In this document: one piece after another, positions 1 to 64,000 of the stretch
How the letters are laid out: every line of letters starts with the position of its first letter
Numbering within the stretch: position 1 is the first letter of the stretch
NCBI RefSeq assembly: GCF_012184425.1
Contig: NZ_VTOW01000001.1
Location: 1,178,001-1,242,000 of the forward strand
Reading direction: 5' to 3'
Origin: Candidatus Manganitrophus noduliformans
GTDB lineage: Bacteria > Nitrospirota > Nitrospiria > SBBL01 > Manganitrophaceae
Length of the DNA stretch: 64,000 bases
The notes under the pieces: model-generated
Databases searched by the model: none
The model's input: the letters and a program-made list of their open reading frames with translations, nothing else
What the model was told of the DNA's origin: nothing
Made by a program: the position numbers and the translations under genes

Positions 1-1
1 T

Positions 2-850
2 CCCGACACCGGAACCCTGATCCTTCACAATCAGCCACCGGGAGGGGAGTTTGAATTTCCGGCAAAAGAGATCGTCGATGCCGGTTTTTTGGAGCTGGTC
101 CGCTATGGGATTCGGAAGGGGGGTGATCGGCTCATCGAGGATTCCCTCCGGGTGGTCGATGCGGTGCTGAAAGTGGAGACCGATTTCGGCCCCTGCTGGC
201 GGCGCTACAATCACGACGGCTACGGACAGCGGCCCGACGGAGGCCCCTACATTGGCTGGGGGAAGGGGCGGGCCTGGCCGCTTCTGACGGGGGAGCGAGC
301 CCACTACGAGCTGGCGGCCGGCCGGGACATCGGCCCGTTCATCAGGGCGATCGAAGGTTTTGCCTCCAAAGGGGGGATGCTCCCGGAGCAGATCTGGGAT
401 GAGCCGGACCGGCCCGAATGGGGAATGTCTCAGGGGCGCCCGACCGGTTCGGCCATGCCGCTGATGTGGGCGCATGCGGAATATATCAAGCTGCTCCGCT
501 CCGCCCGCGATGGATCTGTTTTCGACCGGATTCCCGCAGTGGCGGAGCGTTATCTGGGACGCAAGGGGCGCAAGGATCTGGAGGTTTGGAAGTTCAACCG
601 GCGCATCCGGGCGGCGAAGGGGGGGAAGACCCTTCGGATCCAGGCGCCGGCCCCCTTTCGTCTCCGCTGGACCCTCGATGAGTGGAAGACCCTCCGCGAC
701 GCCGATGCGAAGGGGACGGGAGTCGGCATCTATTATGTCGATATCGGGGTCTCGAAGCTCCAGAAAGCGCCGATCCGGTTTACGTTCTACTGGCTGGCAG
801 AAAACAGATGGGAAGGAAACGATTTTTCTGTAACGGCGCAGGCGGTCTGA
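2..850 (+). CDS. GH15 glucoamylase-like glycoside hydrolase, C-terminal part (5' truncated by window edge)
   Basis: The frame is open from base 2 to the stop at 850, so the gene starts before the window. The 282 visible residues contain a long helical stretch with GPCWRRYNHDGYGQ, GGPYIGWGKGRAWPLLTGER and LPEQIWDE, the pattern of the last part of the (alpha/alpha)6 barrel of bacterial GH15 glucoamylases; the Glu in LPEQIWDE matches the conserved catalytic-base segment of that family. After the barrel there is a beta-rich tail (about residues 200-282). Known family members release glucose from the non-reducing ends of alpha-glucans. Its place ahead of glucokinase and pentose-phosphate genes fits a role in feeding glucose to that block. 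Whether it is secreted cannot be seen because the N-terminus is missing. Confidence 0.85.
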   Translation, partial: PDTGTLILHNQPPGGEFEFPAKEIVDAGFLELVRYGIRKGGDRLIEDSLRVVDAVLKVETDFGPCWRRYNHDGYGQRPDGGPYIGWGKGRAWPLLTGERAHYELAAGRDIGPFIRAIEGFASKGGMLPEQIWDEPDRPEWGMSQGRPTGSAMPLMWAHAEYIKLLRSARDGSVFDRIPAVAERYLGRKGRKDLEVWKFNRRIRAAKGGKTLRIQAPAPFRLRWTLDEWKTLRDADAKGTGVGIYYVDIGVSKLQKAPIRFTFYWLAENRWEGNDFSVTAQAV

Positions 851-895
851 TTAAAATATCTCATAGAGAATGACAATCTCAAACGGAGGGGGCCG

Positions 896-1213
896 ATGAA
901 AAAGGGAATGCTGATTCTGATGGCGGTTTGGATCCTGTCTGGATGCGCGGCGACGGCCCGGCACGGAAAGTCGGTGGGGGGGCCGGTGGAAGGGGAGCCG
1001 GGAGGGTACGTATCGAAGATGTCGGAAGGGACCGATGTCTTCTTTTACCCCGTCACGGAGCCGACGCCCGCCAACGAATTGCTGGCGGAGCTGAAGAAGG
1101 AGAACAACTGTAAGGAACTGGTCAATACGGAGGTCGACTACCGGACGAAGGTCATGTGGTATCTCCTCCACGGCCATCCTCAGGTCAGGGTCTCCGGATA
1201 CTGTATCCGATAG
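896..1213 (+). CDS. small lipoprotein of unknown function
   Basis: This 105-residue protein opens with a short signal peptide ending in the lipobox LSGC (Cys near residue 17), so it is probably a membrane-anchored lipoprotein. A purine-rich GGAGGGGG ribosome site stands a few bases before the ATG. The mature part is hydrophilic, and a segment around residues 45-75 (DVFFYPVTEP, NELLAELKKENNCKELVN) looks folded. I do not recognise the family. It sits between the glucoamylase and transketolase, and its stop is followed by about 170 bases of non-coding DNA, so it may close the upstream operon. Confidence 0.75.
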   Translation: MKKGMLILMAVWILSGCAATARHGKSVGGPVEGEPGGYVSKMSEGTDVFFYPVTEPTPANELLAELKKENNCKELVNTEVDYRTKVMWYLLHGHPQVRVSGYCIR

Positions 1214-1386
1214 GGGCATCCCTGTTTTATTGTTCGGCCGGGGATTGTCCTCACCGAATGAAATTATTTTCCGTTTTGGGCTTCTCTTAAAGTAAAGAAG
1301 CGCAAGGGGGGAGGATTGCGTCGAACCGGATCGGCCAAGTTCCCGCGCGGCAACGAGAGGCTTTACGGACGGCGGAAGGAGAGAAA

Positions 1387-3438
1387 ATGAATCGAACAGA
1401 TCACGATCTGGACCCGCTCTGCGTCAATACCCTCCGATTTCTGGCGGCCGATGCGGTGCAGAAGGCGAACTCGGGCCACCCCGGCACGCCGATGGGACTC
1501 GCCCCGCTCGGCTATCTCCTCTGGACCCGGTTTTTAAAACACAATCCGAGAAACCCGCAGTGGCCCGACCGGGACCGCTTTGTCCTCTCGGCGGGACATG
1601 CCTCCATGCTCCTCTACAGTCTCCTCCACTTGACCGGTTATGACCTGCCGCTGGAAGAGATCCGGCGCTTTCGTCAATGGGGGAGCAAAACGCCGGGCCA
1701 TCCGGAATATGGCCACACCCCCGGGGTGGAGACGACGACCGGTCCGCTCGGGCAGGGGTTTGCCAACGGGGTCGGGATGGCGATGGCCGAGCGCTTCCTG
1801 GCGGCCCGCTTCAACCGCCCCGGCTACGATATCGTCGACCACAACACCTATGTCATCGCCGGCGACGGCGACATGATGGAGGGGATTACCTCAGAGGCGG
1901 CCTCGCTTGCCGGAAATCTCCGGCTGGGGAAACTGATCTGCTTCTACGACGACAACCACATCACGATCGAAGGGAGCACCGACCTCGCCTTCTGCGAGAA
2001 TGTCAAGAAGCGCTTTGAAGCCTACTGCTGGCACGTCGTCGCCGTTCATGACGATGGGAACGACCTCGACGCGATTTCAGAGGCGATCCGGTCGGCTCAG
2101 GCCGAGACCGACCGGCCCTCGCTGATCATCGTCCGGACCCATATCGGTTATGGGAGTCCCCACAAACAGGACACCGCCCAGGCCCATGGCGAGCCGCTGG
2201 GGGAGGAAGAGGTCGCGCGGACCAAGCAGAACCTCGGCTGGCCTCCGGCGCCGGACTTTTATATCCCGGACGCCGCGCTGAGGCATTACCGCAAGGGGGT
2301 CGAGAAGGGGCAACGCCTGGAGGCCGACTGGCAGCGGCGGTTTGCGGCTTACGCGGCCGAGTATCCTGATTTGGCGGAGGGGTGGCGACGGGTGATGAAC
2401 GGAACGCTCCCGGAAGAATGGGACGCTGAGATCAAAAAATACCGGCCGAAAGGCCCGATGGCGACCCGCCAGGCCTCCGGGGAGGTTCTCAACCGGGTGG
2501 CCCCCGCTCTTCCAACCCTGATCGGCGGCTCGGCCGATCTGGCCCCTTCGACCAATACCTATTTGAAAGGGATGGGCGATTTTCTGGCGGACCAAGACGG
2601 CGGGCGCAACATCCACTTCGGCGTCCGGGAGCATGGGATGGGAGGCATCCTCAACGGAATGGCGCTCCATCGCGGTGTGATTCCCTATGGCGGGACCTTC
2701 CTGATCTTTTCCGACTACATGAAACCGTCGATCCGGTTGGCGGCGCTGATGAACCTCCCGGTCATTTATGTCTTTACCCACGACAGCATCGGCCTGGGGG
2801 AGGACGGTCCGACCCATCAGCCGATCGAACAGTTGGCCGGCTTGAGGGCGATCCCCAACCTGACGGTGATCCGCCCGGCCGACGCGACCGAAACCGAGGC
2901 CGCCTGGCGCCTGGCGATTGAGCGGCGGGGGGGACCGGTGGCGCTGGTCCTGACCCGGCAGAAGCTTCCGCTCCTTGATCGAAGCCGATATGCGCCGGCC
3001 GGTCTTGTCGAGAAAGGAGCCTACCTCTTGACCGAGACCCAAGGCAGACCGGCCGAGCTGATCCTGATCGCCACAGGCTCCGAAGTCCACCTGGCGCTGG
3101 AGGCGGCTCAAAAGCTCGCGTCGCAGGGGATGGCCGTCCGCGTGGTCAGCATGCCGAGCTGGGAACTCTTTGAAAAGCAGCCGGTGGAATACCGCAACGC
3201 CGTTCTCCCTCCTGAAATCACCGCCCGTGTATCGATCGAAGCCGCGTCGACCTTCGGGTGGCGCCGGTATGTCGGCTTGAAAGGGGATGCGATCGGCCGG
3301 GACGACTTCGGCGCCTCCGCCCCGGGAGAAGTCGTCCTGCGCGAGTTCGGGTTCACAGCGGAAAACGTGATGACGCGGGTCCTAAAACTTTTAAAGAATC
3401 GGTCTCAGGCAATTAGAGAAAAGGAGCAGCGATCATGA
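1387..3438 (+). CDS. tkt: transketolase
   Basis: A full-length (683 aa) thiamine-diphosphate transketolase, which moves two-carbon units between ketose and aldose phosphates in the pentose-phosphate pathway. Visible hallmarks are the N-terminal SGHPGTPMG (near residue 30), the ThDP/metal motif GDGDMMEG followed by DDNHITIEG (about residues 159-195), and the pyrimidine-domain motif VREHGMGG with [16 protein letters not shown] in the middle third. The C-terminal domain carries ATGSEV. The stop overlaps the start of the transaldolase-isomerase gene by four bases, so the two are probably translationally coupled. It is the first gene of the main block after a 170-base non-coding stretch, which is where a promoter would be expected, although I could not pick a clear one. 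Confidence 0.97.
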
Positions 3439-6269
3439 AAGCAAATCCGATAAAAAAATTGCGGAAATACGGCCAGAGCCTCTGGCTTGACCACATCCGC
3501 CGGGCCCTGATCACCTCCGGAGCGCTTCAGAAGCTGATTGATGAGGGTCTCATGGGGGTGACCTCCAACCCGACGATTTTCGAGAAGGCGATCGCGGGGA
3601 GCAAAGACTATGATGAACAGATGCAATTGCTTCTCTCCGAGGGGAAAGGGGTTCCGGAAATCCTGAACGCGCTGACGGTTCAGGATATCCAGATGGCGGC
3701 GGACCTCTTCCGGCCGGTTTATGAGAAGACGAAGGAGGAGGATGGGTTTGTCTCCATCGAACTCGATCCGGCTCTCGCCCACCGGACGGAAGCAACCCTC
3801 CAAGCGGCAAAAAACCTCCACCCGCTGCTGAATCGGAAAAATGTGATGATCAAAGTCCCGGCGACCGCGGAAGGGATTCCGGCGATCGAGGCGTTGACCG
3901 CGGAGGGGTTTTCCATCAATGTAACCCTGATCTTTTCCGTCGAGCAGTACGAGCAGGTGGCGAGGGCTTACATCGCTGGGTTGAAAAAGTGGGTTCAACA
4001 GGGTCGGTCGAGCGAATCGATCCGGTCGGTCGCCAGCGTTTTCGTCAGCCGCCTCGATACCGTCGTCGATCGTCTCATCGACGAGCGCCTTCATGCCGCC
4101 AAGACCGCTTCGGAGCGGGAGATTTTAAGGTCTCTGTTGGGAAAGGCGGGGATCGCCAACGCCAAACGGATCTATCAGAAGTTCAAGGAGATCTTTCACG
4201 GCCCTGCGTTTCTCGATCTTCAGAAGCAGGGGGCCGCGCCCCAGCGGCCTCTGTGGGCGAGCACCGGGACCAAAAACCCGAACTATTCGGATCTCCTCTA
4301 CGTCGAGGCATTGATCGGACCGCATACGGTCAATACCGTTCCTCCCGCCACCCTGACCGCCTTCCAGGACCATGGAAAGGTGCGCGCTACGCTCGAAGAG
4401 AACCTCGAAGAGGCGGAGGCTGTCTTGGAAACGCTGGAGGAACTCGGGATCGATCTCCGAGAGCGGACTCGGCGGCTTCAGGAAGAGGGGGTGGCGTCGT
4501 TCTCCGATTCATTTCAAAAGCTGACCCGTTGTATCGCCGCGAAGCGGGAGAGGATGCTGGGGGAGCATGAGGAGCGCTTTTCCGCCTCGTTGGGCCATGA
4601 TGAGGAAGCGGTTCATGCGAGGCTCCGCTCGCTGGAGAAAGAGAAGTTCGCTGAAAGACTCTGGACCAAGGAGGCCTCTTTGTGGAAGAGCGATCCAAAG
4701 ATCCAGGAGAAAATCAAAAACCGCCTCGGCTGGCTCACCATTACGGAGGCGATGTTGGAGCAGGCTGCGGATTTGACGGCGTTTGCCCGGTCCATCAAAG
4801 AAGCGGGTTTTACCCGTGTGGTCCTCCTGGGGATGGGGGGGAGCAGCCTCTGCCCGGAGGTCTGCCGAAAGACCTATGGGGTTGCGCCCGGCTATCCCGA
4901 CCTGCGGGTGCTCGACAGCACCGATCCGGCGACGATTCTGAGCGTGGAGCGATCGGTCAATCTCGAGACGACCCTTTTTATCCTGGCCAGCAAGTCGGGC
5001 ACGACGATTGAGGTGGAGTCGCTATATCGATATTTTTTTAAAAAACTGCAGGCCCTCCGGGACTTACCCGGAGAACAGTTTATCGCGATCACCGATCCGG
5101 GCACCCCTCTTGAGAAGCTCGCTCAGGAAAATGGATTCCGCAGGATCTTCTTGACGCCTCGGGATATCGGAGGGCGTTACTCCGCCCACACTTACTTCGG
5201 ACTGGTTCCGCTGGCGCTCATCGGGGTCGATGTCGCCGCCTTTCTGGATCGTGCCCTTGAGATGGTCCAGGCTTCCCAGTCGTGCGTTCCCGCCGAGGAA
5301 AATCCCGGTATCCGGCTCGGGGCGATTCTCGGCGTGCTCGGCAGAGAAGGGCGCGACAAGGTGACGTTGATCGCATCGCCCGCCATCGGCAGCTTCGGAT
5401 ACTGGCTGGAGCAGCTCCTCGCGGAGAGCACGGGAAAGGAAGGAAGAGGGCTTCTCCCGATCGAGGGGGAAGCCGTGGGAAGGCCGGAGATCTATGGGGA
5501 GGACCGCCTCTTCGTCTCTCTTAGAGTCGCTTCCGATAAAGATGACTTGACGGATCGAAAGCTCCGGACGCTGCAGGAGCACGGCCATCCCGTCGTTCGG
5601 ATTCTTCTTCGCGACCCGCTTGATCTCGCCGGTGAATTCTTCCGGTGGGAGGTGGCGACGGCGACGGCCGGGGCGATCCTCGGAATCAATCCTTTCGACG
5701 AACCGAACGTGACGGAGAGCAAGGAGAACACACAACGGCTTCTGGAGGCGTTCCGGAAGAGCGGCCGGTTTCCCTCCCGTGAGCCGATCCTGGAGGAGGA
5801 AGGGATCCGCCTCTATTCGGATTCCGGGATTGCGCCCGGCGGATTTCTCCAAGAGATGGTCTGGAAATTTCTCGGTCCGGCGAAGGGATCGGATTACGTC
5901 GCCTTGATGGCCTATCTGGAGCGCTCCGCCGTTCATGAAGAGCTGTTGCAGAGGCTCCGGTCGCTGATCCGCGATCGCACGCGTCTGGCCGCGACATTGG
6001 GATATGGGCCGCGATTCCTTCACTCCACCGGGCAGTTTCACAAGGGGGGCCCCGACGCGGGGTTCTTTATCCAGATCACCGCCGAAGATCAAGAAGCGCT
6101 TCCGATCCCGGGGGAAGATTACGGCTTCTCTCTCCTCAAACAGTCGCAGGCGCTGGGGGATTATCTCTCGCTGACGAATCGAGGGCGGCGCGTCCTGGAG
6201 ATTCGCCTGGGCCGGGAGGTCGAGGCGGATCTCCGGAAGGTCGTGAACCGGATGGAAAATCGATCATGA
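3435..6269 (+). CDS. tal-pgi: bifunctional transaldolase / glucose-6-phosphate isomerase
   Basis: A 944-residue fusion. Residues about 1-370 are a transaldolase: [14 protein letters not shown] near residue 37 and the Schiff-base lysine in VMIKVPAT near residue 139, then [20 protein letters not shown]. Residues about 400-940 are a phosphoglucose isomerase: [12 protein letters not shown] near 465, [10 protein letters not shown] near 520 and the sugar-phosphate site GGRYSAHT. Transaldolase moves three-carbon units; the isomerase interconverts glucose-6-P and fructose-6-P, so the fusion joins the recycling arm of the pentose-phosphate pathway to its entry point. Such fusions are known in several phyla, including cyanobacteria and acidobacteria. 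It overlaps transketolase by four bases and ends 25 bases before gnd. Confidence 0.96.
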
Positions 6270-6294
6270 ACGATCAAAAACAAGGAGGATCACC

Positions 6295-7171
6295 ATGCAG
6301 CTCGGATTGATTGGACTGGGACGGATGGGGGCCAATATGGCGCAGCGGCTGGTCGAGGGGGGACATACAGTCGTCGGCTACGACCCCAACCCCGACGCGG
6401 TTCGACGGATCAGCCGACCGGGCGCGGTCGGCGTCGCCACGCTGTCCGAATTGATAAAGCCACTTGAGCCGCCCCGCGCCGTCTGGATCATGGTGCCGGC
6501 GGGAGAGGCGGTGACCGAAACGATCCATGCCCTGCTCCCCCACCTTTCTCGGGGGGACATCCTCATCGACGGGGGGAATTCCTATTATAAAGATTCCATC
6601 CAAAGGGCAAAGGCGCTTGAACCGAGGGGGATTCACTTTCTTGATGTCGGAACCAGCGGAGGCATCTGGGGGCTATCGGTCGGCTACTGCCTGATGATCG
6701 GAGGAGAGGAGGAGAGTTTTAAGCGACTCGAGCCTGCATTCAAGACCCTCGCTCCCAAGGAGGGCTACCTTTACTGCGGCGCAAGCGGCGCCGGGCATTT
6801 TGCAAAGATGATCCATAACGGGATCGAATACGCGATGCTTCAGGCCTATGGAGAAGGGTTTGAGCTTCTGAACGCCTCCCCCTTCGAGTTCGATTTAGAG
6901 AAGATCGCCCATCTCTGGAACCAGGGGAGCGTCGTCCGCTCCTGGCTTTTGGAGTTGGCGGAGGGGGCCTTTTCGAAGGACGCCACGCTGGAGGGTTTCA
7001 AGGGGGTTGTGGAAGATTCGGGGGAGGGGCGATGGACCGTTCTAGAAGCGGTGGAACGGGGGGTGCCGGCTCCGGCCATTGCGACGGCGCTCTTCCGCCG
7101 CTTCCGCTCCCGTGAGGAGGAGGCGTTCTCGGACAAGTTTATCGCCGCGCTGCGAAAGGAGTTTGGAGGCC

Positions 7172-7191
<20 letters not shown>
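6295..7191 (+). CDS. gnd: 6-phosphogluconate dehydrogenase, decarboxylating (short form)
   Basis: This 298-residue enzyme oxidises and decarboxylates 6-phosphogluconate to ribulose-5-P. The N-terminal Rossmann motif GLGRMG starts at residue 7, the substrate motif GTSGGIWG lies near residue 120, and the catalytic lysine and asparagine are in [13 protein letters not shown] near residue 165. Its length matches the short YqeC/Gnd-like group (about 300 aa) and not the roughly 470-residue E. coli type; members of the short group are often NAD-preferring, but the cofactor cannot be settled by eye. A strong AAGGAGG site precedes the ATG. The 3' end overlaps the start of zwf by 20 bases. Confidence 0.95.
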
Positions 7192-8737
<1,546 letters not shown>

Positions 8738-8739
8738 AA

Positions 8740-9498
8740 ATGGACGATCAAGGCATGGAGGTTAAAATCGCGCGCGACCTGGAAGATCTCAGCGAAAAAG
8801 CGGCGGAGTTCGTCCTCCGATTCGTCATGGATCTCCTGAAGGGTCAGGAGTCTGTTTCAATCGCCCTCGCGGGTGGAGCGACGCCGAAATTCCTCTACGA
8901 GCGCCTTGCCATCCAATCGATTCAACAGAAGATCCCGTGGAGTCGGGTCCATCTCTTTTGGGGAGATGAGCGCTGCGTGCCGCCGGAGGATCCCGATTCG
9001 AATTACCGCATGGCCGATGCGACGTTGATCTCCCAAGTTCCGATACCGATGGAGAACGTTCATCGGATGCCGGGTGAAAAGGCGCCTGAAGCGGCGGCCG
9101 AAGAATATGAAAAGACGCTCCGCGCCTTCTTCGGGTCCTCGCCGGAATGGCCCCGCTTCGATCTGGTGCTTCTGGGCGTTGGCGCCGACGGCCATACCGC
9201 TTCCCTTTTTCCGGGATCCCCGGCGCTGAAAGAGAAAAAGCGATGGGTCATCGCTCCGTACGTGGAGAAATTGAAGGTCCACCGGTTGACCCTGACCCTT
9301 CCGGTCTTCAATCATGCCGCCTTGGTCCTCTTTCTCATCTCCGGGAGAGAGAAGGCCCCGATCGTGAGGGCGTTGCTTTCATCCGTTCCGCTCCAGATCT
9401 TCTTCCCGGCCCAGATGATCCGGCCGGTTCAGGGGAGGCGGCTCTTTTTCCTCGATCCCTCCGCCGCGAGTCTCCTGGATCAAGGCCGAGGAGGATGA
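8740..9498 (+). CDS. pgl: 6-phosphogluconolactonase
   Basis: The protein (252 aa from this start) hydrolyses 6-phosphogluconolactone, the step between zwf and gnd. Typical DevB/Pgl motifs are visible: SIALAGGATPKFLYE, FWGDERCVPPEDPDSNYRMA and GVGADGHTASLFPG. The ATG at 8740 has GGAGG eleven bases upstream; an in-frame TTG at 8722 inside zwf is possible but less likely. It completes the oxidative branch with its two neighbours. Downstream is a 115-base gap with a perfect palindrome before the next gene. Confidence 0.94.
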   Translation: MDDQGMEVKIARDLEDLSEKAAEFVLRFVMDLLKGQESVSIALAGGATPKFLYERLAIQSIQQKIPWSRVHLFWGDERCVPPEDPDSNYRMADATLISQVPIPMENVHRMPGEKAPEAAAEEYEKTLRAFFGSSPEWPRFDLVLLGVGADGHTASLFPGSPALKEKKRWVIAPYVEKLKVHRLTLTLPVFNHAALVLFLISGREKAPIVRALLSSVPLQIFFPAQMIRPVQGRRLFFLDPSAASLLDQGRGG

Positions 9499-9550
9499 AC
9501 CGATGCGGGGGCCAAAGACGATTGAACACGCATCGCGCGTCGAATTCACC

Positions 9551-9580
9551 TGTAGGGGTTCAACATGTTGAACCCCTACA
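9551..9580. repeat. 30-base perfect palindrome between pgl and a DedA-type gene
   Basis: The arm TGTAGGGGTTCAACA is followed directly by its exact reverse complement, giving 15-base arms and no spacer. It lies in the 115-base gap after pgl. There is no T-run, so it is not a classical terminator. It resembles the REP-like palindromes scattered in many bacterial genomes; I saw no second copy in this window. It could also work as a cruciform or transcript-end stabiliser. Confidence 0.75.
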
Positions 9581-9613
9581 AAAGTCAATGCCTGATGGGA
9601 AGGTGATCAAAAA

Positions 9614-10348
9614 GTGAAGGGGGCTGCGATCAGTCATAAGAACCATCCGACCGAAAAAGAATCAAGCCGGAATCATTTGTATCGGCTTAAACTGCTCATC
9701 CTCGCGTTGTTCATCGGCGCAATGAGCGCGATCGCTTGGCTGAACGGGGTGGAAGCGTGGTTCGATCTGCATCGAATCACCGCTGTTATTCAAGGGCTCG
9801 GCCTTCTGGCTCCCATCATCTATATCTTCTTCAGAGTGGCGGGGGTGGTCCTCATGCTTCCAAGCCTTCCCCTCGACGCGGCGGCCGGTACCGTTTTCGG
9901 ACCCTTTTTAGGGGGGGTCTACTCCATCATTGGGACGGAAGCCGGGGCGCTGATCAGCTTCCTGATCGCGCGAAGACTCGGAAGAGAGGCGGTGACACGA
10001 TGGCTGCGGAGGGATATCGTATTCTGCGACCTCTGCGCCGAACGGCAATTGGTCTATGTGATCTTTTTGGCAAGGCTGCTGCCGATGATCTCCTTTGATC
10101 TGGTGAGCTACGGGGCGGGGCTGACCCGGATGTCGATCCGTGGATTTGCGCTGGCAACCCTTTTGGGAATGATACCGCTCACCTTTGCGATCAGCTACTC
10201 CGGAAGAAGTTTATTCTCCGCTCCCGGGCTCTCATTGTTGCTGGGGGCGCTGGTGGTTGTGTTGTTTTTCTTGGTCCCCATCTGGATCAAGCGGCGCAAT
10301 CCGTGGGGACTGTATGATCGGATGATGGACGAGTTTCGTTCAAAATGA
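9614..10348 (+). CDS. TVP38/TMEM64 (DedA-like) membrane protein
   Basis: A 244-residue inner-membrane protein with about five hydrophobic segments (near residues 24-45, 60-80, 95-118, 175-195 and 208-228). The central part carries the SNARE-associated/VTT-domain signature: LPLDAAAGTVFGPFLGGV, TEAGALISFLIARRLGRE and FLARLLPMISFDLVSYGAGLT. Related proteins act in lipid scrambling or membrane homeostasis; the substrate here is unknown. The start is a GTG with only a weak ribosome site (GGGAAGGTGAT). It interrupts an otherwise metabolic operon. TVP38 genes are often found beside mercuric-reductase-like flavoproteins, and one lies about 2 kb downstream. Confidence 0.88.
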   Translation: MKGAAISHKNHPTEKESSRNHLYRLKLLILALFIGAMSAIAWLNGVEAWFDLHRITAVIQGLGLLAPIIYIFFRVAGVVLMLPSLPLDAAAGTVFGPFLGGVYSIIGTEAGALISFLIARRLGREAVTRWLRRDIVFCDLCAERQLVYVIFLARLLPMISFDLVSYGAGLTRMSIRGFALATLLGMIPLTFAISYSGRSLFSAPGLSLLLGALVVVLFFLVPIWIKRRNPWGLYDRMMDEFRSK

Positions 10349-10427
10349 GTAAGCGCCCAGACGGCCCAATGCCAACGGTCACGGAGCGGCGCCTTATTCC
10401 TGCGCGCCTGCCCGGGAGGAGAGAAGA

Positions 10428-11417
10428 ATGATTCTTGCGGGGGATATCGGAGGAACCAAGACGATCCTGGCGCTTTTCACCTGTGACGGGGAAAAACCCG
10501 TCCTGCTGGACGAGCAGGTTTTTCCGAGCCGATCTTATGCCGACTTTTCACAGGTGGTTCAGGAATTCCTTAAAGACCGGAAGACCTCATTCCGGGAAGC
10601 CTGCTTCGGCGTGGCGGGGCCGGTCGTCAACGGCCGGTGCGAGACCACCAATCTTCCTTGGACCGTGGAGGCCGATCAAATCGGCCGGCGGTTCAAGATT
10701 CCTTCCGTGGCGTTGCTCAACGATCTGGAGGCGACCGCTTACGGCGCCTTGGGGCTGACCGAGAAAGGGTATTGCAGTCTCAACCCGGGTCAGGCGGACG
10801 CGGGAGGAAATAGAGCCGTGATCGCGGCGGGGACCGGGTTGGGGGAGGCGATTCTCTTTTGGGATGGTTCAACCTGCCGGCCGTCGGCGTCGGAAGGAGG
10901 ACATGCCGATTTCGCGCCGCGCAACCCCCTCGAAATCGAACTGCTCGAATATTTACTAAAACGATATACCCGGGTAAGTTATGAACGGGTTCTCTCCGGC
11001 CCCGGAATTTGGAACATCTATCAGTTCTTGAGGGACGCCGGGGAGGGGGAAGAGCCTTCCTGGCTCTCCGAACGGCTGTCGAAAGAGGATCCCTCTTCCG
11101 TGATTTCGGAGGCGGCCCTCGCCGGAAAGGCGGATCTCTGCGTGAAAGCGCTCGATCTCTTTGTCTCGGTCTATGGGGCCGAGGCGGGCAATTTGGCGCT
11201 CAAGGCCCTGACGACCGGCGGGATCTATGTCGGAGGGGGGATCGCGCCGAAGATTTTGAGCAGGTTGATCGATGGGGCATTTATGAAGGGGTTTCTCGAC
11301 AAGGGACGCTTCGCGTCGTTGATGAGCCGCATCCCGGTCCGGGTCATTCTCGATGAGAAGACGGCCCTGCTCGGGGCGGCGCGTTACGCCTGTATTCAAG
11401 GGGGGAAATCATCATGA
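10428..11417 (+). CDS. glk: glucokinase
   Basis: A 329-residue ATP-dependent glucokinase of the E. coli Glk type. The phosphate-1 motif GDIGGTKT is at residues 5-12, the glucose-binding NDLEATAYG near residue 104, the AAGTGLGEAI motif near 132 and SEGGHADFAPRN near 156. It phosphorylates free glucose to glucose-6-P, linking the GH15 hydrolases to zwf and PGI. A GGGAGGAGAG ribosome site lies before the ATG. Its stop overlaps the ATG of fbp by four bases. Confidence 0.95.
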   Translation: MILAGDIGGTKTILALFTCDGEKPVLLDEQVFPSRSYADFSQVVQEFLKDRKTSFREACFGVAGPVVNGRCETTNLPWTVEADQIGRRFKIPSVALLNDLEATAYGALGLTEKGYCSLNPGQADAGGNRAVIAAGTGLGEAILFWDGSTCRPSASEGGHADFAPRNPLEIELLEYLLKRYTRVSYERVLSGPGIWNIYQFLRDAGEGEEPSWLSERLSKEDPSSVISEAALAGKADLCVKALDLFVSVYGAEAGNLALKALTTGGIYVGGGIAPKILSRLIDGAFMKGFLDKGRFASLMSRIPVRVILDEKTALLGAARYACIQGGKSS

Positions 11418-12457
11418 ACAGAAAGAAGATGACACTGGCGCGCCATGTCCTGGAGCAGCAAAAATACAGCCCGAAAGCGACGGGGGAGCTCTCCTCGCTG
11501 TTGATCCAGCTTGGCCTGGCCGCGAAAACAATTGTCAGGGAGGTCAGCCGGGCCGGCTTGGTCAACATCCTGGGGCTCACCGGCGAAACCAATGTCCAGG
11601 GGGAAGCGGTCAAGAAGCTCGATCGGTTCGCCAACGAGGTCTTCGTCGAGGCGTTTGGATACGGCGGGCTCCTCTGCACGCTGATTTCCGAGGAGATGGA
11701 AAAACCGCTGCATCTCCCGGAGAACTGCCCGCAGGGCCATTACACCCTTTTGGTCGATCCGATCGACGGATCGTCGAATATCGATGTCAACGGGATTTTC
11801 GGCTCGATCTTCTCCTTTCAAAAGAGACCAGAAGGCGAGGCGCACGGGACACCGGAGGCGCTTCTGCGGAAGGGATCGGAGCAGATCGCGGCCGGCTACA
11901 TCATGTATGGCCCCAGCACGATGCTGGTGTACACTGTCGGGAGTGGGGTTCATGGCTTTACACTTGATCCGGGGGTGGGCGAGTTTTTTCTCTCCCATGA
12001 GAATATCCGGATTCCGACGCGCAGCCGCGCCTACAGCGTGAATCAAGGGAACTATCGCCGATGGGCCCCCGAGGTCCAACGTCTGGTCGATGATTTTAGC
12101 GGGCGAGGGGACGAAGGGGAGCGGGGTTATGCGCTCCGGTATGCGGGATCGCTCTTGGCCGACATTCATCGAATCCTTCTCGAAGGGGGGATTTATCTCT
12201 ACCCGGGGAGTCTGGATCAACCGGAGGGGAAGCTACGGCTCCTTTATGAGGCGGCCCCCCTTGCCTTGGTGGTAGAACAGGCGGGGGGACGCGCCAGCAC
12301 CGGGACCGAGTCGATCCTCGCTCTTCAGCCGAAGAACCTCCATCAACGCGTGCCGCTCTTCATCGGAAGCCCGGAAGAGGTGGCGCGGGCCGAATCGTTC
12401 ATCCGGAGCCGCAGAAGAAAGGGGATCAATGATTCCGGAGGGGAGCGTCTCCCGTGA
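11414..12457 (+). CDS. fbp: fructose-1,6-bisphosphatase, class I
   Basis: A 347-residue class I FBPase that converts fructose-1,6-bisphosphate to fructose-6-P. The metal-binding LVDPIDGSSNIDVN motif lies near residues 114-128, with YIMYGPSTMLVYT and the sugar-binding YLYPGSLDQPEGKLRLLYE further on. Together with PGI and the oxidative enzymes in the same block it would allow triose and hexose phosphates to be recycled to glucose-6-P, favouring a cyclic NADPH-producing pathway over glycolysis. It overlaps glk by four bases. Confidence 0.96.
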   Translation: MNRKKMTLARHVLEQQKYSPKATGELSSLLIQLGLAAKTIVREVSRAGLVNILGLTGETNVQGEAVKKLDRFANEVFVEAFGYGGLLCTLISEEMEKPLHLPENCPQGHYTLLVDPIDGSSNIDVNGIFGSIFSFQKRPEGEAHGTPEALLRKGSEQIAAGYIMYGPSTMLVYTVGSGVHGFTLDPGVGEFFLSHENIRIPTRSRAYSVNQGNYRRWAPEVQRLVDDFSGRGDEGERGYALRYAGSLLADIHRILLEGGIYLYPGSLDQPEGKLRLLYEAAPLALVVEQAGGRASTGTESILALQPKNLHQRVPLFIGSPEEVARAESFIRSRRRKGINDSGGERLP

Positions 12458-12515
12458 GGAGAGAAAAAGACTATGCGCGCCGGATTGCGGCGAACCATTG
12501 CGGAGGAGAGAATCG

Positions 12516-14072
12516 ATGACACGGACATCTGAGATCCATCATGAGCTCGGCACGATGCTTCCGGCGGATGAGTACAACCGGACGCTGATCCACAACGTTC
12601 ACCCGCCCGACTGGGTCAACCCGGAGCCGACGGGGCGATACAACCTCATCGTGATCGGGGCCGGAACGGCGGGGCTGGTGACGGCGGCGGTGGCGGCGGC
12701 GCTCGGCGCGAAGGTGGCGCTGATCGAGCGGCATCTGATGGGGGGGGACTGTCTGAACGTCGGCTGCGTTCCGTCGAAAGGGATGCTCCGCGCCGCGCGC
12801 GCCTGGGCCGATCTTCACCGGGCGGAGGCATTCGGCGCCCAGGTCCCGCCCGGCGTGAAATACGATTTCGCCGAAGCGATGGCCCGGATGCGGCGGCTGC
12901 GGGCGCGGATCAGCCCGAACGATTCGGCGCGACGGTTCCAACAGATGGGGGTCGATGTTTTCCTCGGAGAGGGACAGTTCGTCGCGCCCGATGCCGTCGA
13001 AGTCGGCGGCAAGCGGCTTCTCTTTTCAAAGGCGGTCATCTGCACCGGGGCGCGGGCGGCGGCACCCCCGATCCCCGGCCTGAAGGAGACCGGTTATCTG
13101 ACGAACGAGACCGTCTTTAGTCTCACAGAACTCCCCAGCCGGATTGCAGTGATCGGCGGGGGGCCGATCGGCTGCGAGCTGGCGCAGGCCTTCGCCCGGT
13201 TCGGCAGCCGCGTCACCCTCTTCGAGAAGAACGGCCGAATCCTCCCGCGCGAGGAGGCCGATGCGGCGGGGATCGTCCAGACACGGATGGAAAAAGAGGA
13301 AGTTGCGTTCGTCTTCCATGCGGACCTGCTACGTGCCGAGCGCCGAGGGAGCGAGAAAGTCCTGCCTTACCGATCGAAGGGTGAGGAGAAGGAGTGGGTC
13401 GGCGAGGCGATCCTGATCGGCGTCGGCCGCGCTCCGAATGTGGAAGGGCTCGGCCTGGAGGAGGCGGGGGTTGATTACAATACGAAAACCGGAGTCCGGG
13501 TGAACGCGCGGCTTCAGACGACGAACCCGAAGATCTACTCGGCGGGGGATGTCTGCTTCCCCTATCAGTTCACCCACACCGCCGACGCCCTCGCCCAGAT
13601 CGTCATCCAGAACGCCCTCTTTCCCCATCCGCTCGGCCTTGGCTATGCCGGCACCGATACGTTGATCATTCCCTGGTGCACCTACACCGAGCCGGAGCTG
13701 GCCCATGTCGGTCTCTCGGAAGCCGATGCGAAAGCGAAAGGAATTGAGGTCTCCACCTACACCTATCCTCTCCATGAGGTCGACCGGGCGATCCTCGACG
13801 GAGAGAACGAAGGATTCGCCCGGGTGCATGTCAAAAAGGGAACCGACACGATCGTCGGCGCGACGATCGTCGCCGCGCATGCCGGCGATCTGATCTCCCT
13901 CTTCACCCTGGCGATGAAGGCGGGGGCGGGGCTTGGGACGATCGCCGGAACAATCTTTCCCTACCCGACGCAGGCGGAGGTGGTCAAGAAGGCGGCGACG
14001 CTCTGGCGGAAGAGCACCTTCACCGAAGGGAAGAGAAAAATCTTGATGCGATGGTTTGGCTGGACGCGGTGA
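12516..14072 (+). CDS. FAD-dependent pyridine nucleotide-disulfide oxidoreductase, mercuric reductase-like
   Basis: A 518-residue class I disulfide reductase. It has the FAD Rossmann motif VIGAGTAG near residue 46, the redox pair in DCLNVGCVPSKG near residue 80, an NAD(P) motif VIGGGPIGCE near 210, SAGDVC near 345 and a C-terminal dimerisation domain. It lacks both the N-terminal metal-binding domain and the C-terminal Cys pair of true MerA, so mercury reduction is not supported; the family carries that name mainly by homology. The ATG at 12516 is preceded by GGAGGAGA and gives a normal length. The last 22 bases may overlap the next gene, depending on its start. Confidence 0.85.
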   Translation: MTRTSEIHHELGTMLPADEYNRTLIHNVHPPDWVNPEPTGRYNLIVIGAGTAGLVTAAVAAALGAKVALIERHLMGGDCLNVGCVPSKGMLRAARAWADLHRAEAFGAQVPPGVKYDFAEAMARMRRLRARISPNDSARRFQQMGVDVFLGEGQFVAPDAVEVGGKRLLFSKAVICTGARAAAPPIPGLKETGYLTNETVFSLTELPSRIAVIGGGPIGCELAQAFARFGSRVTLFEKNGRILPREEADAAGIVQTRMEKEEVAFVFHADLLRAERRGSEKVLPYRSKGEEKEWVGEAILIGVGRAPNVEGLGLEEAGVDYNTKTGVRVNARLQTTNPKIYSAGDVCFPYQFTHTADALAQIVIQNALFPHPLGLGYAGTDTLIIPWCTYTEPELAHVGLSEADAKAKGIEVSTYTYPLHEVDRAILDGENEGFARVHVKKGTDTIVGATIVAAHAGDLISLFTLAMKAGAGLGTIAGTIFPYPTQAEVVKKAATLWRKSTFTEGKRKILMRWFGWTR

Positions 14073-14074
14073 GC

Positions 14075-14827
14075 ATGCAGCGGAACGCCGATCGGTCGAA
14101 TGACCTCCCGCGCTTCTTCACGGAATCCGGCGTCGAGATCCCCTCGGTGACCGCCGATCAGATGCGGGAGATCGACCGGATCGCAATGGAGGAGACCGGC
14201 CCGAACCTCTTTCAGATGATGGAGAACGCGGGGCGCAGCCTGGCGCTGATGGCGCTCGATTTTCTCGGAAGGGAGTGGCGGAAGGCGAGGATTACCGTTC
14301 TGGCGGGGGGCGGGGGGAACGGCGGGGGAGGAATCTGCGCCGCGCGCCATCTGGCGAATCGAGGCATTGCCGTCTCCCTCTGCCTGGCAACCGAGCGGCT
14401 CGGCGAAGTTCCCGCGCAGCAGCAGGGGATCTTCCAATCGACGCGAGGAAAAGAGATCGATCCGGATCATCTGAACCGGACCCCGGCCGATCTGATCGTC
14501 GATGCGCTGATCGGCTACGGTTTGACCGACGCGCCGCGCGGCACGGCGGTGGCGCTGATCGGCTGGGCGAACGGGAGCGGGACGCCGATTCTCAGCCTCG
14601 ATCTTCCGAGCGGCCTCGACGCCGCCACCGGCGTTGCATACGGCGAGGCGATCCGTCCGCAGGCAACGCTGACGCTCGCCCTTCCGAAGCGGGGACTGCA
14701 TCCCGATCGGACCGGACCTCTCTTCCTCGCAGATCTCGGCATTCCGGAGGAGACCTATCACCGGGCGGGGGTGGCCTACACGCCGCCTTTCGGAAATCGG
14801 TTTTACATTCCTCTTGTCGTTCGGTAA
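14075..14827 (+). CDS. nnrE: NAD(P)H-hydrate epimerase (YjeF N-terminal domain)
   Basis: The protein (250 aa from this start; an ATG 24 bases upstream would add 8 residues) has the YjeF_N fold: MREIDRIAMEETGPNLFQMMENAGR, then ITVLAGGGGNGGGGICAARHLANRG near residue 80, VDALIGYGL near 145 and SLDLPSGLDA near 175. It epimerises damaged NAD(P)HX so that a dehydratase can repair it. The kinase-like NnrD half found in many bacterial fusions is missing. Its place in an operon rich in NADPH-forming dehydrogenases makes a cofactor-repair role sensible. Confidence 0.88.
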   Translation: MQRNADRSNDLPRFFTESGVEIPSVTADQMREIDRIAMEETGPNLFQMMENAGRSLALMALDFLGREWRKARITVLAGGGGNGGGGICAARHLANRGIAVSLCLATERLGEVPAQQQGIFQSTRGKEIDPDHLNRTPADLIVDALIGYGLTDAPRGTAVALIGWANGSGTPILSLDLPSGLDAATGVAYGEAIRPQATLTLALPKRGLHPDRTGPLFLADLGIPEETYHRAGVAYTPPFGNRFYIPLVVR

Positions 14828-14851
14828 AGAACGGACTCAACGGAGGTCATG

Positions 14852-15955
14852 ATGAAAGCGATTGCCGTTCGGCCTGGACAGCCGAATTCGGTTCACTTGG
14901 CGGAGGTTCCGACCCCCTCGATGGCGTCGATCCCCGACGGCCGGGGGGTGCGGGTTCGGATGCTGCGCGTCGGGATCGACGGAACCGACAAGGAGATCAA
15001 TGAAGGGTTATACGGCGCGCCCCCTCCGGGAGAAGAAATCTTGGTGATCGGCCATGAAGGATTCGGCCGAGTGGAAGAGGTCGGTTCGGAAGTTTCCGAT
15101 CTCTCCCCCGACGACTACGTCGTCCCGATGGTGCGGCGGCCGGGCGGGAGTCTCTACGACCGGATCGGTTTTCCCGACCTGAGCACCGATGAGACCTACT
15201 ATGAGCGGGGGATCAACTTCCTTCACGGCTACCTCGCCGAGGAGGTCGTGGACGATGCCTCTTATCTCGTGAAGGTACCGCCGTCGCTGAAAGAAGTGGG
15301 GGTGCTGGTCGAGCCGACGACGGTGGCCGAGAAGGGGTGGCGGCAGGCGGTGGAGATTCAGCGGCGACTGAGACTCTGGCGGCCGCAACGGACGGCGGTG
15401 CTCGGCGCCGGGACGATCGGCCTTCTGGCGACGCTGATTTTCCGGTTGCGGGGATTCGATGTGACAACCTTTGCTCGAACGAAGAAGCCGTATCTCAACA
15501 CCGATCTGGCCGAGGCGGTGGGGGCCCGTTATTATTCCACGCAGGAGATCTCGCTCCTGGAGGCGGCGAACCGGGAGGGCCCCTTCGACATGATCCTGGA
15601 GGCGACCGGTTATTCTCCGCTCGCCTTCGAGGCGATGGAGGCGGTCGGAAAAAATGGGATCATCATTCTCTCCAGTGTGACGGGGGGCGACCGAAAGGTG
15701 GAAGTCCCGGCCGACCGGATTAACCTGGAATTTGTTCTCGGAAACAAAGTCGCCGTCGGGATCGTCAGCGCGGGCCGCGACGATTTCGAGGCGGCGGTCC
15801 GAGATCTGGCGCATGCCGAGGCGGCCTATCCCGGCTGGCTGAAACGGCTGCTGACCCATGCAGTTCAAGGGTTGGAAAATTACCCCCTTCTCTTCAACGA
15901 TCTGACCGAGGAAAAGGAGGCGATCAAAGTCTACTGCGACATCGCCGAATTCTGA
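14852..15955 (+). CDS. gdh: zinc-type glucose 1-dehydrogenase (medium-chain family)
   Basis: A 367-residue MDR enzyme resembling archaeal glucose dehydrogenases, which oxidise glucose to gluconolactone. The segment GIDGTDKEI at about residues 41-49 corresponds to the CGTDxEI zinc site, but the first Cys is replaced by Asp (D43); H68 and E69 in GHEGFG are kept. The same Cys-to-Asp change is known in Haloferax mediterranei glucose dehydrogenase. The cofactor fold shows [14 protein letters not shown] near residue 180 and the C-terminal domain has [19 protein letters not shown] stands five bases before the ATG at 14852; the ATG at 14849 is too close. It would provide a phosphate-independent NAD(P)H route beside glucokinase. 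Confidence 0.86.
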
Positions 15956-15965
15956 GAGGAACAAC

Positions 15966-17807
15966 ATGGCGTATCAACCGATCGAAAACTACGGTCTTAT
16001 CGGAGACATGCATACGGCGGCCCTCGTCGGGATGGACGGGTCGATCGACTGGTTCTGCTTCCCCCACTTCGACTCGCCGAGCGTCTTCGGAGCGATCCTG
16101 GATGATCGAAGAGGGGGACGGTTCAAGATCGCGCCGGTGGACGGCGACACGGCAATCCGGCGCAAGCAGTTCTATTGGCCCGATACCAATATTCTCGTGA
16201 CCCGCTTCCTCTCCGCGGACGGCGTCGGGGAAGTGACCGACTATATGCCGGTCGGGGTCGAATGGCAGGGGCACGGCCGCCACCAACTCGTCCGCCGCGT
16301 CCGGGTCGTCCGGGGAGCGATGAGGTTTCACCTGGAGTGCCGCCCCGCCTTCAACTATGCCCGCGACCGCCACGATGTCCGAATCATCCCGGGCGGGGCC
16401 TGTTTCCATTCGCCGCAGCTTCACCTCGGACTGGCCACCCGGCTCCCGTTGACGCCGGAGGGAGAGGGGGTCGTCTCGGATTTCGTCCTGCGTGAGGGGG
16501 AGAGCGCGACATCGATTCTCCAGGATACCGAGCCGGAAGCGGGCTGCGGGGCGGGATTATCGGAGGAAGAGGCGACGGCGCTTTTCAAGAAAACGGTCGA
16601 ATACTGGCGGCGATGGCTCTCCAAGTGCAACTACAGCGGCCGATGGCGGGAGATGGTCCACCGGTCGGCGCTGGCTCTTAAGCTCCTCACCTTTCAGCCG
16701 ACGGGGGCGATCGTCGCCGCGCCGACCTGTTCTCTTCCGGAGACGATTGGCGGAGGTCGGAATTGGGATTACCGTTACACCTGGATCCGGGATGCCGCCT
16801 TCACCCTTTACGCGTTCATGCGGATCGGATTCACGGAGGAGGCGACGGCGTTTATGCACTGGCTGGAAGCGCGCTGCGCGGAGTTGAACCCGGATGGGTC
16901 GCTTCAGATCATGTACGGGATCGACGGCCGGCATGCGCTGACGGAGGAACATCTCGATCATCTCGAAGGGTACCGGGGATCGCGGCCGGTCCGGATCGGA
17001 AACGGGGCCTACAACCAACTCCAGCTCGACATCTACGGGGAGTTGATCGATTCGGTCTATCTTTATAACAAGTACGGCTCGCCGATTTCATACGATCTCT
17101 GGCGCCATCTCGGCCGACTGATGGAGTATGTCGCCAGCCATTGGGATCGGCCCGATGAGGGGATCTGGGAGATCCGTAGCGGGCGGCAGCACTTTGTCTA
17201 TTCAAAGTTGATGTGCTGGGTGGCGTTCGACAGAGCGCTGCGCCTTGCCGACAAGCGCTCCTTTCCCGCTGATCGGCAGAAGTGGCTCGCCTGCCGCGAT
17301 ATCCTCTATCATCAGATCATGACAGAGGGATGGGATAAAGAGCGGCAAGCGTTCACACAGTACTACGGCGGCCGCGCCCTGGATGCGGCCAATCTTCTGA
17401 TGCCCCTTGTCTTCTTCGTCTCTCCCGACGATCCTCGGATGCGAAAGACGCTGGACGCCGTTCTCAAATCGCCTGAAGAAGGGGGGCTTGTCTCGAACAG
17501 TCTGGTCTACCGTTACAATGTTCGGGATCTGCCCGACGGCTTTAACGAGGTGGAGGGGACATTCAACATGTGCACCTTCTGGCTGGTCGAGGCGATGGCG
17601 CGGGCCGGACGTTCCGACCCGGAGAGGCTCGATACCGCCCGGTTGATCTTCGAGCAGATGCTCGGCTATTCGAACCACCTCGGCCTCTTCGCCGAGGAGA
17701 CCGGGCCGAGCGGCGAGGCGCTCGGCAACTTCCCGCAAGCCTTCACCCATCTCGCCCTGATCAGCGCCGCTTTCAACCTCGACCGGGCGCTCGGAAATTG
17801 GCGATAA
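15966..17807 (+). CDS. GH15 glycoside hydrolase (glucoamylase/trehalase-like)
   Basis: A 613-residue protein of the bacterial GH15 group that includes glucoamylases and trehalases. The N-terminal part ([20 protein letters not shown], then [18 protein letters not shown]) is the characteristic beta-sandwich start, and the (alpha/alpha)6 barrel follows, with the acid-site region [12 protein letters not shown] near residue 263 and [17 protein letters not shown] near 528 near the second catalytic Glu. No signal peptide is visible, so it probably acts in the cytoplasm on trehalose, glycogen fragments or maltodextrin. It starts ten bases after gdh and is the last gene of the block. Confidence 0.92.
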
Positions 17808-17881
17808 AACCAAGGCGGAAAGTGCGCATCGGAACGAACCGCCTTTCCAAAAATCCCGATCTGTTATATCGATCGTCAATG

Positions 17882-17976
17882 AAGCCCCCTGGTGCAGGGG
17901 GGCTTGGAATGCCGCGATCCATTGCTTCTGCTTCCACCTGAATCCTGCAACCGCGATCTTAACGACTGCAGGATTC
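17882..17976. terminator. two hairpins between convergent genes
   Basis: The first stem is AAGCCCCC (17882-17889) with GGGGGCTT (17898-17905). The second is GAATCCTGCA (17940-17949) with TGCAGGATTC (17967-17976). They lie between the end of the GH15 gene on the + strand and the end of the secreted protein gene on the - strand. Neither has a long T-run, but the position suits transcription termination from both sides. Confidence 0.55.
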
Positions 17977-17987
17977 AGGGATAGGGT

Positions 17988-19589
17988 TCAGTGTAACGAG
18001 TAGACGGCCACATCATGATGAAGAGGATCAAACTGATACAGCTTGATTCTTTGAGGCGCGTCGTAATTCAGGATGGTTTCAACATTGTGTCTGCCGAGGG
18101 TGATTCCATCTGCGGAAGCCGGTGGGACGATAATCGAATTAAGCGGCAGGGCCGTGTTCATCCACCAATGGACGCGGCCGAAGGTGTGGGAGCCGCCCGG
18201 CCCCCCCGATTGCTGGAACTGATTTTCCCATCCCCGCGAGCCGCCAAAGTCGACATTGACGTACGCGTGGATGAAGTGATCGCCGTTAAGCACGGTCGCT
18301 TTGAAGATAGCGCCGGGGCCTCTCCAATTGTTGAAGCTGGTCGCATTGGCGTACAGGGTATTGTTCAGGTAGACTAAGGTGATGTCCGAGTTCGGATCCG
18401 CCTGAACGCCGCGCGGCAGACGCGTGCGGTCACTCCAATCGCGGAAGGAGATCAGCGCGTCGGAGATCAATTCAACCACCTGACCGGCGCTTGCCGAACG
18501 CGCGTCGCGCAAGGCTTGCCACATGCGTTTTGCCGGCGCGAGTTCGCCGATCTTGCCGATTGCGTACAGCTTGCTGGCTTCGTCCTGACGGGGGTTGGCG
18601 CCGAAGGTCGAAGTTTCCCACCACAACAGATCTCGCATCACGCCGGTTTCGTCCGGCGCCGCCTTGGCGAGCTTCTCCGTGACCTGAACGCGAGGCGGGT
18701 GAATACGCCAGCCCCATGTATAGGTTAGGTTGTAATATTTCGCCGGCGCATGCTTGACCTTGATTACATAGCGGTGACCGTCTGACATGGGATAGAAAGT
18801 GGCATCCATCCCGACGTGAGGCATGGGCGGCATGCCCGGCATGCTTAACGAGGGATCGTCAAAGTACATCACGAACGGCGAGAAATCGTCCGCGCCGCCA
18901 TTGAGGACGTCAATGGTATAGGTCGCCGTCCACGGGACATCACGGACGGCGCTGTCGTCCAACAGAGCAGTATCAGATTCGATATGGTTGTCGTACCAGA
19001 TCTGATGGATGTTTACGTTGCCGCCGATTTTGCCCCCCCGCGCATCGAAAATAGGGGTCACAACACCGACCTTGTCGGGACCGTTGTAGTGCAGTAACGG
19101 AAATCCGCTGTACGCCCTGTTTGCAATCGGGTTTCCTTCCAGGATGTCCAAAGCGGATTGAATCTTCTGCTGATCGACAGTCCCTTTCTTGGCCGCACTC
19201 TGGATCTCCTTGAGAAGCTGTTCCAGATCGTCCTTCGGTGAAATCTTTGGGATTGGGCTGATTTGTACTTCTCCGTCAATTAGGTTGAAGGGAATCGTGG
19301 GTGTGGAAGGGAGCGTATTAACCATTTCGACGCCCAGTCCATCAAGCATGTTGCCCTCAACGTAAGGAAGTTCGTTATCCATACCGGACGGCAGAGGGGT
19401 TGTCGCCGAGATAATTTTGGTTGTAAGCGACCCGTCGGGCTCCTTCGTCGTAAATTGAGATTCTACGGTTCCCATCGTGGCCATGGGTCGCGGTTGGGGG
19501 CTGGGATGCTGTGCCATAGAGGTTGTTGTGATTAAGCCAAAAACGACTCCCAGCGCGAAGGAGCTTAAATACTGTCTATTTCTACTCAT
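17988..19589 (-). CDS. large secreted protein of unknown function
   Basis: A 533-residue protein with a signal peptide (about residues 1-26, cleavage probably after TTSMA). I do not recognise a family. After a linker with a charged helical patch around residues 115-155 (DDLEQLLKEIQSAAKKG), the rest is rich in Trp, Asn, Tyr and Pro and has segments such as VNIHQIWYDNHIESD, HRYVIKVKHAPAKYYNLTY and HFIHAYVNVDFGGSRGWE, suggesting a beta-rich extracellular fold. There are no Cys residues in the mature part and no haem motif. It stands alone, convergent with the GH15 gene, and its codon use and GC are somewhat lower than the preceding block, as expected of an accessory gene. Confidence 0.8.
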   Translation of the reverse strand: MSRNRQYLSSFALGVVFGLITTTSMAQHPSPQPRPMATMGTVESQFTTKEPDGSLTTKIISATTPLPSGMDNELPYVEGNMLDGLGVEMVNTLPSTPTIPFNLIDGEVQISPIPKISPKDDLEQLLKEIQSAAKKGTVDQQKIQSALDILEGNPIANRAYSGFPLLHYNGPDKVGVVTPIFDARGGKIGGNVNIHQIWYDNHIESDTALLDDSAVRDVPWTATYTIDVLNGGADDFSPFVMYFDDPSLSMPGMPPMPHVGMDATFYPMSDGHRYVIKVKHAPAKYYNLTYTWGWRIHPPRVQVTEKLAKAAPDETGVMRDLLWWETSTFGANPRQDEASKLYAIGKIGELAPAKRMWQALRDARSASAGQVVELISDALISFRDWSDRTRLPRGVQADPNSDITLVYLNNTLYANATSFNNWRGPGAIFKATVLNGDHFIHAYVNVDFGGSRGWENQFQQSGGPGGSHTFGRVHWWMNTALPLNSIIVPPASADGITLGRHNVETILNYDAPQRIKLYQFDPLHHDVAVYSLH

Positions 19590-20069
19590 TGTCTTTCTCC
19601 TTGTTTTTGTATTTGATAGGATGATTCCTTAATAAGTTTCCAAATCGGACTGATAAAAACTTCTTCTGACGAGCAAAAGTAGCATGACGCGAAATGATGA
19701 GGTTTTGATGAAGGAGATGTGAAATTTCGATGAAGAACGCCTTCAAGAGGGGGCCGACCGAATGAACAAGCCGCCGATAAAGAAAATGGTTTCGGTATCC
19801 CAGTCTACATTTACGATTTACGGCGGATTTGTTTATGTGTACTTAGCAGCAATATGATTATGAAAGAATATCCCAAGGCGGGATAATGGCCAGGAAGGGT
19901 ATTGGCTTCGGCATGTGGCGGTCGATGAATTCGATATGATGAAGATGCAATTCAAGCCCGGAGTGGCCCACAACTTTATGCCGACCCCTCCGCCGAAGTG
20001 CAAATGAAGCATCGGCCAAGGGAAGAGAGAGGCCAACTGGTTTCTATACTTCGCAATAAAGAGCAAGGC
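19590..20069. other. 480-base non-coding stretch with one operator-like motif
   Basis: The AT content is higher than in neighbouring DNA. It contains the motif GGTATCCCAGTCTACA at 19794-19809 (listed separately). Between 19864 and 19996 one frame reads as a possible fragment ending in PTPPPKCK and a stop, but no start or family could be recognised. No other gene is supported. Confidence 0.5.
19794..19809. promoter_or_regulatory. KGTA-N8-TACA motif, copy A
   Basis: The sequence GGTATCCCAGTCTACA matches the shared consensus found in other intergenic regions (see 21529, 24132, 36614, 42625 and 46385). It lies 205 bases upstream of the secreted-protein gene on the - strand and about 260 bases before the membrane-protein gene on the + strand. 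Confidence 0.4.
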
Positions 20070-20543
20070 ATGGAAGAGAAAAAAGGGCCACCGCTATCTG
20101 GATGTCGCTTTTTCATTGTGCTGTTCGTTGCCGCTTTTGTGCTGAACTGGTTTTGGGAGATGTTTCAGATGGTGGCTTACACCGAGATGGCGGGGCAACC
20201 ATGGCGGGAGACAGCGCTTCGCTGCACTGTTGCCAGTATCGGAGACGCGCTCCTCACCCTCGGCGCGGGTCTGCTTTTGGCGTGGCGGTTTAAACATCGG
20301 GGAGCAAGAACCAGGCGGGTTTACTTGCAGGGCGCATTCATCGGGGCGGCCTGCGCCGTGGCGATTGAGTGGATCGCCATTTTTTGGGGGCGCTGGTCCT
20401 ATTCTGATCGGATGCCGCAGATTCCATGGCTCGGCGTGGGACTCTGGCCGATTCTGCAGCTGACCCTATTGATACCGGCTGCCTTGTGGATCGCCGCGGG
20501 GTGGAGCGGACGTCCCAACCGCTTGTCTTCAAGAGGTGTTTGA
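20070..20543 (+). CDS. small integral membrane protein, unknown
   Basis: From the ATG at 20070 the protein has 157 residues and four hydrophobic segments (about 14-32, 50-72, 87-106 and 118-140). The motifs FVLNWFWEMFQM near residue 21 and WSYSDRMPQIPWLGVGLWPI near residue 108 are conserved-looking, but I cannot name the family. The ribosome site is weak (GAGCAAGG). An in-frame ATG 72 bases upstream would add a charged N-terminus with no support. It has no close partner: an HD-GYP gene converges on it. Confidence 0.7.
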   Translation: MEEKKGPPLSGCRFFIVLFVAAFVLNWFWEMFQMVAYTEMAGQPWRETALRCTVASIGDALLTLGAGLLLAWRFKHRGARTRRVYLQGAFIGAACAVAIEWIAIFWGRWSYSDRMPQIPWLGVGLWPILQLTLLIPAALWIAAGWSGRPNRLSSRGV

Positions 20544-20637
20544 GCGGTCTGGGACGCCAGTGTTGCGATGTGTGTCCTTCGGGGCAAATGGCGAACAGTC
20601 GTATTCTTCTCGGCAGGGCCGACACGCATCCTCCCCC

Positions 20638-21435
20638 TTAAACCAATTTGGCCTGCCATCCTTCTTCGGTCCGAACAAGTACAAACCGGGTCTTGCAGAC
20701 GGGACAGAAGATTTCGTCCCCTTGCGAGGCGCTGGGGCTGACGGCGATGGTCGGACCGTGCGCAGGACATTCGAGGAGAGGGATATGCCCCTCGCTATGG
20801 AGGACCGTTTTTTCAAGCGCTCCCTCCCGCCAGGCAGAACAGAAGGCGTCAACCATCTCCGGATCAAAATGGATTCTCTTATGGGCCTCCAGATAGTCGA
20901 GCGCCTCGTCAACAGGCCCGGGGCGGCGATAGGGCCGATTGCTCGTTAGCGCGTCGAAGACGTCGGCCACGGCAACCAGCCGTCCCTCCGCAGGAATCGC
21001 TTTTCCCCTGAGACCCTCCGGATAACCGCTGCCATCATACCGTTCATGGTGAGCGTAGATCGCCACGATCGCCGGGCGGAGCATTTCGATTCCCTGAAGA
21101 AGCCGCCTTCCCTCAATCGGATGGACCTTGATCTGCTTGAACTCCTCTTCCAAGAGCGGTCCGACTTTTCCCAGAATCTGGTCTTGAGTCCCAATTTTTC
21201 CCAGATCATGAAAGAGGGCCCCCAATTCGATCGCGGAGAGCTTCTTCTGATCCCAGCCGAGCTGGCGCGCCATCGCGACGGCATATCGGGAGACCCGCCA
21301 GGTGTGGCCGGCGGTGTAGGGGTCCCTCCCCTCGATCAGGTTGGAGAGGAGATTGAGGGTATCGAGATAGGCCTGGTTGATCTGTTTTTCAGAAGGCATC
21401 TTAAAACCGCGCAGCGGGTGGAATCCAACGATCAC
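20638..21435 (-). CDS. HD-GYP domain protein with C-terminal zinc-ribbon-like tail
   Basis: A 265-residue protein. Residues about 22-195 form an HD-GYP domain: DPYTAGHTWRVSRYAV, the HD pair in ALFHDLGKIG, HHERYDGSGYPEGLRG (the GYP loop) and DVFDALTSNRPYR. HD-GYP proteins hydrolyse cyclic di-GMP. The tail (about 215-265) has CPAHG and FCPVCKTRF, giving Cys-x2-His and Cys-x2-Cys pairs that could bind zinc. There is no receiver or sensory domain, so the tail may be the regulatory part. A GAAGGGGAAG ribosome site precedes the ATG at 21435; an internal ATG at residue 13 is the alternative. A copy of the KGTA-N8-TACA motif lies about 38 bases upstream. Confidence 0.88.
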   Translation of the reverse strand: MIVGFHPLRGFKMPSEKQINQAYLDTLNLLSNLIEGRDPYTAGHTWRVSRYAVAMARQLGWDQKKLSAIELGALFHDLGKIGTQDQILGKVGPLLEEEFKQIKVHPIEGRRLLQGIEMLRPAIVAIYAHHERYDGSGYPEGLRGKAIPAEGRLVAVADVFDALTSNRPYRRPGPVDEALDYLEAHKRIHFDPEMVDAFCSAWREGALEKTVLHSEGHIPLLECPAHGPTIAVSPSASQGDEIFCPVCKTRFVLVRTEEGWQAKLV

Positions 21436-21472
21436 TTCCCCTTCAACATAACAGAATGGCCCTTCCCGATGT

Positions 21473-21488
21473 TGTAGCCCAACATACC
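21473..21488. promoter_or_regulatory. KGTA-N8-TACA motif, copy B
   Basis: On the - strand this reads GGTATGTTGGGCTACA. It lies 38 bases upstream of the HD-GYP start and 41 bases from a stronger copy at 21529. Match to the consensus is fair. Confidence 0.35.
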
Positions 21489-21528
21489 AAAAGCAGGTTT
21501 ACCTGCCAAAACGTGTTTCCCCCCGTTT

Positions 21529-21544
21529 TGTATACTGGACTACA
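21529..21544. promoter_or_regulatory. KGTA-N8-TACA motif, copy C
   Basis: The sequence TGTATACTGGACTACA has intact outer arms TGTA/TACA spaced by eight bases. It lies in the divergent region between the HD-GYP gene and the NmrA-type gene, 112 bases before the latter. Confidence 0.5.
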
Positions 21545-21655
21545 TTTTTTATGGGGGATATCGCATAACCTTGATCCAAAGTCGAAGAAAGAAAGGTTCC
21601 ATTCTCAGTTCTGATTCATCAATGATCTTTCCATTACAACTCAGGAGGAACCATC

Positions 21656-22606
21656 ATGACTGAAGAAAAGACGATCGCTGTTGTGGGCGCCACCGGCGCG
21701 CAGGGGGGCGGACTTGTCCGCGCCATCTTGAGCCACAAAGACGGTCAATTTGCCGTACGCGCGCTGACCCGAAAGGTCGACTCCGAAAAGGCGAAGGCGC
21801 TCAAAGCGCAAGGTTCCGAAGTCGTCGCGGCGGATCTCGACGATGTCGAGGCCCTCAAGCGGGCGTTCGCCGGAGCCTATGGGGCGTTCTGCGTCACCAA
21901 CTTCTGGGAGCACTTCTCCCCAGAGAGGGAAACGGCGCAGGCGTCGAACATTGCCAAGGCGGCGAAGGAGACCGGTCTCCAGCATGTCATCTGGTCGACC
22001 CTCGAAGACACCCGCAATTGGGTGCCGCTTTCCGACAACCGGATTCCGACGCTGATGGGAAAGTACAAGGTGCCGCACTTCGACGGCAAAGGAGAGGCCG
22101 ATCAGGCCTTCACCGACCTCGGCGTACCGACGACGTTTCTTTTGACCTCGTTCTACTGGGACAACTTCATCTCTTTCGGGATGGGTCCGAAGAAGGGACC
22201 GGACGGAAAGCTGGCGATCACACTCCCGATGGGCGGCAAGAGACTTCCCGGCATCGCCGCCGAGGACATCGGCAAGTGCGCGCTCGAGATCTTCAAGCGA
22301 GGCTCGGAGTTCATCGGGAAGAGGGTCGGGATTTCCGGGGACCAGTTGACCGGGGCGCAGATGGCCGCCGCGTTTACCCGGGCGCTCGGTCAGGAGGTCC
22401 GCTACAACGAGGTGTCGCCCGAGGCCTACCGCAGCTTCGGCTTCCCAGGGGCCGACGATCTCGGGAACATGTTCCAGTTCAAGCGCGATTTCAATGACGA
22501 CTTCTGCGCGATCCGAGATCCGAGGGTCGCCCGGTTGCTCAACCCGGAGCTGCAGAGCTTCGAGCAGTGGCTCGCCAAGAATAAGAGCCGAATTCCGATC
22601 GGGTAA
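21656..22606 (+). CDS. NmrA-family NAD(P)-binding protein
   Basis: A 316-residue atypical short-chain dehydrogenase. The N-terminal motif VVGATGAQGGGLVRAIL (about residues 9-25) is the GxxGxxG nucleotide-binding loop, followed by RALTRKVDSEKAKALKAQGS and DLDDVEALKRAF, as in NmrA/HSCARG proteins that sense NADPH/NADP or act as redox sensors. Later segments (HVIWSTLEDTRN, VPHFDGKGEADQAF) fit the family. The ATG has an AGGAGGAACC ribosome site. No catalytic Tyr-x3-Lys is evident, so a sensor or chaperone role is as likely as an enzyme. The DUF3179 gene starts 31 bases after its stop. Confidence 0.9.
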   Translation: MTEEKTIAVVGATGAQGGGLVRAILSHKDGQFAVRALTRKVDSEKAKALKAQGSEVVAADLDDVEALKRAFAGAYGAFCVTNFWEHFSPERETAQASNIAKAAKETGLQHVIWSTLEDTRNWVPLSDNRIPTLMGKYKVPHFDGKGEADQAFTDLGVPTTFLLTSFYWDNFISFGMGPKKGPDGKLAITLPMGGKRLPGIAAEDIGKCALEIFKRGSEFIGKRVGISGDQLTGAQMAAAFTRALGQEVRYNEVSPEAYRSFGFPGADDLGNMFQFKRDFNDDFCAIRDPRVARLLNPELQSFEQWLAKNKSRIPIG

Positions 22607-22637
22607 CATGGGCCGAGGAATATGGTTAGGAGCTGCG

Positions 22638-23567
22638 ATGAAGAACAGATCAAGAGGAATATTGTTGGTCATTGCCGCGATTTCCCTGATGGGGTTCGAT
22701 TTTTCGAAACACAGCATCCCTTTGGATGAAATTTTATCCGGGGGACCGGAGAAGGATGGCATCCCTGCGATCCTAAGGCCGAAGTTTGTTCCTGCGGATC
22801 AGGCTGAATTTTTAAAGTGGGATGATCGGGTTCTCGCCCTCGAATCAAACGGCGAGGCGAAAGCCTACCCGATTAAGATCCTCAACTGGCACGAGATCGT
22901 CAACGATGAGATCGGCGGCCGACCGATCCTGATCAGTTACTGTCCTCTCTGCGGGACTGGGATGGCGTTCGATCCGGTGATCGAGGGAAAGCGTTACACC
23001 TTCGGCGTCTCCGGCCTTCTCTACAAGAGCGATGTGCTGATGTACGATCATCAGACCGAAAGCCTCTGGTCGCAGATACAACAAGAGGGAGTGACCGGCC
23101 CGCTTACCGGGACCCGTCTGAGGCTGCTCCCTTTGGTCCATACCACCTGGCGAGCCTGGCGGGCCGATCATCCGAAGACGCAGGTCCTCTCGACCGATAC
23201 CGGCTTCACGCGGGACTACACGCGCGATCCGTATGAATCGTATGCCCGGTCGGATCGCCTGATGTTCCCGGTTGGAAAGGGGGATGATCGCCTTCAGCCA
23301 AAAGCGTGGGTCCTTGGGATCGATCTCGACGGGATCGCCCGCGCTTACCCCTTCTCGGAACTGGAGCGGGGTCCGAAATCTTTTACAGACGTCCTCGGAT
23401 CGAAGCGGGTGATCCTCTCGTATGATCGCCCCTCCCGGACCGCACGGATTCGGGACCAAGAGGGACGGGAACTTCCGGCGGTGGTTTCCTATTGGTTTGC
23501 CTGGGCGGCCTTTCATCCAAAAACGGAGATCTATCGGCACTCCCCGTCGCGGGGAGGGAGACCATGA
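22638..23567 (+). CDS. DUF3179 domain-containing exported protein
   Basis: A 309-residue protein with an N-terminal hydrophobic stretch (about residues 6-20). The DUF3179 core is clear: AYPIKILNWHEIVNDEIGG, then ISYCPLCGTGMAF with a conserved CPLCG motif, FGVSGLLYKSDVLMYDHQT, ESLWSQI and LPLVHTTW. The biochemical role of the family is unknown; the Cys pair suggests redox or metal chemistry outside the cytoplasm. The ATG at 22638 has an AGGAG site and gives the expected signal sequence. It follows the NmrA-type gene closely and may be co-transcribed with it. Confidence 0.88.
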   Translation: MKNRSRGILLVIAAISLMGFDFSKHSIPLDEILSGGPEKDGIPAILRPKFVPADQAEFLKWDDRVLALESNGEAKAYPIKILNWHEIVNDEIGGRPILISYCPLCGTGMAFDPVIEGKRYTFGVSGLLYKSDVLMYDHQTESLWSQIQQEGVTGPLTGTRLRLLPLVHTTWRAWRADHPKTQVLSTDTGFTRDYTRDPYESYARSDRLMFPVGKGDDRLQPKAWVLGIDLDGIARAYPFSELERGPKSFTDVLGSKRVILSYDRPSRTARIRDQEGRELPAVVSYWFAWAAFHPKTEIYRHSPSRGGRP

Positions 23568-23648
23568 ACATCTCGAGAGAAACCAAACCGGCTCGCGTCT
23601 TATTTTAAAAAAAGTGTCATCAAATTCAAATGGAGAGGGGGTGATTAA

Positions 23649-23828
23649 ATGGCGGAATTAGTTTGTTCCAAATGCGGCGGGAAGAGAGCGGTTCCACACG
23701 TCCATGATGGCCCGGGCGTTCCGAGCGCCAAGGATCCCGGAAAGCTTGTCTGTCCGGCTCACGGGGAAGGATGCATGCCGACCGATATTCCGGCCTGCTG
23801 TGGCGCGCCGATGCAATACAAAGCGTGA
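23649..23828 (+). CDS. 59-residue Cys-rich protein (paralogue 1)
   Basis: A tiny protein starting MAELVCSKCGGKRAVP and ending CCGAPMQYKA. It has CxxC near residues 6-9, a CPAHGEGC segment near residues 35-42 and a terminal CCGxxM, so a metal (probably zinc) site is likely. A GAGGGGG ribosome site precedes the ATG. A 59-residue paralogue at 31164 shares the layout: CxKC, GPG, KLxCPxHGExC, xxIPxCCGAxMxY. I do not know the family or role. It stands just after the DUF3179 gene and before a strong hairpin. Confidence 0.75.
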   Translation: MAELVCSKCGGKRAVPHVHDGPGVPSAKDPGKLVCPAHGEGCMPTDIPACCGAPMQYKA

Positions 23829-23876
23829 ACACGCGCGTCTAAGTATTCATCTGTTTTTACCTTTCAGAAAATAATT

Positions 23877-23901
23877 CCGGCCCCATCGCTGATGGGGCCG
23901 G
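23877..23901 (+). terminator. strong hairpin after the Cys-rich gene
   Basis: CCGGCCCCATC (23877-23887) pairs perfectly with GATGGGGCCGG (23891-23901) around a three-base loop. It lies 49 bases after the stop. There is only a weak T-rich tail, so it may be a terminator or a transcript-stabilising hairpin. Confidence 0.55.
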
Positions 23902-24442
23902 GACCGCCCTTCTATTTGAGCCTGACAGTTTCAAAATCTATATTGTCCGGACGCCGTGGATTTCCAGGGATAGCCGTGTCCATGGGACGATGGGATTTGC
24001 CATGATGATAGGACGAGACGAAGAAAGCCAATCTTTCGGGGAGGGAAAGCCCGACCCGGCCGCTCTTGGGGAAATCCATCATAGAGGGGCGGTATGTCGA
24101 TGTTTCACATGGCGGCGTGGAATCTTCAATTGGTAGTCCCGACTACATTTATTCTTTATCAAAGAGAGTAGTTTTTCAATGATCCGACTTGTATCGCTCG
24201 TATGGCGGTCTGTGCATGGAGACCAGGCCCGCATCGGACGCAGGGGGATCATCCTCGATCCGACTATTGAGCGTGAGCGGATCGAGGAGGTTCGAGGGAA
24301 AAGAGAAGCAATCTGAAAAAAGGCGCCGGACCGAAAGACCAGGGAGTTTGTTTGGAGCCGTGGAGATAGGGACAAAAAACCGGGAACCCTTTGCAGGAAA
24401 CCGAAGGTGGCAGGGGGCCTCACTAAAATGGAGGGGAGGGTT
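23902..24442. other. 540-base non-coding stretch before the cytochrome cluster
   Basis: No open frame here has family features or a good ribosome site. It contains the operator-like motif at 24132 and an AT-rich patch right after it (24144-24180), which would suit a promoter for the cytochrome genes. Confidence 0.5.
24132..24147. promoter_or_regulatory. KGTA-N8-TACA motif, copy D
   Basis: The sequence GGTAGTCCCGACTACA contains the near-perfect palindrome GTAGTC-CC-GACTAC. It lies 296 bases before the Met-rich cytochrome and is followed by an AT-rich stretch. Confidence 0.45.
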
Positions 24443-25060
24443 ATGAAGCGGACATTATTTTTTACGATGCTGGGCGGGATTTCCCTGTTGATCATCAATG
24501 CGTGTTCGTCGATGGGGAATATGGATGCGATGGGGGGACAAGAAAGTATGGGCTCAAAGATGAGCGGAGGAGAGATGATGGCTTCAGGAGGCTCCTATCT
24601 CCTGCCGCCGGACAAGGTCATGGCCATGCAAAAGATGATGATGTCGATGGAGCCCGACACGCTTGAGGCCGGCATCAAGCGGGGCGAGAAGTTGTTTAAC
24701 GACGAGAAGCTCGGCGACAATAAGAGCCGCAAAAGTTGCTCAACCTGCCACGAAAATGGGGGGACCGTCGGGGGAGCGGCCGAGATGGAGTGGAAAGGGA
24801 TGAAGATGAAGGTGAATATCCCCACCCTCCGAGGGGCCGCCGCCCATTTTCCCAAACCGATGGGCCCGATGAAGGCGCTGGTCGACCTGGCCGGCATGAA
24901 CAACATGTGCATTATGACCTTTCTGAAGGGGGCTCCGATCGACAAGAACAGCCAGCAATCGGTCGATCTTGTCGCATACATTACTGACTTTAGCAAGGGG
25001 AAAAGTCTGGAGCCTGGGAAAGAGAAGATTGTTCCTCGTCCGGTGCCGGGCGCCATGTAA
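24443..25060 (+). CDS. Met-rich monohaem c-type cytochrome lipoprotein
   Basis: A 205-residue protein with a signal sequence ending in a lipobox (IINAC, Cys 21), so it is probably anchored to a membrane facing the periplasm. Residues 22-70 are unusually rich in Met (for example MGNMDAMGG, MAMQKMMMSME), which suggests binding of copper or another soft metal. A single haem c motif CSTCH lies at residues 99-103, and Met-rich segments near residues 120 and 150-160 could supply the distal ligand. The ATG at 24443 has a GGAGGGGAGGG site. It precedes a dihaem cytochrome and a YCF48-like lipoprotein, suggesting a periplasmic electron-transfer unit. The partner oxidoreductase is not seen. Confidence 0.85.
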   Translation: MKRTLFFTMLGGISLLIINACSSMGNMDAMGGQESMGSKMSGGEMMASGGSYLLPPDKVMAMQKMMMSMEPDTLEAGIKRGEKLFNDEKLGDNKSRKSCSTCHENGGTVGGAAEMEWKGMKMKVNIPTLRGAAAHFPKPMGPMKALVDLAGMNNMCIMTFLKGAPIDKNSQQSVDLVAYITDFSKGKSLEPGKEKIVPRPVPGAM

Positions 25061-25072
25061 TCATTTCAGAAT

Positions 25073-25101
25073 GGGGAGGAATGGGGACCCCATTCCTCCC
25101 C
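25073..25101 (+). promoter_or_regulatory. perfect 14-bp intercistronic hairpin
   Basis: GGGGAGGAATGGGG (25073-25086) is followed after one A by its exact reverse complement (25088-25101). It fills the gap between the two cytochrome genes and ends three bases before the GGAGG ribosome site of the second. It could be a processing or attenuation structure that sets unequal expression of the two cytochromes. No T-run follows. Confidence 0.6.
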
Positions 25102-25115
25102 AGCAGGAGGCGAAC

Positions 25116-25814
25116 ATGAACACGCATTGCGAGCGCAATCCCCGCCCCGCTAGGGCGGGGTTCTTCAAACGAGCAGATAAACGAGTATTCGGCTTTATGT
25201 GGGTATTATCTCTAATCGTTTTCGCGGGCGGAGTCGCCCTTTTTCTGGAGCCGGCCGAAGCAAGCGCGGATGAAGGAGAGTCTGTCGGAGATCCGATTGC
25301 CGGTGAGAAGCTCATGAGAGAGCTCGACTGTTATCAATGTCACGGCATCGGGAAGGAAGGGGGGGATGTCGGCCCTGACCTGACCAATGTCCGGTTGCGG
25401 CGGTCCAAAGAATGGTTGTTCCAGTGGCTCGAAGATCCCTCTCTCACCCGTCCGGCCACCGGAATGCCCGCGTTTACCTGGAACTCGGATCAAGAGATCC
25501 ATGATATCATCGCCTATCTCGATACGCTCAAGACGCCGGTTGACAGAGAAAAGATCCTCAAGGAAAAAGATCTTGCCAAGGCCGGCGAACTGTTGGTCAA
25601 AGCCTATGACTGCCGGGCCTGTCATACAATCAAAACCGGCGGGAGAGACATTTACCCCAATTTAACTCGGATCGGCGAGAAACTCCGTCCCGAATGGGAC
25701 AAGAAGTTTCTCAAGGACCCCGAGGCCTGGGACCCTTACACCTTCATGCCGAACTTTCACCTGACCGATCAGGAAATCGAGGCGATTGTGGCCTATATCC
25801 TGGGTCCAAAATAA
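25116..25814 (+). CDS. dihaem c-type cytochrome
   Basis: A 232-residue protein with a positively charged N-terminus, a hydrophobic segment (about residues 28-44) and two cytochrome c domains. The haem motifs are CYQCH (72-76) and CRACH (166-170). Likely distal Met ligands are in ATGMPAF (near 117) and TFMPNFH (near 211). It is therefore an exported electron carrier, either anchored or cleaved after residue 48-50. The ATG at 25116 has a GGAGG site; a later ATG at 25197 is the alternative start and would give a more ordinary signal peptide. A GC-rich inverted repeat at 25140-25160 lies within the first 15 codons. Confidence 0.87.
   Translation: MNTHCERNPRPARAGFFKRADKRVFGFMWVLSLIVFAGGVALFLEPAEASADEGESVGDPIAGEKLMRELDCYQCHGIGKEGGDVGPDLTNVRLRRSKEWLFQWLEDPSLTRPATGMPAFTWNSDQEIHDIIAYLDTLKTPVDREKILKEKDLAKAGELLVKAYDCRACHTIKTGGRDIYPNLTRIGEKLRPEWDKKFLKDPEAWDPYTFMPNFHLTDQEIEAIVAYILGPK
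25140..25160. repeat. GC-rich inverted repeat inside the 5' end of the dihaem cytochrome gene
   Basis: CCCCGCCC (25140-25147) and GGGCGGGG (25153-25160) flank the five bases CGCTA. It lies 24 bases inside the predicted coding region, encoding residues about 9-15. It may be a REP-type insertion, or may show that translation really starts downstream. Confidence 0.5.
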
Positions 25815-25827
25815 AGGCGAGGGTACG

Positions 25828-26778
25828 ATGAAGCGATGGGAGATCCCACTCGTCATATCTTTTCTGCTCCAGGCCTTGGCTTTATTTTCCTGCTCTGTTC
25901 GAACCGATTCCAATTCCAAAGAGAGCGGATGGATCCTTCAGTCGAGCGGGACAACGGCCAATCTCAGCGGCGTGGCTTTCGTCAACAATCAGAAAGGGTG
26001 GGTGGCGGGGGAAAAGGGAACGATCCTGCATACCGAGGATGGAGGAAAGACCTGGATACGGCAGGAGAGCCCGACGCGGGATGATCTCTTTTCGGTCGAT
26101 TTTATCGACGAACGAACGGGATGGGCCGGCGGGGCCCGAAAGGCTCTTCTTCGCACCGAGGATGGGGGCCGTTCCTGGTCGAAGCAGCCGCAAGAGGGCG
26201 ATCAAACCATTTTGGATCTTGATTTTATCGATCCGGAGCATGGGTGGGTCGTCGGGACCTTTCAAGATGTACAGAAGACAAGCACAGGGGGATCTCAGTG
26301 GGAGACACAGTCGACCGCATCGACCTTCAACTGGACCAGTGTCTTCTTCCTGGGTCCGCAGGTCGGTTGGGCAACCAGTATGCGAGGAGACATCATCCGC
26401 ACGGTCGATGGAGGGAAACGCTGGATCGGCCAGATCAGGATCATTCACCCGCTGGCCAAGATTCATTTTGTCGATGCGGAGCATGGATGGGCGGCCGGCG
26501 CGGGAGGAACGGTGTTGACGACGGTGGATGGCGGGAAAAACTGGACTCCACGAATTTCCGGGACGACAAAGGACCTCTGGGGCCTTGCCTTTGTAGATCA
26601 GGCGGTCGGCTGGGCGGTGGGAGAGGGAGGATTGATACTCCTTACGACCGATGGGGGGCGCCGATGGCGACAAGAAGCGAGCGGAACCGTTGAAGATCTT
26701 TGGAATGTCACCTTTTCCGATGCCGCCCACGGTTGGGCCGTGGGGCATGGGGGAACGATTCTCCGATATGTCCGGTAA
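25828..26778 (+). CDS. YCF48/BNR-repeat beta-propeller lipoprotein
   Basis: A 316-residue protein with a signal peptide ending in a probable lipobox (LALFSC). The mature part is built from about seven repeats of roughly 42 residues with the pattern V-x-F-x-[DN]-x2-x-G-W-[AV]-[AV]-G...T-x-D-G-G-x-x-W (for example GWVAGEKGTILHTEDGGKTW, HGWAAGAGGTVLTTVDGGKN). This is the YCF48/HCF136-like propeller, related to a photosystem II assembly factor but widespread in non-phototrophs. It follows the dihaem cytochrome by 13 bases, so it probably helps to assemble or scaffold the same periplasmic complex. Confidence 0.88.
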   Translation: MKRWEIPLVISFLLQALALFSCSVRTDSNSKESGWILQSSGTTANLSGVAFVNNQKGWVAGEKGTILHTEDGGKTWIRQESPTRDDLFSVDFIDERTGWAGGARKALLRTEDGGRSWSKQPQEGDQTILDLDFIDPEHGWVVGTFQDVQKTSTGGSQWETQSTASTFNWTSVFFLGPQVGWATSMRGDIIRTVDGGKRWIGQIRIIHPLAKIHFVDAEHGWAAGAGGTVLTTVDGGKNWTPRISGTTKDLWGLAFVDQAVGWAVGEGGLILLTTDGGRRWRQEASGTVEDLWNVTFSDAAHGWAVGHGGTILRYVR

Positions 26779-26813
26779 ATCGGGCGTGTTGATTGAGGGC
26801 CCTGGTGGATCAG

Positions 26814-28364
26814 ATGAATCTCAAAGAACGGTTAGAAGGATGCGAGGATCGCTACCGGACCCTTCTGGAAATCAATAACGCAATCGTCTCCAATCTGCAT
26901 AAAGACCGCTTATTCAAAGTCATCGCCGAGCAGATTAAAAAAGTCTTCCCTTTTGACCGGGCCGGAATTACCTTGTATGATCCGGCCCGGGATTGTTTTC
27001 GGATCTATGTCCTGGAGACCACTGTTTCTCCTTTGCATCTCACATGGGAAACGGAGATCCCCCATTCAGGGAGCGCGATCGGATGGGTCTTGGATCAGCG
27101 GCGGTACCATCTCCGATCGGACCTTGCCAAGGAACGCCTCTTTTTTGAAGATGATTTTTTTTATAGGGAAGGGCTCCGGTCGATTTTGAATCTCCCGCTA
27201 ATCACTCGGGGAGAGGTGATCGGGACCTTGAATCTGGCCGGCAAGAGCCCGGCCGGATACTCGGAGGAGGTAATCGAACTCTTATCCCTCATTGCGGATC
27301 AGATCGCCATTGCGATGGACAACGCCAGAGCCTATGAAGAGATCAGGCAATTAAAAGATCGGCTCGATCAGGAGAATGTCTATCTTCAGGACGAGATCAA
27401 GACCGAATATAACTTCGAGGAGATCGTTGGAAAGAGCCAGGCCCTCAAGAAAGTTTTAAGAGGGGTGGAGAAGGTGGCCGGCACCGATTCCTCGGTTTTG
27501 ATCTTTGGGGAGACAGGGACCGGAAAGGAGCTGATCGCACGGGCCATTCACGATCTGAGCAAGCGAAAGAACAGGCCGCTCATCAAGGTGAATTGCGCGG
27601 CGCTCGCAACGGGGCTGATCGAGAGCGAGCTATTCGGCCATGAGAAAGGCTCCTTCACCGGAGCCCTCTCTCGAAAGATAGGCCGATTTGAGCTGGCCGA
27701 TGGGGGGACCCTTTTTCTGGATGAAATCGGGGATCTCCCGCCGGAGGTCCAGGCGAAGCTTCTAAGAGTGTTACAAGAACATGAATTGGAAAGGGTGGGC
27801 GGAACGCAGACCCTCAAAGTCGATGTCCGCTTGATCGCCGCCACGAACCGGGACCTGGAAAAGGCGGTTTCAGAAAAAACCTTCAGAGCGGACCTCTACT
27901 ATCGCCTCAATGTTTTTCCGATCGCCCTCCCTCCGCTGCGGGGGAGAAAAGAAGATATTCCATTGCTGACCGAGTACTTTATCCACAAATACGCGATGAA
28001 GATGGGCAAGCGGATTGAGAAAATCCGTCAAGAGACGATGAATCGGCTGATCTCATATCCTTGGCCCGGAAATATCCGCGAGCTTGAGAATGTGATTGAG
28101 CGGGCCGTGATTTTATCGAAAGGACCTACCTTAGAGATAGAAGACGCGCTCTTGCCCCCCTCCGATTTACCTCATCGGAATGAAAAGGGCCTCCTTCCCC
28201 TCGAGGAGGTCGAGCGGGAGCATATTCTCAAGACACTGGAGGCGACCCGGTGGGTGATCGAAGGACCGAAAGGGGCTGCCGGAATTCTCGGCCTCCATCC
28301 TAATACCCTCCGCAGCCGACTCCAGAAATTGGGAATCAAGCGGAACCCCCACGGCATTTCGTAG
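26814..28364 (+). CDS. sigma-54-dependent transcriptional activator with GAF domain
   Basis: A protein of about 516 residues with the FhlA-like order GAF (about 20-170), AAA+ (about 205-440) and Fis-type HTH (about 465-510). Visible motifs are Walker A GETGTGKE, the sigma-54-contact loop GSFTGALSRK (GAFTGA motif with Ser at the second position), Walker B GGTLFLDEIGD and the HTH GAAGILGLHPNTLRSRLQKLGI. The GAF domain would sense a small ligand. The start is uncertain: ATG 26814, GTG 26805 or TTG 26793 are in frame, and none has a strong ribosome site. It lies 35 bases after the YCF48-like gene and may control the preceding cytochrome genes or others using sigma-54. Confidence 0.93.
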   Translation: MNLKERLEGCEDRYRTLLEINNAIVSNLHKDRLFKVIAEQIKKVFPFDRAGITLYDPARDCFRIYVLETTVSPLHLTWETEIPHSGSAIGWVLDQRRYHLRSDLAKERLFFEDDFFYREGLRSILNLPLITRGEVIGTLNLAGKSPAGYSEEVIELLSLIADQIAIAMDNARAYEEIRQLKDRLDQENVYLQDEIKTEYNFEEIVGKSQALKKVLRGVEKVAGTDSSVLIFGETGTGKELIARAIHDLSKRKNRPLIKVNCAALATGLIESELFGHEKGSFTGALSRKIGRFELADGGTLFLDEIGDLPPEVQAKLLRVLQEHELERVGGTQTLKVDVRLIAATNRDLEKAVSEKTFRADLYYRLNVFPIALPPLRGRKEDIPLLTEYFIHKYAMKMGKRIEKIRQETMNRLISYPWPGNIRELENVIERAVILSKGPTLEIEDALLPPSDLPHRNEKGLLPLEEVEREHILKTLEATRWVIEGPKGAAGILGLHPNTLRSRLQKLGIKRNPHGIS

Positions 28365-28442
28365 AAGCCACGGGATACCGTGGGGGAGGAGAGAAGCTCG
28401 GTTCTATAAGAAGTAAAAAAAACTTTCTAAAGTCCCTGAAAT

Positions 28443-28479
28443 AAAAGCCATTTAAGGTTTTTCTTAAATGGCTTTTTTA
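28443..28479 (+). terminator. rho-independent terminator after the sigma-54 activator
   Basis: AAAGCCATTTAAG and CTTAAATGGCTTT form a perfect stem around a short T-rich loop, followed by a T-run. It is the clearest intrinsic terminator in this part of the window. Confidence 0.85.
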
Positions 28480-28566
28480 TTTGGCTCAAACCTTGCTCTA
28501 TCGTAATAGACATAGACGAATGCCGCGGAATCCAATGCGGGATGCAGCCAGGTAGGGGGAGAGGAG

Positions 28567-28833
28567 ATGTTGAAAGTTACACGCGTCGCGGAGAATGACA
28601 AGACCGTGACATTAAAGCTGGAAGGCCGGATCGTGGGGGAATGGATCGACATGCTCGAAAGAGAATGTAAGGTGTGTCTGGGTAAGCGAAGCAAATTGAT
28701 CCTCGATCTTTCTGCCGTCGGCTTTGTTGATAAGAGGGGAGTCGAAATGCTGAAAGCGGTGCAGGGAGATCGGGTCCGGCTCACCGGCTGTTCTTTATTT
28801 CTATCCGAACTTTTAAGAAGAGGGGAGCGATGA
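28567..28833 (+). CDS. STAS-domain protein
   Basis: An 88-residue single-domain protein with the sulfate-transporter/anti-sigma-antagonist fold: VTLKLEGRIVGEWIDMLERE, then SKLILDLSAVGFVDKRGVEMLKAV, where the usual phosphoacceptor Ser of the D-x-S motif appears as the DLSAVGFVDKRG segment. It lacks the typical Ser just before the second helix (Lys-Arg instead), so phosphorylation may not occur. The four-base overlap with the patatin-like gene suggests that the two products work together. Confidence 0.8.
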   Translation: MLKVTRVAENDKTVTLKLEGRIVGEWIDMLERECKVCLGKRSKLILDLSAVGFVDKRGVEMLKAVQGDRVRLTGCSLFLSELLRRGER

Positions 28834-29732
28834 ACATAGGAAAGGTCCTGTTGATCTTGGGAGGGGGCGGCGTCAGGGGGCTTGCTCATATTGGCGTTCT
28901 GAAAGCCCTCGAGCGATTAGGGATCTCGATCTCCGAATATGCAGGGACGAGTGTGGGCGCCATCGTTGCGGCGATGGCGGCAAGCGGGATGAAAGCCGGT
29001 GAAATTGAGAAGATCGGCCTCTTCCTTCGGCAGAGCGACCTCTTTGACTTTAACTACGCAGGTCTTTTGACCAACCCCGGCCGGATCAAGGGTCTTTGCA
29101 AAGGGGAGCGCCTCCGGCAGTTCATCAAGAGGGTCATTCCAGCGGATCGGTTCAACCGTCTTCAAAAACCGCTCTTTCTCGGTGCGGTGAACATCGGCGA
29201 TGGGGAGATGACCTTCTGGGGGATGAATCATGATCGGAATCCCCCGCTCCACGACGCGATTTACGCCTCCTGCGCGATCCCCGGGATCTTTCCGCCCCAA
29301 AAGATCGGGGAAGCATTTTATGTCGACGGCGGGGTAGTGGATAGCCTTCCGCTTCAACTGGCCAAGATCAGGAAGCCCGATCTGATCATTGCGGTCAGCC
29401 TGGGTCCGCTCAATCCCCTGAGCGGTGATGAGATCCAGGAGGACGGCATCTTTTCCATCATGGAACGATTCTACGAGATAAAAAACAGGGAGATGTTAGA
29501 GTGCCGCCGCTGCTCTGAAGCAGAAACGCCGTTGATCTTGATCGAGCCGGATGTGGGCGACCACCGATTCTTCAAGGTGCAGCGCCGCCGGGAACTGATC
29601 CAAAAAGGAGAGGCCGAGACCCTCGCGGTGTTGAAGTCTCATGCGTTTCTGAACAAAGGCAAGGCAAGAAGATACACGGGAATCGATGAGAGGGGTTCCC
29701 ATGCGGCCCCATCATTATCTCTGACGGTTTGA
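28830..29732 (+). CDS. patatin-like phospholipase (RssA/NTE type)
   Basis: A 300-residue hydrolase. The oxyanion-hole motif GGGGVRGLAHIGVL is at about residues 10-23, the nucleophile elbow GTSVGAIV near residue 40 and the catalytic Asp in YVDGGVVDSLP near residue 167. Family members cleave acyl chains from phospholipids. There is no signal peptide. It overlaps the STAS gene by four bases and is followed by a small zinc-ribbon gene. Confidence 0.92.
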   Translation: MNIGKVLLILGGGGVRGLAHIGVLKALERLGISISEYAGTSVGAIVAAMAASGMKAGEIEKIGLFLRQSDLFDFNYAGLLTNPGRIKGLCKGERLRQFIKRVIPADRFNRLQKPLFLGAVNIGDGEMTFWGMNHDRNPPLHDAIYASCAIPGIFPPQKIGEAFYVDGGVVDSLPLQLAKIRKPDLIIAVSLGPLNPLSGDEIQEDGIFSIMERFYEIKNREMLECRRCSEAETPLILIEPDVGDHRFFKVQRRRELIQKGEAETLAVLKSHAFLNKGKARRYTGIDERGSHAAPSLSLTV

Positions 29733-29751
29733 TGCAGGGAGGAGGTGTGTC

Positions 29752-29955
29752 ATGCAGTGTCCAAAGTGTCGTGGCTTGATGATCGACGAGCGGTTTTGTG
29801 ACCTTTACGAGGATATGGGGAGGAAATGTTTTGAGGGCTGGCGCTGCATCCTCTGCGGCGAGATTCTGGACTTCACGATTCTCACGAATCGCGCGACATT
29901 CGGATCCTCGCTCGTCCAATATGCAGGATGCAGTCCGAAGCATGAGATCGATTGA
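29752..29955 (+). CDS. 67-residue zinc-ribbon protein
   Basis: MQCPKCRGLM at the start and WRCILCGEILD near residue 34 give two Cys-x2-Cys pairs, the pattern of a zinc ribbon. The ribosome site GGAGGAGG is strong. No further domain is present. It belongs to the set of small Cys-rich proteins in this part of the window (also 23649, 31164, 36813 and 37182); role unknown. Confidence 0.75.
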   Translation: MQCPKCRGLMIDERFCDLYEDMGRKCFEGWRCILCGEILDFTILTNRATFGSSLVQYAGCSPKHEID

Positions 29956-30039
29956 GAGGAACCGATGGGTGGAGTCGAAATGCTCTGTACCGGGAAGAGA
30001 CCATGATCAGTGATCGAGAATTTCAATAGCCCCAAGGGG

Positions 30040-30066
30040 CCGCGGCCGATTTTACCCTGGCCGCGG
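30040..30066 (+). repeat. GC-rich hairpin upstream of glutaredoxin gene
   Basis: CCGCGGCC (30040-30047) pairs with GGCCGCGG (30059-30066) around an 11-base, T-containing loop. It lies between the zinc-ribbon gene and the glutaredoxin-like gene and could stop upstream transcripts. Confidence 0.4.
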
Positions 30067-30131
30067 ACGTGGCCTATCGGTTTTAGGAGGCCAATAACGT
30101 GAACAATGTTCAACAAAAAAGGAGGTCTGAA

Positions 30132-30419
30132 ATGCCCGAACGATTGATCAAGCTTTACCAGGCGGAGTGGTGTTCCTACTGTCGGAGGGTCCGGATGAAA
30201 CTGGCGGAATTGGGGGTCCCTTATATCACGGTGAATGTCCCCGATGAAAAGCCGATGAGAGAGGATCTTTTTAACATCTCAGGGCAGAGGGGAATTCCCA
30301 CCCTGGTGGATGGGGATGTCGTCATTGCGGATGATGATGACGCCATCATTGCCTATCTGGAGGGTCGGTTCGCCAAGGTTCCGGCGGCGGGAAGCTTCAA
30401 TGAAATCTGTACAGATTAG
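30132..30419 (+). CDS. glutaredoxin-like protein
   Basis: A 95-residue thioredoxin-fold protein with the active-site motif CSYC near residue 14 (AEWCSYCRRVRMKLAELG), the cis-Pro segment GIPTLVDGD near residue 57 and a C-terminal helix. It reduces disulfides or mixed disulfides, or may bind metal. The AGGAGGT ribosome site directly before the ATG at 30132 decides the start over a GTG at 30099. Confidence 0.9.
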   Translation: MPERLIKLYQAEWCSYCRRVRMKLAELGVPYITVNVPDEKPMREDLFNISGQRGIPTLVDGDVVIADDDDAIIAYLEGRFAKVPAAGSFNEICTD

Positions 30420-30535
30420 GTTGATAAGAGAGTGATCGAGGAAATCCCGCCCGGCGGCTGCAATGGTGCAGCGGTAGAGCAATACAGGAACGGCGGATTG
30501 TGACGCAGAGACTCATAGAGAAGGAGGGAATAAAA

Positions 30536-31150
30536 ATGAAAAGGATACTTTTGACATTCGCGGCGCTATTGACCCTTTCAATCCCGGGATTGGCGCGGGC
30601 CGAGATCCGTGAGGGAAGCCAGGAGATCGGAATCCATGCCGGTGCTCTCTTCGGGGCGAACGCGGAGCTGACCGATACGGCGATCTCCGGAAGGAAGCCG
30701 GAGTTGGATGACGATTTCGCGGTCGGGCTCAATTACACCTACAACTTCACCCGCCACTTCGGTTTGGAGGGGCGGTACACATTCAGTCCGAATACCGCCG
30801 AGATTACCCCCACGGGGGAGATTGATCTCGATCTCCACCTGATCGACGTGAACGCGGTCTACCATGTCAACCCCCACGACCCGGTGGTCTTCTACGGGAC
30901 GGCGGGGGTCGGCTGGGCGTTCGCGGATATCGATCGTGATATCACCGGGACCATCAACGGGGTTCCGAAGACGATCAGCGATGACGACGGGTTCACCGTC
31001 AACGTGGGGGTCGGCCTGAAATATGAGGTCGTGGAGCATGTCTCGCTTCGGCTCGATGGGCGGTATCGCTTTATCGACCAGCTCGTGGATTCTCGCGAGG
31101 AGCAACTGAACACCGCCGAGGCCACGGTCGGCATCGCGTGGGTATTTTAA
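30536..31150 (+). CDS. outer-membrane beta-barrel protein (OmpA-like porin fold)
   Basis: A 204-residue protein with a signal peptide (about residues 1-21, ending ARA) followed by about eight amphipathic strands, for example NYTYNFTRHFGLEGRYTF and VGVGLKYEVVEHVSLRLDGRYR, and a terminal aromatic residue (VGIAWVF) as usual for barrels. No OmpA peptidoglycan-binding domain is present. The ATG has an AGAAGGAGGGA site. The Cys-rich paralogue 2 follows 13 bases later, possibly in the same transcript. Confidence 0.85.
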   Translation: MKRILLTFAALLTLSIPGLARAEIREGSQEIGIHAGALFGANAELTDTAISGRKPELDDDFAVGLNYTYNFTRHFGLEGRYTFSPNTAEITPTGEIDLDLHLIDVNAVYHVNPHDPVVFYGTAGVGWAFADIDRDITGTINGVPKTISDDDGFTVNVGVGLKYEVVEHVSLRLDGRYRFIDQLVDSREEQLNTAEATVGIAWVF

Positions 31151-31163
31151 AAAGGAGGAGAAC

Positions 31164-31343
31164 ATGGCGAAACTGATCTGTACGAAATGTGCCGGTGAAA
31201 GGCCCGTGCCCAAGCTCGATGAAGGGCCCGGCATTGTCAGCAAGAAAGATGCAACCAAACTGACCTGCCCCACACATGGGGAGCAGTGCGCCACAACGAA
31301 TATTCCACTCTGTTGCGGCGCCTCCATGAAGTACACGGTCTAA
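31164..31343 (+). CDS. 59-residue Cys-rich protein (paralogue 2)
   Basis: MAKLICTKCAGERPVP starts and CCGASMKYTV ends this protein. It has the same length and Cys/His layout as the protein at 23649: CxKC, a GPG turn, CPTHGEQC, and CCGxxM. A strong AAAGGAGGAG site precedes the ATG. The repeated CPxHGExC-CCG pattern suggests a conserved metal site rather than chance. It lies directly downstream of the beta-barrel gene. Confidence 0.75.
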   Translation: MAKLICTKCAGERPVPKLDEGPGIVSKKDATKLTCPTHGEQCATTNIPLCCGASMKYTV

Positions 31344-31378
31344 CCATCGGCCTATTTGTATGGAGACGTTGTTTAAGT

Positions 31379-31417
31379 CAAACGGGGTGAGGGGCGGGCA
31401 GCCCTGAACCCCGTTTG
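31379..31417 (+). terminator. hairpin after Cys-rich paralogue 2
   Basis: CAAACGGGG (31379-31387) pairs with CCCCGTTTG (31409-31417) around a GC-rich loop. It lies between the Cys-rich gene and the Mla-type operon. There is no clear T-run. Confidence 0.5.
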
Positions 31418-31451
31418 GTCTCGACCTTGAAAAGAAGAGAGGAACGGGAGA

Positions 31452-32252
31452 GTGAAGGAAGATTCGAAGACAAAAAGAGCGGTTGTGCAGGCCGGCTTGA
31501 GGGGTCTGGGATCTGGTTTCTTGGATTGGCTGCAGGAGACGGGTCGGATGGGGCTTTTCTTTGGAGAAGCGATCCTCGCCGGGATCAGGCCCCCTTACAA
31601 GGGGGGCCGGATCATACGCCAGGTCCATTTTATCGGCGTGGGGTCCCTCTTCGTCATCCTCCTCACCGCTTCTTTTACAGGCATGGTGCTCGGTCTTCAA
31701 GGTTACTACACGTTGAGAAAGTTTCAAGCAGAAGGGCTGCTCGGCTCCGCCGTGGCCCTGAGCCTGATCCGGGAGCTGGGGCCGGTCCTCTCCGCGCTGA
31801 TGGTGACGGGCCGGGCGGGATCGGCGATGACCGCCGAGATCGGGATTATGCGGATCACCGAACAGATCGACGCGCTGGATGCCATGGCGATTGATCCGAT
31901 CCGTCACCTGGTCGCCCCCAAGATGATCGCCGGGTTGATCGCCGTCCCCCTGCTCACCTCGCTCTTTGATCTGGTCGGGATCTATGGCGGATACCTGGTA
32001 GGGGTTCAGCTCCTGGGGGTCGGCTCAGGAAGCTATTTTTCAGGGATGGAGGGGAGTGTCGTCTTCGACGACATTTATGGCGGGATCATCAAATCGGTCA
32101 GCTTCGGCCTCATCCTGACCGGGGTCGCCTGCTACAAAGGCTATTTCGCAAAGCAGGGGGCGGAGGGGGTCAGCCGGGCGACGACGGAGTCGGTCGTCCT
32201 CTCCTCGGTCCTGATCTTGATCTGGGACTATTTTCTCACGTCGATTTTGTAG
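31452..32252 (+). CDS. mlaE: MlaE-family ABC transporter permease
   Basis: A 266-residue permease with about five membrane segments. The family signature is clear: SFTGMVLGLQGYYTL, LIRELGPVLSALMVTGRAGSA and DALDAMAIDPIRHLVAPKM. It is the inner-membrane part of a lipid transporter that keeps outer-membrane asymmetry or moves related lipids. The start is GTG with GGGAGA just before it. It begins an operon in which the later genes overlap or nearly touch. Confidence 0.95.
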   Translation: MKEDSKTKRAVVQAGLRGLGSGFLDWLQETGRMGLFFGEAILAGIRPPYKGGRIIRQVHFIGVGSLFVILLTASFTGMVLGLQGYYTLRKFQAEGLLGSAVALSLIRELGPVLSALMVTGRAGSAMTAEIGIMRITEQIDALDAMAIDPIRHLVAPKMIAGLIAVPLLTSLFDLVGIYGGYLVGVQLLGVGSGSYFSGMEGSVVFDDIYGGIIKSVSFGLILTGVACYKGYFAKQGAEGVSRATTESVVLSSVLILIWDYFLTSIL

Positions 32253-32262
32253 TGAGGGCGCA

Positions 32263-33027
32263 ATGATGATCCGTGTCGTGAATCTTCGGAAGTCACTCGG
32301 AGATCAGAAGATTCTGCGAGGGGTGGACTTGATGATTCCAAAAGGGAAGATCACCGCGATCATCGGCCGCAGCGGTGGGGGGAAAAGCATCCTGCTGAAA
32401 CACCTGATCGGCCTCATCCGCCCCGACAGCGGAGAGATCTGGGTCGGCGGGGAGGAGATCACCTCTCTGACAAGGCGAGCGCTTTCCCGTGTCAAGACAC
32501 GGTTCGGTTTTCTCTTTCAGGGGGCGGCCCTCTTCGACTCGATGACCGTCTTTGAGAACATCGCTTTCCCTTTGAGGGAGAAGACAGAACACGCGGAGAA
32601 GGCGATCCGGGCCAAGGTGGAGGAGACGCTACGGGAAGTGGGGCTGGAAGGGGTCGGGGAGAAATACCCCGGGGAGCTCTCCGGGGGGATGAAAAAGCGG
32701 GTGGGGCTTGCGCGGGCGATGATCCTCCATCCGGAGATCATGCTCTTTGACGAGCCGACCACCGGTCTCGACCCGGTGATGGAGCATGTGATCGACCGGC
32801 TGATTCAGGCATGCCACGGCGGCTCGAATTGCACCGGCGTGCTGGTCAGCCATAACATTTCCGAGGTCTTTGCGATTGCCCATCATGTGGCCATGCTCCA
32901 CCACGGAATCATTATCGCGCAGGGGACGCCGGAAGAGATCCGCGCCTCCGTCCACCCGGTTGTTCGGCAGTTTATTCATGGTGAGATCGAAGGGCCGATG
33001 CAGGATGCCCTGGAGGGGGAAGGATGA
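32263..33027 (+). CDS. mlaF: MlaF-family ABC transporter ATPase
   Basis: A 254-residue ATPase with Walker A GRSGGGKS near residue 36, the Q-loop FLFQGAALFDSMTV, signature ELSGGMKKRVGLARAM near residue 145, Walker B IMLFDEPTTGLDP and the switch His in VSHNI. These are typical of MlaF. It starts ten bases after mlaE and overlaps the next gene by four bases. Confidence 0.96.
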   Translation: MMIRVVNLRKSLGDQKILRGVDLMIPKGKITAIIGRSGGGKSILLKHLIGLIRPDSGEIWVGGEEITSLTRRALSRVKTRFGFLFQGAALFDSMTVFENIAFPLREKTEHAEKAIRAKVEETLREVGLEGVGEKYPGELSGGMKKRVGLARAMILHPEIMLFDEPTTGLDPVMEHVIDRLIQACHGGSNCTGVLVSHNISEVFAIAHHVAMLHHGIIIAQGTPEEIRASVHPVVRQFIHGEIEGPMQDALEGEG

Positions 33028-33467
33028 AGGGCGAGAGGCTGGAGGTGACTGTGGGGATTTTTGTCCTGCTCGGAATGATTTCGCTGGGGTATCTCTCGAT
33101 CAAGCTGGGAGATGTGGCGCTTTTTGGAAAACGAGGTTATACCGTCTACGCCGATTTCGATTCCGCTTCAGGGATCCGGCCCGGAGCGCCTGTCGAGATC
33201 GCGGGGGTCGAGATCGGAAAGGTGGGACCGATTCTCCTTCATGAAGGGCGGGCGAGGGTGGCCCTGAAGATCGATGATCCGGTCGCGCTGCAAGAGGATG
33301 TCTTCGCCTCCATCAAGAGCACGGGGATCATTGGGGATAAGTTTGTCTCCCTCAGCCCGGGGGGATCGGAGAGGCTGCTCAAGCCGGACGATGTGATCCG
33401 CTCGACAGAGTCGGCTGTGCCGCTGGAAGAGCTGATCAGCCAATTTATCCATGGAAAGGTAGAGTAG
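33024..33467 (+). CDS. mlaD: MlaD-family substrate-binding (MCE) protein
   Basis: A 147-residue protein with one N-terminal membrane segment (about residues 7-27) and a single MCE domain: FDSASGIRPGAPVEIAGVEIGKV, then VFASIKSTGIIGDKFVSLSPGG. MlaD forms a hexameric ring in the periplasm that contacts the MlaE permease. It overlaps mlaF by four bases and is followed after five bases by a TolC-like gene. Confidence 0.94.
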   Translation: MKGERLEVTVGIFVLLGMISLGYLSIKLGDVALFGKRGYTVYADFDSASGIRPGAPVEIAGVEIGKVGPILLHEGRARVALKIDDPVALQEDVFASIKSTGIIGDKFVSLSPGGSERLLKPDDVIRSTESAVPLEELISQFIHGKVE

Positions 33468-33472
33468 AAATC

Positions 33473-34831
33473 ATGCACGACCTCTTCAAATATTTTCGTT
33501 TGCGCTGGGTGCTGGTGCTCCTGATGTTGGGCGTTTCGGATCTCTTTGCAGAATCGACCTCTCCGCCGCGCATCGTCAGTTTGAAAGAGGCGATTCAACT
33601 CGCCCTCTCAAAGAGCCCGGAGGTGAAAGAGGCCCAATCGGATGTCGATCTCGCTAAAAGCAAATTGGAGGAGGTCGAAGGATACCGGCTTCCCCAGTTG
33701 GATTCGACGCTGCTGATCGGGCCGATCCCGGACGCCCGGGGAGACCATCTCTCCTCCCCTGACCGAGCGGATCGGATCCACGGGATCGGCCTCTTTGAGC
33801 GGGCCGAGATAACCCTGATCCAGCCGATCTACACCTTCGGAAAAATCACGAAGGGGCTGGAAGCGGCCGGCAGCGGGGTGAAGGTCAGTGAAGCGAAGGT
33901 AGAACAAAAGCAAAACGAAATCATTCTGAAGGTCAAGGAGGCCTATTATGGATTGCTCCTGGCCCGTGAATCGATGGGGGTGGTGCTGGAGGTCAAAGAC
34001 GCTTTAGGGCAGGCGGAAGAAAAGGTCAAGGAGCTCCTTCAAAAAGAGGCGCCGACCGCCGATGAATCCGATCTCTTGAAACTGGAGGCCTTCTCCGGGG
34101 AGGTCGAGCGGCTGCGGCAGGAAGCCCTCAAAGGGGAGAGGTTGGCCCTCAGCGCCCTTCGGGTTTATCTTGGTTTTTCAGAGGAGGAGGCGTTTGATAT
34201 TGCCGACCGGCGCCTGCTCGATGAGGCTGAAGAGATCGATCCGCTTGAATCTTATGTGGAAGAGGCTTTTTCTCGGAGGCCGGAATTCAAACAGCTCGAA
34301 GAGGGCCTGAAGGCGCGGAAGGCGATGACCGTTGTCGCCTGGGCCGATTATTATCCGGTTTTCTTTCTGGCCGGCTTCTTTGCTTATGGAAACGCTCCGG
34401 GGAGGACCGACATCAAAAATCCGTTTATTTCGGATCCTTTCAATGAAACGTTCGGAGGCGTTGCCGTCGGCTTGAAATGGCATTGGGATTTCGGCATCAC
34501 TCGCGGGAAGGTCCACTCCGCCGAAGCGGAATTGAATAAACTTCGCCGGACAAGAGAATTCGCAGAGGCCTACATCCCCCTTCAGGTCAAAAAGGCCTAC
34601 CTGGAGCGATTGGAGGCGGAAAAGAGCATCCCCGCCTTAAAAGCGGCTTATCCGTCCGCCCGAAGATGGATGATCTCGGCCCTTGCCAATTACGATTTCG
34701 GAATCGGCCCTGCCGAGGAGATTTTCGACGCCCTGGAGGTCTATGCCAAGTTGAAGGCGAATTATTTCAGATCGGTATACAACCGTCATCTGGCCCTGGC
34801 GAACCTGGCCTTCGCGACCGGAGGAGATTAG
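33473..34831 (+). CDS. tolC: TolC-like outer-membrane efflux protein
   Basis: A 452-residue protein with a signal peptide (residues about 1-26, ending LFAES) and two long helical repeats (for example IQLALSKSPEVKEAQSDVDLAKSKLEEVEG near the start and VKVSEAKVEQKQNEIILKVKEAYYGL in the middle), the mark of the TolC/OEP family. Such proteins form trimeric outer-membrane channels. It is embedded between mlaD and mlaC, which is unusual for an Mla operon; the arrangement suggests a lipid or lipid-like export path that crosses the outer membrane. Confidence 0.9.
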   Translation: MHDLFKYFRLRWVLVLLMLGVSDLFAESTSPPRIVSLKEAIQLALSKSPEVKEAQSDVDLAKSKLEEVEGYRLPQLDSTLLIGPIPDARGDHLSSPDRADRIHGIGLFERAEITLIQPIYTFGKITKGLEAAGSGVKVSEAKVEQKQNEIILKVKEAYYGLLLARESMGVVLEVKDALGQAEEKVKELLQKEAPTADESDLLKLEAFSGEVERLRQEALKGERLALSALRVYLGFSEEEAFDIADRRLLDEAEEIDPLESYVEEAFSRRPEFKQLEEGLKARKAMTVVAWADYYPVFFLAGFFAYGNAPGRTDIKNPFISDPFNETFGGVAVGLKWHWDFGITRGKVHSAEAELNKLRRTREFAEAYIPLQVKKAYLERLEAEKSIPALKAAYPSARRWMISALANYDFGIGPAEEIFDALEVYAKLKANYFRSVYNRHLALANLAFATGGD

Positions 34832-34832
34832 A

Positions 34833-35462
34833 ATGAATTTCAAATGGGATGGAAAAGGATGGAGCATCTTCTGCCTGACGGTTGTTTTTTTCTCCTTCTT
34901 CGGGCGGATTCCCTTGGCGGCGGCGTCCGAACCGATGGAGGTGGTGAAGGGGACGATCGATGAGGTGGTCCGAATCCTCAAGGATCCGGCGCTCGGACAG
35001 CCAGGCAGAAAGGAGGAGCGGCGGGCCCTTCTGGAGAAGATCATCTCCGCGCGGTTCGATTTTACGAAGATGGCCAAGCGGAGCCTGGCTGCGCACTGGA
35101 GGGAGCGGAGCCCTGCCGAACAGAAAGAGTTCATCCACCTTTTTGAGAAACTGCTGGAAAATTCTTACCTCGGCAAAATCGAAGGCTATACCGATGAAAA
35201 GGTGGTTTATACGCGTGAACGCTTAGACGGAGATTTTGCCGAGGTCAAAACTAAGATATTGCGCAAAGGAGATGAAATCCCCATCGATTACCGCCTTTTT
35301 AGAATCGGTTCCGATTGGAGGGTCTATGACATTGTCATCGATGGGGTCAGCTTGGTGAACAACTACCGGAGCCAATTCAACAAGATCATCCGAAGCGGGT
35401 CTTATGAGGAACTGGTCCAGAAGATGAGAGCCAAACGGGATGAGATCGCCCTTACACCGTAA
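34833..35462 (+). CDS. mlaC: MlaC-family periplasmic lipid-binding protein
   Basis: A 209-residue protein with a signal peptide (about residues 1-29). Family motifs are EPMEVVKGTIDEVVRILKDP, RFDFTKMAKRSLAAHW and the C-terminal IDYRLFRIGSDWRVYDIVIDGVSLVNNYRSQFN. MlaC carries phospholipid between the outer-membrane and inner-membrane parts. It starts two bases after the tolC-like gene. Confidence 0.95.
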   Translation: MNFKWDGKGWSIFCLTVVFFSFFGRIPLAAASEPMEVVKGTIDEVVRILKDPALGQPGRKEERRALLEKIISARFDFTKMAKRSLAAHWRERSPAEQKEFIHLFEKLLENSYLGKIEGYTDEKVVYTRERLDGDFAEVKTKILRKGDEIPIDYRLFRIGSDWRVYDIVIDGVSLVNNYRSQFNKIIRSGSYEELVQKMRAKRDEIALTP

Positions 35463-35530
35463 CACCTCGGAGAATCAGGTTGCACCGCGGTATTCGGATA
35501 CCGATGGAGAATGGAGAGTGGAGGTTTGAA

Positions 35531-36457
35531 ATGACGGGTCAATCGAGGACTTCGTTTAAACAATGGATACCGTCCACGCGGGTATTCATCCTAACGCTGC
35601 TCGCCATGATCGCATTCGCGGGAAACTCACTGCTCTGCCGATTGGCGCTGAAGCAGACGGGTCTTGACGCGGCCAGCTTTACTTCCGTCCGCATTCTCTC
35701 CGGCGCGGCGGCGCTCTGGCTGATTGCGCGAATCGGCGGAGGGGCACATGGCGCAACGGGCAGTTGGTCTTCCGCAGTTGCGCTTTTCGTCTACGCTGCG
35801 GCCTTTTCATTCGCCTATGTCAGCCTGCCGGCCGGCACCGGCGCATTGCTGCTCTTTGGGGCCGTGCAGGCGACGATGATCCTCTCCGGGCTCTGGGCCG
35901 GGGAGCGTCTGCGCAAGCAGCAGAGCGTCGGCCTTACCTTTGCCTTAGCCGGTCTTGTCGGCCTCTTGCTTCCGGGCCTCTCGTCGCCGCCCATTCGCGG
36001 CGCGATACTGATGCTGGGCGCCGGTGTTGCCTGGGGGATCTATTCATTGAGAGGCAGAGGCGCCGGCGATCCTGTCAGCGCAACCGCCGGTAATTTCCTG
36101 CGCGCTGCGCCGCTGGCGATGGGATTAAGTTTCGTCTTGCTCCCTTGGGCCAGGCTGGATCGCGCGGGCATCGGGTATGCGGCGCTCTCCGGGGCATTAG
36201 CTTCGGGAGTCGGCTATGCCGTTTGGTACACGGCTTTGCGCGGGTTGAAAGCGACGAGCGCGGCAACCGTGCAGCTCAGTGTCCCGGTCATCGCAGCCGT
36301 CGGCGGCATCGTCTTCCTCGGCGAGCCGATCACGCTGCGCCTGTTGATCGCATCGACCGTGATTTTCGGCGGCATCGCGCTGGTGCTGATCGTCAGACGG
36401 CCTGATTCGGTTTTAAAAACTGAAGCGGTCCGAAAAACGGGAGACGAGTTGTCCTGA
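35531..36457 (+). CDS. EamA/DMT-family permease
   Basis: A 308-residue membrane protein with about ten predicted helices and two EamA repeats (motifs FAGNSLLCRLALKQTGLDAASFTSVRILSG in the first, GVGYAVWYTALRGLKATSAA in the second). These are drug/metabolite exporters; the substrate is unknown. The ATG at 35531 with GGAGG eight bases upstream was chosen over an upstream in-frame ATG. It may be unrelated to the preceding Mla operon. Confidence 0.9.
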   Translation: MTGQSRTSFKQWIPSTRVFILTLLAMIAFAGNSLLCRLALKQTGLDAASFTSVRILSGAAALWLIARIGGGAHGATGSWSSAVALFVYAAAFSFAYVSLPAGTGALLLFGAVQATMILSGLWAGERLRKQQSVGLTFALAGLVGLLLPGLSSPPIRGAILMLGAGVAWGIYSLRGRGAGDPVSATAGNFLRAAPLAMGLSFVLLPWARLDRAGIGYAALSGALASGVGYAVWYTALRGLKATSAATVQLSVPVIAAVGGIVFLGEPITLRLLIASTVIFGGIALVLIVRRPDSVLKTEAVRKTGDELS

Positions 36458-36812
36458 ACCATCGGGTTGGGTTATTGGAATCACTGGACAGACGGGGTCT
36501 TACGGAGATCTGAAGATTCTTACCCTTGTGTTCCATGGCCGGTGGGAGAAGCACGAGGAAGATATTCGAGTTCTCCTTCCGGTGTTTCGCTCAGTCCGCT
36601 ACATTGAGATTTTTGTACTCCAGGCTACATCCCTGCTTTGATGGTGCGTATATCGTTGCCGTATGACCACTATCTCTTTCTGTTTCGCATCTCCGATTTT
36701 GATGTTTGGCTTCGAGGGGTCATGGAAAAAGAGGATCATGGGGAATACCCGGCAGGTTCCGGGACTGTTTGAACGGTGTCTTCAAAAACCCCAATACTAG
36801 AGGAGAAGAAAA
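36458..36812. other. 355-base non-coding stretch with one operator-like motif
   Basis: No supported gene. The motif TGTACTCCAGGCTACA lies at 36614-36629. The DNA after it is moderately AT-rich and could carry a promoter for the zinc-ribbon gene at 36813. Confidence 0.5.
36614..36629. promoter_or_regulatory. KGTA-N8-TACA motif, copy E
   Basis: TGTACTCCAGGCTACA lies 184 bases before the zinc-ribbon gene. It shares the core AGGCTACA with copies at 42625 and (on the other strand) 46385. Confidence 0.5.
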
Positions 36813-37124
36813 ATGAGCACGAACGTACAAGGAGAAATGAACAGGGGCGAAGAGCTCTCTCCGGGACAATGTCCGCGTTGCCGTAACGGCGGTCCCTCCG
36901 GGGATGAATGGACGGTCTCTCTCTACTGGAATGAAGGGGAAGAGGTCTTTCATTGCGTCATCTGCGGCTATCGTCAATATGCGCCTCTTGAGGGGTGTCA
37001 CACCGGGTATTTAACGAGGCAGGGTCCTGAGGAATCGAGATCCGGTTGCAAATTGAAGTCACGCGGTATTCGGAAAAGACAACCCCGTACCAACTCGGCG
37101 TCGGGACTGTTGAAGCTTGTGTAA
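36813..37124 (+). CDS. zinc-ribbon protein, unknown
   Basis: A 103-residue protein with CPRC near residue 20 and CVICG near residue 48, two Cys pairs spaced by about 25 residues as in a zinc ribbon. The C-terminal part is basic (KLKSRGIRKRQPRT). The ATG has a GAGGAGAAG site. Its relation to the tandem zinc-ribbon protein downstream suggests a local family. Confidence 0.65.
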   Translation: MSTNVQGEMNRGEELSPGQCPRCRNGGPSGDEWTVSLYWNEGEEVFHCVICGYRQYAPLEGCHTGYLTRQGPEESRSGCKLKSRGIRKRQPRTNSASGLLKLV

Positions 37125-37181
37125 ATCGAAGCGCATGTCTGTCCGCTTGCGATGTAGCGATGTTTCACAAGGGAGGAAGCG

Positions 37182-37523
37182 ATGGAGCCGTTGACGGAGT
37201 TACAGGGAGAATTGAATCACGTCGCCTGTCCGCAGTGCCAAAAATCGAGATTTGATCTCTCTCTTCGATGCGAGCTGGGTCCCGGAGAGTGCCTTTACAC
37301 GGCGACCTGTCTTCACTGCGGTTACGCGTTCGAGGTCAGCACGGAGACAAGGGATCTTCGCAAGACGAACCCGGACCTTGAAAATCATCTTTCGAGCACG
37401 CGCTGCCCATATTGTGAAAAGGTGGGGGCGCACCTTCGGTTCCGATGTGATCTGGGCAAACGGGCCTGTCTCTACGTCGCCACTTGCAATCATTGTGGCG
37501 TGGTCTCTCATCAGTACCGTTGA
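37182..37523 (+). CDS. tandem zinc-ribbon protein
   Basis: A 113-residue protein made of two similar halves. The first has CPQCQKSRFDLSLRCELG and CLYTATCLHCGY; the second has CPYCEKVGAHLRFRCDLG and CLYVATCNHCGV. Each half carries CPxC and CxxCG pairs, so two zinc sites are expected. This is a clear internal duplication. A GGGAGGAAG site precedes the ATG. Function unknown. Confidence 0.75.
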   Translation: MEPLTELQGELNHVACPQCQKSRFDLSLRCELGPGECLYTATCLHCGYAFEVSTETRDLRKTNPDLENHLSSTRCPYCEKVGAHLRFRCDLGKRACLYVATCNHCGVVSHQYR

Positions 37524-37568
37524 TCAATCCCAAAAGGGTACTCTTTTTATAGAGCGATTTGATCTCCT

Positions 37569-37808
37569 ATGTTGAAAGGGGCAAAGGTGAATGAGAGAAA
37601 GAAACTGACCAAACGTGAAAAGGAAGTCCTTTGTCTCGTGGCGGAAGGGCATACAAACCGGCAGGTGGCTGAGCGGCTCGGAATTAAAATCAAAACAGTT
37701 GAAACCCATCGCGCGAACATCATGAATAAACTGGCCCTTCGTAATTTTGTTGAACTGGTGAAATACGCGATACGGAAAGGAATGATCAAGCTGGAGGAAG
37801 ACACCTAA
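37569..37808 (+). CDS. LuxR/GerE-type HTH protein (stand-alone)
   Basis: A 79-residue protein consisting of only the DNA-binding domain of NarL/FixJ-type regulators: LTKREKEVLCLVAEGHTNRQVAERLGIKIKTVETHRANIMNKL. There is no receiver domain. The ATG at 37569 or a GTG at 37587 could be the start. Single-domain members often act on their own or with a separate sensor. It follows the zinc-ribbon gene by 45 bases. Confidence 0.85.
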   Translation: MLKGAKVNERKKLTKREKEVLCLVAEGHTNRQVAERLGIKIKTVETHRANIMNKLALRNFVELVKYAIRKGMIKLEEDT

Positions 37809-38039
37809 ACCAAGATGAAAATCCGCGTTGCCCGGGGGCGACCAAAGCGGCCTTGACCGGCCTGAATCGCCGCCATTTCGGGGCAGACAGAGTCAGGAAA
37901 CGGGCTCTGATACCAGATGAAGTTCTCTTGACGAATTTAAAGTCATTGATTTCCCCTCACGATTCATTTGCCTGCTTAGACACAAAAATCCGAAATGGAT
38001 ATAAAATAGAAGAGGTACAACCCTATTGTTGAAGGAGCC

Positions 38040-38507
38040 ATGATGTCTTCGGAAAAACTCGTGTTATTGACGCGCCCTCATCCATTCATCGTGGCGCACA
38101 TGAAAGAATTCATCAATCGAATCGGTTATATGCCGAAACCGATTCAGACTCTCAGCGAACTGAAGCGCTTCTCTCCTATCAATGTAAAAGGGGCGGTGAT
38201 TTCAACGGCGGTGGATACAGAGATCGAGGAGTCCTACGAGCAGGTGTTTCAGGAAGTCAGAAGCGTGTTCCCGAAGCTGCCTATCCTCTTTGCGACCCTC
38301 GCGGATGCGGCGCAAATGGAGAAGGCGTTGAACAATCGCCTCTCCACGTCAGTACCGGGGATAAGAATTATTACAGTTCGTGAAATGAGTCCGTTGATAG
38401 CGGACTTGGGAACGCCGAATGTCATTCCTCTGCTTCATCTTGATGATATCAAAACGCTTGAGAGGGCAGCGAAGGTCGACCCATTGATCAAAGCGCATTT
38501 CAAATGA
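38040..38507 (+). CDS. hypothetical protein, possibly a degenerate receiver-like fold
   Basis: A 155-residue cytoplasmic protein with alternating strands and helices (KLVLLTRPHPFIVAHMKEFINRIG, VKGAVISTAVDTEI, LPILFATLADAAQMEKAL). The layout resembles a receiver fold, but the acidic phosphoacceptor pocket is absent. An AAGGAG ribosome site precedes the ATG. I do not recognise the family. It converges on arsC. Confidence 0.65.
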   Translation: MMSSEKLVLLTRPHPFIVAHMKEFINRIGYMPKPIQTLSELKRFSPINVKGAVISTAVDTEIEESYEQVFQEVRSVFPKLPILFATLADAAQMEKALNNRLSTSVPGIRIITVREMSPLIADLGTPNVIPLLHLDDIKTLERAAKVDPLIKAHFK

Positions 38508-38546
38508 GACCGGCCGGAGCGATTCCGATTCGCTCGAGCCGCAGAG

Positions 38547-38960
38547 TCATCCGAACATTCCCTCCAACCATTTCTTAATTTCATCCCTGATCCGTCTGAA
38601 GTCGGATAGACTTTCCGCGCCGGTCGATGGGGCGGGATCGTCAAAGGACTGATGGAGGATGACCTTCCCTCCCGGAAAGGAGGGACAGACCCCTTTCGCG
38701 CGATCGCAAACCGTCACGACATAATCGAATTTCATCCCCTGAAATTCATCAAGGTTTTTGGATCGGTGTTGGGAGAGATTGATCCCGACCTCCGCCATGA
38801 TCTGAATCGCGCGGGGATCGACGCGAGAGGGCGCGGTTCCCGCGCTGAACGCTTCATATCGGTCGCAGTAAAGAAAGTTCACCCACCCTTCCGCCATCTG
38901 AGAGCGGGCCGAGTTGTGTGTGCAGACGAACAATATCCGCTTCCGTTCTGACCGGGTCAT
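38547..38960 (-). CDS. arsC: arsenate reductase / low-molecular-weight phosphatase family
   Basis: A 137-residue protein with the P-loop CTHNSARS (residues 13-20), the DRAKGVCP segment near residue 86 and Cys residues at 85 and 91 in VTVCDRAKGVCPSFPGG. This is the thioredoxin-linked ArsC/LMW-PTP group, which reduces arsenate to arsenite. The ATG at 38960 overlaps the PiT gene by four bases. It is the last gene of the arsenic-type operon and would supply the arsenite substrate to the fusion enzyme upstream. Confidence 0.92.
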   Translation of the reverse strand: MTRSERKRILFVCTHNSARSQMAEGWVNFLYCDRYEAFSAGTAPSRVDPRAIQIMAEVGINLSQHRSKNLDEFQGMKFDYVVTVCDRAKGVCPSFPGGKVILHQSFDDPAPSTGAESLSDFRRIRDEIKKWLEGMFG

Positions 38961-40051
38961 AAAAAGGTCTCCAGTATGCCATAAAGCACCGCTCCCAGCA
39001 GCGCCGCCAAGGGAAGGGTGATTCCCCAGGAGAGAAGGATCTGACCGACCAATCTCCAATCGGTTCTGTTCCGGTGGAGAAGGCCGATGCCGAAGAGACT
39101 TCCGCAGGAGACATGGGTGGTCGAGACCGGCATTCCGACATGGGAGGCACCGGCGACGAGAAGTGCTGTGATCAGGTTGGCCGAGAACCCCTGAACCGGG
39201 TCCATCGGCGTGATTCGCTCCGAGAGGATCCGGGAGATGCGGCGCGCCCCCAGCATCCCTCCGACCGCCATCGCCAGGGCAATCCCTCCGATGGCCCATC
39301 CCTTCGTCGGCCCGAAGCCGATCCCCAGAAGGAGGGCGGCGATCTTCGGCGTGTCGTTCAATCCCCGCGAGAAGCTCATCAGCCCCGCCGACAGCCAGTG
39401 GATTCCGTTCAACGGAGTAAACCGATCCGCACCGGCGACCGATCGGCATTCCGCCGCCGTCCCGATCACGATCTCGGCCGGCGGCGCGGATTGTGACTGT
39501 GCAAGGGCCTGTTCCGAGACGATGACCGGCTCCCTGCGGACTAGGCAGATACAGCTTTCGGCGAAACGGCGAAGGGGCCGGAGAAAAGAGAAGAGCAACA
39601 GCGTCAGACCCAGGGAGAGAAGGGGGCTTACGAGGAGGGGGAGGACGATCCCCTTCCCGAGTGTCTCAATCCGAAGCGGCCCGATCCCGAACGCCGCAGC
39701 GCCCGTCCCGATGAGCGCGCCGGTCAGTGCGTGGGTGGTGGAGATCGGGGCGCCGATTCTGGAAGCAAACAGGACGGTTCCTCCCGAAGCGAGTCCGACC
39801 GTAAGGAGGAGATCGGGTCGGCCGATCTCCTCGGCGGGTAGAAGCCCATTTCCGTTAAAGAGAGCGATCAGTTTGGTGCCGATCTGCGCGGAGAGGAGCG
39901 CGCCGAAGAAGGTCCAGAAGGTTCCCCAGAGGATCGCAACGGTGTCGGAAGCCAATCCGCTCCCCCGCAGCGTCGCCACCCCTTTGGCGTTGTCGTTGGC
40001 ACCGTTGGCGAAGGCGAGCAGCAGAACCGTGATCCAGAGTGCTGTCGTCAT
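38957..40051 (-). CDS. pit: PiT-family inorganic phosphate transporter
   Basis: A 364-residue membrane protein with about ten helices. The two PiT repeats are visible: FANGANDNAKGVATL near residue 14, SRGLNDTPKIAALLL near residue 223, and GAPISTTHALTGALIG and GMPVSTTHVSCGSLFG in the two halves. The family imports phosphate, and arsenate is a well-known alternative substrate. In an operon with arsC and an arsenite methyltransferase fusion, arsenate import is a reasonable inference. Confidence 0.93.
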   Translation of the reverse strand: MTTALWITVLLLAFANGANDNAKGVATLRGSGLASDTVAILWGTFWTFFGALLSAQIGTKLIALFNGNGLLPAEEIGRPDLLLTVGLASGGTVLFASRIGAPISTTHALTGALIGTGAAAFGIGPLRIETLGKGIVLPLLVSPLLSLGLTLLLFSFLRPLRRFAESCICLVRREPVIVSEQALAQSQSAPPAEIVIGTAAECRSVAGADRFTPLNGIHWLSAGLMSFSRGLNDTPKIAALLLGIGFGPTKGWAIGGIALAMAVGGMLGARRISRILSERITPMDPVQGFSANLITALLVAGASHVGMPVSTTHVSCGSLFGIGLLHRNRTDWRLVGQILLSWGITLPLAALLGAVLYGILETFL

Positions 40052-40060
40052 ACGTCCCTC

Positions 40061-42559
40061 CTAGCAGCACTGTCCCGGAGGACAGCAGGTCTCTTCTTCA
40101 GCAGAGGCCGATATTGAAACGGTCTGATCGCCTCCTTTCCCCTCGATGACGGCGAACGATCCGGCATAAGGCGGCTGCTTGAGCTTGGCGGCGGTGTCGG
40201 TGCAGACCTCGACCGGCTGATTGCGCGGGAAGAGATGCCCCTCCTCGTCGATCACCGCCTGCATCGGCCCGAGATAGATCGCCTCCTGACCGACGTAGTT
40301 GCAACCGCGCTTCTTCTCGTACTTGAATCCGCGGATCACCACCGAGTAGAATCGGTATCCCTCCACCTCCTTCCAGAGGTTTTTCTTGATCACGGCCATC
40401 CCGTAGAATCCAGCCTCCTCCAGGCGGGAGAGATACTCCGCTTCGGTCAGCGCCCCGGAGACGCACTCTCCCCAAAGCCGGGGATTCGCCTTCATCCCCG
40501 GCGGCACCGGCCGCTCCGCGACGGTGTCGGAGACGACGATCCGGCCGAAATCTTTCAGGACCCGCCACATCTCGACGAAGACCTGCCTCTTGTCGGGGGA
40601 GAGGTTGATCACGCAGTTGGAGGTGATGACATCGGAGAACCGGTCGGGGAGGGGGATCTCTTCAAGGTAACCTTTTCGGAATTCGACGACGTCGTATCCG
40701 AGGTTCAGGGCGACCGTTTTGTTCGCCTCGCGGGCCTTCTCCAGCATCGCATCGGTCATATCGATCCCGACGACCTTTCCCTGCCGGCCGACCTTCTTGG
40801 CGGCGATGAAGCAGTCGATTCCGCCCCCCGATCCGAGATCGACCATCGTCTCCCCCGCAGCAATCCCGGCCAGGCCGACGGGGCTGCCGCAGCCGTAAGC
40901 GATCTCCAAGACCTCCTTCGGAATGTGGGAGGAATCTTCCTGCGGGTATCCTCCGGGACAGCAGAGGGCGGGTTGGGGTGTTTCCGCCGCGGCACCGTAG
41001 AAATCGCTGACCACCCGTCGCGAATGATCGAGATCAACCGATAAGACGCAGGCCGAGCGGGAGAGAGCGACTTCGAAACCGCCGATGGCCCGCGCGCCTT
41101 GATCCTGCGCTTCTTCCAACACCCCCTCCCCCATGGTGGCAAAGAGGATCGGGCGATCGTATCCGGAGGGGATCTTCTTCCGGCTTCGTTTTTCGGCATG
41201 GGAAAAGAGGGTCTGGATGATCCACTCCTCGTAGAATTCGGAGAAGGGATCTTCTCCCAGAAATCGGCCGCTGTAGAGGACACTGTGTTCAAGGTCCCCG
41301 CCGCCACAGAGATATTTGAGATAGCAATCTTTGCATCGCGCCTTCTTCTGAACGGTCGCGCTCCGAATCTGGCGGGCCACTTGTGATTCTCTCCAGATTG
41401 TCTCAAGCGGTTGATCGGAGAGGCTTCCCATCCGGAAGGGGGGGAGGCCGGCCAAGGCCGCGGAGGGATAGACTGCGCCGTCAGCATAAACGCAAAGCGA
41501 TTCGTAAGCGGCATTGGAGAGATCGCGCTTCACCCCCGGCCGCCCCAGTAGCCTGCTCTTGAGCGCATCGAGATTGTCGAATCGAATTCCGGCCTGCTCG
41601 GTGGCCGCTTCGACGTTCTGGAAGGCCGTCAGCAGCTCGGCATTCGAGGGGGAGGCCAGCGAGTCCGATCCGATCGACCTTCCCCGATGGTGGCTGAGGA
41701 GCAGATGGATATTTTTGATCCCGAGCGAGGCGGCGAGCGGAACCATCTCCGTAAGGAGCGTAACGTTTGAGCGAGTCACCACGGTCGTCAGCGTCGGCGA
41801 AAAGCCGATCCCGATCACCTCCTTGATCCCGTGCAGCGCGGCGTCGAACGTCCCCTTCCCCCGGATCGGGTCGTTCACCTCCGCCGTCGGACCGTCGAGA
41901 CTAACCTGGAGGGTGATTCGAGTCCGATCAAATTCAGACAGCCGTTTGAGTTTTTCTCCTCTGAGGAGCATCGCATTCGTCAGGATGATCAGCTCCGCTT
42001 CGCGGGTGATCCGCCCGATCAACTCGAAGAGGTCGGACCGTAGGAAAGGCTCGCCGCCGGTAATGTAAAATCGGCTCACCCCCAGGTCGCGCGCCTGATC
42101 GATCGTCCGGATCCAGAAGTCGGTTTCCGCTCCGGGGATCCCGCTCGGAGACGAGTTGACCAGGCAGTGGGCGCAGGAGAGATTGCAGGCATTGGTCACG
42201 TGGAGCCAGAGTTCGGAGAGACGGTCGAGTTCGAGGGCTTCGGGCCGGCCCGGATAGGGGGCGCGGACAAACGGGAGGGTGGAAAGAAAGCCGCTTCGGA
42301 GGGCATTCCCCAAAAAAGTATGGCAGTGAAGCCATCCCTTGGCCCAATCCACTTGAACGGTGCGGCAATAGTTGGAGACGATCTCGCCGAAGCTCCGTCT
42401 GCCGTCCAACTCGCCGATGATCCTTGCGCCGCGTTGATCGGTAATGATCCAGTGCGGCGCCTCCGGGTCGATCAGAAGGACCCGCTCGCCTCTTTCCACC
42501 TCGCGATAGATCGGTGCAAAAAGCCGGCTCGTTTCATGAAGAGATATCTCGTTCGACAC
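40061..42559 (-). CDS. PqqD-like / radical SAM-SPASM / arsenite methyltransferase fusion
   Basis: An 832-residue fusion. Residues about 5-95 look like a PqqD-type domain (LDGRRSFGEIV). Residues 115-330 form a radical SAM domain with C125-x3-C129-x2-C132 in ACNLSCAHC and the ITGGEPF strand. A SPASM-like part follows, with Cys at 356, 409, 412 and 418 (CKDCYLKYLCGGG). Residues about 530-745 are an ArsM-type methyltransferase: VDLGSGGGID, GIDMTDAML, SNCVINLSPDK and ECVSGALTE. The As-binding cysteines of known ArsM enzymes have counterparts at C533/C534, C557, C649 and C699. The protein ends with a Cys-rich TCCPPGQCC. It differs from separate ArsS/ArsM or ArsL/ArsM pairs. It is followed by pit and arsC nine bases later, so an arsenate-to-organoarsenical route is inferred. 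The product is unknown. Confidence 0.85.
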   Translation of the reverse strand: MSNEISLHETSRLFAPIYREVERGERVLLIDPEAPHWIITDQRGARIIGELDGRRSFGEIVSNYCRTVQVDWAKGWLHCHTFLGNALRSGFLSTLPFVRAPYPGRPEALELDRLSELWLHVTNACNLSCAHCLVNSSPSGIPGAETDFWIRTIDQARDLGVSRFYITGGEPFLRSDLFELIGRITREAELIILTNAMLLRGEKLKRLSEFDRTRITLQVSLDGPTAEVNDPIRGKGTFDAALHGIKEVIGIGFSPTLTTVVTRSNVTLLTEMVPLAASLGIKNIHLLLSHHRGRSIGSDSLASPSNAELLTAFQNVEAATEQAGIRFDNLDALKSRLLGRPGVKRDLSNAAYESLCVYADGAVYPSAALAGLPPFRMGSLSDQPLETIWRESQVARQIRSATVQKKARCKDCYLKYLCGGGDLEHSVLYSGRFLGEDPFSEFYEEWIIQTLFSHAEKRSRKKIPSGYDRPILFATMGEGVLEEAQDQGARAIGGFEVALSRSACVLSVDLDHSRRVVSDFYGAAAETPQPALCCPGGYPQEDSSHIPKEVLEIAYGCGSPVGLAGIAAGETMVDLGSGGGIDCFIAAKKVGRQGKVVGIDMTDAMLEKAREANKTVALNLGYDVVEFRKGYLEEIPLPDRFSDVITSNCVINLSPDKRQVFVEMWRVLKDFGRIVVSDTVAERPVPPGMKANPRLWGECVSGALTEAEYLSRLEEAGFYGMAVIKKNLWKEVEGYRFYSVVIRGFKYEKKRGCNYVGQEAIYLGPMQAVIDEEGHLFPRNQPVEVCTDTAAKLKQPPYAGSFAVIEGKGGDQTVSISASAEEETCCPPGQCC

Positions 42560-43044
42560 TAACCTTCCTCCTTATGGTTTTTTGGATTGATTCCATCATC
42601 ATAATTAGCAACCGACTGAAAACATGTAGTCTAGGCTACAATCTGGATCATTTGAACCGAAAGGGAAAGCATATCGTCTTTCAGTATAGCAGGCAGCCTT
42701 TGCCCATACGGATCTGACCTGGATCGCTCTGCCTCCATTATTATCTATTGTCCCGATCTCGGTCAGTCTCTGACTCCTTCCTTCATTTTTCGCTCCTCTA
42801 CGGATCTCCGGCACCTGAACCAAATGGTGAGACAGTTCTCTATTCACCTTATTCATCAAATCTTCACACCCAGTTTATCCGTTCTTCACATCGGCTTGCT
42901 AAAGCTATATCACAGCTTGGAAGAAACCAGATGCTTCCATGTTGGGAGAGGGCGATGGAATCGACGATTCTTTTCGAGATCGGCCTCCAATTTATAAAGA
43001 GATCTTTATATTGACGACACTTACATCGAAAAAGGAGGTGGAAA
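42560..43044. other. 485-base divergent non-coding region
   Basis: It separates the arsenic operon (-) from a secreted-protein gene (+). It contains the operator-like motif at 42625. A strong AAAGGAGGTGG ribosome site for the + strand gene is at its right end. No gene is supported here. Confidence 0.5.
42625..42640. promoter_or_regulatory. KGTA-N8-TACA motif, copy F
   Basis: TGTAGTCTAGGCTACA has outer five-base arms TGTAG/CTACA that pair perfectly. It lies 66 bases upstream of the radical SAM-ArsM fusion gene, a position typical of an operator. Confidence 0.55.
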
Positions 43045-44355
43045 ATGACCTACAGGAAGAGAGCAATTTTCTTTGCCCTCGCGATCGCGCTGCTGGTTTC
43101 AATGACGGCACAGGCGCGGGGAGAGCGGATCGAGGTTCATCAAACTGGAGTGGATGTTGATCTTGTCCCCGGCGCTGATCGAGGAACGGTGACGTACCGT
43201 CTCCATCGAGGGACGCTCGCCGAAAGCGGCCGGGAGGTGCTTTTCGTCATCACGGATGCAAGCGATCAAGACTTTGCAGACCGTTTCGGCGCCATCCGTG
43301 CGGATGCATTGGAGAAGACGCCTGAAGCCGCCCTTGAAGGCGCGGTTTTTCATGATTCCGGCGGGGGAGACGGCGAGTGGATTTTCTTTAACGATCCCGG
43401 CAAGGTCGCCCGTTTCGACGCCGATGGAACCGTTTTCCCTCCGATGGGTAACCCGAACTATTCCCCTTTGAAGAAGATCCGCTGGGGGGGGAGGACCGTC
43501 ATCGTCAACGCCCCGTTCATCAAATGGGGGGACGGGCCCGGGGAACAGCTTCTGATCGACCGCGGCGGATGCGATCCCCTGATTCGAAGCAATCCCCCTT
43601 CGCCGTTTTATTTGGGCGGCGGACCGTCGAATGCGCACTTTCCCTGTGAGAACGAAAAGCCGCTTGACAGGTATTCAGGGGGACAGGTGATCGATCTAGA
43701 TCTTTTCCGGATGACTGTATCAATGAAACTGCATCAAGGGACCTTTCGGTCTGATAAAGTTCCTTATTATACCGTCTTCGATGCTTCCGGGGTTCCGCCC
43801 GCCGGGTTCATGGGCGTCATTCATGCGCCGAAACTGGGAAACATCGGCCGATACGGGGAGAATGATGCGGTCGGAAGGATTGAACAGTTCGCAAACGGGG
43901 TTCCGCTTCCTTCAGGGGGTCCGGATCGCTTCCAGCCCGGGATCGCATCCTATCCGGGAGGGCGATCCAAAACCTATACGCCGATGTGGCATATCACCTT
44001 CCTGTTGTGGGATTGCAACGGCAACGGCGTCTTTTTCAGGCCCGACCGGAACGTGGGGGAAGGGGCGGTGCCGGTCGCTGGATCCGGTATCGCCGGTTTT
44101 GATCCGGCCGACCCGGCGACATTCGATCCGTTCGGCATGGACGACAAGGGGGTCCTCTGTCCTGACTTCGCCTCCCTGATGACATCGCGTCACACGGGCG
44201 CATCGGATGGAACCGTCTACTACGGTGATGAAGAGAAACTGATTGAAAAAGGCGTGCTGCTTAGAACCGAGGCGCCGCCCGGCTTGAGGCTCGACAGCCC
44301 ACTGCTGCCTCCGCTCATTGTGAACTGCCCCGTTCCGGTAACGGTGAGACGGTAG
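43045..44355 (+). CDS. secreted protein of unknown function
   Basis: A 436-residue protein with a signal peptide (about residues 1-24, cleavage near AQARG). The mature part is Gly/Asp/Pro-rich and probably beta-structured, for example VTYRLHRGTLAESGREVLFVITDASDQDF-type strands followed by turns. Four Cys residues lie in the second half and near residue 175 (GGCDPLI, HFPCENE, LWDCNGNG, LCPDFAS), allowing disulfides. I do not recognise the family. A strong AAAGGAGGTGG site precedes the ATG. Confidence 0.8.
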   Translation: MTYRKRAIFFALAIALLVSMTAQARGERIEVHQTGVDVDLVPGADRGTVTYRLHRGTLAESGREVLFVITDASDQDFADRFGAIRADALEKTPEAALEGAVFHDSGGGDGEWIFFNDPGKVARFDADGTVFPPMGNPNYSPLKKIRWGGRTVIVNAPFIKWGDGPGEQLLIDRGGCDPLIRSNPPSPFYLGGGPSNAHFPCENEKPLDRYSGGQVIDLDLFRMTVSMKLHQGTFRSDKVPYYTVFDASGVPPAGFMGVIHAPKLGNIGRYGENDAVGRIEQFANGVPLPSGGPDRFQPGIASYPGGRSKTYTPMWHITFLLWDCNGNGVFFRPDRNVGEGAVPVAGSGIAGFDPADPATFDPFGMDDKGVLCPDFASLMTSRHTGASDGTVYYGDEEKLIEKGVLLRTEAPPGLRLDSPLLPPLIVNCPVPVTVRR

Positions 44356-44362
44356 CAATCAA

Positions 44363-44399
44363 CCTGCGGGCCGGAGAGATCAATCCTCCGGCCCGCAGG
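44363..44399. terminator. strong bidirectional hairpin
   Basis: CCTGCGGGCCGGAG (44363-44376) pairs perfectly with CTCCGGCCCGCAGG (44386-44399) around a nine-base loop. It lies between the convergent ends of the secreted-protein gene and the histidine kinase gene. Confidence 0.75.
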
Positions 44400-44410
44400 C
44401 ATGCGAGCTA

Positions 44411-45496
44411 TTATTGATAAGAAGACGGTGGGACGGGAAGGGTGAACCAGATCTCTGTCTGTCCCGGCCGGCTCTCCGCGCCGACCGCGCCTCCGTGGGC
44501 TTCGACGATCTGTTTGACAATCGCCAATCCGATCCCGGCTCCTCCCGTTTGGCGGGAGCGCGATTTTTCACCACGATAGAAGCGTTCGAAGATGTAGGGA
44601 AGATCTTCCGGGGTGATCCCCGGTCCGCTGTTGGTCAGGACACATTTAACGGAGCTCGGCTCTCCGAACAGATCGATACGGGCCTCTCCCCTCTCGGGCG
44701 TGTAACGCAGGAGGTTCTCGATCAGATTTTGAACCACTTGGGCGATCAATGCCGAATCGGCATGGACAGGATGAGGGAACAAGTTGATCTTCAGGGCTAT
44801 CTTTTTCTCGTCAAAGCGCGGCCGCTCTCTAAGAAGAATGGAGAAAATCAGTTCTTGAAGATTGAATTCTTCATCGTCCAGAACCCGCGTGCCGGCGTCG
44901 ATTTGAGAAAGCCGGTAGAGGGAGTCGACCAGACGAACCAGCCGGAGAGTCTCTTCATGAAGAGAATTGATCATTTCTGGAGAAGGGATAATGAGGCGAT
45001 CCTGCAGTGCTTCGATCTGGCCACGGAGGTTATTTAGGGGGGTCCGGAGTTCATGGGCTACGTTTGCAACCAGGTTTCTTCGCATCGATTCGATGCTGGC
45101 CAGGCTATCTGCCATCTGATTGAAGGCATGCCCCAGTTCAGCGATCTCATCCTGAGTGACGACATGGACCCGCTCGGAGTAGTCTCCCTTCGCCAATTTC
45201 CGGGCAAGGATGTTCATTTGGGTGAGGGGGGCCATCATCTTCCTGGTGATAAAAACCTTAAGGATGGTCACCATTCCGATGCCGAGTCCGATGGTAATCA
45301 GGAGAGATCGATAAATAGCCCGCAGAAACGTGGCATGGAGGGCTTCAGGTTCGATGCCGTATGTATCCATCAGACGCATGAAGTAGTAGGCCCCGAAATA
45401 ACCGATCACCTGCCATGCCAGAAGAATGACCATCCCTCCACCCAGCAGGTGAATCGCAATGAGCTTTCCAAGGAGGCCGATTCTAGGCAGACGCAT
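44411..45496 (-). CDS. sensor histidine kinase (BaeS-like)
   Basis: A 361-residue kinase with two membrane segments (about residues 10-32 and 65-88), a HAMP domain, the phosphoacceptor motif VAHELRTPLNNLRG near residue 145, and N, G1 and G2 boxes (QNLIENLLRYTP, LTNSGPGI, GGAGIGLAIVKQIVEAHGG). The periplasmic loop is short. The ATG at 45496 follows the response regulator stop by one base; longer in-frame starts lie inside the regulator gene and lack support. It pairs with that regulator and probably senses envelope stress. Confidence 0.95.
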   Translation of the reverse strand: MRLPRIGLLGKLIAIHLLGGGMVILLAWQVIGYFGAYYFMRLMDTYGIEPEALHATFLRAIYRSLLITIGLGIGMVTILKVFITRKMMAPLTQMNILARKLAKGDYSERVHVVTQDEIAELGHAFNQMADSLASIESMRRNLVANVAHELRTPLNNLRGQIEALQDRLIIPSPEMINSLHEETLRLVRLVDSLYRLSQIDAGTRVLDDEEFNLQELIFSILLRERPRFDEKKIALKINLFPHPVHADSALIAQVVQNLIENLLRYTPERGEARIDLFGEPSSVKCVLTNSGPGITPEDLPYIFERFYRGEKSRSRQTGGAGIGLAIVKQIVEAHGGAVGAESRPGQTEIWFTLPVPPSSYQ

Positions 45497-45497
45497 C

Positions 45498-46187
45498 CTA
45501 TTCCTCGGCGAATTTATACCCGACGCCGCGAACGGTTTTGATATAGTTGGGCCGGGCCGGGTCTCTTTCGATCTTTTCGCGAAGATTTCGAATGTGGACA
45601 TCGATGGTCCGATCCAAAACGGCCGCTTCCCCCATCGGATAGATCTTCTCCAAAAGGGTTTCACGGGAGTAGACATGTCCTGGTTGAGTGATGAGGGTCA
45701 ACAATAGCTTAAATTCGAAGTGCGTCAATTGGATCGGAACGCCGTTCAGTGTGACGCTATGTTTCTTGGTGTCGATCTCCAGTCCTTTGAAGGAAAGCGG
45801 CCCGCTCGCGGCCGCATTGATCGGCTGCGCGCGGCGGAGGATCGCTTTGACGCGGGCAATCACTTCACGGGGGCTGAACGGTTTTGTGACGTAATCATCG
45901 GCACCGGTCGAGAGGCCGACCAGCCGGTCTGCTTCTTCCACTTTGGCGGTGACCATCATAATCGGAACGTCCGACTTCTCGCGAACTCTTCGGCAAACTT
46001 CGATTCCATCGAGGCGTGGAACCATCACATCGAGCAGGATAAACGTAAGGGGATGGCGCATCCAGATGGAAAGGGCCTCCTCGCCGTCATACGCCTCCCT
46101 GGTATCAAACCCTTCTCTCTGAAGATAGAGGCTTAAAAGCGCCGCCGTCTTTCGGTCGTCCTCTACAATCAAGACAGGGTGTGTCAT
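45498..46187 (-). CDS. OmpR-family response regulator (BaeR-like)
   Basis: A 229-residue regulator. The receiver domain has VLIVEDDRKT near residue 5, phosphoacceptor Asp in FILLDVMVPRLDG near residue 52 and Lys in YVTKPFSPREV near residue 103. The C-terminal winged helix has VTLNGVPIQLTHFEFKLLLTL and LDRTIDVHIRNLREKI. The ATG at 46187 has a GGAGAGTTGAA site. The product would act on promoters in response to the kinase. Confidence 0.96.
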   Translation of the reverse strand: MTHPVLIVEDDRKTAALLSLYLQREGFDTREAYDGEEALSIWMRHPLTFILLDVMVPRLDGIEVCRRVREKSDVPIMMVTAKVEEADRLVGLSTGADDYVTKPFSPREVIARVKAILRRAQPINAAASGPLSFKGLEIDTKKHSVTLNGVPIQLTHFEFKLLLTLITQPGHVYSRETLLEKIYPMGEAAVLDRTIDVHIRNLREKIERDPARPNYIKTVRGVGYKFAEE

Positions 46188-46384
46188 TTTCAACTCTCCG
46201 TTCCGGTGAACCAACGCTCTGAAGGCATGGTATGGCAGGTTCGTTCACCTCGGTAACGAACATCATTTATCATGTTCTCTTCCCATTCCTCATTTGGCCT
46301 TGATTCGAACCGGTGGTTTCCTTGTGCCGGTTATCCGGTAATAGGGTTGAACAACTTACCGTAGCAGAACCTTGCATGCCGTTT

Positions 46385-46400
46385 TGTAGCCTGTAATACA
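46385..46400. promoter_or_regulatory. KGTA-N8-TACA motif, copy G
   Basis: The top strand reads TGTAGCCTGTAATACA; the other strand reads TGTATTACAGGCTACA, sharing ACAGGCTACA-like core with copies E and F. It lies in the divergent region between the BaeR-type gene and the Crp/Fnr gene. Confidence 0.5.
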
Positions 46401-46489
46401 TATTCAGTGCGTTCTGCGGTCGGGACAAATTTCTAATGATGGCCTTGGCCACTTTTCTTTCTGCACAAGAGAGAGAGAACGTCAGAAGA

Positions 46490-46518
46490 TTGATTTATCC
46501 GGATCACTTCGCTATGAT
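46490..46518 (+). promoter_or_regulatory. sigma-70 promoter for the Crp/Fnr gene
   Basis: TTGATT (46490-46495) and TATGAT (46513-46518) are separated by 17 bases. Transcription would begin around 46524-46527, almost exactly at the ATG at 46526, so the mRNA may be leaderless. Confidence 0.55.
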
Positions 46519-46525
46519 ACTTCAC

Positions 46526-47215
46526 ATGATCAAAAACAAGATCTGGTATCTACAAAGGATTAATCTCTTTAACGCCATCCCTCCGGAGGAGATGGAAGAT
46601 CTGGATCGAATCACCCGAATGGCGGCTGTGAAAAAGAAAGAAACGATTTACCTTCCGGGGGACCCCAGTCGCCAGGTCTATCTGCTGAAATCGGGAAGGG
46701 TGAAGATTGCCCGCCTCTCTGAAGAGGGGAGGGAACTTACCTTTGCTCTTTTGGAGCCGGGTGAAATCTTCGGAGAGCTGGAGGCTCTTGACGACCTGCC
46801 CCGAGATACCCTGGCCGAAGCGTTGGACGATAGCGAGCTCTGCATTATGCAACGGGATACTTTCCTTGCTCTGATTCGCAGTAAGCCCGAACTTTCATTT
46901 CGTCTTACCAAACTGATCGGTTTTCGAATGAGGCAGATCGAGAGTCGTGTGGAGGATCTTGTTTTTAGAGATGTTCCATATCGGCTGGCTCATCTTCTGC
47001 TCCGGTTGTCCAAAGAGTATGGAAAAGAGACGCCGCAAGGAATCCTCCTCAAGATTAAAATCACCCATCAAGAGATCGCCAATCTGATCGGATCGATTCG
47101 GGAGACGGTCAGCACCATCTTGGGAGATTTCAAGAAAGAAGGACTCATTACCTTTGACGGTCGAAAGATTATTCTTCTCAGACCGGATCTCTTAAAAAAA
47201 CGCGTCGGCTTTTGA
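46526..47215 (+). CDS. Crp/Fnr-family transcriptional regulator
   Basis: A 229-residue protein from this start. The cyclic-nucleotide-type sensor fold covers residues about 10-130 (LFNAIPPEEM, SGRVKIARLSEEGRELTFALLEPGEIFGE) and a C-terminal HTH follows: THQEIANLIGSIRETVSTILGDFKKEGLI. The recognition helix keeps the Arg-Glu pair of CRP (RETV). No Cys cluster is seen, so it is not a [4Fe-4S] FNR. An ATG 90 bases upstream is possible, but family alignment and the promoter position favour 46526. It may bind the KGTA-N8-TACA motif next to its own gene. Confidence 0.9.
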   Translation: MIKNKIWYLQRINLFNAIPPEEMEDLDRITRMAAVKKKETIYLPGDPSRQVYLLKSGRVKIARLSEEGRELTFALLEPGEIFGELEALDDLPRDTLAEALDDSELCIMQRDTFLALIRSKPELSFRLTKLIGFRMRQIESRVEDLVFRDVPYRLAHLLLRLSKEYGKETPQGILLKIKITHQEIANLIGSIRETVSTILGDFKKEGLITFDGRKIILLRPDLLKKRVGF

Positions 47216-47404
47216 GGCCCTACCTCGCCTACTTCAAAAAGAGGCTCAGGTTGCTGGCATTGCTCCGTTCCGGTCGATTCTCAATCATCATCCCTGAAGA
47301 ACATCCCAGAAAGTCTTGATTTCATCATCAGGCCGTGTTAAAAAGTGGTTTCGCTTGTTGTCTTGCGCACGATTTGAAGCTGATATCCAACAGGAGGAAT
47401 TGTC

Positions 47405-47677
47405 ATGACCAAAGGAGAACTGATCGAGTCCATTCAGAAGTCGAGCAACGGTTTGAGCAAGAAAGCCGCGGAGGAAGTTGTCGGAGCGGTATTTTCTACC
47501 CTCAGCAAGGCCCTCAAAAAAGAGGGGCGCGTTGCCTACCCCGGGTTCGGGGTCTTCACCGTGAAGAAGAGAAAGGCCCGGAAGGGGAGAAATCCGAAAA
47601 CTGGAGAAGCCATTACGATAAAACCCTCCAAGACCGTGGGATTCAAGCCGGCTCCCTCGCTGAAGAAAAGTCTTTAA
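47405..47677 (+). CDS. hup: HU-family DNA-binding protein
   Basis: A 90-residue histone-like protein: MTKGELIESIQKSSNGLSKK at the start, the GFGVFTVKKRKARKGRNPKTGE beta-arm and the ending KPSKTVGFKPAPSLKKSL. It bends and compacts DNA. A CAGGAGGAA ribosome site precedes the ATG. It is the last ordinary gene before the mobile region. Confidence 0.95.
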   Translation: MTKGELIESIQKSSNGLSKKAAEEVVGAVFSTLSKALKKEGRVAYPGFGVFTVKKRKARKGRNPKTGEAITIKPSKTVGFKPAPSLKKSL

Positions 47678-47694
47678 TCTTTTTTACGGGTCCA

Positions 47695-48217
47695 ATTCCC
47701 CGAAGCTTGCTTCGCGAGGTCTGATATGAAATATTGGCTCCGTGAGCGAGTTGATATGAAAGAGCCATAATGTTTCTGTATTACTGTACCATTTTGTTTG
47801 TCCCGCTAAATACAGGCGTGTCGTGTTTTCTGAGAGAGTGGATAATGAGTTGAGGGACGTTTGCATTGAGATTTCGAAGAGATTCCAAATCAAGTTCATA
47901 GAAATTGGAATGGATAATGATCATGTTCATTTCTTGGTTCAGTCGATTCCAATGTATAGTCCGAAGAAAATAATTCAGACGATCAAGAGTATAACCTCGC
48001 GCGAGATATTTCGACGGGTTCCTGAGGTGAAGAGGCAATTGTGGGGAGGGGAGTTTTGGTCGAAAGGATATTACGTAAACACCGTTGGCCAACACGGGAA
48101 TGAAGAGTCGATTCGGAATTATGTTAGAGCGCAAGGTCGGGAGAAGGAATATAAAAAATTGCATCGCGAGCAACTATCCTTGTTTTGAACTTAAATACCT
48201 CGAAGCTTACTTCGAGG
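47695..48217. mobile_element. IS200/IS605-type insertion sequence
   Basis: The unit contains a Y1-transposase gene flanked by similar small hairpins: CGAAG-CTTG-CTTCG near 47701-47714 at the left and CCTCGAAG-CTTA-CTTCGAGG at 48198-48217 at the right. Such subterminal hairpins are recognised by TnpA in this family. Exact ends cannot be fixed by eye. The GC content is lower than in neighbouring genes. Confidence 0.65.
47760..48188 (+). pseudogene. tnpA: IS200/IS605 family transposase TnpA, frameshifted near its start
   Basis: The frame ending at 48188 can be read upstream to a TGA at 47757, starting KSHNVSVLLYHFVCPAKYRR. These are the expected first residues of a Y1 transposase, but no start codon is in frame before them: an ATG-AAA at 47756 is displaced by one base. 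Within the intact part are the HUH motif in NDHVHFLVQ and a Tyr in RNYVRAQG, typical of the catalytic site. A GTG at 47823 could produce a 121-residue shortened protein. The copy is therefore probably inactive unless frameshifting occurs. Confidence 0.7.
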
Positions 48218-48796
48218 ATGCTTTATTTCGCCCGCGGTTCCGGAAAGGGGAGCCCCTTGATCCATCTTCTCCCTCTCGGTGAGGTATCCGGAGCAACACT
48301 CCGGGCCCTTGCTTCATCCCTGCAGCGGGTCTTCGACTTTGCTGTCATCCTGCATGATCCAGTTGATCTTCCCCCCTCCAGCTACGATCCGGAACGGCGC
48401 CAGTGTTCCTCCACCCAGATCTTAAAAAGCCTGGCCCGGTTTAGGAGTTCCTTGACCCAGGTGGAGCGGGCCTTGGGGGTGATGGCTGTCGATCTCTATG
48501 CTGCTGACCAAAACTTTGTCTTCGGAGAGGCCGATCCGAGGGAGGGGGTGGCGGTCATCTCCATCGCCCGTCTGAAACCGGAGTTCTATGGCCTCCCACC
48601 TGATGAGGCGCTCCTTCATCAGCGAATTCTGAAGGAGGCGGTCCATGAACTGGGGCACACCTACGGCTTGGGACACTGTCCCGATCCGGCCTGCGTCATG
48701 CACTTCTCCGATGATCTTAAAGAGACTGATCACAACGGCGAGTCCTTCTGCCCAGGGTGTGCTTCCCGCCGAATATCACCCCAATCGGCAATGTGA
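48218..48796 (+). CDS. amzA: archaemetzincin-family metalloprotease
   Basis: A 192-residue protein with the complete zinc motif EAVHELGHTYGLGHCPDPACVMHFS near residues 145-168 when counted from this start, followed by CPGCASR; the HExxHxxGxxH and four-Cys layout is that of archaemetzincins. The first residues (LIHLLPLGEV) match the usual N-terminal strand. The ATG lies immediately after the right-hand IS hairpin and has no ribosome site, so the original 5' region was probably replaced by the IS. A start at 48185 (TTG) inside the IS is possible. Confidence 0.85.
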   Translation: MLYFARGSGKGSPLIHLLPLGEVSGATLRALASSLQRVFDFAVILHDPVDLPPSSYDPERRQCSSTQILKSLARFRSSLTQVERALGVMAVDLYAADQNFVFGEADPREGVAVISIARLKPEFYGLPPDEALLHQRILKEAVHELGHTYGLGHCPDPACVMHFSDDLKETDHNGESFCPGCASRRISPQSAM

Positions 48797-48826
48797 GGAA
48801 AACGGATTATCCGAATAAATGGTTCC

Positions 48827-50068
48827 TCAGTGATCTTTTCTTTTTTCGGCCTCTTCGCCATTCGCTTTCCCCTTCCATAATGCTGCAACCATCCTCTCCG
48901 CCGGGTCGGTTTTCGGCTCCGCCGCCTCGGTCAGTCTCCTCCCGTGATTCTCCATTGCCAGCCGGACGTGGTCCTCAGACAACCTTGCGTAAATTTGTGT
49001 CGTTGAAACGTTCGAGTGATTCAGAACGCGCCCGATCAACGGCAGGGATGCACCCGATCCGGCAAGCCAAGAACCGACCGACCGCCGAAGATCATGCAGC
49101 CGAACATCCTCCAGGTTCGACGCCTTCCGGATCCGATTCCAGGTCTTTCGGATGCCGATGATCCGCGTTCCGGCCCGCCGACCACAAAAGACGAAGGGAT
49201 TGTCTTTCTGTTTGGGGAGGGATCGAAGAATCCGGATTGCCGGATCGGAGAGGGGAACGTAATGAATCCGGCCCGCCTTGGTCTTCTCCAGCCTCAGCTC
49301 GCATCTGTCGAAGTCGATGTCGCCCCAGGTTGCGGAAAGCAGCTCCGTCTTTCTGCATCCGGTCAGTAGATACAGCGACAGCGCCGCCTTGACGTATGGG
49401 TTCGATTCTTTGTTGATCGCGGCCGCTAATCGGGGGAGCTCCTGGGGGGTGACCCACCGATCCCGCTTCGCCTCTTTAAATTTGTCGATACCCGCCGCCG
49501 GATTCGGCGCGCCTTCCGGAAGAAATCCCCATCGGGACGCAAGGCCGAACATCCTACTGATCAGCGCCAGTGCGCGGTTCGCCTCATAGGGTCCCCCTTC
49601 GCGCCCGATCTTGGTATGCAGCGCCGCTACGTCGGCCCGCCGGATCGCCGTGACCTTTAGGGACCTCCAAGCCGGGAGAATGCGCTTGTCGATCCGCCGC
49701 TCATCCTGCCGCCAGGTCCGCTTCCTCTCTTTGGCGTGTCGCTCCATGTAGGCGGCGCACAGATCCCCGACCGTCTCCCCCTTGACGGCCCGCCGCTTTT
49801 TCTCCAGGGGATCGGCCCCCTGGATCACGCCCGCTAGATGTACCTTCGCTAGATCCCGCGCCTGATTCAGCGTGAGAACGCCGTAATCTCCGATCTGCAT
49901 CAGCCGCTTTCGGCCTTCGACCCGGTAGGAGAGGATGAAAGCCTTTCTCCCGCTCGGATAGATCCGAAGGCCGAATCCTAAAATGGCGTCGTCCCATCGA
50001 ACATCCCATTCATCCTTCTTGGTCCCCTCATAACGGAATTGGTCAATCAGTCGCTTTGTCAACCTCAT
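48827..50068 (-). CDS. int: tyrosine-type site-specific integrase (P4-like)
   Basis: A 413-residue integrase. The N-terminal arm-binding domain starts MRLTKRLIDQFRYEG and includes GFGLRIYPSGRKAFILSYR, typical of P4-type integrases. The catalytic part has LLTGCRKTELLSATW (Arg), HDLRRSVGSWLAGSG (His-x2-Arg), LNHSNVSTTQIYARL (His and the nucleophile Tyr). All key residues are present, so it may be active. It lies beside a tRNA-Thr fragment that looks like its attachment site. Confidence 0.94.
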   Translation of the reverse strand: MRLTKRLIDQFRYEGTKKDEWDVRWDDAILGFGLRIYPSGRKAFILSYRVEGRKRLMQIGDYGVLTLNQARDLAKVHLAGVIQGADPLEKKRRAVKGETVGDLCAAYMERHAKERKRTWRQDERRIDKRILPAWRSLKVTAIRRADVAALHTKIGREGGPYEANRALALISRMFGLASRWGFLPEGAPNPAAGIDKFKEAKRDRWVTPQELPRLAAAINKESNPYVKAALSLYLLTGCRKTELLSATWGDIDFDRCELRLEKTKAGRIHYVPLSDPAIRILRSLPKQKDNPFVFCGRRAGTRIIGIRKTWNRIRKASNLEDVRLHDLRRSVGSWLAGSGASLPLIGRVLNHSNVSTTQIYARLSEDHVRLAMENHGRRLTEAAEPKTDPAERMVAALWKGKANGEEAEKRKDH

Positions 50069-50494
50069 GGGTTTCCTCCTTGGTCACCGCTCTTATCTCG
50101 GAGTGGCGTCCGGTCAGTGGCCTTTTACGGTGACCATACGGTGACCATAAAGCATAGTAAATTATGTATGGATGGTAGTCAATTATGAAATATCTATTTA
50201 GGAATTACAATATGTTATAGGTGGTACTGGTAGGATGTAGGGATGGGGGTCCGTGATTCGTAATCAGCAGGTCGTCAGTTCAATCCTGACCGCCGGCTCC
50301 AGCAAACCAAAGGCGCTGTCCCCGGGCAATATCCCTTCCGTCTCTTCCTCCGAATTTCCTCCGAATTTTGGCTGCGGCCGGTGCGGACCCTGTTTTTCTC
50401 GTAAGGGCTTACGCCTTAATGTTGGCTTGTATTAGGCGTGTCAATGTAGTACTATTTCTACATTCTTCATCCGGAGATTTAAAAGGGAAGACGC
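50069..50494. other. non-coding stretch between integrase and receiver genes
   Basis: It contains an AT-rich region just upstream of int (50150-50215), the tRNA-Thr 3' fragment at 50254-50303, and a short leader of the receiver protein gene. No protein gene is supported. Confidence 0.5.
50254..50303 (+). other. tRNA-Thr(CGT) 3' half, probable attachment site scar
   Basis: The sequence has an anticodon-loop TTCGTAA followed by the stem half TCAGC, a T-arm GTCAG-TTCAATC-CTGAC, then CGCCGGC-T-CCA, which is an acceptor 3' strand with encoded CCA. The 5' half (acceptor, D-arm and 5' anticodon stem) is absent: the bases before TGATTCG do not pair. This is the expected result of integration into the anticodon region of a tRNA-Thr gene. 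No intact tRNA is seen in the window. Confidence 0.75.
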
Positions 50495-50887
50495 ATGCCG
50501 AAGCAGATCCTGATTGTAGACGACAACGAAGATTCCTGCCAGGTCTTCACCCGCCTTTTGACGAAGGAGGGCTATGCGGTGACGCTTGCGAAAGATGGCG
50601 CGGAGGGATTACAGCGGGTCGCGCAGTCCCGGCCGGACCTGATCCTGCTCGATGTGATGTTGCCCGGAATCAACGGCTTCGAAGTCTGCCGCACGATCAA
50701 AAGCGATCCCTCCTTGCGCTCCATTCCGATTCTGATCATCAGCGCCGGTATCGATCCCGCCATACAGGAGCAAGGCCTGAACGTCGGCGCGGAGGCGCTT
50801 TTGACCAAGCCGATCAGACCCCCCGATCTGATCGCGAAGATCAAAGGATATTTCAATAACCAACATTCCTCTCCCTCCACCCCGTAA
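50495..50887 (+). CDS. single-domain response regulator (receiver)
   Basis: A 130-residue receiver domain: ILIVDDNEDSCQVF near residue 5, phosphoacceptor Asp in LILLDVMLPGINGFEVC near residue 53 and Lys in ALLTKPIRPPDLIAKI near residue 110. There is no output domain. A similar protein (about half of its residues match by eye) is encoded at 62440-62823 on the - strand. Confidence 0.92.
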   Translation: MPKQILIVDDNEDSCQVFTRLLTKEGYAVTLAKDGAEGLQRVAQSRPDLILLDVMLPGINGFEVCRTIKSDPSLRSIPILIISAGIDPAIQEQGLNVGAEALLTKPIRPPDLIAKIKGYFNNQHSSPSTP

Positions 50888-50928
50888 TTTCTCTTCACGC
50901 CAGCGATATGCGATCCGGGACCGGCCCC

Positions 50929-50955
50929 TTGACACCTAAAAATGAATTGTATAAT
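50929..50955 (+). promoter_or_regulatory. sigma-70-like promoter for the ABC operon
   Basis: TTGACA (50929-50934) and TATAAT (50950-50955) are present, with a short 15-base spacer. They lie 40 bases before the ABC gene start. Both hexamers are perfect, so the site is likely used despite the spacing. Confidence 0.6.
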
Positions 50956-50994
50956 TTACACGGTTGCAACGCATTGTAGGGAGTTTTAAGAGAT

Positions 50995-51990
50995 ATGATT
51001 GAGGTGGTGCATTTAGGAAAACGCTACGGGGAAATCGTGGCGATCGATGATGTGAACTTTTCGGTGGCCAAAGGGGAGATCCTCGCTTTTTTGGGGCCGA
51101 ACGGGGCGGGGAAGACGACGACGATGCGGATTCTCACCTGCTTCATGCCGGCCACCAGCGGCACCGCGAAAGTGGCGGGGTTCGACATCTTCGAATCGCC
51201 GATGGAGGTGAAACGCCGGATCGGCTATCTTCCCGACAATCCGCCGCTCTATCCCGAGATGACCGTCTCGGAATACCTTCAGTTCGTTGCCAAAATCAAA
51301 GGGGTTGCGAATCAACGGGTCAAAGCGGCCCTTGCCTCCGCTTTGGAAAAGTGCAATCTCGGCGACGTGGCCCGCCGCCTGATCGGCAATCTCTCCCGCG
51401 GGTATCGGCAGCGGGTCGGATTGGCGCAGGCGATGATTCACAATCCCGACGTTCTGATTCTCGATGAGCCGACGGTGGGGCTTGATCCCAAGCAGATCAT
51501 CGAGATCCGGGAGTTGATCAAGGGGCTCGGCGGAGAGCACACGATCGTGTTGTCGACCCACATTTTGCCCGAAGCGACCGCCGTTTCTCAGAAGGTCGTT
51601 ATCATCAACCGCGGCCGGATCGTCGCGGTCGACTCGCAAGAGCGGCTCTCGGCGCAGGTCCGGAAATCGGAGAAGATCTCGGTCCGGGTGCGTCGGGGAG
51701 AGGCGTTCGATCCGGAAAAGATCGTCTCGATCGAGGGGGTGCAACAGCTCCTCCCGCAACCGGCGCAACCGTCGATGAATGGGGAGGGGGTTTTCATCGT
51801 CGAATCGGAGCTCGGCCGCGATATCCGTGAAGAGTTGTCGAAGCGGGTGGTCGAGTGCGGGTGGGGTCTTCTTGAGATGAAACCGCTGGCGGTCAGCCTG
51901 GAAGAGGTCTTCCTCCAGCTCACTACGGAGGAGAAGGGGGTGGAGGAAGCGGCCGCCGCGCCGGTTGCCCCGGGAGAGGTGCCCGCATGA
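50995..51990 (+). CDS. gldA: ABC transporter ATPase (GldA/NosF-like)
   Basis: A 331-residue ATPase with Walker A GPNGAGKTTT near residue 37, signature NLSRGYRQRVGLAQAM near 132, Walker B VLILDEPTVGLDP near 153 and switch His in LSTHILPEA. The C-terminal 90 residues are an accessory domain. It resembles ATPases of gliding-type ABC exporters. It overlaps the permease by four bases. Confidence 0.93.
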   Translation: MIEVVHLGKRYGEIVAIDDVNFSVAKGEILAFLGPNGAGKTTTMRILTCFMPATSGTAKVAGFDIFESPMEVKRRIGYLPDNPPLYPEMTVSEYLQFVAKIKGVANQRVKAALASALEKCNLGDVARRLIGNLSRGYRQRVGLAQAMIHNPDVLILDEPTVGLDPKQIIEIRELIKGLGGEHTIVLSTHILPEATAVSQKVVIINRGRIVAVDSQERLSAQVRKSEKISVRVRRGEAFDPEKIVSIEGVQQLLPQPAQPSMNGEGVFIVESELGRDIREELSKRVVECGWGLLEMKPLAVSLEEVFLQLTTEEKGVEEAAAAPVAPGEVPA

Positions 51991-52757
51991 AAAATATTCT
52001 GACCCTGGCCGGAAAGGAATTAAAGCTCTATTTCATCTCCCCGATCGCTTATGTCTTGGCGATGGTCTTTTTGATGGTGTCGAATTACCTCTTCCATAGT
52101 CAGGTCTTTTTTTATTCGAGGCTGTCGTCGCAGGCGATGCAGATTCAGGGGAACGTTCCTCAGCTCAATCTGCATGAAATTCTCTTTCGGCCGACTTTTT
52201 TGAATATGGCGATCATTCTCCTTCTGATCATGCCGCTCTTGACGATGCGTCTCTTCGCCGAGGAGAAAAAAGGGAGGACGACGGAGCTCCTGATGACCTC
52301 TCCGTTGACGATCACCGAGATTGTCCTCGGGAAGTTTTTGGCCGCCTGGGTGATCTATGCGCTTCTTTTGGGGCTCACCCTCCACCTGCCGTTGATGTTG
52401 TCCCATTTTGCGACGGTCGCCTGGAAGCCGCTGGCCGCCAGCTACCTGGGGCTGTTATTGCTGGGAGGAGTTTTTCTCTCGATGGGGCTCTTCGCCTCCT
52501 CGCTGACGGAAAACCAGATCGTCGCCGCGGTGATCTCCTTCGGGATCTTGATCGGCTTCTGGCTGATCGGGCTGACCGCGCAGACGATGTCGGATTCTCC
52601 CGCCGGGGAGCTGTTCAGCTATCTCTCCCTGCTCGAACACCTCGACAACTTCGTAAGGGGGTTGATCAACACGCGCGACCTGACCTATTTTATTTCACTG
52701 ACGATCTTGGGGCTTTTTCTAACCCACCGCGTGGTTGAGTCGCAGCGATGGAAATGA
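51987..52757 (+). CDS. gldF: ABC transporter permease (GldF-like)
   Basis: A 256-residue protein with six hydrophobic segments. The signature LLTMRLFAEEKKGRTTELLMTSPLTITEIVLGKF near residues 85-118 is typical of ABC-2-type permeases next to GldG. Substrate unknown. It overlaps gldA by four bases. Confidence 0.9.
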   Translation: MKNILTLAGKELKLYFISPIAYVLAMVFLMVSNYLFHSQVFFYSRLSSQAMQIQGNVPQLNLHEILFRPTFLNMAIILLLIMPLLTMRLFAEEKKGRTTELLMTSPLTITEIVLGKFLAAWVIYALLLGLTLHLPLMLSHFATVAWKPLAASYLGLLLLGGVFLSMGLFASSLTENQIVAAVISFGILIGFWLIGLTAQTMSDSPAGELFSYLSLLEHLDNFVRGLINTRDLTYFISLTILGLFLTHRVVESQRWK

Positions 52758-52784
52758 TGAGATGATCTGTTTTGAGGTTTTAAC

Positions 52785-54338
52785 ATGAAACGAACGCTAA
52801 GCATTGTTTCCGGAATTTTAGGGGCCGTTTGCGCTTTCGCCGGTCTTTTTCATTTCTTGATCTGGGGGACCCCGGTCTGGGCGGTCACCGTGCTGGAGAG
52901 CGCGGCGGTGATCTTCCTCTCCTTTTTTCTCTTCACCCATTTTGAATTGGTGAAAGATTTCTCCACCCGGCGGTCGACGAAGTTCGGGGTGAACAGCTTT
53001 CTAATGGCGGGGATCTTCGTCGCCATCATCGCGATCCTCAACTTCATCCTCGCCCGGCATGAGGTCCGCTTCGATCTCTCCGGAACCGGCGCCTTCTCGA
53101 TCTCCCCGCAGACGGTGAGCGTCCTTCAAAATCTCAAAAACGAGGTGAAGGTGATCGGTTTCTTCGGGGAGCAGAGCAACGCCAAGCGGCTGGCGAAAGA
53201 TATTCTCGACAACTACCGGTATGAAACCGACAAGGTCCGATATGAAGTGATCGATCCCGACAAAAAGCCGACCCTGGCGAAGCAGTACGGGATCACCGAA
53301 TACGATACGGTCGTCATCGAATCGGGGGGGCAGAAGGCGACCCTTCGAACGATCTCGGAGGAGGAGATCACCGGGGCCCTCATCCGGATCAGCCGGGAGT
53401 CGAAGAAGACCTTCTACTTCGTCGAAGGGCACGGCGAGCACTCCCTCGACGATCCGGAGCGCAACGGCTTCTCTTTCCTGAAAGACTCCTTGGAGAAGCA
53501 GGGATTTTCCGTCAAGAAGCTGCTGCTTCTTTCGGAGAAAAAAGTCCCGGACGATGCGGCGGTGGTGATCATCGGCGGACCGCAGCGCCCCTACACGGAG
53601 GAAGAAGGGGCGGCGCTCGATGCGTATCTTTCGCGGGGGGGACGGCTCTTCGTCCTGGTGGACCCGTTGGTGAAGACCGATCTGGAGCCGGTCCTGGCGA
53701 AATGGGGGGTTCTGCTTGCGAACGATATCATCCTCGATCCCGCCTCCAGCCTCGGCGGGGTGGTCCCCATCGTCAACCCCGGCACCTATCCGCCGCACCA
53801 GATCACCGACCGGTTCAACCTGGGAACCTTCTACCCGGTGACAAGGTCGGTAAACTTTGATCCCGCCAGGGAAGGAACACTCCTCTTCGAGCCGATTCTA
53901 AAATCGGGACAGGGGACCTGGCTCACAACCCAAGTGGAGGGAGATCTGGCGATCGATCCGAGCCGCGACAAGCTCGGCCCGATCACCTTCGGCGGGGTGG
54001 TCCGCTACAAGGAGGAGCCTCCCCCGATGGAAACCGGGGACGGGGGAAAAGCGGTCGATGCATCGAAGAAAATGCGGTTGGTCGTCATCGGCGATGCCGA
54101 TTTCGCCACCAACGGCGCCGTCCGGTCGGCCGGCAACGGCGACCTCTTCCAGAACGTCGTCAGCTGGCTGGCGGAAGAGGAAGACCTCATCTCGATCCGC
54201 CCGCAGGAGGCGAAGACGAGCACCCTGCTGTTGAGCAATGCGCAGCACCGGTTTAACTTCTACAGCTCGGTGATTATTTTGCCGCTCGCCATCTTGATGG
54301 TCGGTCTTACCGTGTGGCGAAGGAGGCGTCGGCTGTGA
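52785..54338 (+). CDS. gldG: GldG-like ABC-type auxiliary protein
   Basis: A 517-residue protein with N-terminal membrane helices (about residues 7-25, 30-48 and 68-88), a large periplasmic part with FDLSGTGAFSISPQTVSVLQNLK and GHGEHSLDDPERNGFSFLKDS, and a C-terminal helix before the basic tail WRRRRRL. This is the GldG/IFT52-like family that works with GldA/GldF. It starts 27 bases after the permease. Confidence 0.92.
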   Translation: MKRTLSIVSGILGAVCAFAGLFHFLIWGTPVWAVTVLESAAVIFLSFFLFTHFELVKDFSTRRSTKFGVNSFLMAGIFVAIIAILNFILARHEVRFDLSGTGAFSISPQTVSVLQNLKNEVKVIGFFGEQSNAKRLAKDILDNYRYETDKVRYEVIDPDKKPTLAKQYGITEYDTVVIESGGQKATLRTISEEEITGALIRISRESKKTFYFVEGHGEHSLDDPERNGFSFLKDSLEKQGFSVKKLLLLSEKKVPDDAAVVIIGGPQRPYTEEEGAALDAYLSRGGRLFVLVDPLVKTDLEPVLAKWGVLLANDIILDPASSLGGVVPIVNPGTYPPHQITDRFNLGTFYPVTRSVNFDPAREGTLLFEPILKSGQGTWLTTQVEGDLAIDPSRDKLGPITFGGVVRYKEEPPPMETGDGGKAVDASKKMRLVVIGDADFATNGAVRSAGNGDLFQNVVSWLAEEEDLISIRPQEAKTSTLLLSNAQHRFNFYSSVIILPLAILMVGLTVWRRRRRL

Positions 54339-55780
54339 GGTTTAAGGCAACGATTTTCCTCTCACTCGTCCTGATCGCTTTGGGCGGGTATCTCTACTTC
54401 ATCGAAATCCCCGGAGAAAAGAAAAAACAAGAAGCGGAAATCGAAGAAAAGCGCCTTTTCGGTTTTTCTCAAACCGCCGTCACCAACCTGAGCATCCAAA
54501 CACAGAACGGCGCGTCGATCGACTTTCTGCACGAGCCGGCCGATCCCGACAACCCCTGGCGGATCACCCATCCGGTCGAGGCGATCGCCAACGAGGCCGC
54601 CTCCTCCGCGCTTATCTCCCAAGTGGAACGGCTCCAAGCGAGCCGGATGATCGAGGAGAAGGCGGAAGATCTGAAGGAGTTCGGCCTCGATCCGCCGATC
54701 TACACTGTCATCGTCACCCTCAACCGCGCGGATACCGAAATCCTGGAAGTCGGGAGCGAAAATCTCACCGGAAACCAGGTCTATGTCCGAAAGGGGATGG
54801 GAACGCCGGTCTATCTCGCCCCGGTCTCGATCAAGCAGACGCTGAACAAAGAGCTGAAAGAGTGGCGGCGGCAGGAACTCTTCCGGTTTGCCTTCACCGA
54901 CGTCAAGCGGGTTCAAATCGAGTCGCCCCGCGAACAGATCGAGATCATCCGGGAGGGAGACGGTTGGCGGATCAGATGGCCTCGTGAACGGAGCGGCCAC
55001 CAAAAACCGAACGAGGCGAAAGGCGACCCCAACGAAATCTCGAATTTGCTCGGCAGCCTCTCGAGTCTTCGGGGGGAGGAGTTTATCGATGAGCGGAAGG
55101 CGGATTGGATCAAGGGACTCGGCGATCCGATCTTGAACCTGAGTCTCCTTATCGGAGATCTGGAGCATCCGGCCTTCTTTTACCAGGCGCCCTTCGAGCC
55201 GGAGACGGTTTATGCGGTGACTACCCCGACGGCCCCCATTTACAAGCTCTCCAGGGGGGCTTTCAACATCCTGGAGGAGCCGGCTTCTTCGTATCGGGAC
55301 AGGCGGGTCGTCGATCTGGGCGATCCCGCTTCGGTGGAGCAGATCTCAATCAAAAAAGGAAAAGAGACGGTCCTCCTTGAGAGGAAAGAGGGGGAGTGGT
55401 CGATCAAAAAAGGAGAGGCCCCGATGAAGGTCGAAGCCTCACTGGTGAACGGTCTGCTCTTCGAGTTGAATGAGCTGCGCGTCGATCAATTCCCGGAGCC
55501 GGCGCCTGCGCCGGCGAAGGCCGGTCTTTCGAATCCGGATTGGTCCGTTCAGCTTAAAGGAAAAGAGGGGAAGCCGCTCGGCGCGGTCTCGTTCGGCCGA
55601 ATCGAAGGAGATCTGGCCTACGTCCAAAGCAGCAACCAACCGGGCCCCGTTCTGTTGAAGAAAGAAGAGACCGATCGGGCACAAAAGGCGAGGGATGAGA
55701 TCAAACCTTCCGAAGCCCCTGTCCCGCCTCCGGCCCAACCCGCATCCCCGGCCGGTTCGGCCGAACCGAAGAAGGGGTAG
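54335..55780 (+). CDS. DUF4340 domain-containing protein
   Basis: A protein of about 481 residues with one N-terminal membrane segment (about residues 5-22). Repeated DUF4340 motifs are seen: EEKRLFGFSQTAVTNLSIQ, DPDNPWRITHPVEA and LKEFGLDPPIYTVIVTL. The family usually follows GldG. The GTG at 54335 overlaps the gldG stop by four bases and has GGAGG upstream. The C-terminal 35 residues are Pro/Ala-rich. Its role in the complex is unknown. Confidence 0.88.
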   Translation: MRFKATIFLSLVLIALGGYLYFIEIPGEKKKQEAEIEEKRLFGFSQTAVTNLSIQTQNGASIDFLHEPADPDNPWRITHPVEAIANEAASSALISQVERLQASRMIEEKAEDLKEFGLDPPIYTVIVTLNRADTEILEVGSENLTGNQVYVRKGMGTPVYLAPVSIKQTLNKELKEWRRQELFRFAFTDVKRVQIESPREQIEIIREGDGWRIRWPRERSGHQKPNEAKGDPNEISNLLGSLSSLRGEEFIDERKADWIKGLGDPILNLSLLIGDLEHPAFFYQAPFEPETVYAVTTPTAPIYKLSRGAFNILEEPASSYRDRRVVDLGDPASVEQISIKKGKETVLLERKEGEWSIKKGEAPMKVEASLVNGLLFELNELRVDQFPEPAPAPAKAGLSNPDWSVQLKGKEGKPLGAVSFGRIEGDLAYVQSSNQPGPVLLKKEETDRAQKARDEIKPSEAPVPPPAQPASPAGSAEPKKG

Positions 55781-55783
55781 CTC

Positions 55784-56335
55784 CTACCGCTTCAGCTTCT
55801 CAAAGAACTGCTTCCGGGCCTTGGCGACCTTGGGGGCGATCACCACCCGGCAATATCCCTGGCCGGGGTTGTTTTTATAATAGTCCTGATGGTCGTCCTC
55901 CGCCCGATAGAATTTTTCAAAGGGGGTCACCTCCGTCACGATCGGCGCGTCCCAGATCCCTTTCGCCGTTAATTCTTCGATCACCTGTTCGGCGATTTCC
56001 TTCTGCTCCGGCGTGTGATAGTAGACGGCCGAGCGGTATTGGGTTCCCTCGTCGGCCCCCTGGCGGTTCAACGTCGTCGGATCGTGGATCGTAAAGAAGA
56101 CCTCCAGCAGCTCGCGAAAAGTGATGACCTTCGGATCGAACGTCACCTGCGACACCTCGGCATGGCCGGTCATTCCGCTGCAGACCTGGCGGTAGGTCGG
56201 GTTGTCGACCGTCCCCCCCGCGTAGCCGGAGACGGCGCTTTCCACCCCCTTTAAATCGGCGAAGACCGCATCCAAACACCAGAAGCAACCGCCGCCGAGG
56301 GTGGCGACCTCTTTTGTTTTATTTTCACTACTCAT
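55784..56335 (-). CDS. msrA: peptide-methionine (S)-S-oxide reductase
   Basis: A 183-residue enzyme with the catalytic GGCFWCLDAVFADLKG motif near residue 15, SGYAGGTVDNPTY, and HDPTTLNRQGADEGTQYRSAVYY in the middle. It repairs methionine sulfoxide in proteins. The ATG at 56335 is chosen because upstream residues in this frame are not conserved. It converges on the DUF4340 gene with three bases between. Confidence 0.95.
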   Translation of the reverse strand: MSSENKTKEVATLGGGCFWCLDAVFADLKGVESAVSGYAGGTVDNPTYRQVCSGMTGHAEVSQVTFDPKVITFRELLEVFFTIHDPTTLNRQGADEGTQYRSAVYYHTPEQKEIAEQVIEELTAKGIWDAPIVTEVTPFEKFYRAEDDHQDYYKNNPGQGYCRVVIAPKVAKARKQFFEKLKR

Positions 56336-56708
56336 CAATGGACCTCTCTCTGCAAGCCACACGGCAATGATCGATTCAATCACCGTCTGATCATAACATA
56401 TTCGAACAAATACAACAGCAAGCAGAGCAATTCGGAATTTGAAAACGAGGATTGTTCTTGATTCCTCATTCCACATTCCTAATTCGTCATTGGTTCCAGC
56501 CCATTCTCAGCCGCTTTGAGAGAGATCCACCCTGATATCACCCGTCTTGAAGCGCTCTTTACGAAATCTGTATAATGAAACACAGGGTTTCACAACCTTA
56601 ACATGGCCGCATAATCGATGCCCCCGCGAAAATTGAGCGACGTCCGTCCCCTCATCCAGCGCCTGCTTCTTCGGGCAACTCAGCATATAAAGATAAGGAT
56701 CGCATCCC
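56336..56708. other. divergent non-coding region between msrA and sulfate-type ABC operon
   Basis: It contains a likely promoter at 56547-56576 for the + strand operon. No gene is supported; the rest has no clear repeats. Confidence 0.5.
56547..56576 (+). promoter_or_regulatory. sigma-70 promoter for the sulfate-type ABC operon
   Basis: TTGAAG (56547-56552) and TATAAT (56571-56576) are separated by 18 bases. They lie about 130 bases before the binding-protein gene, leaving a leader of about 125 bases. Confidence 0.55.
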
Positions 56709-57725
56709 GTGACATTTTCTAAGATGGTTGTGACTGCTTGCCTTCTCCTTCTGGTCGCCTATACCTGGCCGATTTTTTCACAGGGGGCGGGGAATTCGTC
56801 TCCGACCCTTGTGATCTACGGCTTCAGCATTCTGGAAGAGGTGATCTCCTCCGGAATTCTTCCGGCTTTTCAGAAGCGCTGGCGGGAGCAGACCGGAGAA
56901 GAGGTCCTTTTTTACACCTCCTTTGCCGGATCGGGGACGGTGACCAATCAGATCCGGTTCGGCGCGCCGGCCGATGTCGCCCTCTTTTCTCATACGCTCG
57001 ATGCATATCGGCTCAAGGAGGCGGGAGTGATTCAGCACGATTGGACCGCCCTTCCTTACAATGGAATCGTCAATCGCACCCCCATCATCTACATCGTCCG
57101 GCCGGGGAATCCTAAGGGCCTCTCCAGTTTTCAGGCGCTCCGACAGCCGGGGATCGGGATTGTTCATCCCGATCCGCAGACCTCCGGCGGGGCCCTTTGG
57201 GCGCTCCTGGCGGAATACGGGGCTTTTGCCTTCCCGGAGGGGGGCGGGTCGGCGGCGGCACATGCGGGGATGGTCGATCTTTGGAAAAATGTGATCATCC
57301 TCGGATCGTCGGCCCGCGCCGCCCGCACCCAGTTTGAGATGGGGTTCGGCGACGTCCTGATCACTTACGAGCAGGAGGCGGTGAAGGACCTCGCCCGCGG
57401 AAAATTCAATCATGAGATGGTCGTTCCGGAGTGGACGATCTACACCGAGCATCCCGCCATCGCGATCGATCGGAACATCTCTCCCGAGGAGCGGCCGCTG
57501 GTGGAGACTTTTCTCGACTTTCTCCGGACGGAGGAGGCGCAGCGGATTTTTGTCGAGTATGGCTTCCGGTCGATCACCGATCCCGGTCTGGATGCCGAGA
57601 ACCGCTATTTTTCGAAGATCCCCCATCCCTTTACCGTGGACGATCTGGGGGGCTGGCCGCGGGCCTATTCCGAAATTGTGGAGGGGCTCTGGAGAGAACG
57701 TATTTTGGAGGAGGTGCGCCCATGA
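56709..57725 (+). CDS. sulfate/thiosulfate-type ABC substrate-binding protein
   Basis: A 338-residue periplasmic protein with a signal peptide (about residues 1-26). Family motifs are FAGSGTVTNQIRFGAPADVALFSH near residue 77, then NPKGLSSFQALRQPGIGIVHPDPQTSGGALWALLAEYG near residue 138. These correspond to the CysP/Sbp family, although the first motif differs enough that another oxyanion is possible. The start is a GTG with AAGGA upstream. The next gene overlaps by four bases. Confidence 0.85.
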   Translation: MTFSKMVVTACLLLLVAYTWPIFSQGAGNSSPTLVIYGFSILEEVISSGILPAFQKRWREQTGEEVLFYTSFAGSGTVTNQIRFGAPADVALFSHTLDAYRLKEAGVIQHDWTALPYNGIVNRTPIIYIVRPGNPKGLSSFQALRQPGIGIVHPDPQTSGGALWALLAEYGAFAFPEGGGSAAAHAGMVDLWKNVIILGSSARAARTQFEMGFGDVLITYEQEAVKDLARGKFNHEMVVPEWTIYTEHPAIAIDRNISPEERPLVETFLDFLRTEEAQRIFVEYGFRSITDPGLDAENRYFSKIPHPFTVDDLGGWPRAYSEIVEGLWRERILEEVRP

Positions 57726-58549
57726 TCAATCCGCTGCAGGCGGCGCGTGTTCGGCTCCCGTGGAGGGGGCTTCTGATCACGATGGTCTTCCTGGTGTTGT
57801 TCCCCTTGCTGATCATGCCGATCGGGGCGATCTTCGTTTTCGCCACCCGCGACGGGCTCTCCCGGTTCATCACCGCGCTGACGGGGGAGGGGGCGCAGTT
57901 TGCCCTTCGATTAAGCCTCTTCGTCGCGCTGATTACCAGTCTCTTGAACTCGGTATTGGGGACCCTCACCGCCTATATTTTCGCGAACTATCGCTTTCCG
58001 GCGAAGCGGCCGCTTGGGATCTTGATCAACCTTCCGGTCGCGATTCCGACCGTCGTCGTCGGGACCTCTTTGCTGCTGCTCTGGGGACCGATCGGTCTGG
58101 TCGGCCGTTATCTCGACCCGCTCGGCTTCCGGCCGATGTTCGCGATCACCGGCATTCTTCTGGCGCATGTTTTCGTCACCTTCCCGTATATGCTCGGAGC
58201 GGTAAAGCCGGTGCTGGATGAGTTGGAGGTCACCTATGAAGAGGCGGCCTACACGATGGGAGCGGGGCGATTGAAGACCTTCTGGTACGTCATTCTCCCT
58301 TCGCTTCGCGGGGCGCTCTTTACCGGAACGTTGCTGACCTTTGCCCACTCTCTCGGGGAATTCGGGGCGACGGTGATGGTGTCGGGGAATTTGCGTCTGC
58401 GGACCCAGACGGCGCCGCTCTATATTTTTTCCCAATTCGAAGCGGGAAACATCGAAGCGGCCAATGCCGTTGCCGCGGTCCTCGCGATACTTTCGTTTGC
58501 CATCTTCTTTATCTTGCTTCGCGTGACCGAGAGAGAAGAACCGGCCTGA
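57722..58549 (+). CDS. ABC transporter permease, sulfate/molybdate type
   Basis: A 275-residue permease with six helices and the cytoplasmic EAA loop EEAAYTMGAGRLKTFWYVILPSLRGALFTG near residue 175. It resembles CysT/CysW. Only one permease gene is present, so the transporter would have to be a homodimer at this position, as in ModB or TupB systems, unlike the CysTW heterodimer. It overlaps the binding-protein gene by four bases; an upstream in-frame extension lies inside that gene and is rejected. Confidence 0.88.
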   Translation: MINPLQAARVRLPWRGLLITMVFLVLFPLLIMPIGAIFVFATRDGLSRFITALTGEGAQFALRLSLFVALITSLLNSVLGTLTAYIFANYRFPAKRPLGILINLPVAIPTVVVGTSLLLLWGPIGLVGRYLDPLGFRPMFAITGILLAHVFVTFPYMLGAVKPVLDELEVTYEEAAYTMGAGRLKTFWYVILPSLRGALFTGTLLTFAHSLGEFGATVMVSGNLRLRTQTAPLYIFSQFEAGNIEAANAVAAVLAILSFAIFFILLRVTEREEPA

Positions 58550-58593
58550 TCAGAGAGAAGAAAGTCTCATCCGCCGAGGGGAACCGTTAAACG

Positions 58594-60459
58594 ATGTCCA
58601 TTTCACTTAAAAATATCTCGAAATTATACGGCGAGCAGTCGGTGGTCGAGGATGTCACCCTGGAGATCTTCCCCGGAGAGCTCTTCGTTTTGCTCGGAGC
58701 GAGCGGCAGCGGCAAGACGACGATCCTCCGGATGATCGCCGGGCTCGTCACCCCCGATCAGGGGGAGATCCTGCTGCAAGGGAAGGTGGTGAACGATCTG
58801 ACCCCCCAGGAGAGAAACGTCGGCTTCGTCTTCCAGAACTACTCCCTCTTCCGTCACATGACGGTCGCCGAGAACATCGGATTCGGACTTCAGCTCCGGC
58901 GGGTTCCCCGCGAGGAGCGGGATAAGAAGATCCATCATCTTCTGGAGCTGATCGGGCTTCCCGGCTTCGGCCATCGTTATCCCTCTCAGCTCTCCGGCGG
59001 CCAGCAGCAGCGGGTCGCGGTGGCGCGGGCGCTTGCTTATGAGCCGAGTGTGCTTTTGCTCGACGAGCCGTTCGGCGCGCTCGACCTGAAGACCCGCATA
59101 CAACTCCGGCAAAGCCTCAAGCAGATCCATCGGCAACTCGGGGTGACCACGGTGATGGTGACCCACGATCAGGCCGACGCGTTCGAGCTGGGAGACCGGA
59201 TCGGGATTATGGATCGGGGAAAGCTCCTCGCCACCGGCGCTCCGGCCGATATTTACAAGCGGCCCAAGTCGGAGTATGTGGCGCAATTCCTCGGCTCGGC
59301 GAACTTCTTCACGGGGTTGATGCAGGAGCGGCACATTCAGATCGGCTCGGCTTTCCTCCCTCTTCCGGAGGGGACCGCGGCACCGGAAAAAGGAGAGCGG
59401 GTGCAGGTGTTGATCCGGCCGGAGCAGATCGAAATTGCACCGAGCCGGGAGGCGCTTCACGGCACCTTTATCGGGGAGGGGGAGATTCGGGATTTCCTCT
59501 TTGTCGGGGGATTCCACCGGATGACGGTGCAGGTCTCCGGAGTCGTCCGCTCCCTCACCGCCGGCTTCGGCGACACCGATCCGACGGTTCTTTCGGTGCA
59601 GATGGGATTGGCGCAGACGAGCTTCCCGATCGGATCGGGACAGAAGGTCGTCGTCGGGGTGACCTCTTTCCATATCCTTCCGTATCAGGGGCTGCATATT
59701 CTGGTGGGGATCGACGGGTCGGAGCATGGGGAGCATGCGCTTCACTTTGCCTCTTATTTGGCGCAGAAGACCCAGGGACGGCTGACGATTCTGGGGGTGG
59801 CCGAGCGTTATCTGGAAGAGGCCAAGGCGCGCGAGGGACTGACTCAGGCAAGCCAGGCGGCCCAGCAGGAGCTTCAGGAGGTGGAGACGGCGTATCGGCG
59901 GGGACATCCCGCGGAGGAAATCCTCAACGAGACGGAGCAGAACCGGTACGACCTGGTCGTCCTTGGCACCCGCGGCCGCCACGCCCCGGGCCGCTTTCTC
60001 GGATCGACCGCCGCGCGGGTGTCGGTGAACGCGCCGGTGCCGACGCTGCTGACGCCGACCCCCTTCCAGGATTTTAAGAAGATTCTCGTCTGTGTCTCAA
60101 GCGAGAAGGTCCGTAAATCGGATATTCGTTTCGTCGGGCGAATCGCCCGGAGCACCGGCGCCAGCGTGACCCTTTTCCACGTGACGCCGGAGGGGGAAGA
60201 GAACGGCGGGGCTTTCTACCTTCAGGGGGTTCTTCGGATTTTGGAGAGCCTCGGTCTCCGGGTGGAAACAAAGGTCGGGGAGGGGGAGATCGTCGGCTCG
60301 ATCTTGAAAGAGGCCTATGAGGGAAGCTACGATCTGTTGGTCCTCGGCACCCGGATCGGGAATCTCCGCGAGGCCTTCCTGACCAACAGCGTCACCAGCC
60401 AGGTCCTCTCCCAGGTCGACCGCCCCGTATTGATTCTGCATATCCGTCCGCCGAGTTAA
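58594..60459 (+). CDS. ABC transporter ATPase fused to two universal stress protein domains
   Basis: A 621-residue fusion. Residues 1-240 are an ABC ATPase of the CysA type: Walker A GASGSGKTT near residue 35, signature QLSGGQQQRVAVARAL near 131, Walker B VLLLDEPFGALDL. Residues about 245-360 form a TOBE-like accessory domain. Then two UspA domains follow: one about 366-490 (HILVGIDGSEHGEHAL, VVLGTRGRHAPGRFLGST) and one about 493-621 (KKILVCVSSEKV, LLVLGTRIGNLREAF). The first has a glycine-rich nucleotide motif; the second lacks it. The fusion could couple transport to stress or adenylate level. Confidence 0.9.
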   Translation: MSISLKNISKLYGEQSVVEDVTLEIFPGELFVLLGASGSGKTTILRMIAGLVTPDQGEILLQGKVVNDLTPQERNVGFVFQNYSLFRHMTVAENIGFGLQLRRVPREERDKKIHHLLELIGLPGFGHRYPSQLSGGQQQRVAVARALAYEPSVLLLDEPFGALDLKTRIQLRQSLKQIHRQLGVTTVMVTHDQADAFELGDRIGIMDRGKLLATGAPADIYKRPKSEYVAQFLGSANFFTGLMQERHIQIGSAFLPLPEGTAAPEKGERVQVLIRPEQIEIAPSREALHGTFIGEGEIRDFLFVGGFHRMTVQVSGVVRSLTAGFGDTDPTVLSVQMGLAQTSFPIGSGQKVVVGVTSFHILPYQGLHILVGIDGSEHGEHALHFASYLAQKTQGRLTILGVAERYLEEAKAREGLTQASQAAQQELQEVETAYRRGHPAEEILNETEQNRYDLVVLGTRGRHAPGRFLGSTAARVSVNAPVPTLLTPTPFQDFKKILVCVSSEKVRKSDIRFVGRIARSTGASVTLFHVTPEGEENGGAFYLQGVLRILESLGLRVETKVGEGEIVGSILKEAYEGSYDLLVLGTRIGNLREAFLTNSVTSQVLSQVDRPVLILHIRPPS

Positions 60460-60473
60460 GCCGTATTTACGGC

Positions 60474-60505
60474 GAAGGGCGCACCGACCTATCTGTGCGC
60501 CCTTC
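60474..60505. terminator. bidirectional intrinsic terminator
   Basis: GAAGGGCGCAC (60474-60484) pairs perfectly with GTGCGCCCTTC (60495-60505), followed by TTT on the + strand. It lies between the ABC-Usp gene (+) and the RRM gene (-), and can serve both. Confidence 0.75.
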
Positions 60506-60537
60506 TTTGATGAAAAGATTTTGTCGCTGGGAGGGGG

Positions 60538-60852
60538 TTAGAATCGCCGCCCGCCGCCGCCTCCCGGTCTTCCGCCGCGGTCTCTGCCCCCTCCACCGCC
60601 GCCTCTCTCTTCGCGGGGACGGGCCTCATTCACATTGACCGCTCTTCCCTTCAACTCTTTTCCGTTCATTCCGCTGATGGCCGCCTGCGCTTCCGATCCC
60701 GACGACATCTCCACGAACCCAAACCCCCTCGACTCTCCCGAGAATTTGTCCTTTATGACCGTGGCAGAATCTACTTTCCCGAAGGCCTCAAACGCCTTCT
60801 GCAAGTCCGCATCATTAACGTCTCGAGACAAATTGCCGACAAAAATTTTCAT
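60538..60852 (-). CDS. RNA-binding protein (RRM, glycine-rich tail)
   Basis: A 104-residue protein. Residues 1-80 form an RRM: MKIFVGNLSRDV (RNP2), then GESRGFGFVEMSS (RNP1) and AISGMNGKELKGRAVNVNEA. The tail is Gly/Arg-rich (RGGRPGGGGGRRF-like). Such proteins are cold-shock-type RNA chaperones in many bacteria. It is monocistronic. A GAGGAGCG-like ribosome site is seen before the ATG. Confidence 0.93.
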   Translation of the reverse strand: MKIFVGNLSRDVNDADLQKAFEAFGKVDSATVIKDKFSGESRGFGFVEMSSGSEAQAAISGMNGKELKGRAVNVNEARPREERGGGGGGRDRGGRPGGGGGRRF

Positions 60853-61131
60853 TCGACGCTCCTCTCTTCTGGTTGTGTGATAAGAAAATGGGGTTTGGGT
60901 ATTTTTCCTTTAAAGATTAAGAGGGGTTCCTGCTCCTTGTGAAGTGAACAGGTCGGCGAGATTCCCTCGCTAAAGGCAGGGTGTCGACGGATAAGGACGG
61001 AAAGGTACGGGGGGGGAACCATCGGATTTGACCCAGGGATTTATCCTTGAAGCGTAAGGCAGAGTCGGGCAGAAGTCAAGATAATTGTGCTCTGGTCTTT
61101 TTCTATCGAGATCAGGTTCGAACGGAGTCTA
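60853..61131. other. non-coding stretch upstream of the RRM gene
   Basis: No gene is supported. It is the leader region of the RRM gene on the - strand; cold-shock-type genes often have long leaders. A recognisable kinase fragment follows at 61132. Confidence 0.45.
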
Positions 61132-61203
61132 TCAAGCGATATCATACGGTAGGCTGACAATAAACGTGGAGCCGATCCCCGGTGTGCCGGCGACCGGATT
61201 TGA
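61132..61203 (-). pseudogene. 3' remnant of a histidine kinase
   Basis: Read on the - strand, one frame ends GTPGIGSTFIVSLPYDIA followed by a stop, which is the typical last G-x-GSTF-x-V-x-LP segment of a kinase ATPase domain. Upstream of it the frame runs into a terminator hairpin, with no kinase sequence. It seems to be a leftover from a deleted or displaced gene. The match is short, so confidence is moderate. Confidence 0.45.
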
Positions 61204-61234
61204 GGGGGCGCCGTGTTTTTGCGGCGCCCCCTCA
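61201..61234. terminator. strong GC-rich hairpin
   Basis: TGAGGGGGCGCCG (61201-61213) pairs exactly with CGGCGCCCCCTCA (61222-61234) around an eight-base loop. It lies just after the stop of the - strand gene at 61266. Confidence 0.7.
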
Positions 61235-61265
61235 AAGGGATATCCGGCAGGACGAAAGCAACGGT

Positions 61266-61730
61266 TTACACGCCAATGCCGGCGATGACGGTGGAGGAGC
61301 GAGCGGAAACCGGGGAACCCGAGAGGCTGACTTTTGCATAAACTTCATCTTGCCGAGGAAAATAGACCGGCGTGTTGATGTCCGCCTCGGCTATTTTGAC
61401 CTTTCCCGGGTCCTCGTCGAGTTTTTCGTTGCTGATGGAACGGGTCTCCGTGAAGGTTTGCGGTCCCGCCGCCATGACGGTGAATTGCTTGTACGGTTTC
61501 TTGGGGAGCAGAAAGCCCCATTGAAAGGGATAGAGCAGGTCGTCGCCGACCGGATCCCCGGCCGGGAGCTTATCGCCCGATTTGTCCTCCCCGAAAATTC
61601 CGATCTCCATCCGAAAACTCTTCCCCACCTCGCTCGCTTCAAAGGTCATCGTTCCGGTGACCGTCACGTTGGCGGTGCTCGCGGTGGACCCGGCCGAGAG
61701 CGACATTACAATGTTGGATACCGAAGCCAT
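61266..61730 (-). CDS. hypothetical protein, beta-rich
   Basis: A 154-residue protein without a signal peptide or membrane segment. It is rich in Ser, Thr and Val, for example SAGSTASTANVTVTGTMTFEASEVGKSFR, with later aromatic-rich strands (PFQWGFLLPKKPYKQFTVMAA). It may be a beta-sandwich. A ribosome site GGAGGGG precedes the ATG. It is followed by a strong terminator. I do not recognise the family. Confidence 0.65.
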   Translation of the reverse strand: MASVSNIVMSLSAGSTASTANVTVTGTMTFEASEVGKSFRMEIGIFGEDKSGDKLPAGDPVGDDLLYPFQWGFLLPKKPYKQFTVMAAGPQTFTETRSISNEKLDEDPGKVKIAEADINTPVYFPRQDEVYAKVSLSGSPVSARSSTVIAGIGV

Positions 61731-61741
61731 TTTTTCCCCTC

Positions 61742-61981
61742 CTATTCACATTCCATGTGGACGTTTGATATTTCCCCTGTGATGATCATCACAGCGCCTC
61801 TCTGACGCCGTGCTCCCTCTACCTGAGCAATCGGCGTGCCGATGCACGATTCCTCGTGGGTGTCGACGAAAACGCCGGCCATTTTCAGGAAACCGGTGGA
61901 GAAGATTTGATCGGGTATGGCGCGGTAAGGGGAAATGCTTCTTTCAGGATACAGAGCGTATCCAAAGTTCATCAGCATAAG
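61742..61981 (-). CDS. short hypothetical protein
   Basis: An open frame of 79 residues from the ATG at 61981 (MLMNFGYALYPERSIS), or 95 from a TTG at 62029. The C-terminal half (KMAGVFVDTHEESCIGTPIAQVEG) has a plausible mixed strand-helix pattern. No family and no strong ribosome site were seen. It lies 11 bases before the next gene on the same strand. It could be spurious. Confidence 0.3.
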   Translation of the reverse strand, partial: LMLMNFGYALYPERSISPYRAIPDQIFSTGFLKMAGVFVDTHEESCIGTPIAQVEGARRQRGAVMIITGEISNVHMECE

Positions 61982-62145
61982 TCGTGACCGGATTCGAATT
62001 TTGCCCACGGGCGCGTTCACGTTTAACAAAAAATTAATCCGAATTTAATGCGGGAACGACTTGGGAGTGGTAATCATAAACGTGGCGAAAATTCCGCCCT
62101 CTTGCGGATGGAGAAAATCAGAAACCTAAATGTAGGGAGAAAAGG

Positions 62146-62379
62146 ATGTACGGGATTGTTTTAGAGTATGGACTTCCGGTGATGATCGGTCTGGTCTTTG
62201 TCAGCTTTCTCTGGGCGTGGGTCCTGACCGCGGTGAAACCGCCTCAGAAATCGGAAGACGAACGGATCACGGGGCGGGTCAATCCGGACTGGAGGTTTCT
62301 TGATGCAGGCCCCGAGGGGGTGAGAAGAAATATTTTCGAGAGGATTGAGCGACCGCGTGTTTTGAAAAGACACGTGTGA
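62146..62379 (+). CDS. small single-pass membrane protein
   Basis: A 77-residue protein with one membrane segment (about residues 9-30, GLPVMIGLVFVSFLWAWVL) and a charged soluble tail ending ERIERPRVLKRHV. The ribosome site AGGGAGAAAAGG is good. Function unknown. It converges with the receiver gene at 62440. Confidence 0.6.
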   Translation: MYGIVLEYGLPVMIGLVFVSFLWAWVLTAVKPPQKSEDERITGRVNPDWRFLDAGPEGVRRNIFERIERPRVLKRHV

Positions 62380-62439
62380 GAATCCTACGAATGACCGATC
62401 CGGATAGTATTTTATATCGCAAAGCGTTCGCGGTAGGTT

Positions 62440-62823
62440 TTAAACCCGGTCGGTCTTGTTCAGATAGCTTCTGACCTTCGCCAGAAGATTGGACGGGTCG
62501 ATCGGTTTGATGAGGATCTCTTCTGCGCCGGCTTCGACGGCTTGTTGCCGAGAGGCGGGATCGGCAAATTTGGCGCTGATCATCAGAATGGGAATGAGGC
62601 GATAAGCGGGGTTTTGTTTAAGCGCGCGGCAGACCCTCAATCCATCGACGCCGGGCATCATGAGGTCGAGGAGGATCAGATCCGGATGTGCCCACCCGAC
62701 CTTTCTCAGCGCTTCATCGCCATCGTTCGCGAAAGTGACCTCATAGCCTTCTCCACTCAGAGATCGAGCAAAGAGCTGACGCGCATCTTCGTTATCGTCG
62801 ACGATGAGTATCCGCTTCGGCAT
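62440..62823 (-). CDS. single-domain response regulator (receiver)
   Basis: A 127-residue receiver domain: ILIVDDNEDARQLF near residue 5, phosphoacceptor Asp in LILLDLMMPGVDGLRVC near residue 53 and Lys in ILIKPIDPSNLLAKV near residue 107. It is very similar to the protein at 50495, starting MPK(R/Q)ILIVDDNED in both. No output domain. Confidence 0.92.
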   Translation of the reverse strand: MPKRILIVDDNEDARQLFARSLSGEGYEVTFANDGDEALRKVGWAHPDLILLDLMMPGVDGLRVCRALKQNPAYRLIPILMISAKFADPASRQQAVEAGAEEILIKPIDPSNLLAKVRSYLNKTDRV

Positions 62824-63036
62824 GCGCGGGTCTCCCTGGGTGAGGCTCGCGTTATCTAAAAGATGTCTGCTCGAAATAAGTGTGACTTGGGTTGCAAGTC
62901 ACAATCCAAGCTTTTTACTCAGGCTCATCTCTACTCTTTTTTTAAAATGTAATCAATCCCCTCATTTCCCTACAGACGACCTAATCGGTATTCCAACCGT
63001 CCTAAATACGATGATTCCCCTGAGAGAGAAGCGACT

Positions 63037-64000
63037 TTAGCGCCACCCTTTCGCCAGCGCGAGCGTCTTCTCCCATCCGCGATAAAGCGCCTCCCGCTCG
63101 GCTTTCCCCATGCGGGGAGAGAACGTTTCCTTCAGGGGAGAGAATTGAAAGACCCTTCGGTCGGCGGCGCCGATCGCTTCGCCCGCCAGGAAGGCGGCGC
63201 CGCGGACCGTCGATTCGGGATCGTGCGTCGCCGTGATCGGCTTGCCGAAGAAGTCCGATTGGATCTGGAGGAGGCTTTTGATTTGCGAGCCCCCTCCGCT
63301 CGCGATGATTTTCCGGACCGGGATCGGCTCCTTCGTTTGAAGGGCGTGAAGGATATCGGTCATCAAGAAGGCGATCCCTTCCACCGCGCCCCGGACGAGA
63401 TCTTCCTTGCGGGACGCGCCGGTCAGCCCTACGATGCTTGTCGGAACCCGATTGTCCCAATGGGGCGCGCCGAGGCCGATCAGCGCGGGGAGGAAGAAGA
63501 TCCGCTCTTTCGATCGGGCGCAGGCGGCGTCGACCGCCGCTTCCGATCCGATCAGCCCAAGATCGCGCAGCCAGGCGAAGAGGGGGCCGATGCCGTTGAC
63601 CGTTCCCTCCACCAGGTAAGTCGTCTCATTTTCGTTCGACCAGGCGATGCTGGTGAGAAGCCCCGGAACGGCGCACCGCTTCGGGCCGGTGTTGACGAGG
63701 AAAAAGCCGCCGGTCCCGTAGTTCACATTTGCAATCCCTTCCCGGAGTCCCCCCAGGCCGGCGAGCGACGCCTGCTGGTCGCCGATGCTGCAAGTGATCG
63801 GAAGATGAACCCGGTCGATCACCGCCTCGCCGAAGGCCGACTGCGTCGGAGCGACCGCGGGGAGGATCGCCCTGGGAATGCCGAAGTGGTCGAGCAGGCC
63901 GTCGTCCCAATCGCCCCGGTCGAGGCTGTAGAGGAGCATCCGGGCGGCGTTGGTCGGATCGGTTTGATGGACTTTCCCTTCGGTGAGATGCCAGATCAAA
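63037..64000 (-). CDS. glpK: glycerol kinase (FGGY family), 3' part
   Basis: The visible 320 residues run off the right edge, so the 5' end is outside the window. Motifs of FGGY kinases are visible: SIGDQQASLAGLG, VNYGTGGFFLVNTG, VEGTVNGIGPLFAWLRDLG, GLGAPHWD, and IASGGGSQIKSLLQIQSDFFGKPI with the C-terminal A-E-A-x-G-AA-like GAAFLAGEAIG. These match GlpK, which makes glycerol-3-phosphate. Confidence 0.92.
   Translation of the reverse strand, partial: LIWHLTEGKVHQTDPTNAARMLLYSLDRGDWDDGLLDHFGIPRAILPAVAPTQSAFGEAVIDRVHLPITCSIGDQQASLAGLGGLREGIANVNYGTGGFFLVNTGPKRCAVPGLLTSIAWSNENETTYLVEGTVNGIGPLFAWLRDLGLIGSEAAVDAACARSKERIFFLPALIGLGAPHWDNRVPTSIVGLTGASRKEDLVRGAVEGIAFLMTDILHALQTKEPIPVRKIIASGGGSQIKSLLQIQSDFFGKPITATHDPESTVRGAAFLAGEAIGAADRRVFQFSPLKETFSPRMGKAEREALYRGWEKTLALAKGWR

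Follow-up and report, generated by a model that had tools for sequence, protein, structure and literature searches.

What does a protein do in which a radical SAM enzyme and an arsenite methyltransferase are joined in one chain? The question is raised by a locus of Candidatus Manganitrophus noduliformans, where such a fusion is encoded immediately ahead of genes for a PiT transporter and an arsenate reductase, within a window of 64,000 nucleotides (the whole stretch of DNA that was analyzed). We favor, with about an even chance of being right, the reading that the fusion is a two-headed organoarsenical synthase, a non-orthologous substitute for ArsM plus ArsS, including the product predicted below. 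The features of the locus, in window positions, are the following.

40061..42559, minus strand: RRE-radical SAM-SPASM-ArsM fusion gene, 832 aa, a single open frame
42275..42529, minus strand: RRE/PqqD-fold domain, residues 11-95, a structural match, not an HMM match
41780..42199, minus strand: radical SAM domain, residues 121-260, CX3CX2C formed by C125/C129/C132 (Pfam, E 1e-19)
41321..41506, minus strand: SPASM domain, residues 352-413 (Pfam PF13186, 28.9 bits against a cut-off of 21.5)
41048..41050, minus strand: linker cysteine C504, motif S/H-x-C-V-L, in all fusions spanning it except the radical SAM-less L010
40064..41032, minus strand: ArsM-type arsenite methyltransferase half, residues 510-832, with C533/C534, C557, C649 and C699
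40064..40087, minus strand: C-terminal tail CCPPGQCC, the final CC kept in most fusions
38957..40051, minus strand: PiT (PHO4) transporter, 364 aa (PF01384, 215 bits, above cut-off)
38547..38960, minus strand: thioredoxin-type arsenate reductase ArsC, 137 aa, its start within the PiT stop codon
46436..47215, plus strand: Crp/Fnr-type regulator, 3.9 kb from the fusion, its tie to the operon uncertain

Domain architecture and the operon

The fusion gene runs from a GTG start at 42559, preceded by AGGAGG, to a stop at 40061. An earlier note on this DNA had described an 832-residue protein with a radical SAM site, auxiliary-cluster cysteines, an ArsM part and a CC-rich tail, and this description held, with one frame and with Pfam and phmmer matches. 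The SPASM cysteines are C356, C409, C412 and C418, the last just past the domain end, and a class I methyltransferase domain was placed by Pfam at residues 568-717. In the NCBIfam scan the top rank went to the arsenite methyltransferase model NF008823, at 235.5 bits and under its cut-off of 263. A phmmer search against the PDB matched the ArsM half to 5evj (E 7e-39), and the cysteines that the note had proposed as arsenic binding have counterparts at aligned positions in solved ArsM structures. The whole fusion was modeled with AlphaFold2 at a mean pLDDT of 82, and the C-terminal part matched the ArsM fold (6cx6, Z 28.7). This half thus shares fold and conserved cysteines with CmArsM, CrArsM and human AS3MT which, unlike the fusion, are standalone enzymes.

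The N-terminal domain had been called PqqD-like, and here the fold stood while the family match did not. The PqqD HMM (PF05402) gave no match to the fusion at E 1, nor to the genome at E 0.001. Nevertheless, the N-terminal 112 residues modeled alone (pLDDT 88, with the RRE domain itself at about 95) resembled the lasso-peptide RRE TbiB1 (5v1v, Z 10.1) and PqqD (5sxy, Z 10.0), with a three-stranded sheet and three helices, so that the domain is predicted, by structure alone, to be an RRE/PqqD fold. Residues 16-458 of the fusion model resembled the sactisynthase CteB (5wgg, Z 28.2) and residues 11-473 resembled TigE (8vpo, Z 25.4), both matches spanning the N-terminal domain.

None of the NCBIfam radical SAM equivalogs came near its cut-off. 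The ArsS model TIGR04167 scored 63.6 bits against 300, matching the generic radical SAM core alone, and Pfam found no DUF3641, a domain of ArsS, in the fusion. Judged by sequence, the fusion is not a member of ArsS, and its radical SAM half has no family-level homology to ArsS, the nearest relatives being RiPP and cofactor maturases. The arsinothricin ArsM model scored 188 against a cut-off of 500. Membership of ArsL is defined by an NF040542 score above cut-off or by an RCCLKC-type tail, and NF040542 lay outside the best 25 of 117 families in the scan.

The tight operon with PiT and arsC was confirmed, with a gap of 9 bp between the fusion and PiT and an overlap of 4 bp (ATGA) between PiT and arsC. 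ArsC carries a CX5R motif (C13 to R19) and a CX6C motif (C85, C92), and TIGR02691 was its best-scoring family, although at 113 bits it was under the cut-off of 174. From what is generally known of PiT proteins, the operon PiT may import arsenate; it was the sole PHO4 gene found in the genome. Conservation of these neighbors, as the note had raised, applied in part. The order fusion-PiT-arsC recurred in that it was found in two genomes, but it is not universal, and PiT adjoins the fusion in three genomes with five copies, namely that of the window, G023 (three copies) and G028. In G028 the order extends to fusion-PiT-arsC-VTT, with a TIGR04283 glycosyltransferase gene upstream. In six related genomes, homologues of the Crp/Fnr regulator lie next to the fusion in divergent orientation.

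The window also contains, at 37182-37523, a 113-aa open reading frame with two tandem four-cysteine, zinc-ribbon-like motifs (CPxC...CxxCG). Elsewhere, the genome encodes a separate standalone ArsM as well as a separate ArsS (L112, G000:C1:1672000-1688000), the latter about 5 kb from a VTT-DUF3047 fusion protein and an FAD disulfide oxidoreductase; no SBF-family match, which would indicate ACR3 efflux, was found in the genome.

Conservation and partners across the family

In an even sample of Nitrospirota, the fusion was present in 39 of 396 genomes. Full-length homologues with the same domain order, whose existence the note had proposed to check, occur in many genomes, and the fusion is therefore not a chance joining. 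Across the order and class they share 46-71% identity, a homologue from an Acidobacteriota MAG shares 46%, and those of Desulfobacterota, including two Candidatus Electrothrix, share 33-39% and carry a C-terminal DUF5714 domain. The Desulfobacterota copies (L002-L009) have a CC-rich linker, and their DUF5714 has conserved HGPEHH and GxCGAAxG motifs; no mention of DUF5714 was found in the literature searched.

Across phyla, wherever a fusion reads through the radical SAM segment, the CX3CX2C cysteines are there, one genome gap being read as X, and the radical SAM site is therefore under selection. This conservation argues against plain arsenic methylation or detoxification with an accessory or inactive radical SAM part. 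Such a reading would fit the arsenic-binding cysteines, all kept in the ArsM half, and the arsC gene in the operon. Nevertheless, the genome of the window has its standalone ArsM, and one family (f17, below) keeps the radical SAM protein as a gene of its own, and we consider plain methylation very unlikely.

Other positions vary more. Of the SPASM cysteines, C409, C412 and C418 are gone in several Nitrospirota and in all Desulfobacterota copies, and some relatives are without three or four of the set. C533/C534 are absent from the Desulfobacterota fusions, in which the RRE helices are also mostly lost. This last loss bears on a RiPP system, in which the RRE would bind a leader, the radical SAM/SPASM part would crosslink or modify a cysteine-containing peptide and the ArsM half would methylate or arsenylate it. 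The RRE fold (Z 10) and the best structural relatives of the radical SAM/SPASM part, CteB, SuiB and TigE, are what such a system would have, and these maturases share with the fusion the fold and order of its N-terminal 460 residues. They differ from it in that the fusion is joined to ArsM, has variable SPASM cysteines and has no precursor nearby. We compared 466 small open reading frames near 35 fusion loci, and the sole conserved product was a thioredoxin-like protein of 82-98 aa at six loci; no conserved short or cysteine-rich precursor gene, and no recurring protease or exporter, was seen. The peptide substrate that the note had considered possible thus lost ground, and a RiPP system seems to us very unlikely. 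The thioredoxin-like gene (L080, L085, L092, L093, L095 and L096) adjoins the divergent Crp/Fnr regulator in four of its six loci.

The linker cysteine is illuminated by two unusual forms of the family. The genome GW715_bin.13 (Candidatus Manganitrophaceae), which shares its genus with that of the window, has a copy (L010:2698-3723, G002:C102) in which the frame passes from the RRE directly to residue 415, and it also has ArsS. This copy is without the radical SAM domain and most of SPASM, and C504, otherwise invariant, is Gly. The joint loss, read from the sequence of a single MAG contig, ties C504 to a predicted radical SAM function; since only one contig is involved, the deletion may be a misassembly. 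In family f17 (G071, G080, G088; L126-L131), each half has a gene of its own, and the two genes lie on different contigs. The RRE-radical SAM protein (480-482 aa) has the C504 motif, as HCSCVL(T/S)V, at its very end, and the linker therefore belongs to the radical SAM half. Its gene adjoins a TIGR04282 glycosyltransferase in two of the three genomes, while in all three the genes after ArsM encode first a VTT membrane protein and then a TIGR04283 glycosyltransferase. "Arsenosugar biosynthesis glycosyltransferase" is the NCBI annotation name for both models, TIGR04282 being graded a hypothetical equivalog.

Other partners were found elsewhere. In f36, f43 and f45 (L138-L156), whose fusions have an N-terminal CC motif and are without the C-terminal ArsM extension, a B12-binding radical SAM gene follows on the same strand after 50-182 bp at all 19 loci with downstream sequence. 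Its product has 493-495 aa and comes closest to the NCBIfam models BchE and HpnJ, but reaches the cut-off of no equivalog. Genes for an FAD disulfide oxidoreductase and DUF3047 adjoin the fusion in L071, L079 and L081. DUF3047 was rejected as a specific marker: it occurs in 54 of the 58 genomes of the class, and its mere presence therefore tells little.

Relationship to ArsM and ArsS of Nitrospira

The ArsM halves of the fusions and eight ArsM proteins of Nitrospira form one clade (support 100/99), apart from other ArsMs in a midpoint-rooted tree. The closest standalone ArsM in Nitrospira is encoded directly upstream of ArsS, an assignment supported by TIGR04167 at 446 bits against the cut-off of 300, and this ArsS-linked ArsM likewise falls under the NF008823 cut-off (233.8 bits). 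PiT is the gene immediately after ArsS in nine Nitrospira genomes, and it is of the same lower-scoring type (about 200-235 bits) as the PiT after the fusion. The clade, the ArsM-ArsS synteny and the common PiT type all argue for the fusion as a substitute for ArsM plus ArsS.

The distribution within the class Nitrospiria points in the same direction. Of its 58 genomes, 20 have the fusion without ArsS (a count that includes some fusions broken at contig ends) and 33 have ArsS without the fusion; two have both and three neither. By genus the counts are 14, 8, 1 and 1, with a Fisher p of 1e-4 that treats as independent genera that are not. The pattern is phylogenetically structured, which weighs against the substitution; at family level the switch between fusion and ArsS occurred several times, within f9, within f10 and among families of the order. 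Beyond the phylum sample, the 11 fusion-related genomes to which L001-L009, L011 and L027 belong yielded no ArsS, the last two loci being cut by contig ends. The deleted copy in L010, with its Gly at position 504, also fits, as it occurs in an ArsS-bearing genome.

The fusion-only genomes of the class retain the glycosyltransferases, TIGR04283 in 20/20 and TIGR04282 in 17/20, and f17 has them beside its separate halves. Among 14 control genomes, just one had matches to the two models, and this one had ArsS as well. Since TIGR04283 is present in 57 of the 58 genomes of the class, it is a weak profile marker, and TIGR04282 is missing from all three genomes with neither enzyme (p 6e-4, for a tiny group of which two are incomplete). 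The glycosyltransferase names, moreover, come from NCBI annotation. With the synteny, the near-exclusion and the kept glycosyltransferases, the note's idea of arsenic chemistry built on ArsM plus a radical SAM enzyme gained support; the organic group would be attached in a separate step.

A strict replacement of ArsS throughout the phylum was rejected: in the other Nitrospirota classes ArsS accompanies the fusion in 11 of 22 genomes, as it does in the genome of the window. Half of these sister-class genomes having ArsS and the B12-binding radical SAM gene being constant, another product is therefore possible there. The radical SAM half would then add a group other than 5'-deoxyadenosyl, to be elaborated by partners such as the B12-binding enzyme in f36 or DUF5714 in Desulfobacterota. 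The ArsS alongside the fusion, the 19/19 B12-binding genes, the DUF5714 extension and the different radical SAM subfamily agree with a different organoarsenical, while in Nitrospiria the synteny, near-exclusion and kept glycosyltransferases point to the ArsS product; overall we regard it as rather unlikely. In a related and still doubtful form, the fusion would be a third, independently evolved C-As-forming radical SAM class (RRE-SPASM, joined to ArsM) with products unlike arsenosugars or arsinothricin, processed by the B12-binding enzyme in other Nitrospirota or by DUF5714 in Desulfobacterota, including cable bacteria.

Proposed function and comparison with known systems

The domains, the conserved cysteines, the operon, the synteny and the distribution were observed, whereas the substrate, the order of steps, the transferred group, a role for the RRE and the direction of PiT are what we infer. 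Arsenate would enter the cell, PiT being a plausible route if it works inward, and would be reduced to arsenite by ArsC. The anatomy of the protein suggests methylation followed by radical transfer of a SAM-derived group. The ArsM half would methylate As(III) with SAM, and the radical SAM/SPASM half would add a second SAM-derived group to the trivalent methylarsenical. For this group 5'-deoxyadenosyl, the one that ArsS transfers, is most likely; in the class of the window, adenosyl is favored by a locus and genome context that match those of ArsS. The linker cysteine (CxCVL/ACVL) and the CC tail may hold the arsenical between the sites as arsenic ligands, and the resulting arsenosugar precursor would be used by TIGR04283/TIGR04282 glycosyltransferases, whose genes lie at other places in the genome. 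In Nitrospiria, the fusion probably does the work of ArsM plus ArsS. Against this stand a radical SAM half closest to RiPP and cofactor maturases and not to the ArsS family, an RRE fold without an obvious arsenosugar role, and the variable SPASM and C533/C534 cysteines.

In the literature found, two radical SAM enzymes have been shown to form C-As bonds, ArsS and ArsL (PMC12159101). ArsS adenosylates arsenic in oxo-arsenosugar biosynthesis (PMC12159101), and ArsL transfers a 3-amino-3-carboxypropyl group (PMC12159101; PMC8552651). The arsenosugar system (TIGR04167) resembles the fusion in that ArsM is paired with a radical SAM enzyme, in that the ArsM halves are sister groups and, in places, in its PiT, VTT/DUF3047/FAD-oxidoreductase and AhpD-type neighbors; it differs in that ArsS is a separate protein with DUF3641, whereas the radical SAM part of the fusion is of the RRE-SPASM type and joined to ArsM. 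The arsinothricin system of Burkholderia gladioli likewise combines a radical SAM enzyme with ArsM and two kinds of C-As bonds, but ArsL, a protein of its own with 428 aa, has three conserved cysteines at 194-201 and no reported SPASM (PMC8552651). That system also has the ArsQ permease, which was not seen with the fusion. No description of a radical SAM-ArsM fusion was found in the open-access literature, which was the scope covered (subscription papers lay outside it), and the kind of radical enzyme in the fusion is one not previously tied to arsenic.

The presence of the fusion where ArsS is missing in one class suggests an independently evolved route to arsenic-carbon bonds. If the proposed function is true, the fusion would represent a third C-As-forming radical SAM lineage, on a scaffold that elsewhere serves peptides and cofactors, and organoarsenical synthesis would extend to Nitrospirota, Acidobacteriota and relatives of cable bacteria. 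The single chain, moreover, makes the hand-over between two SAM chemistries directly testable.
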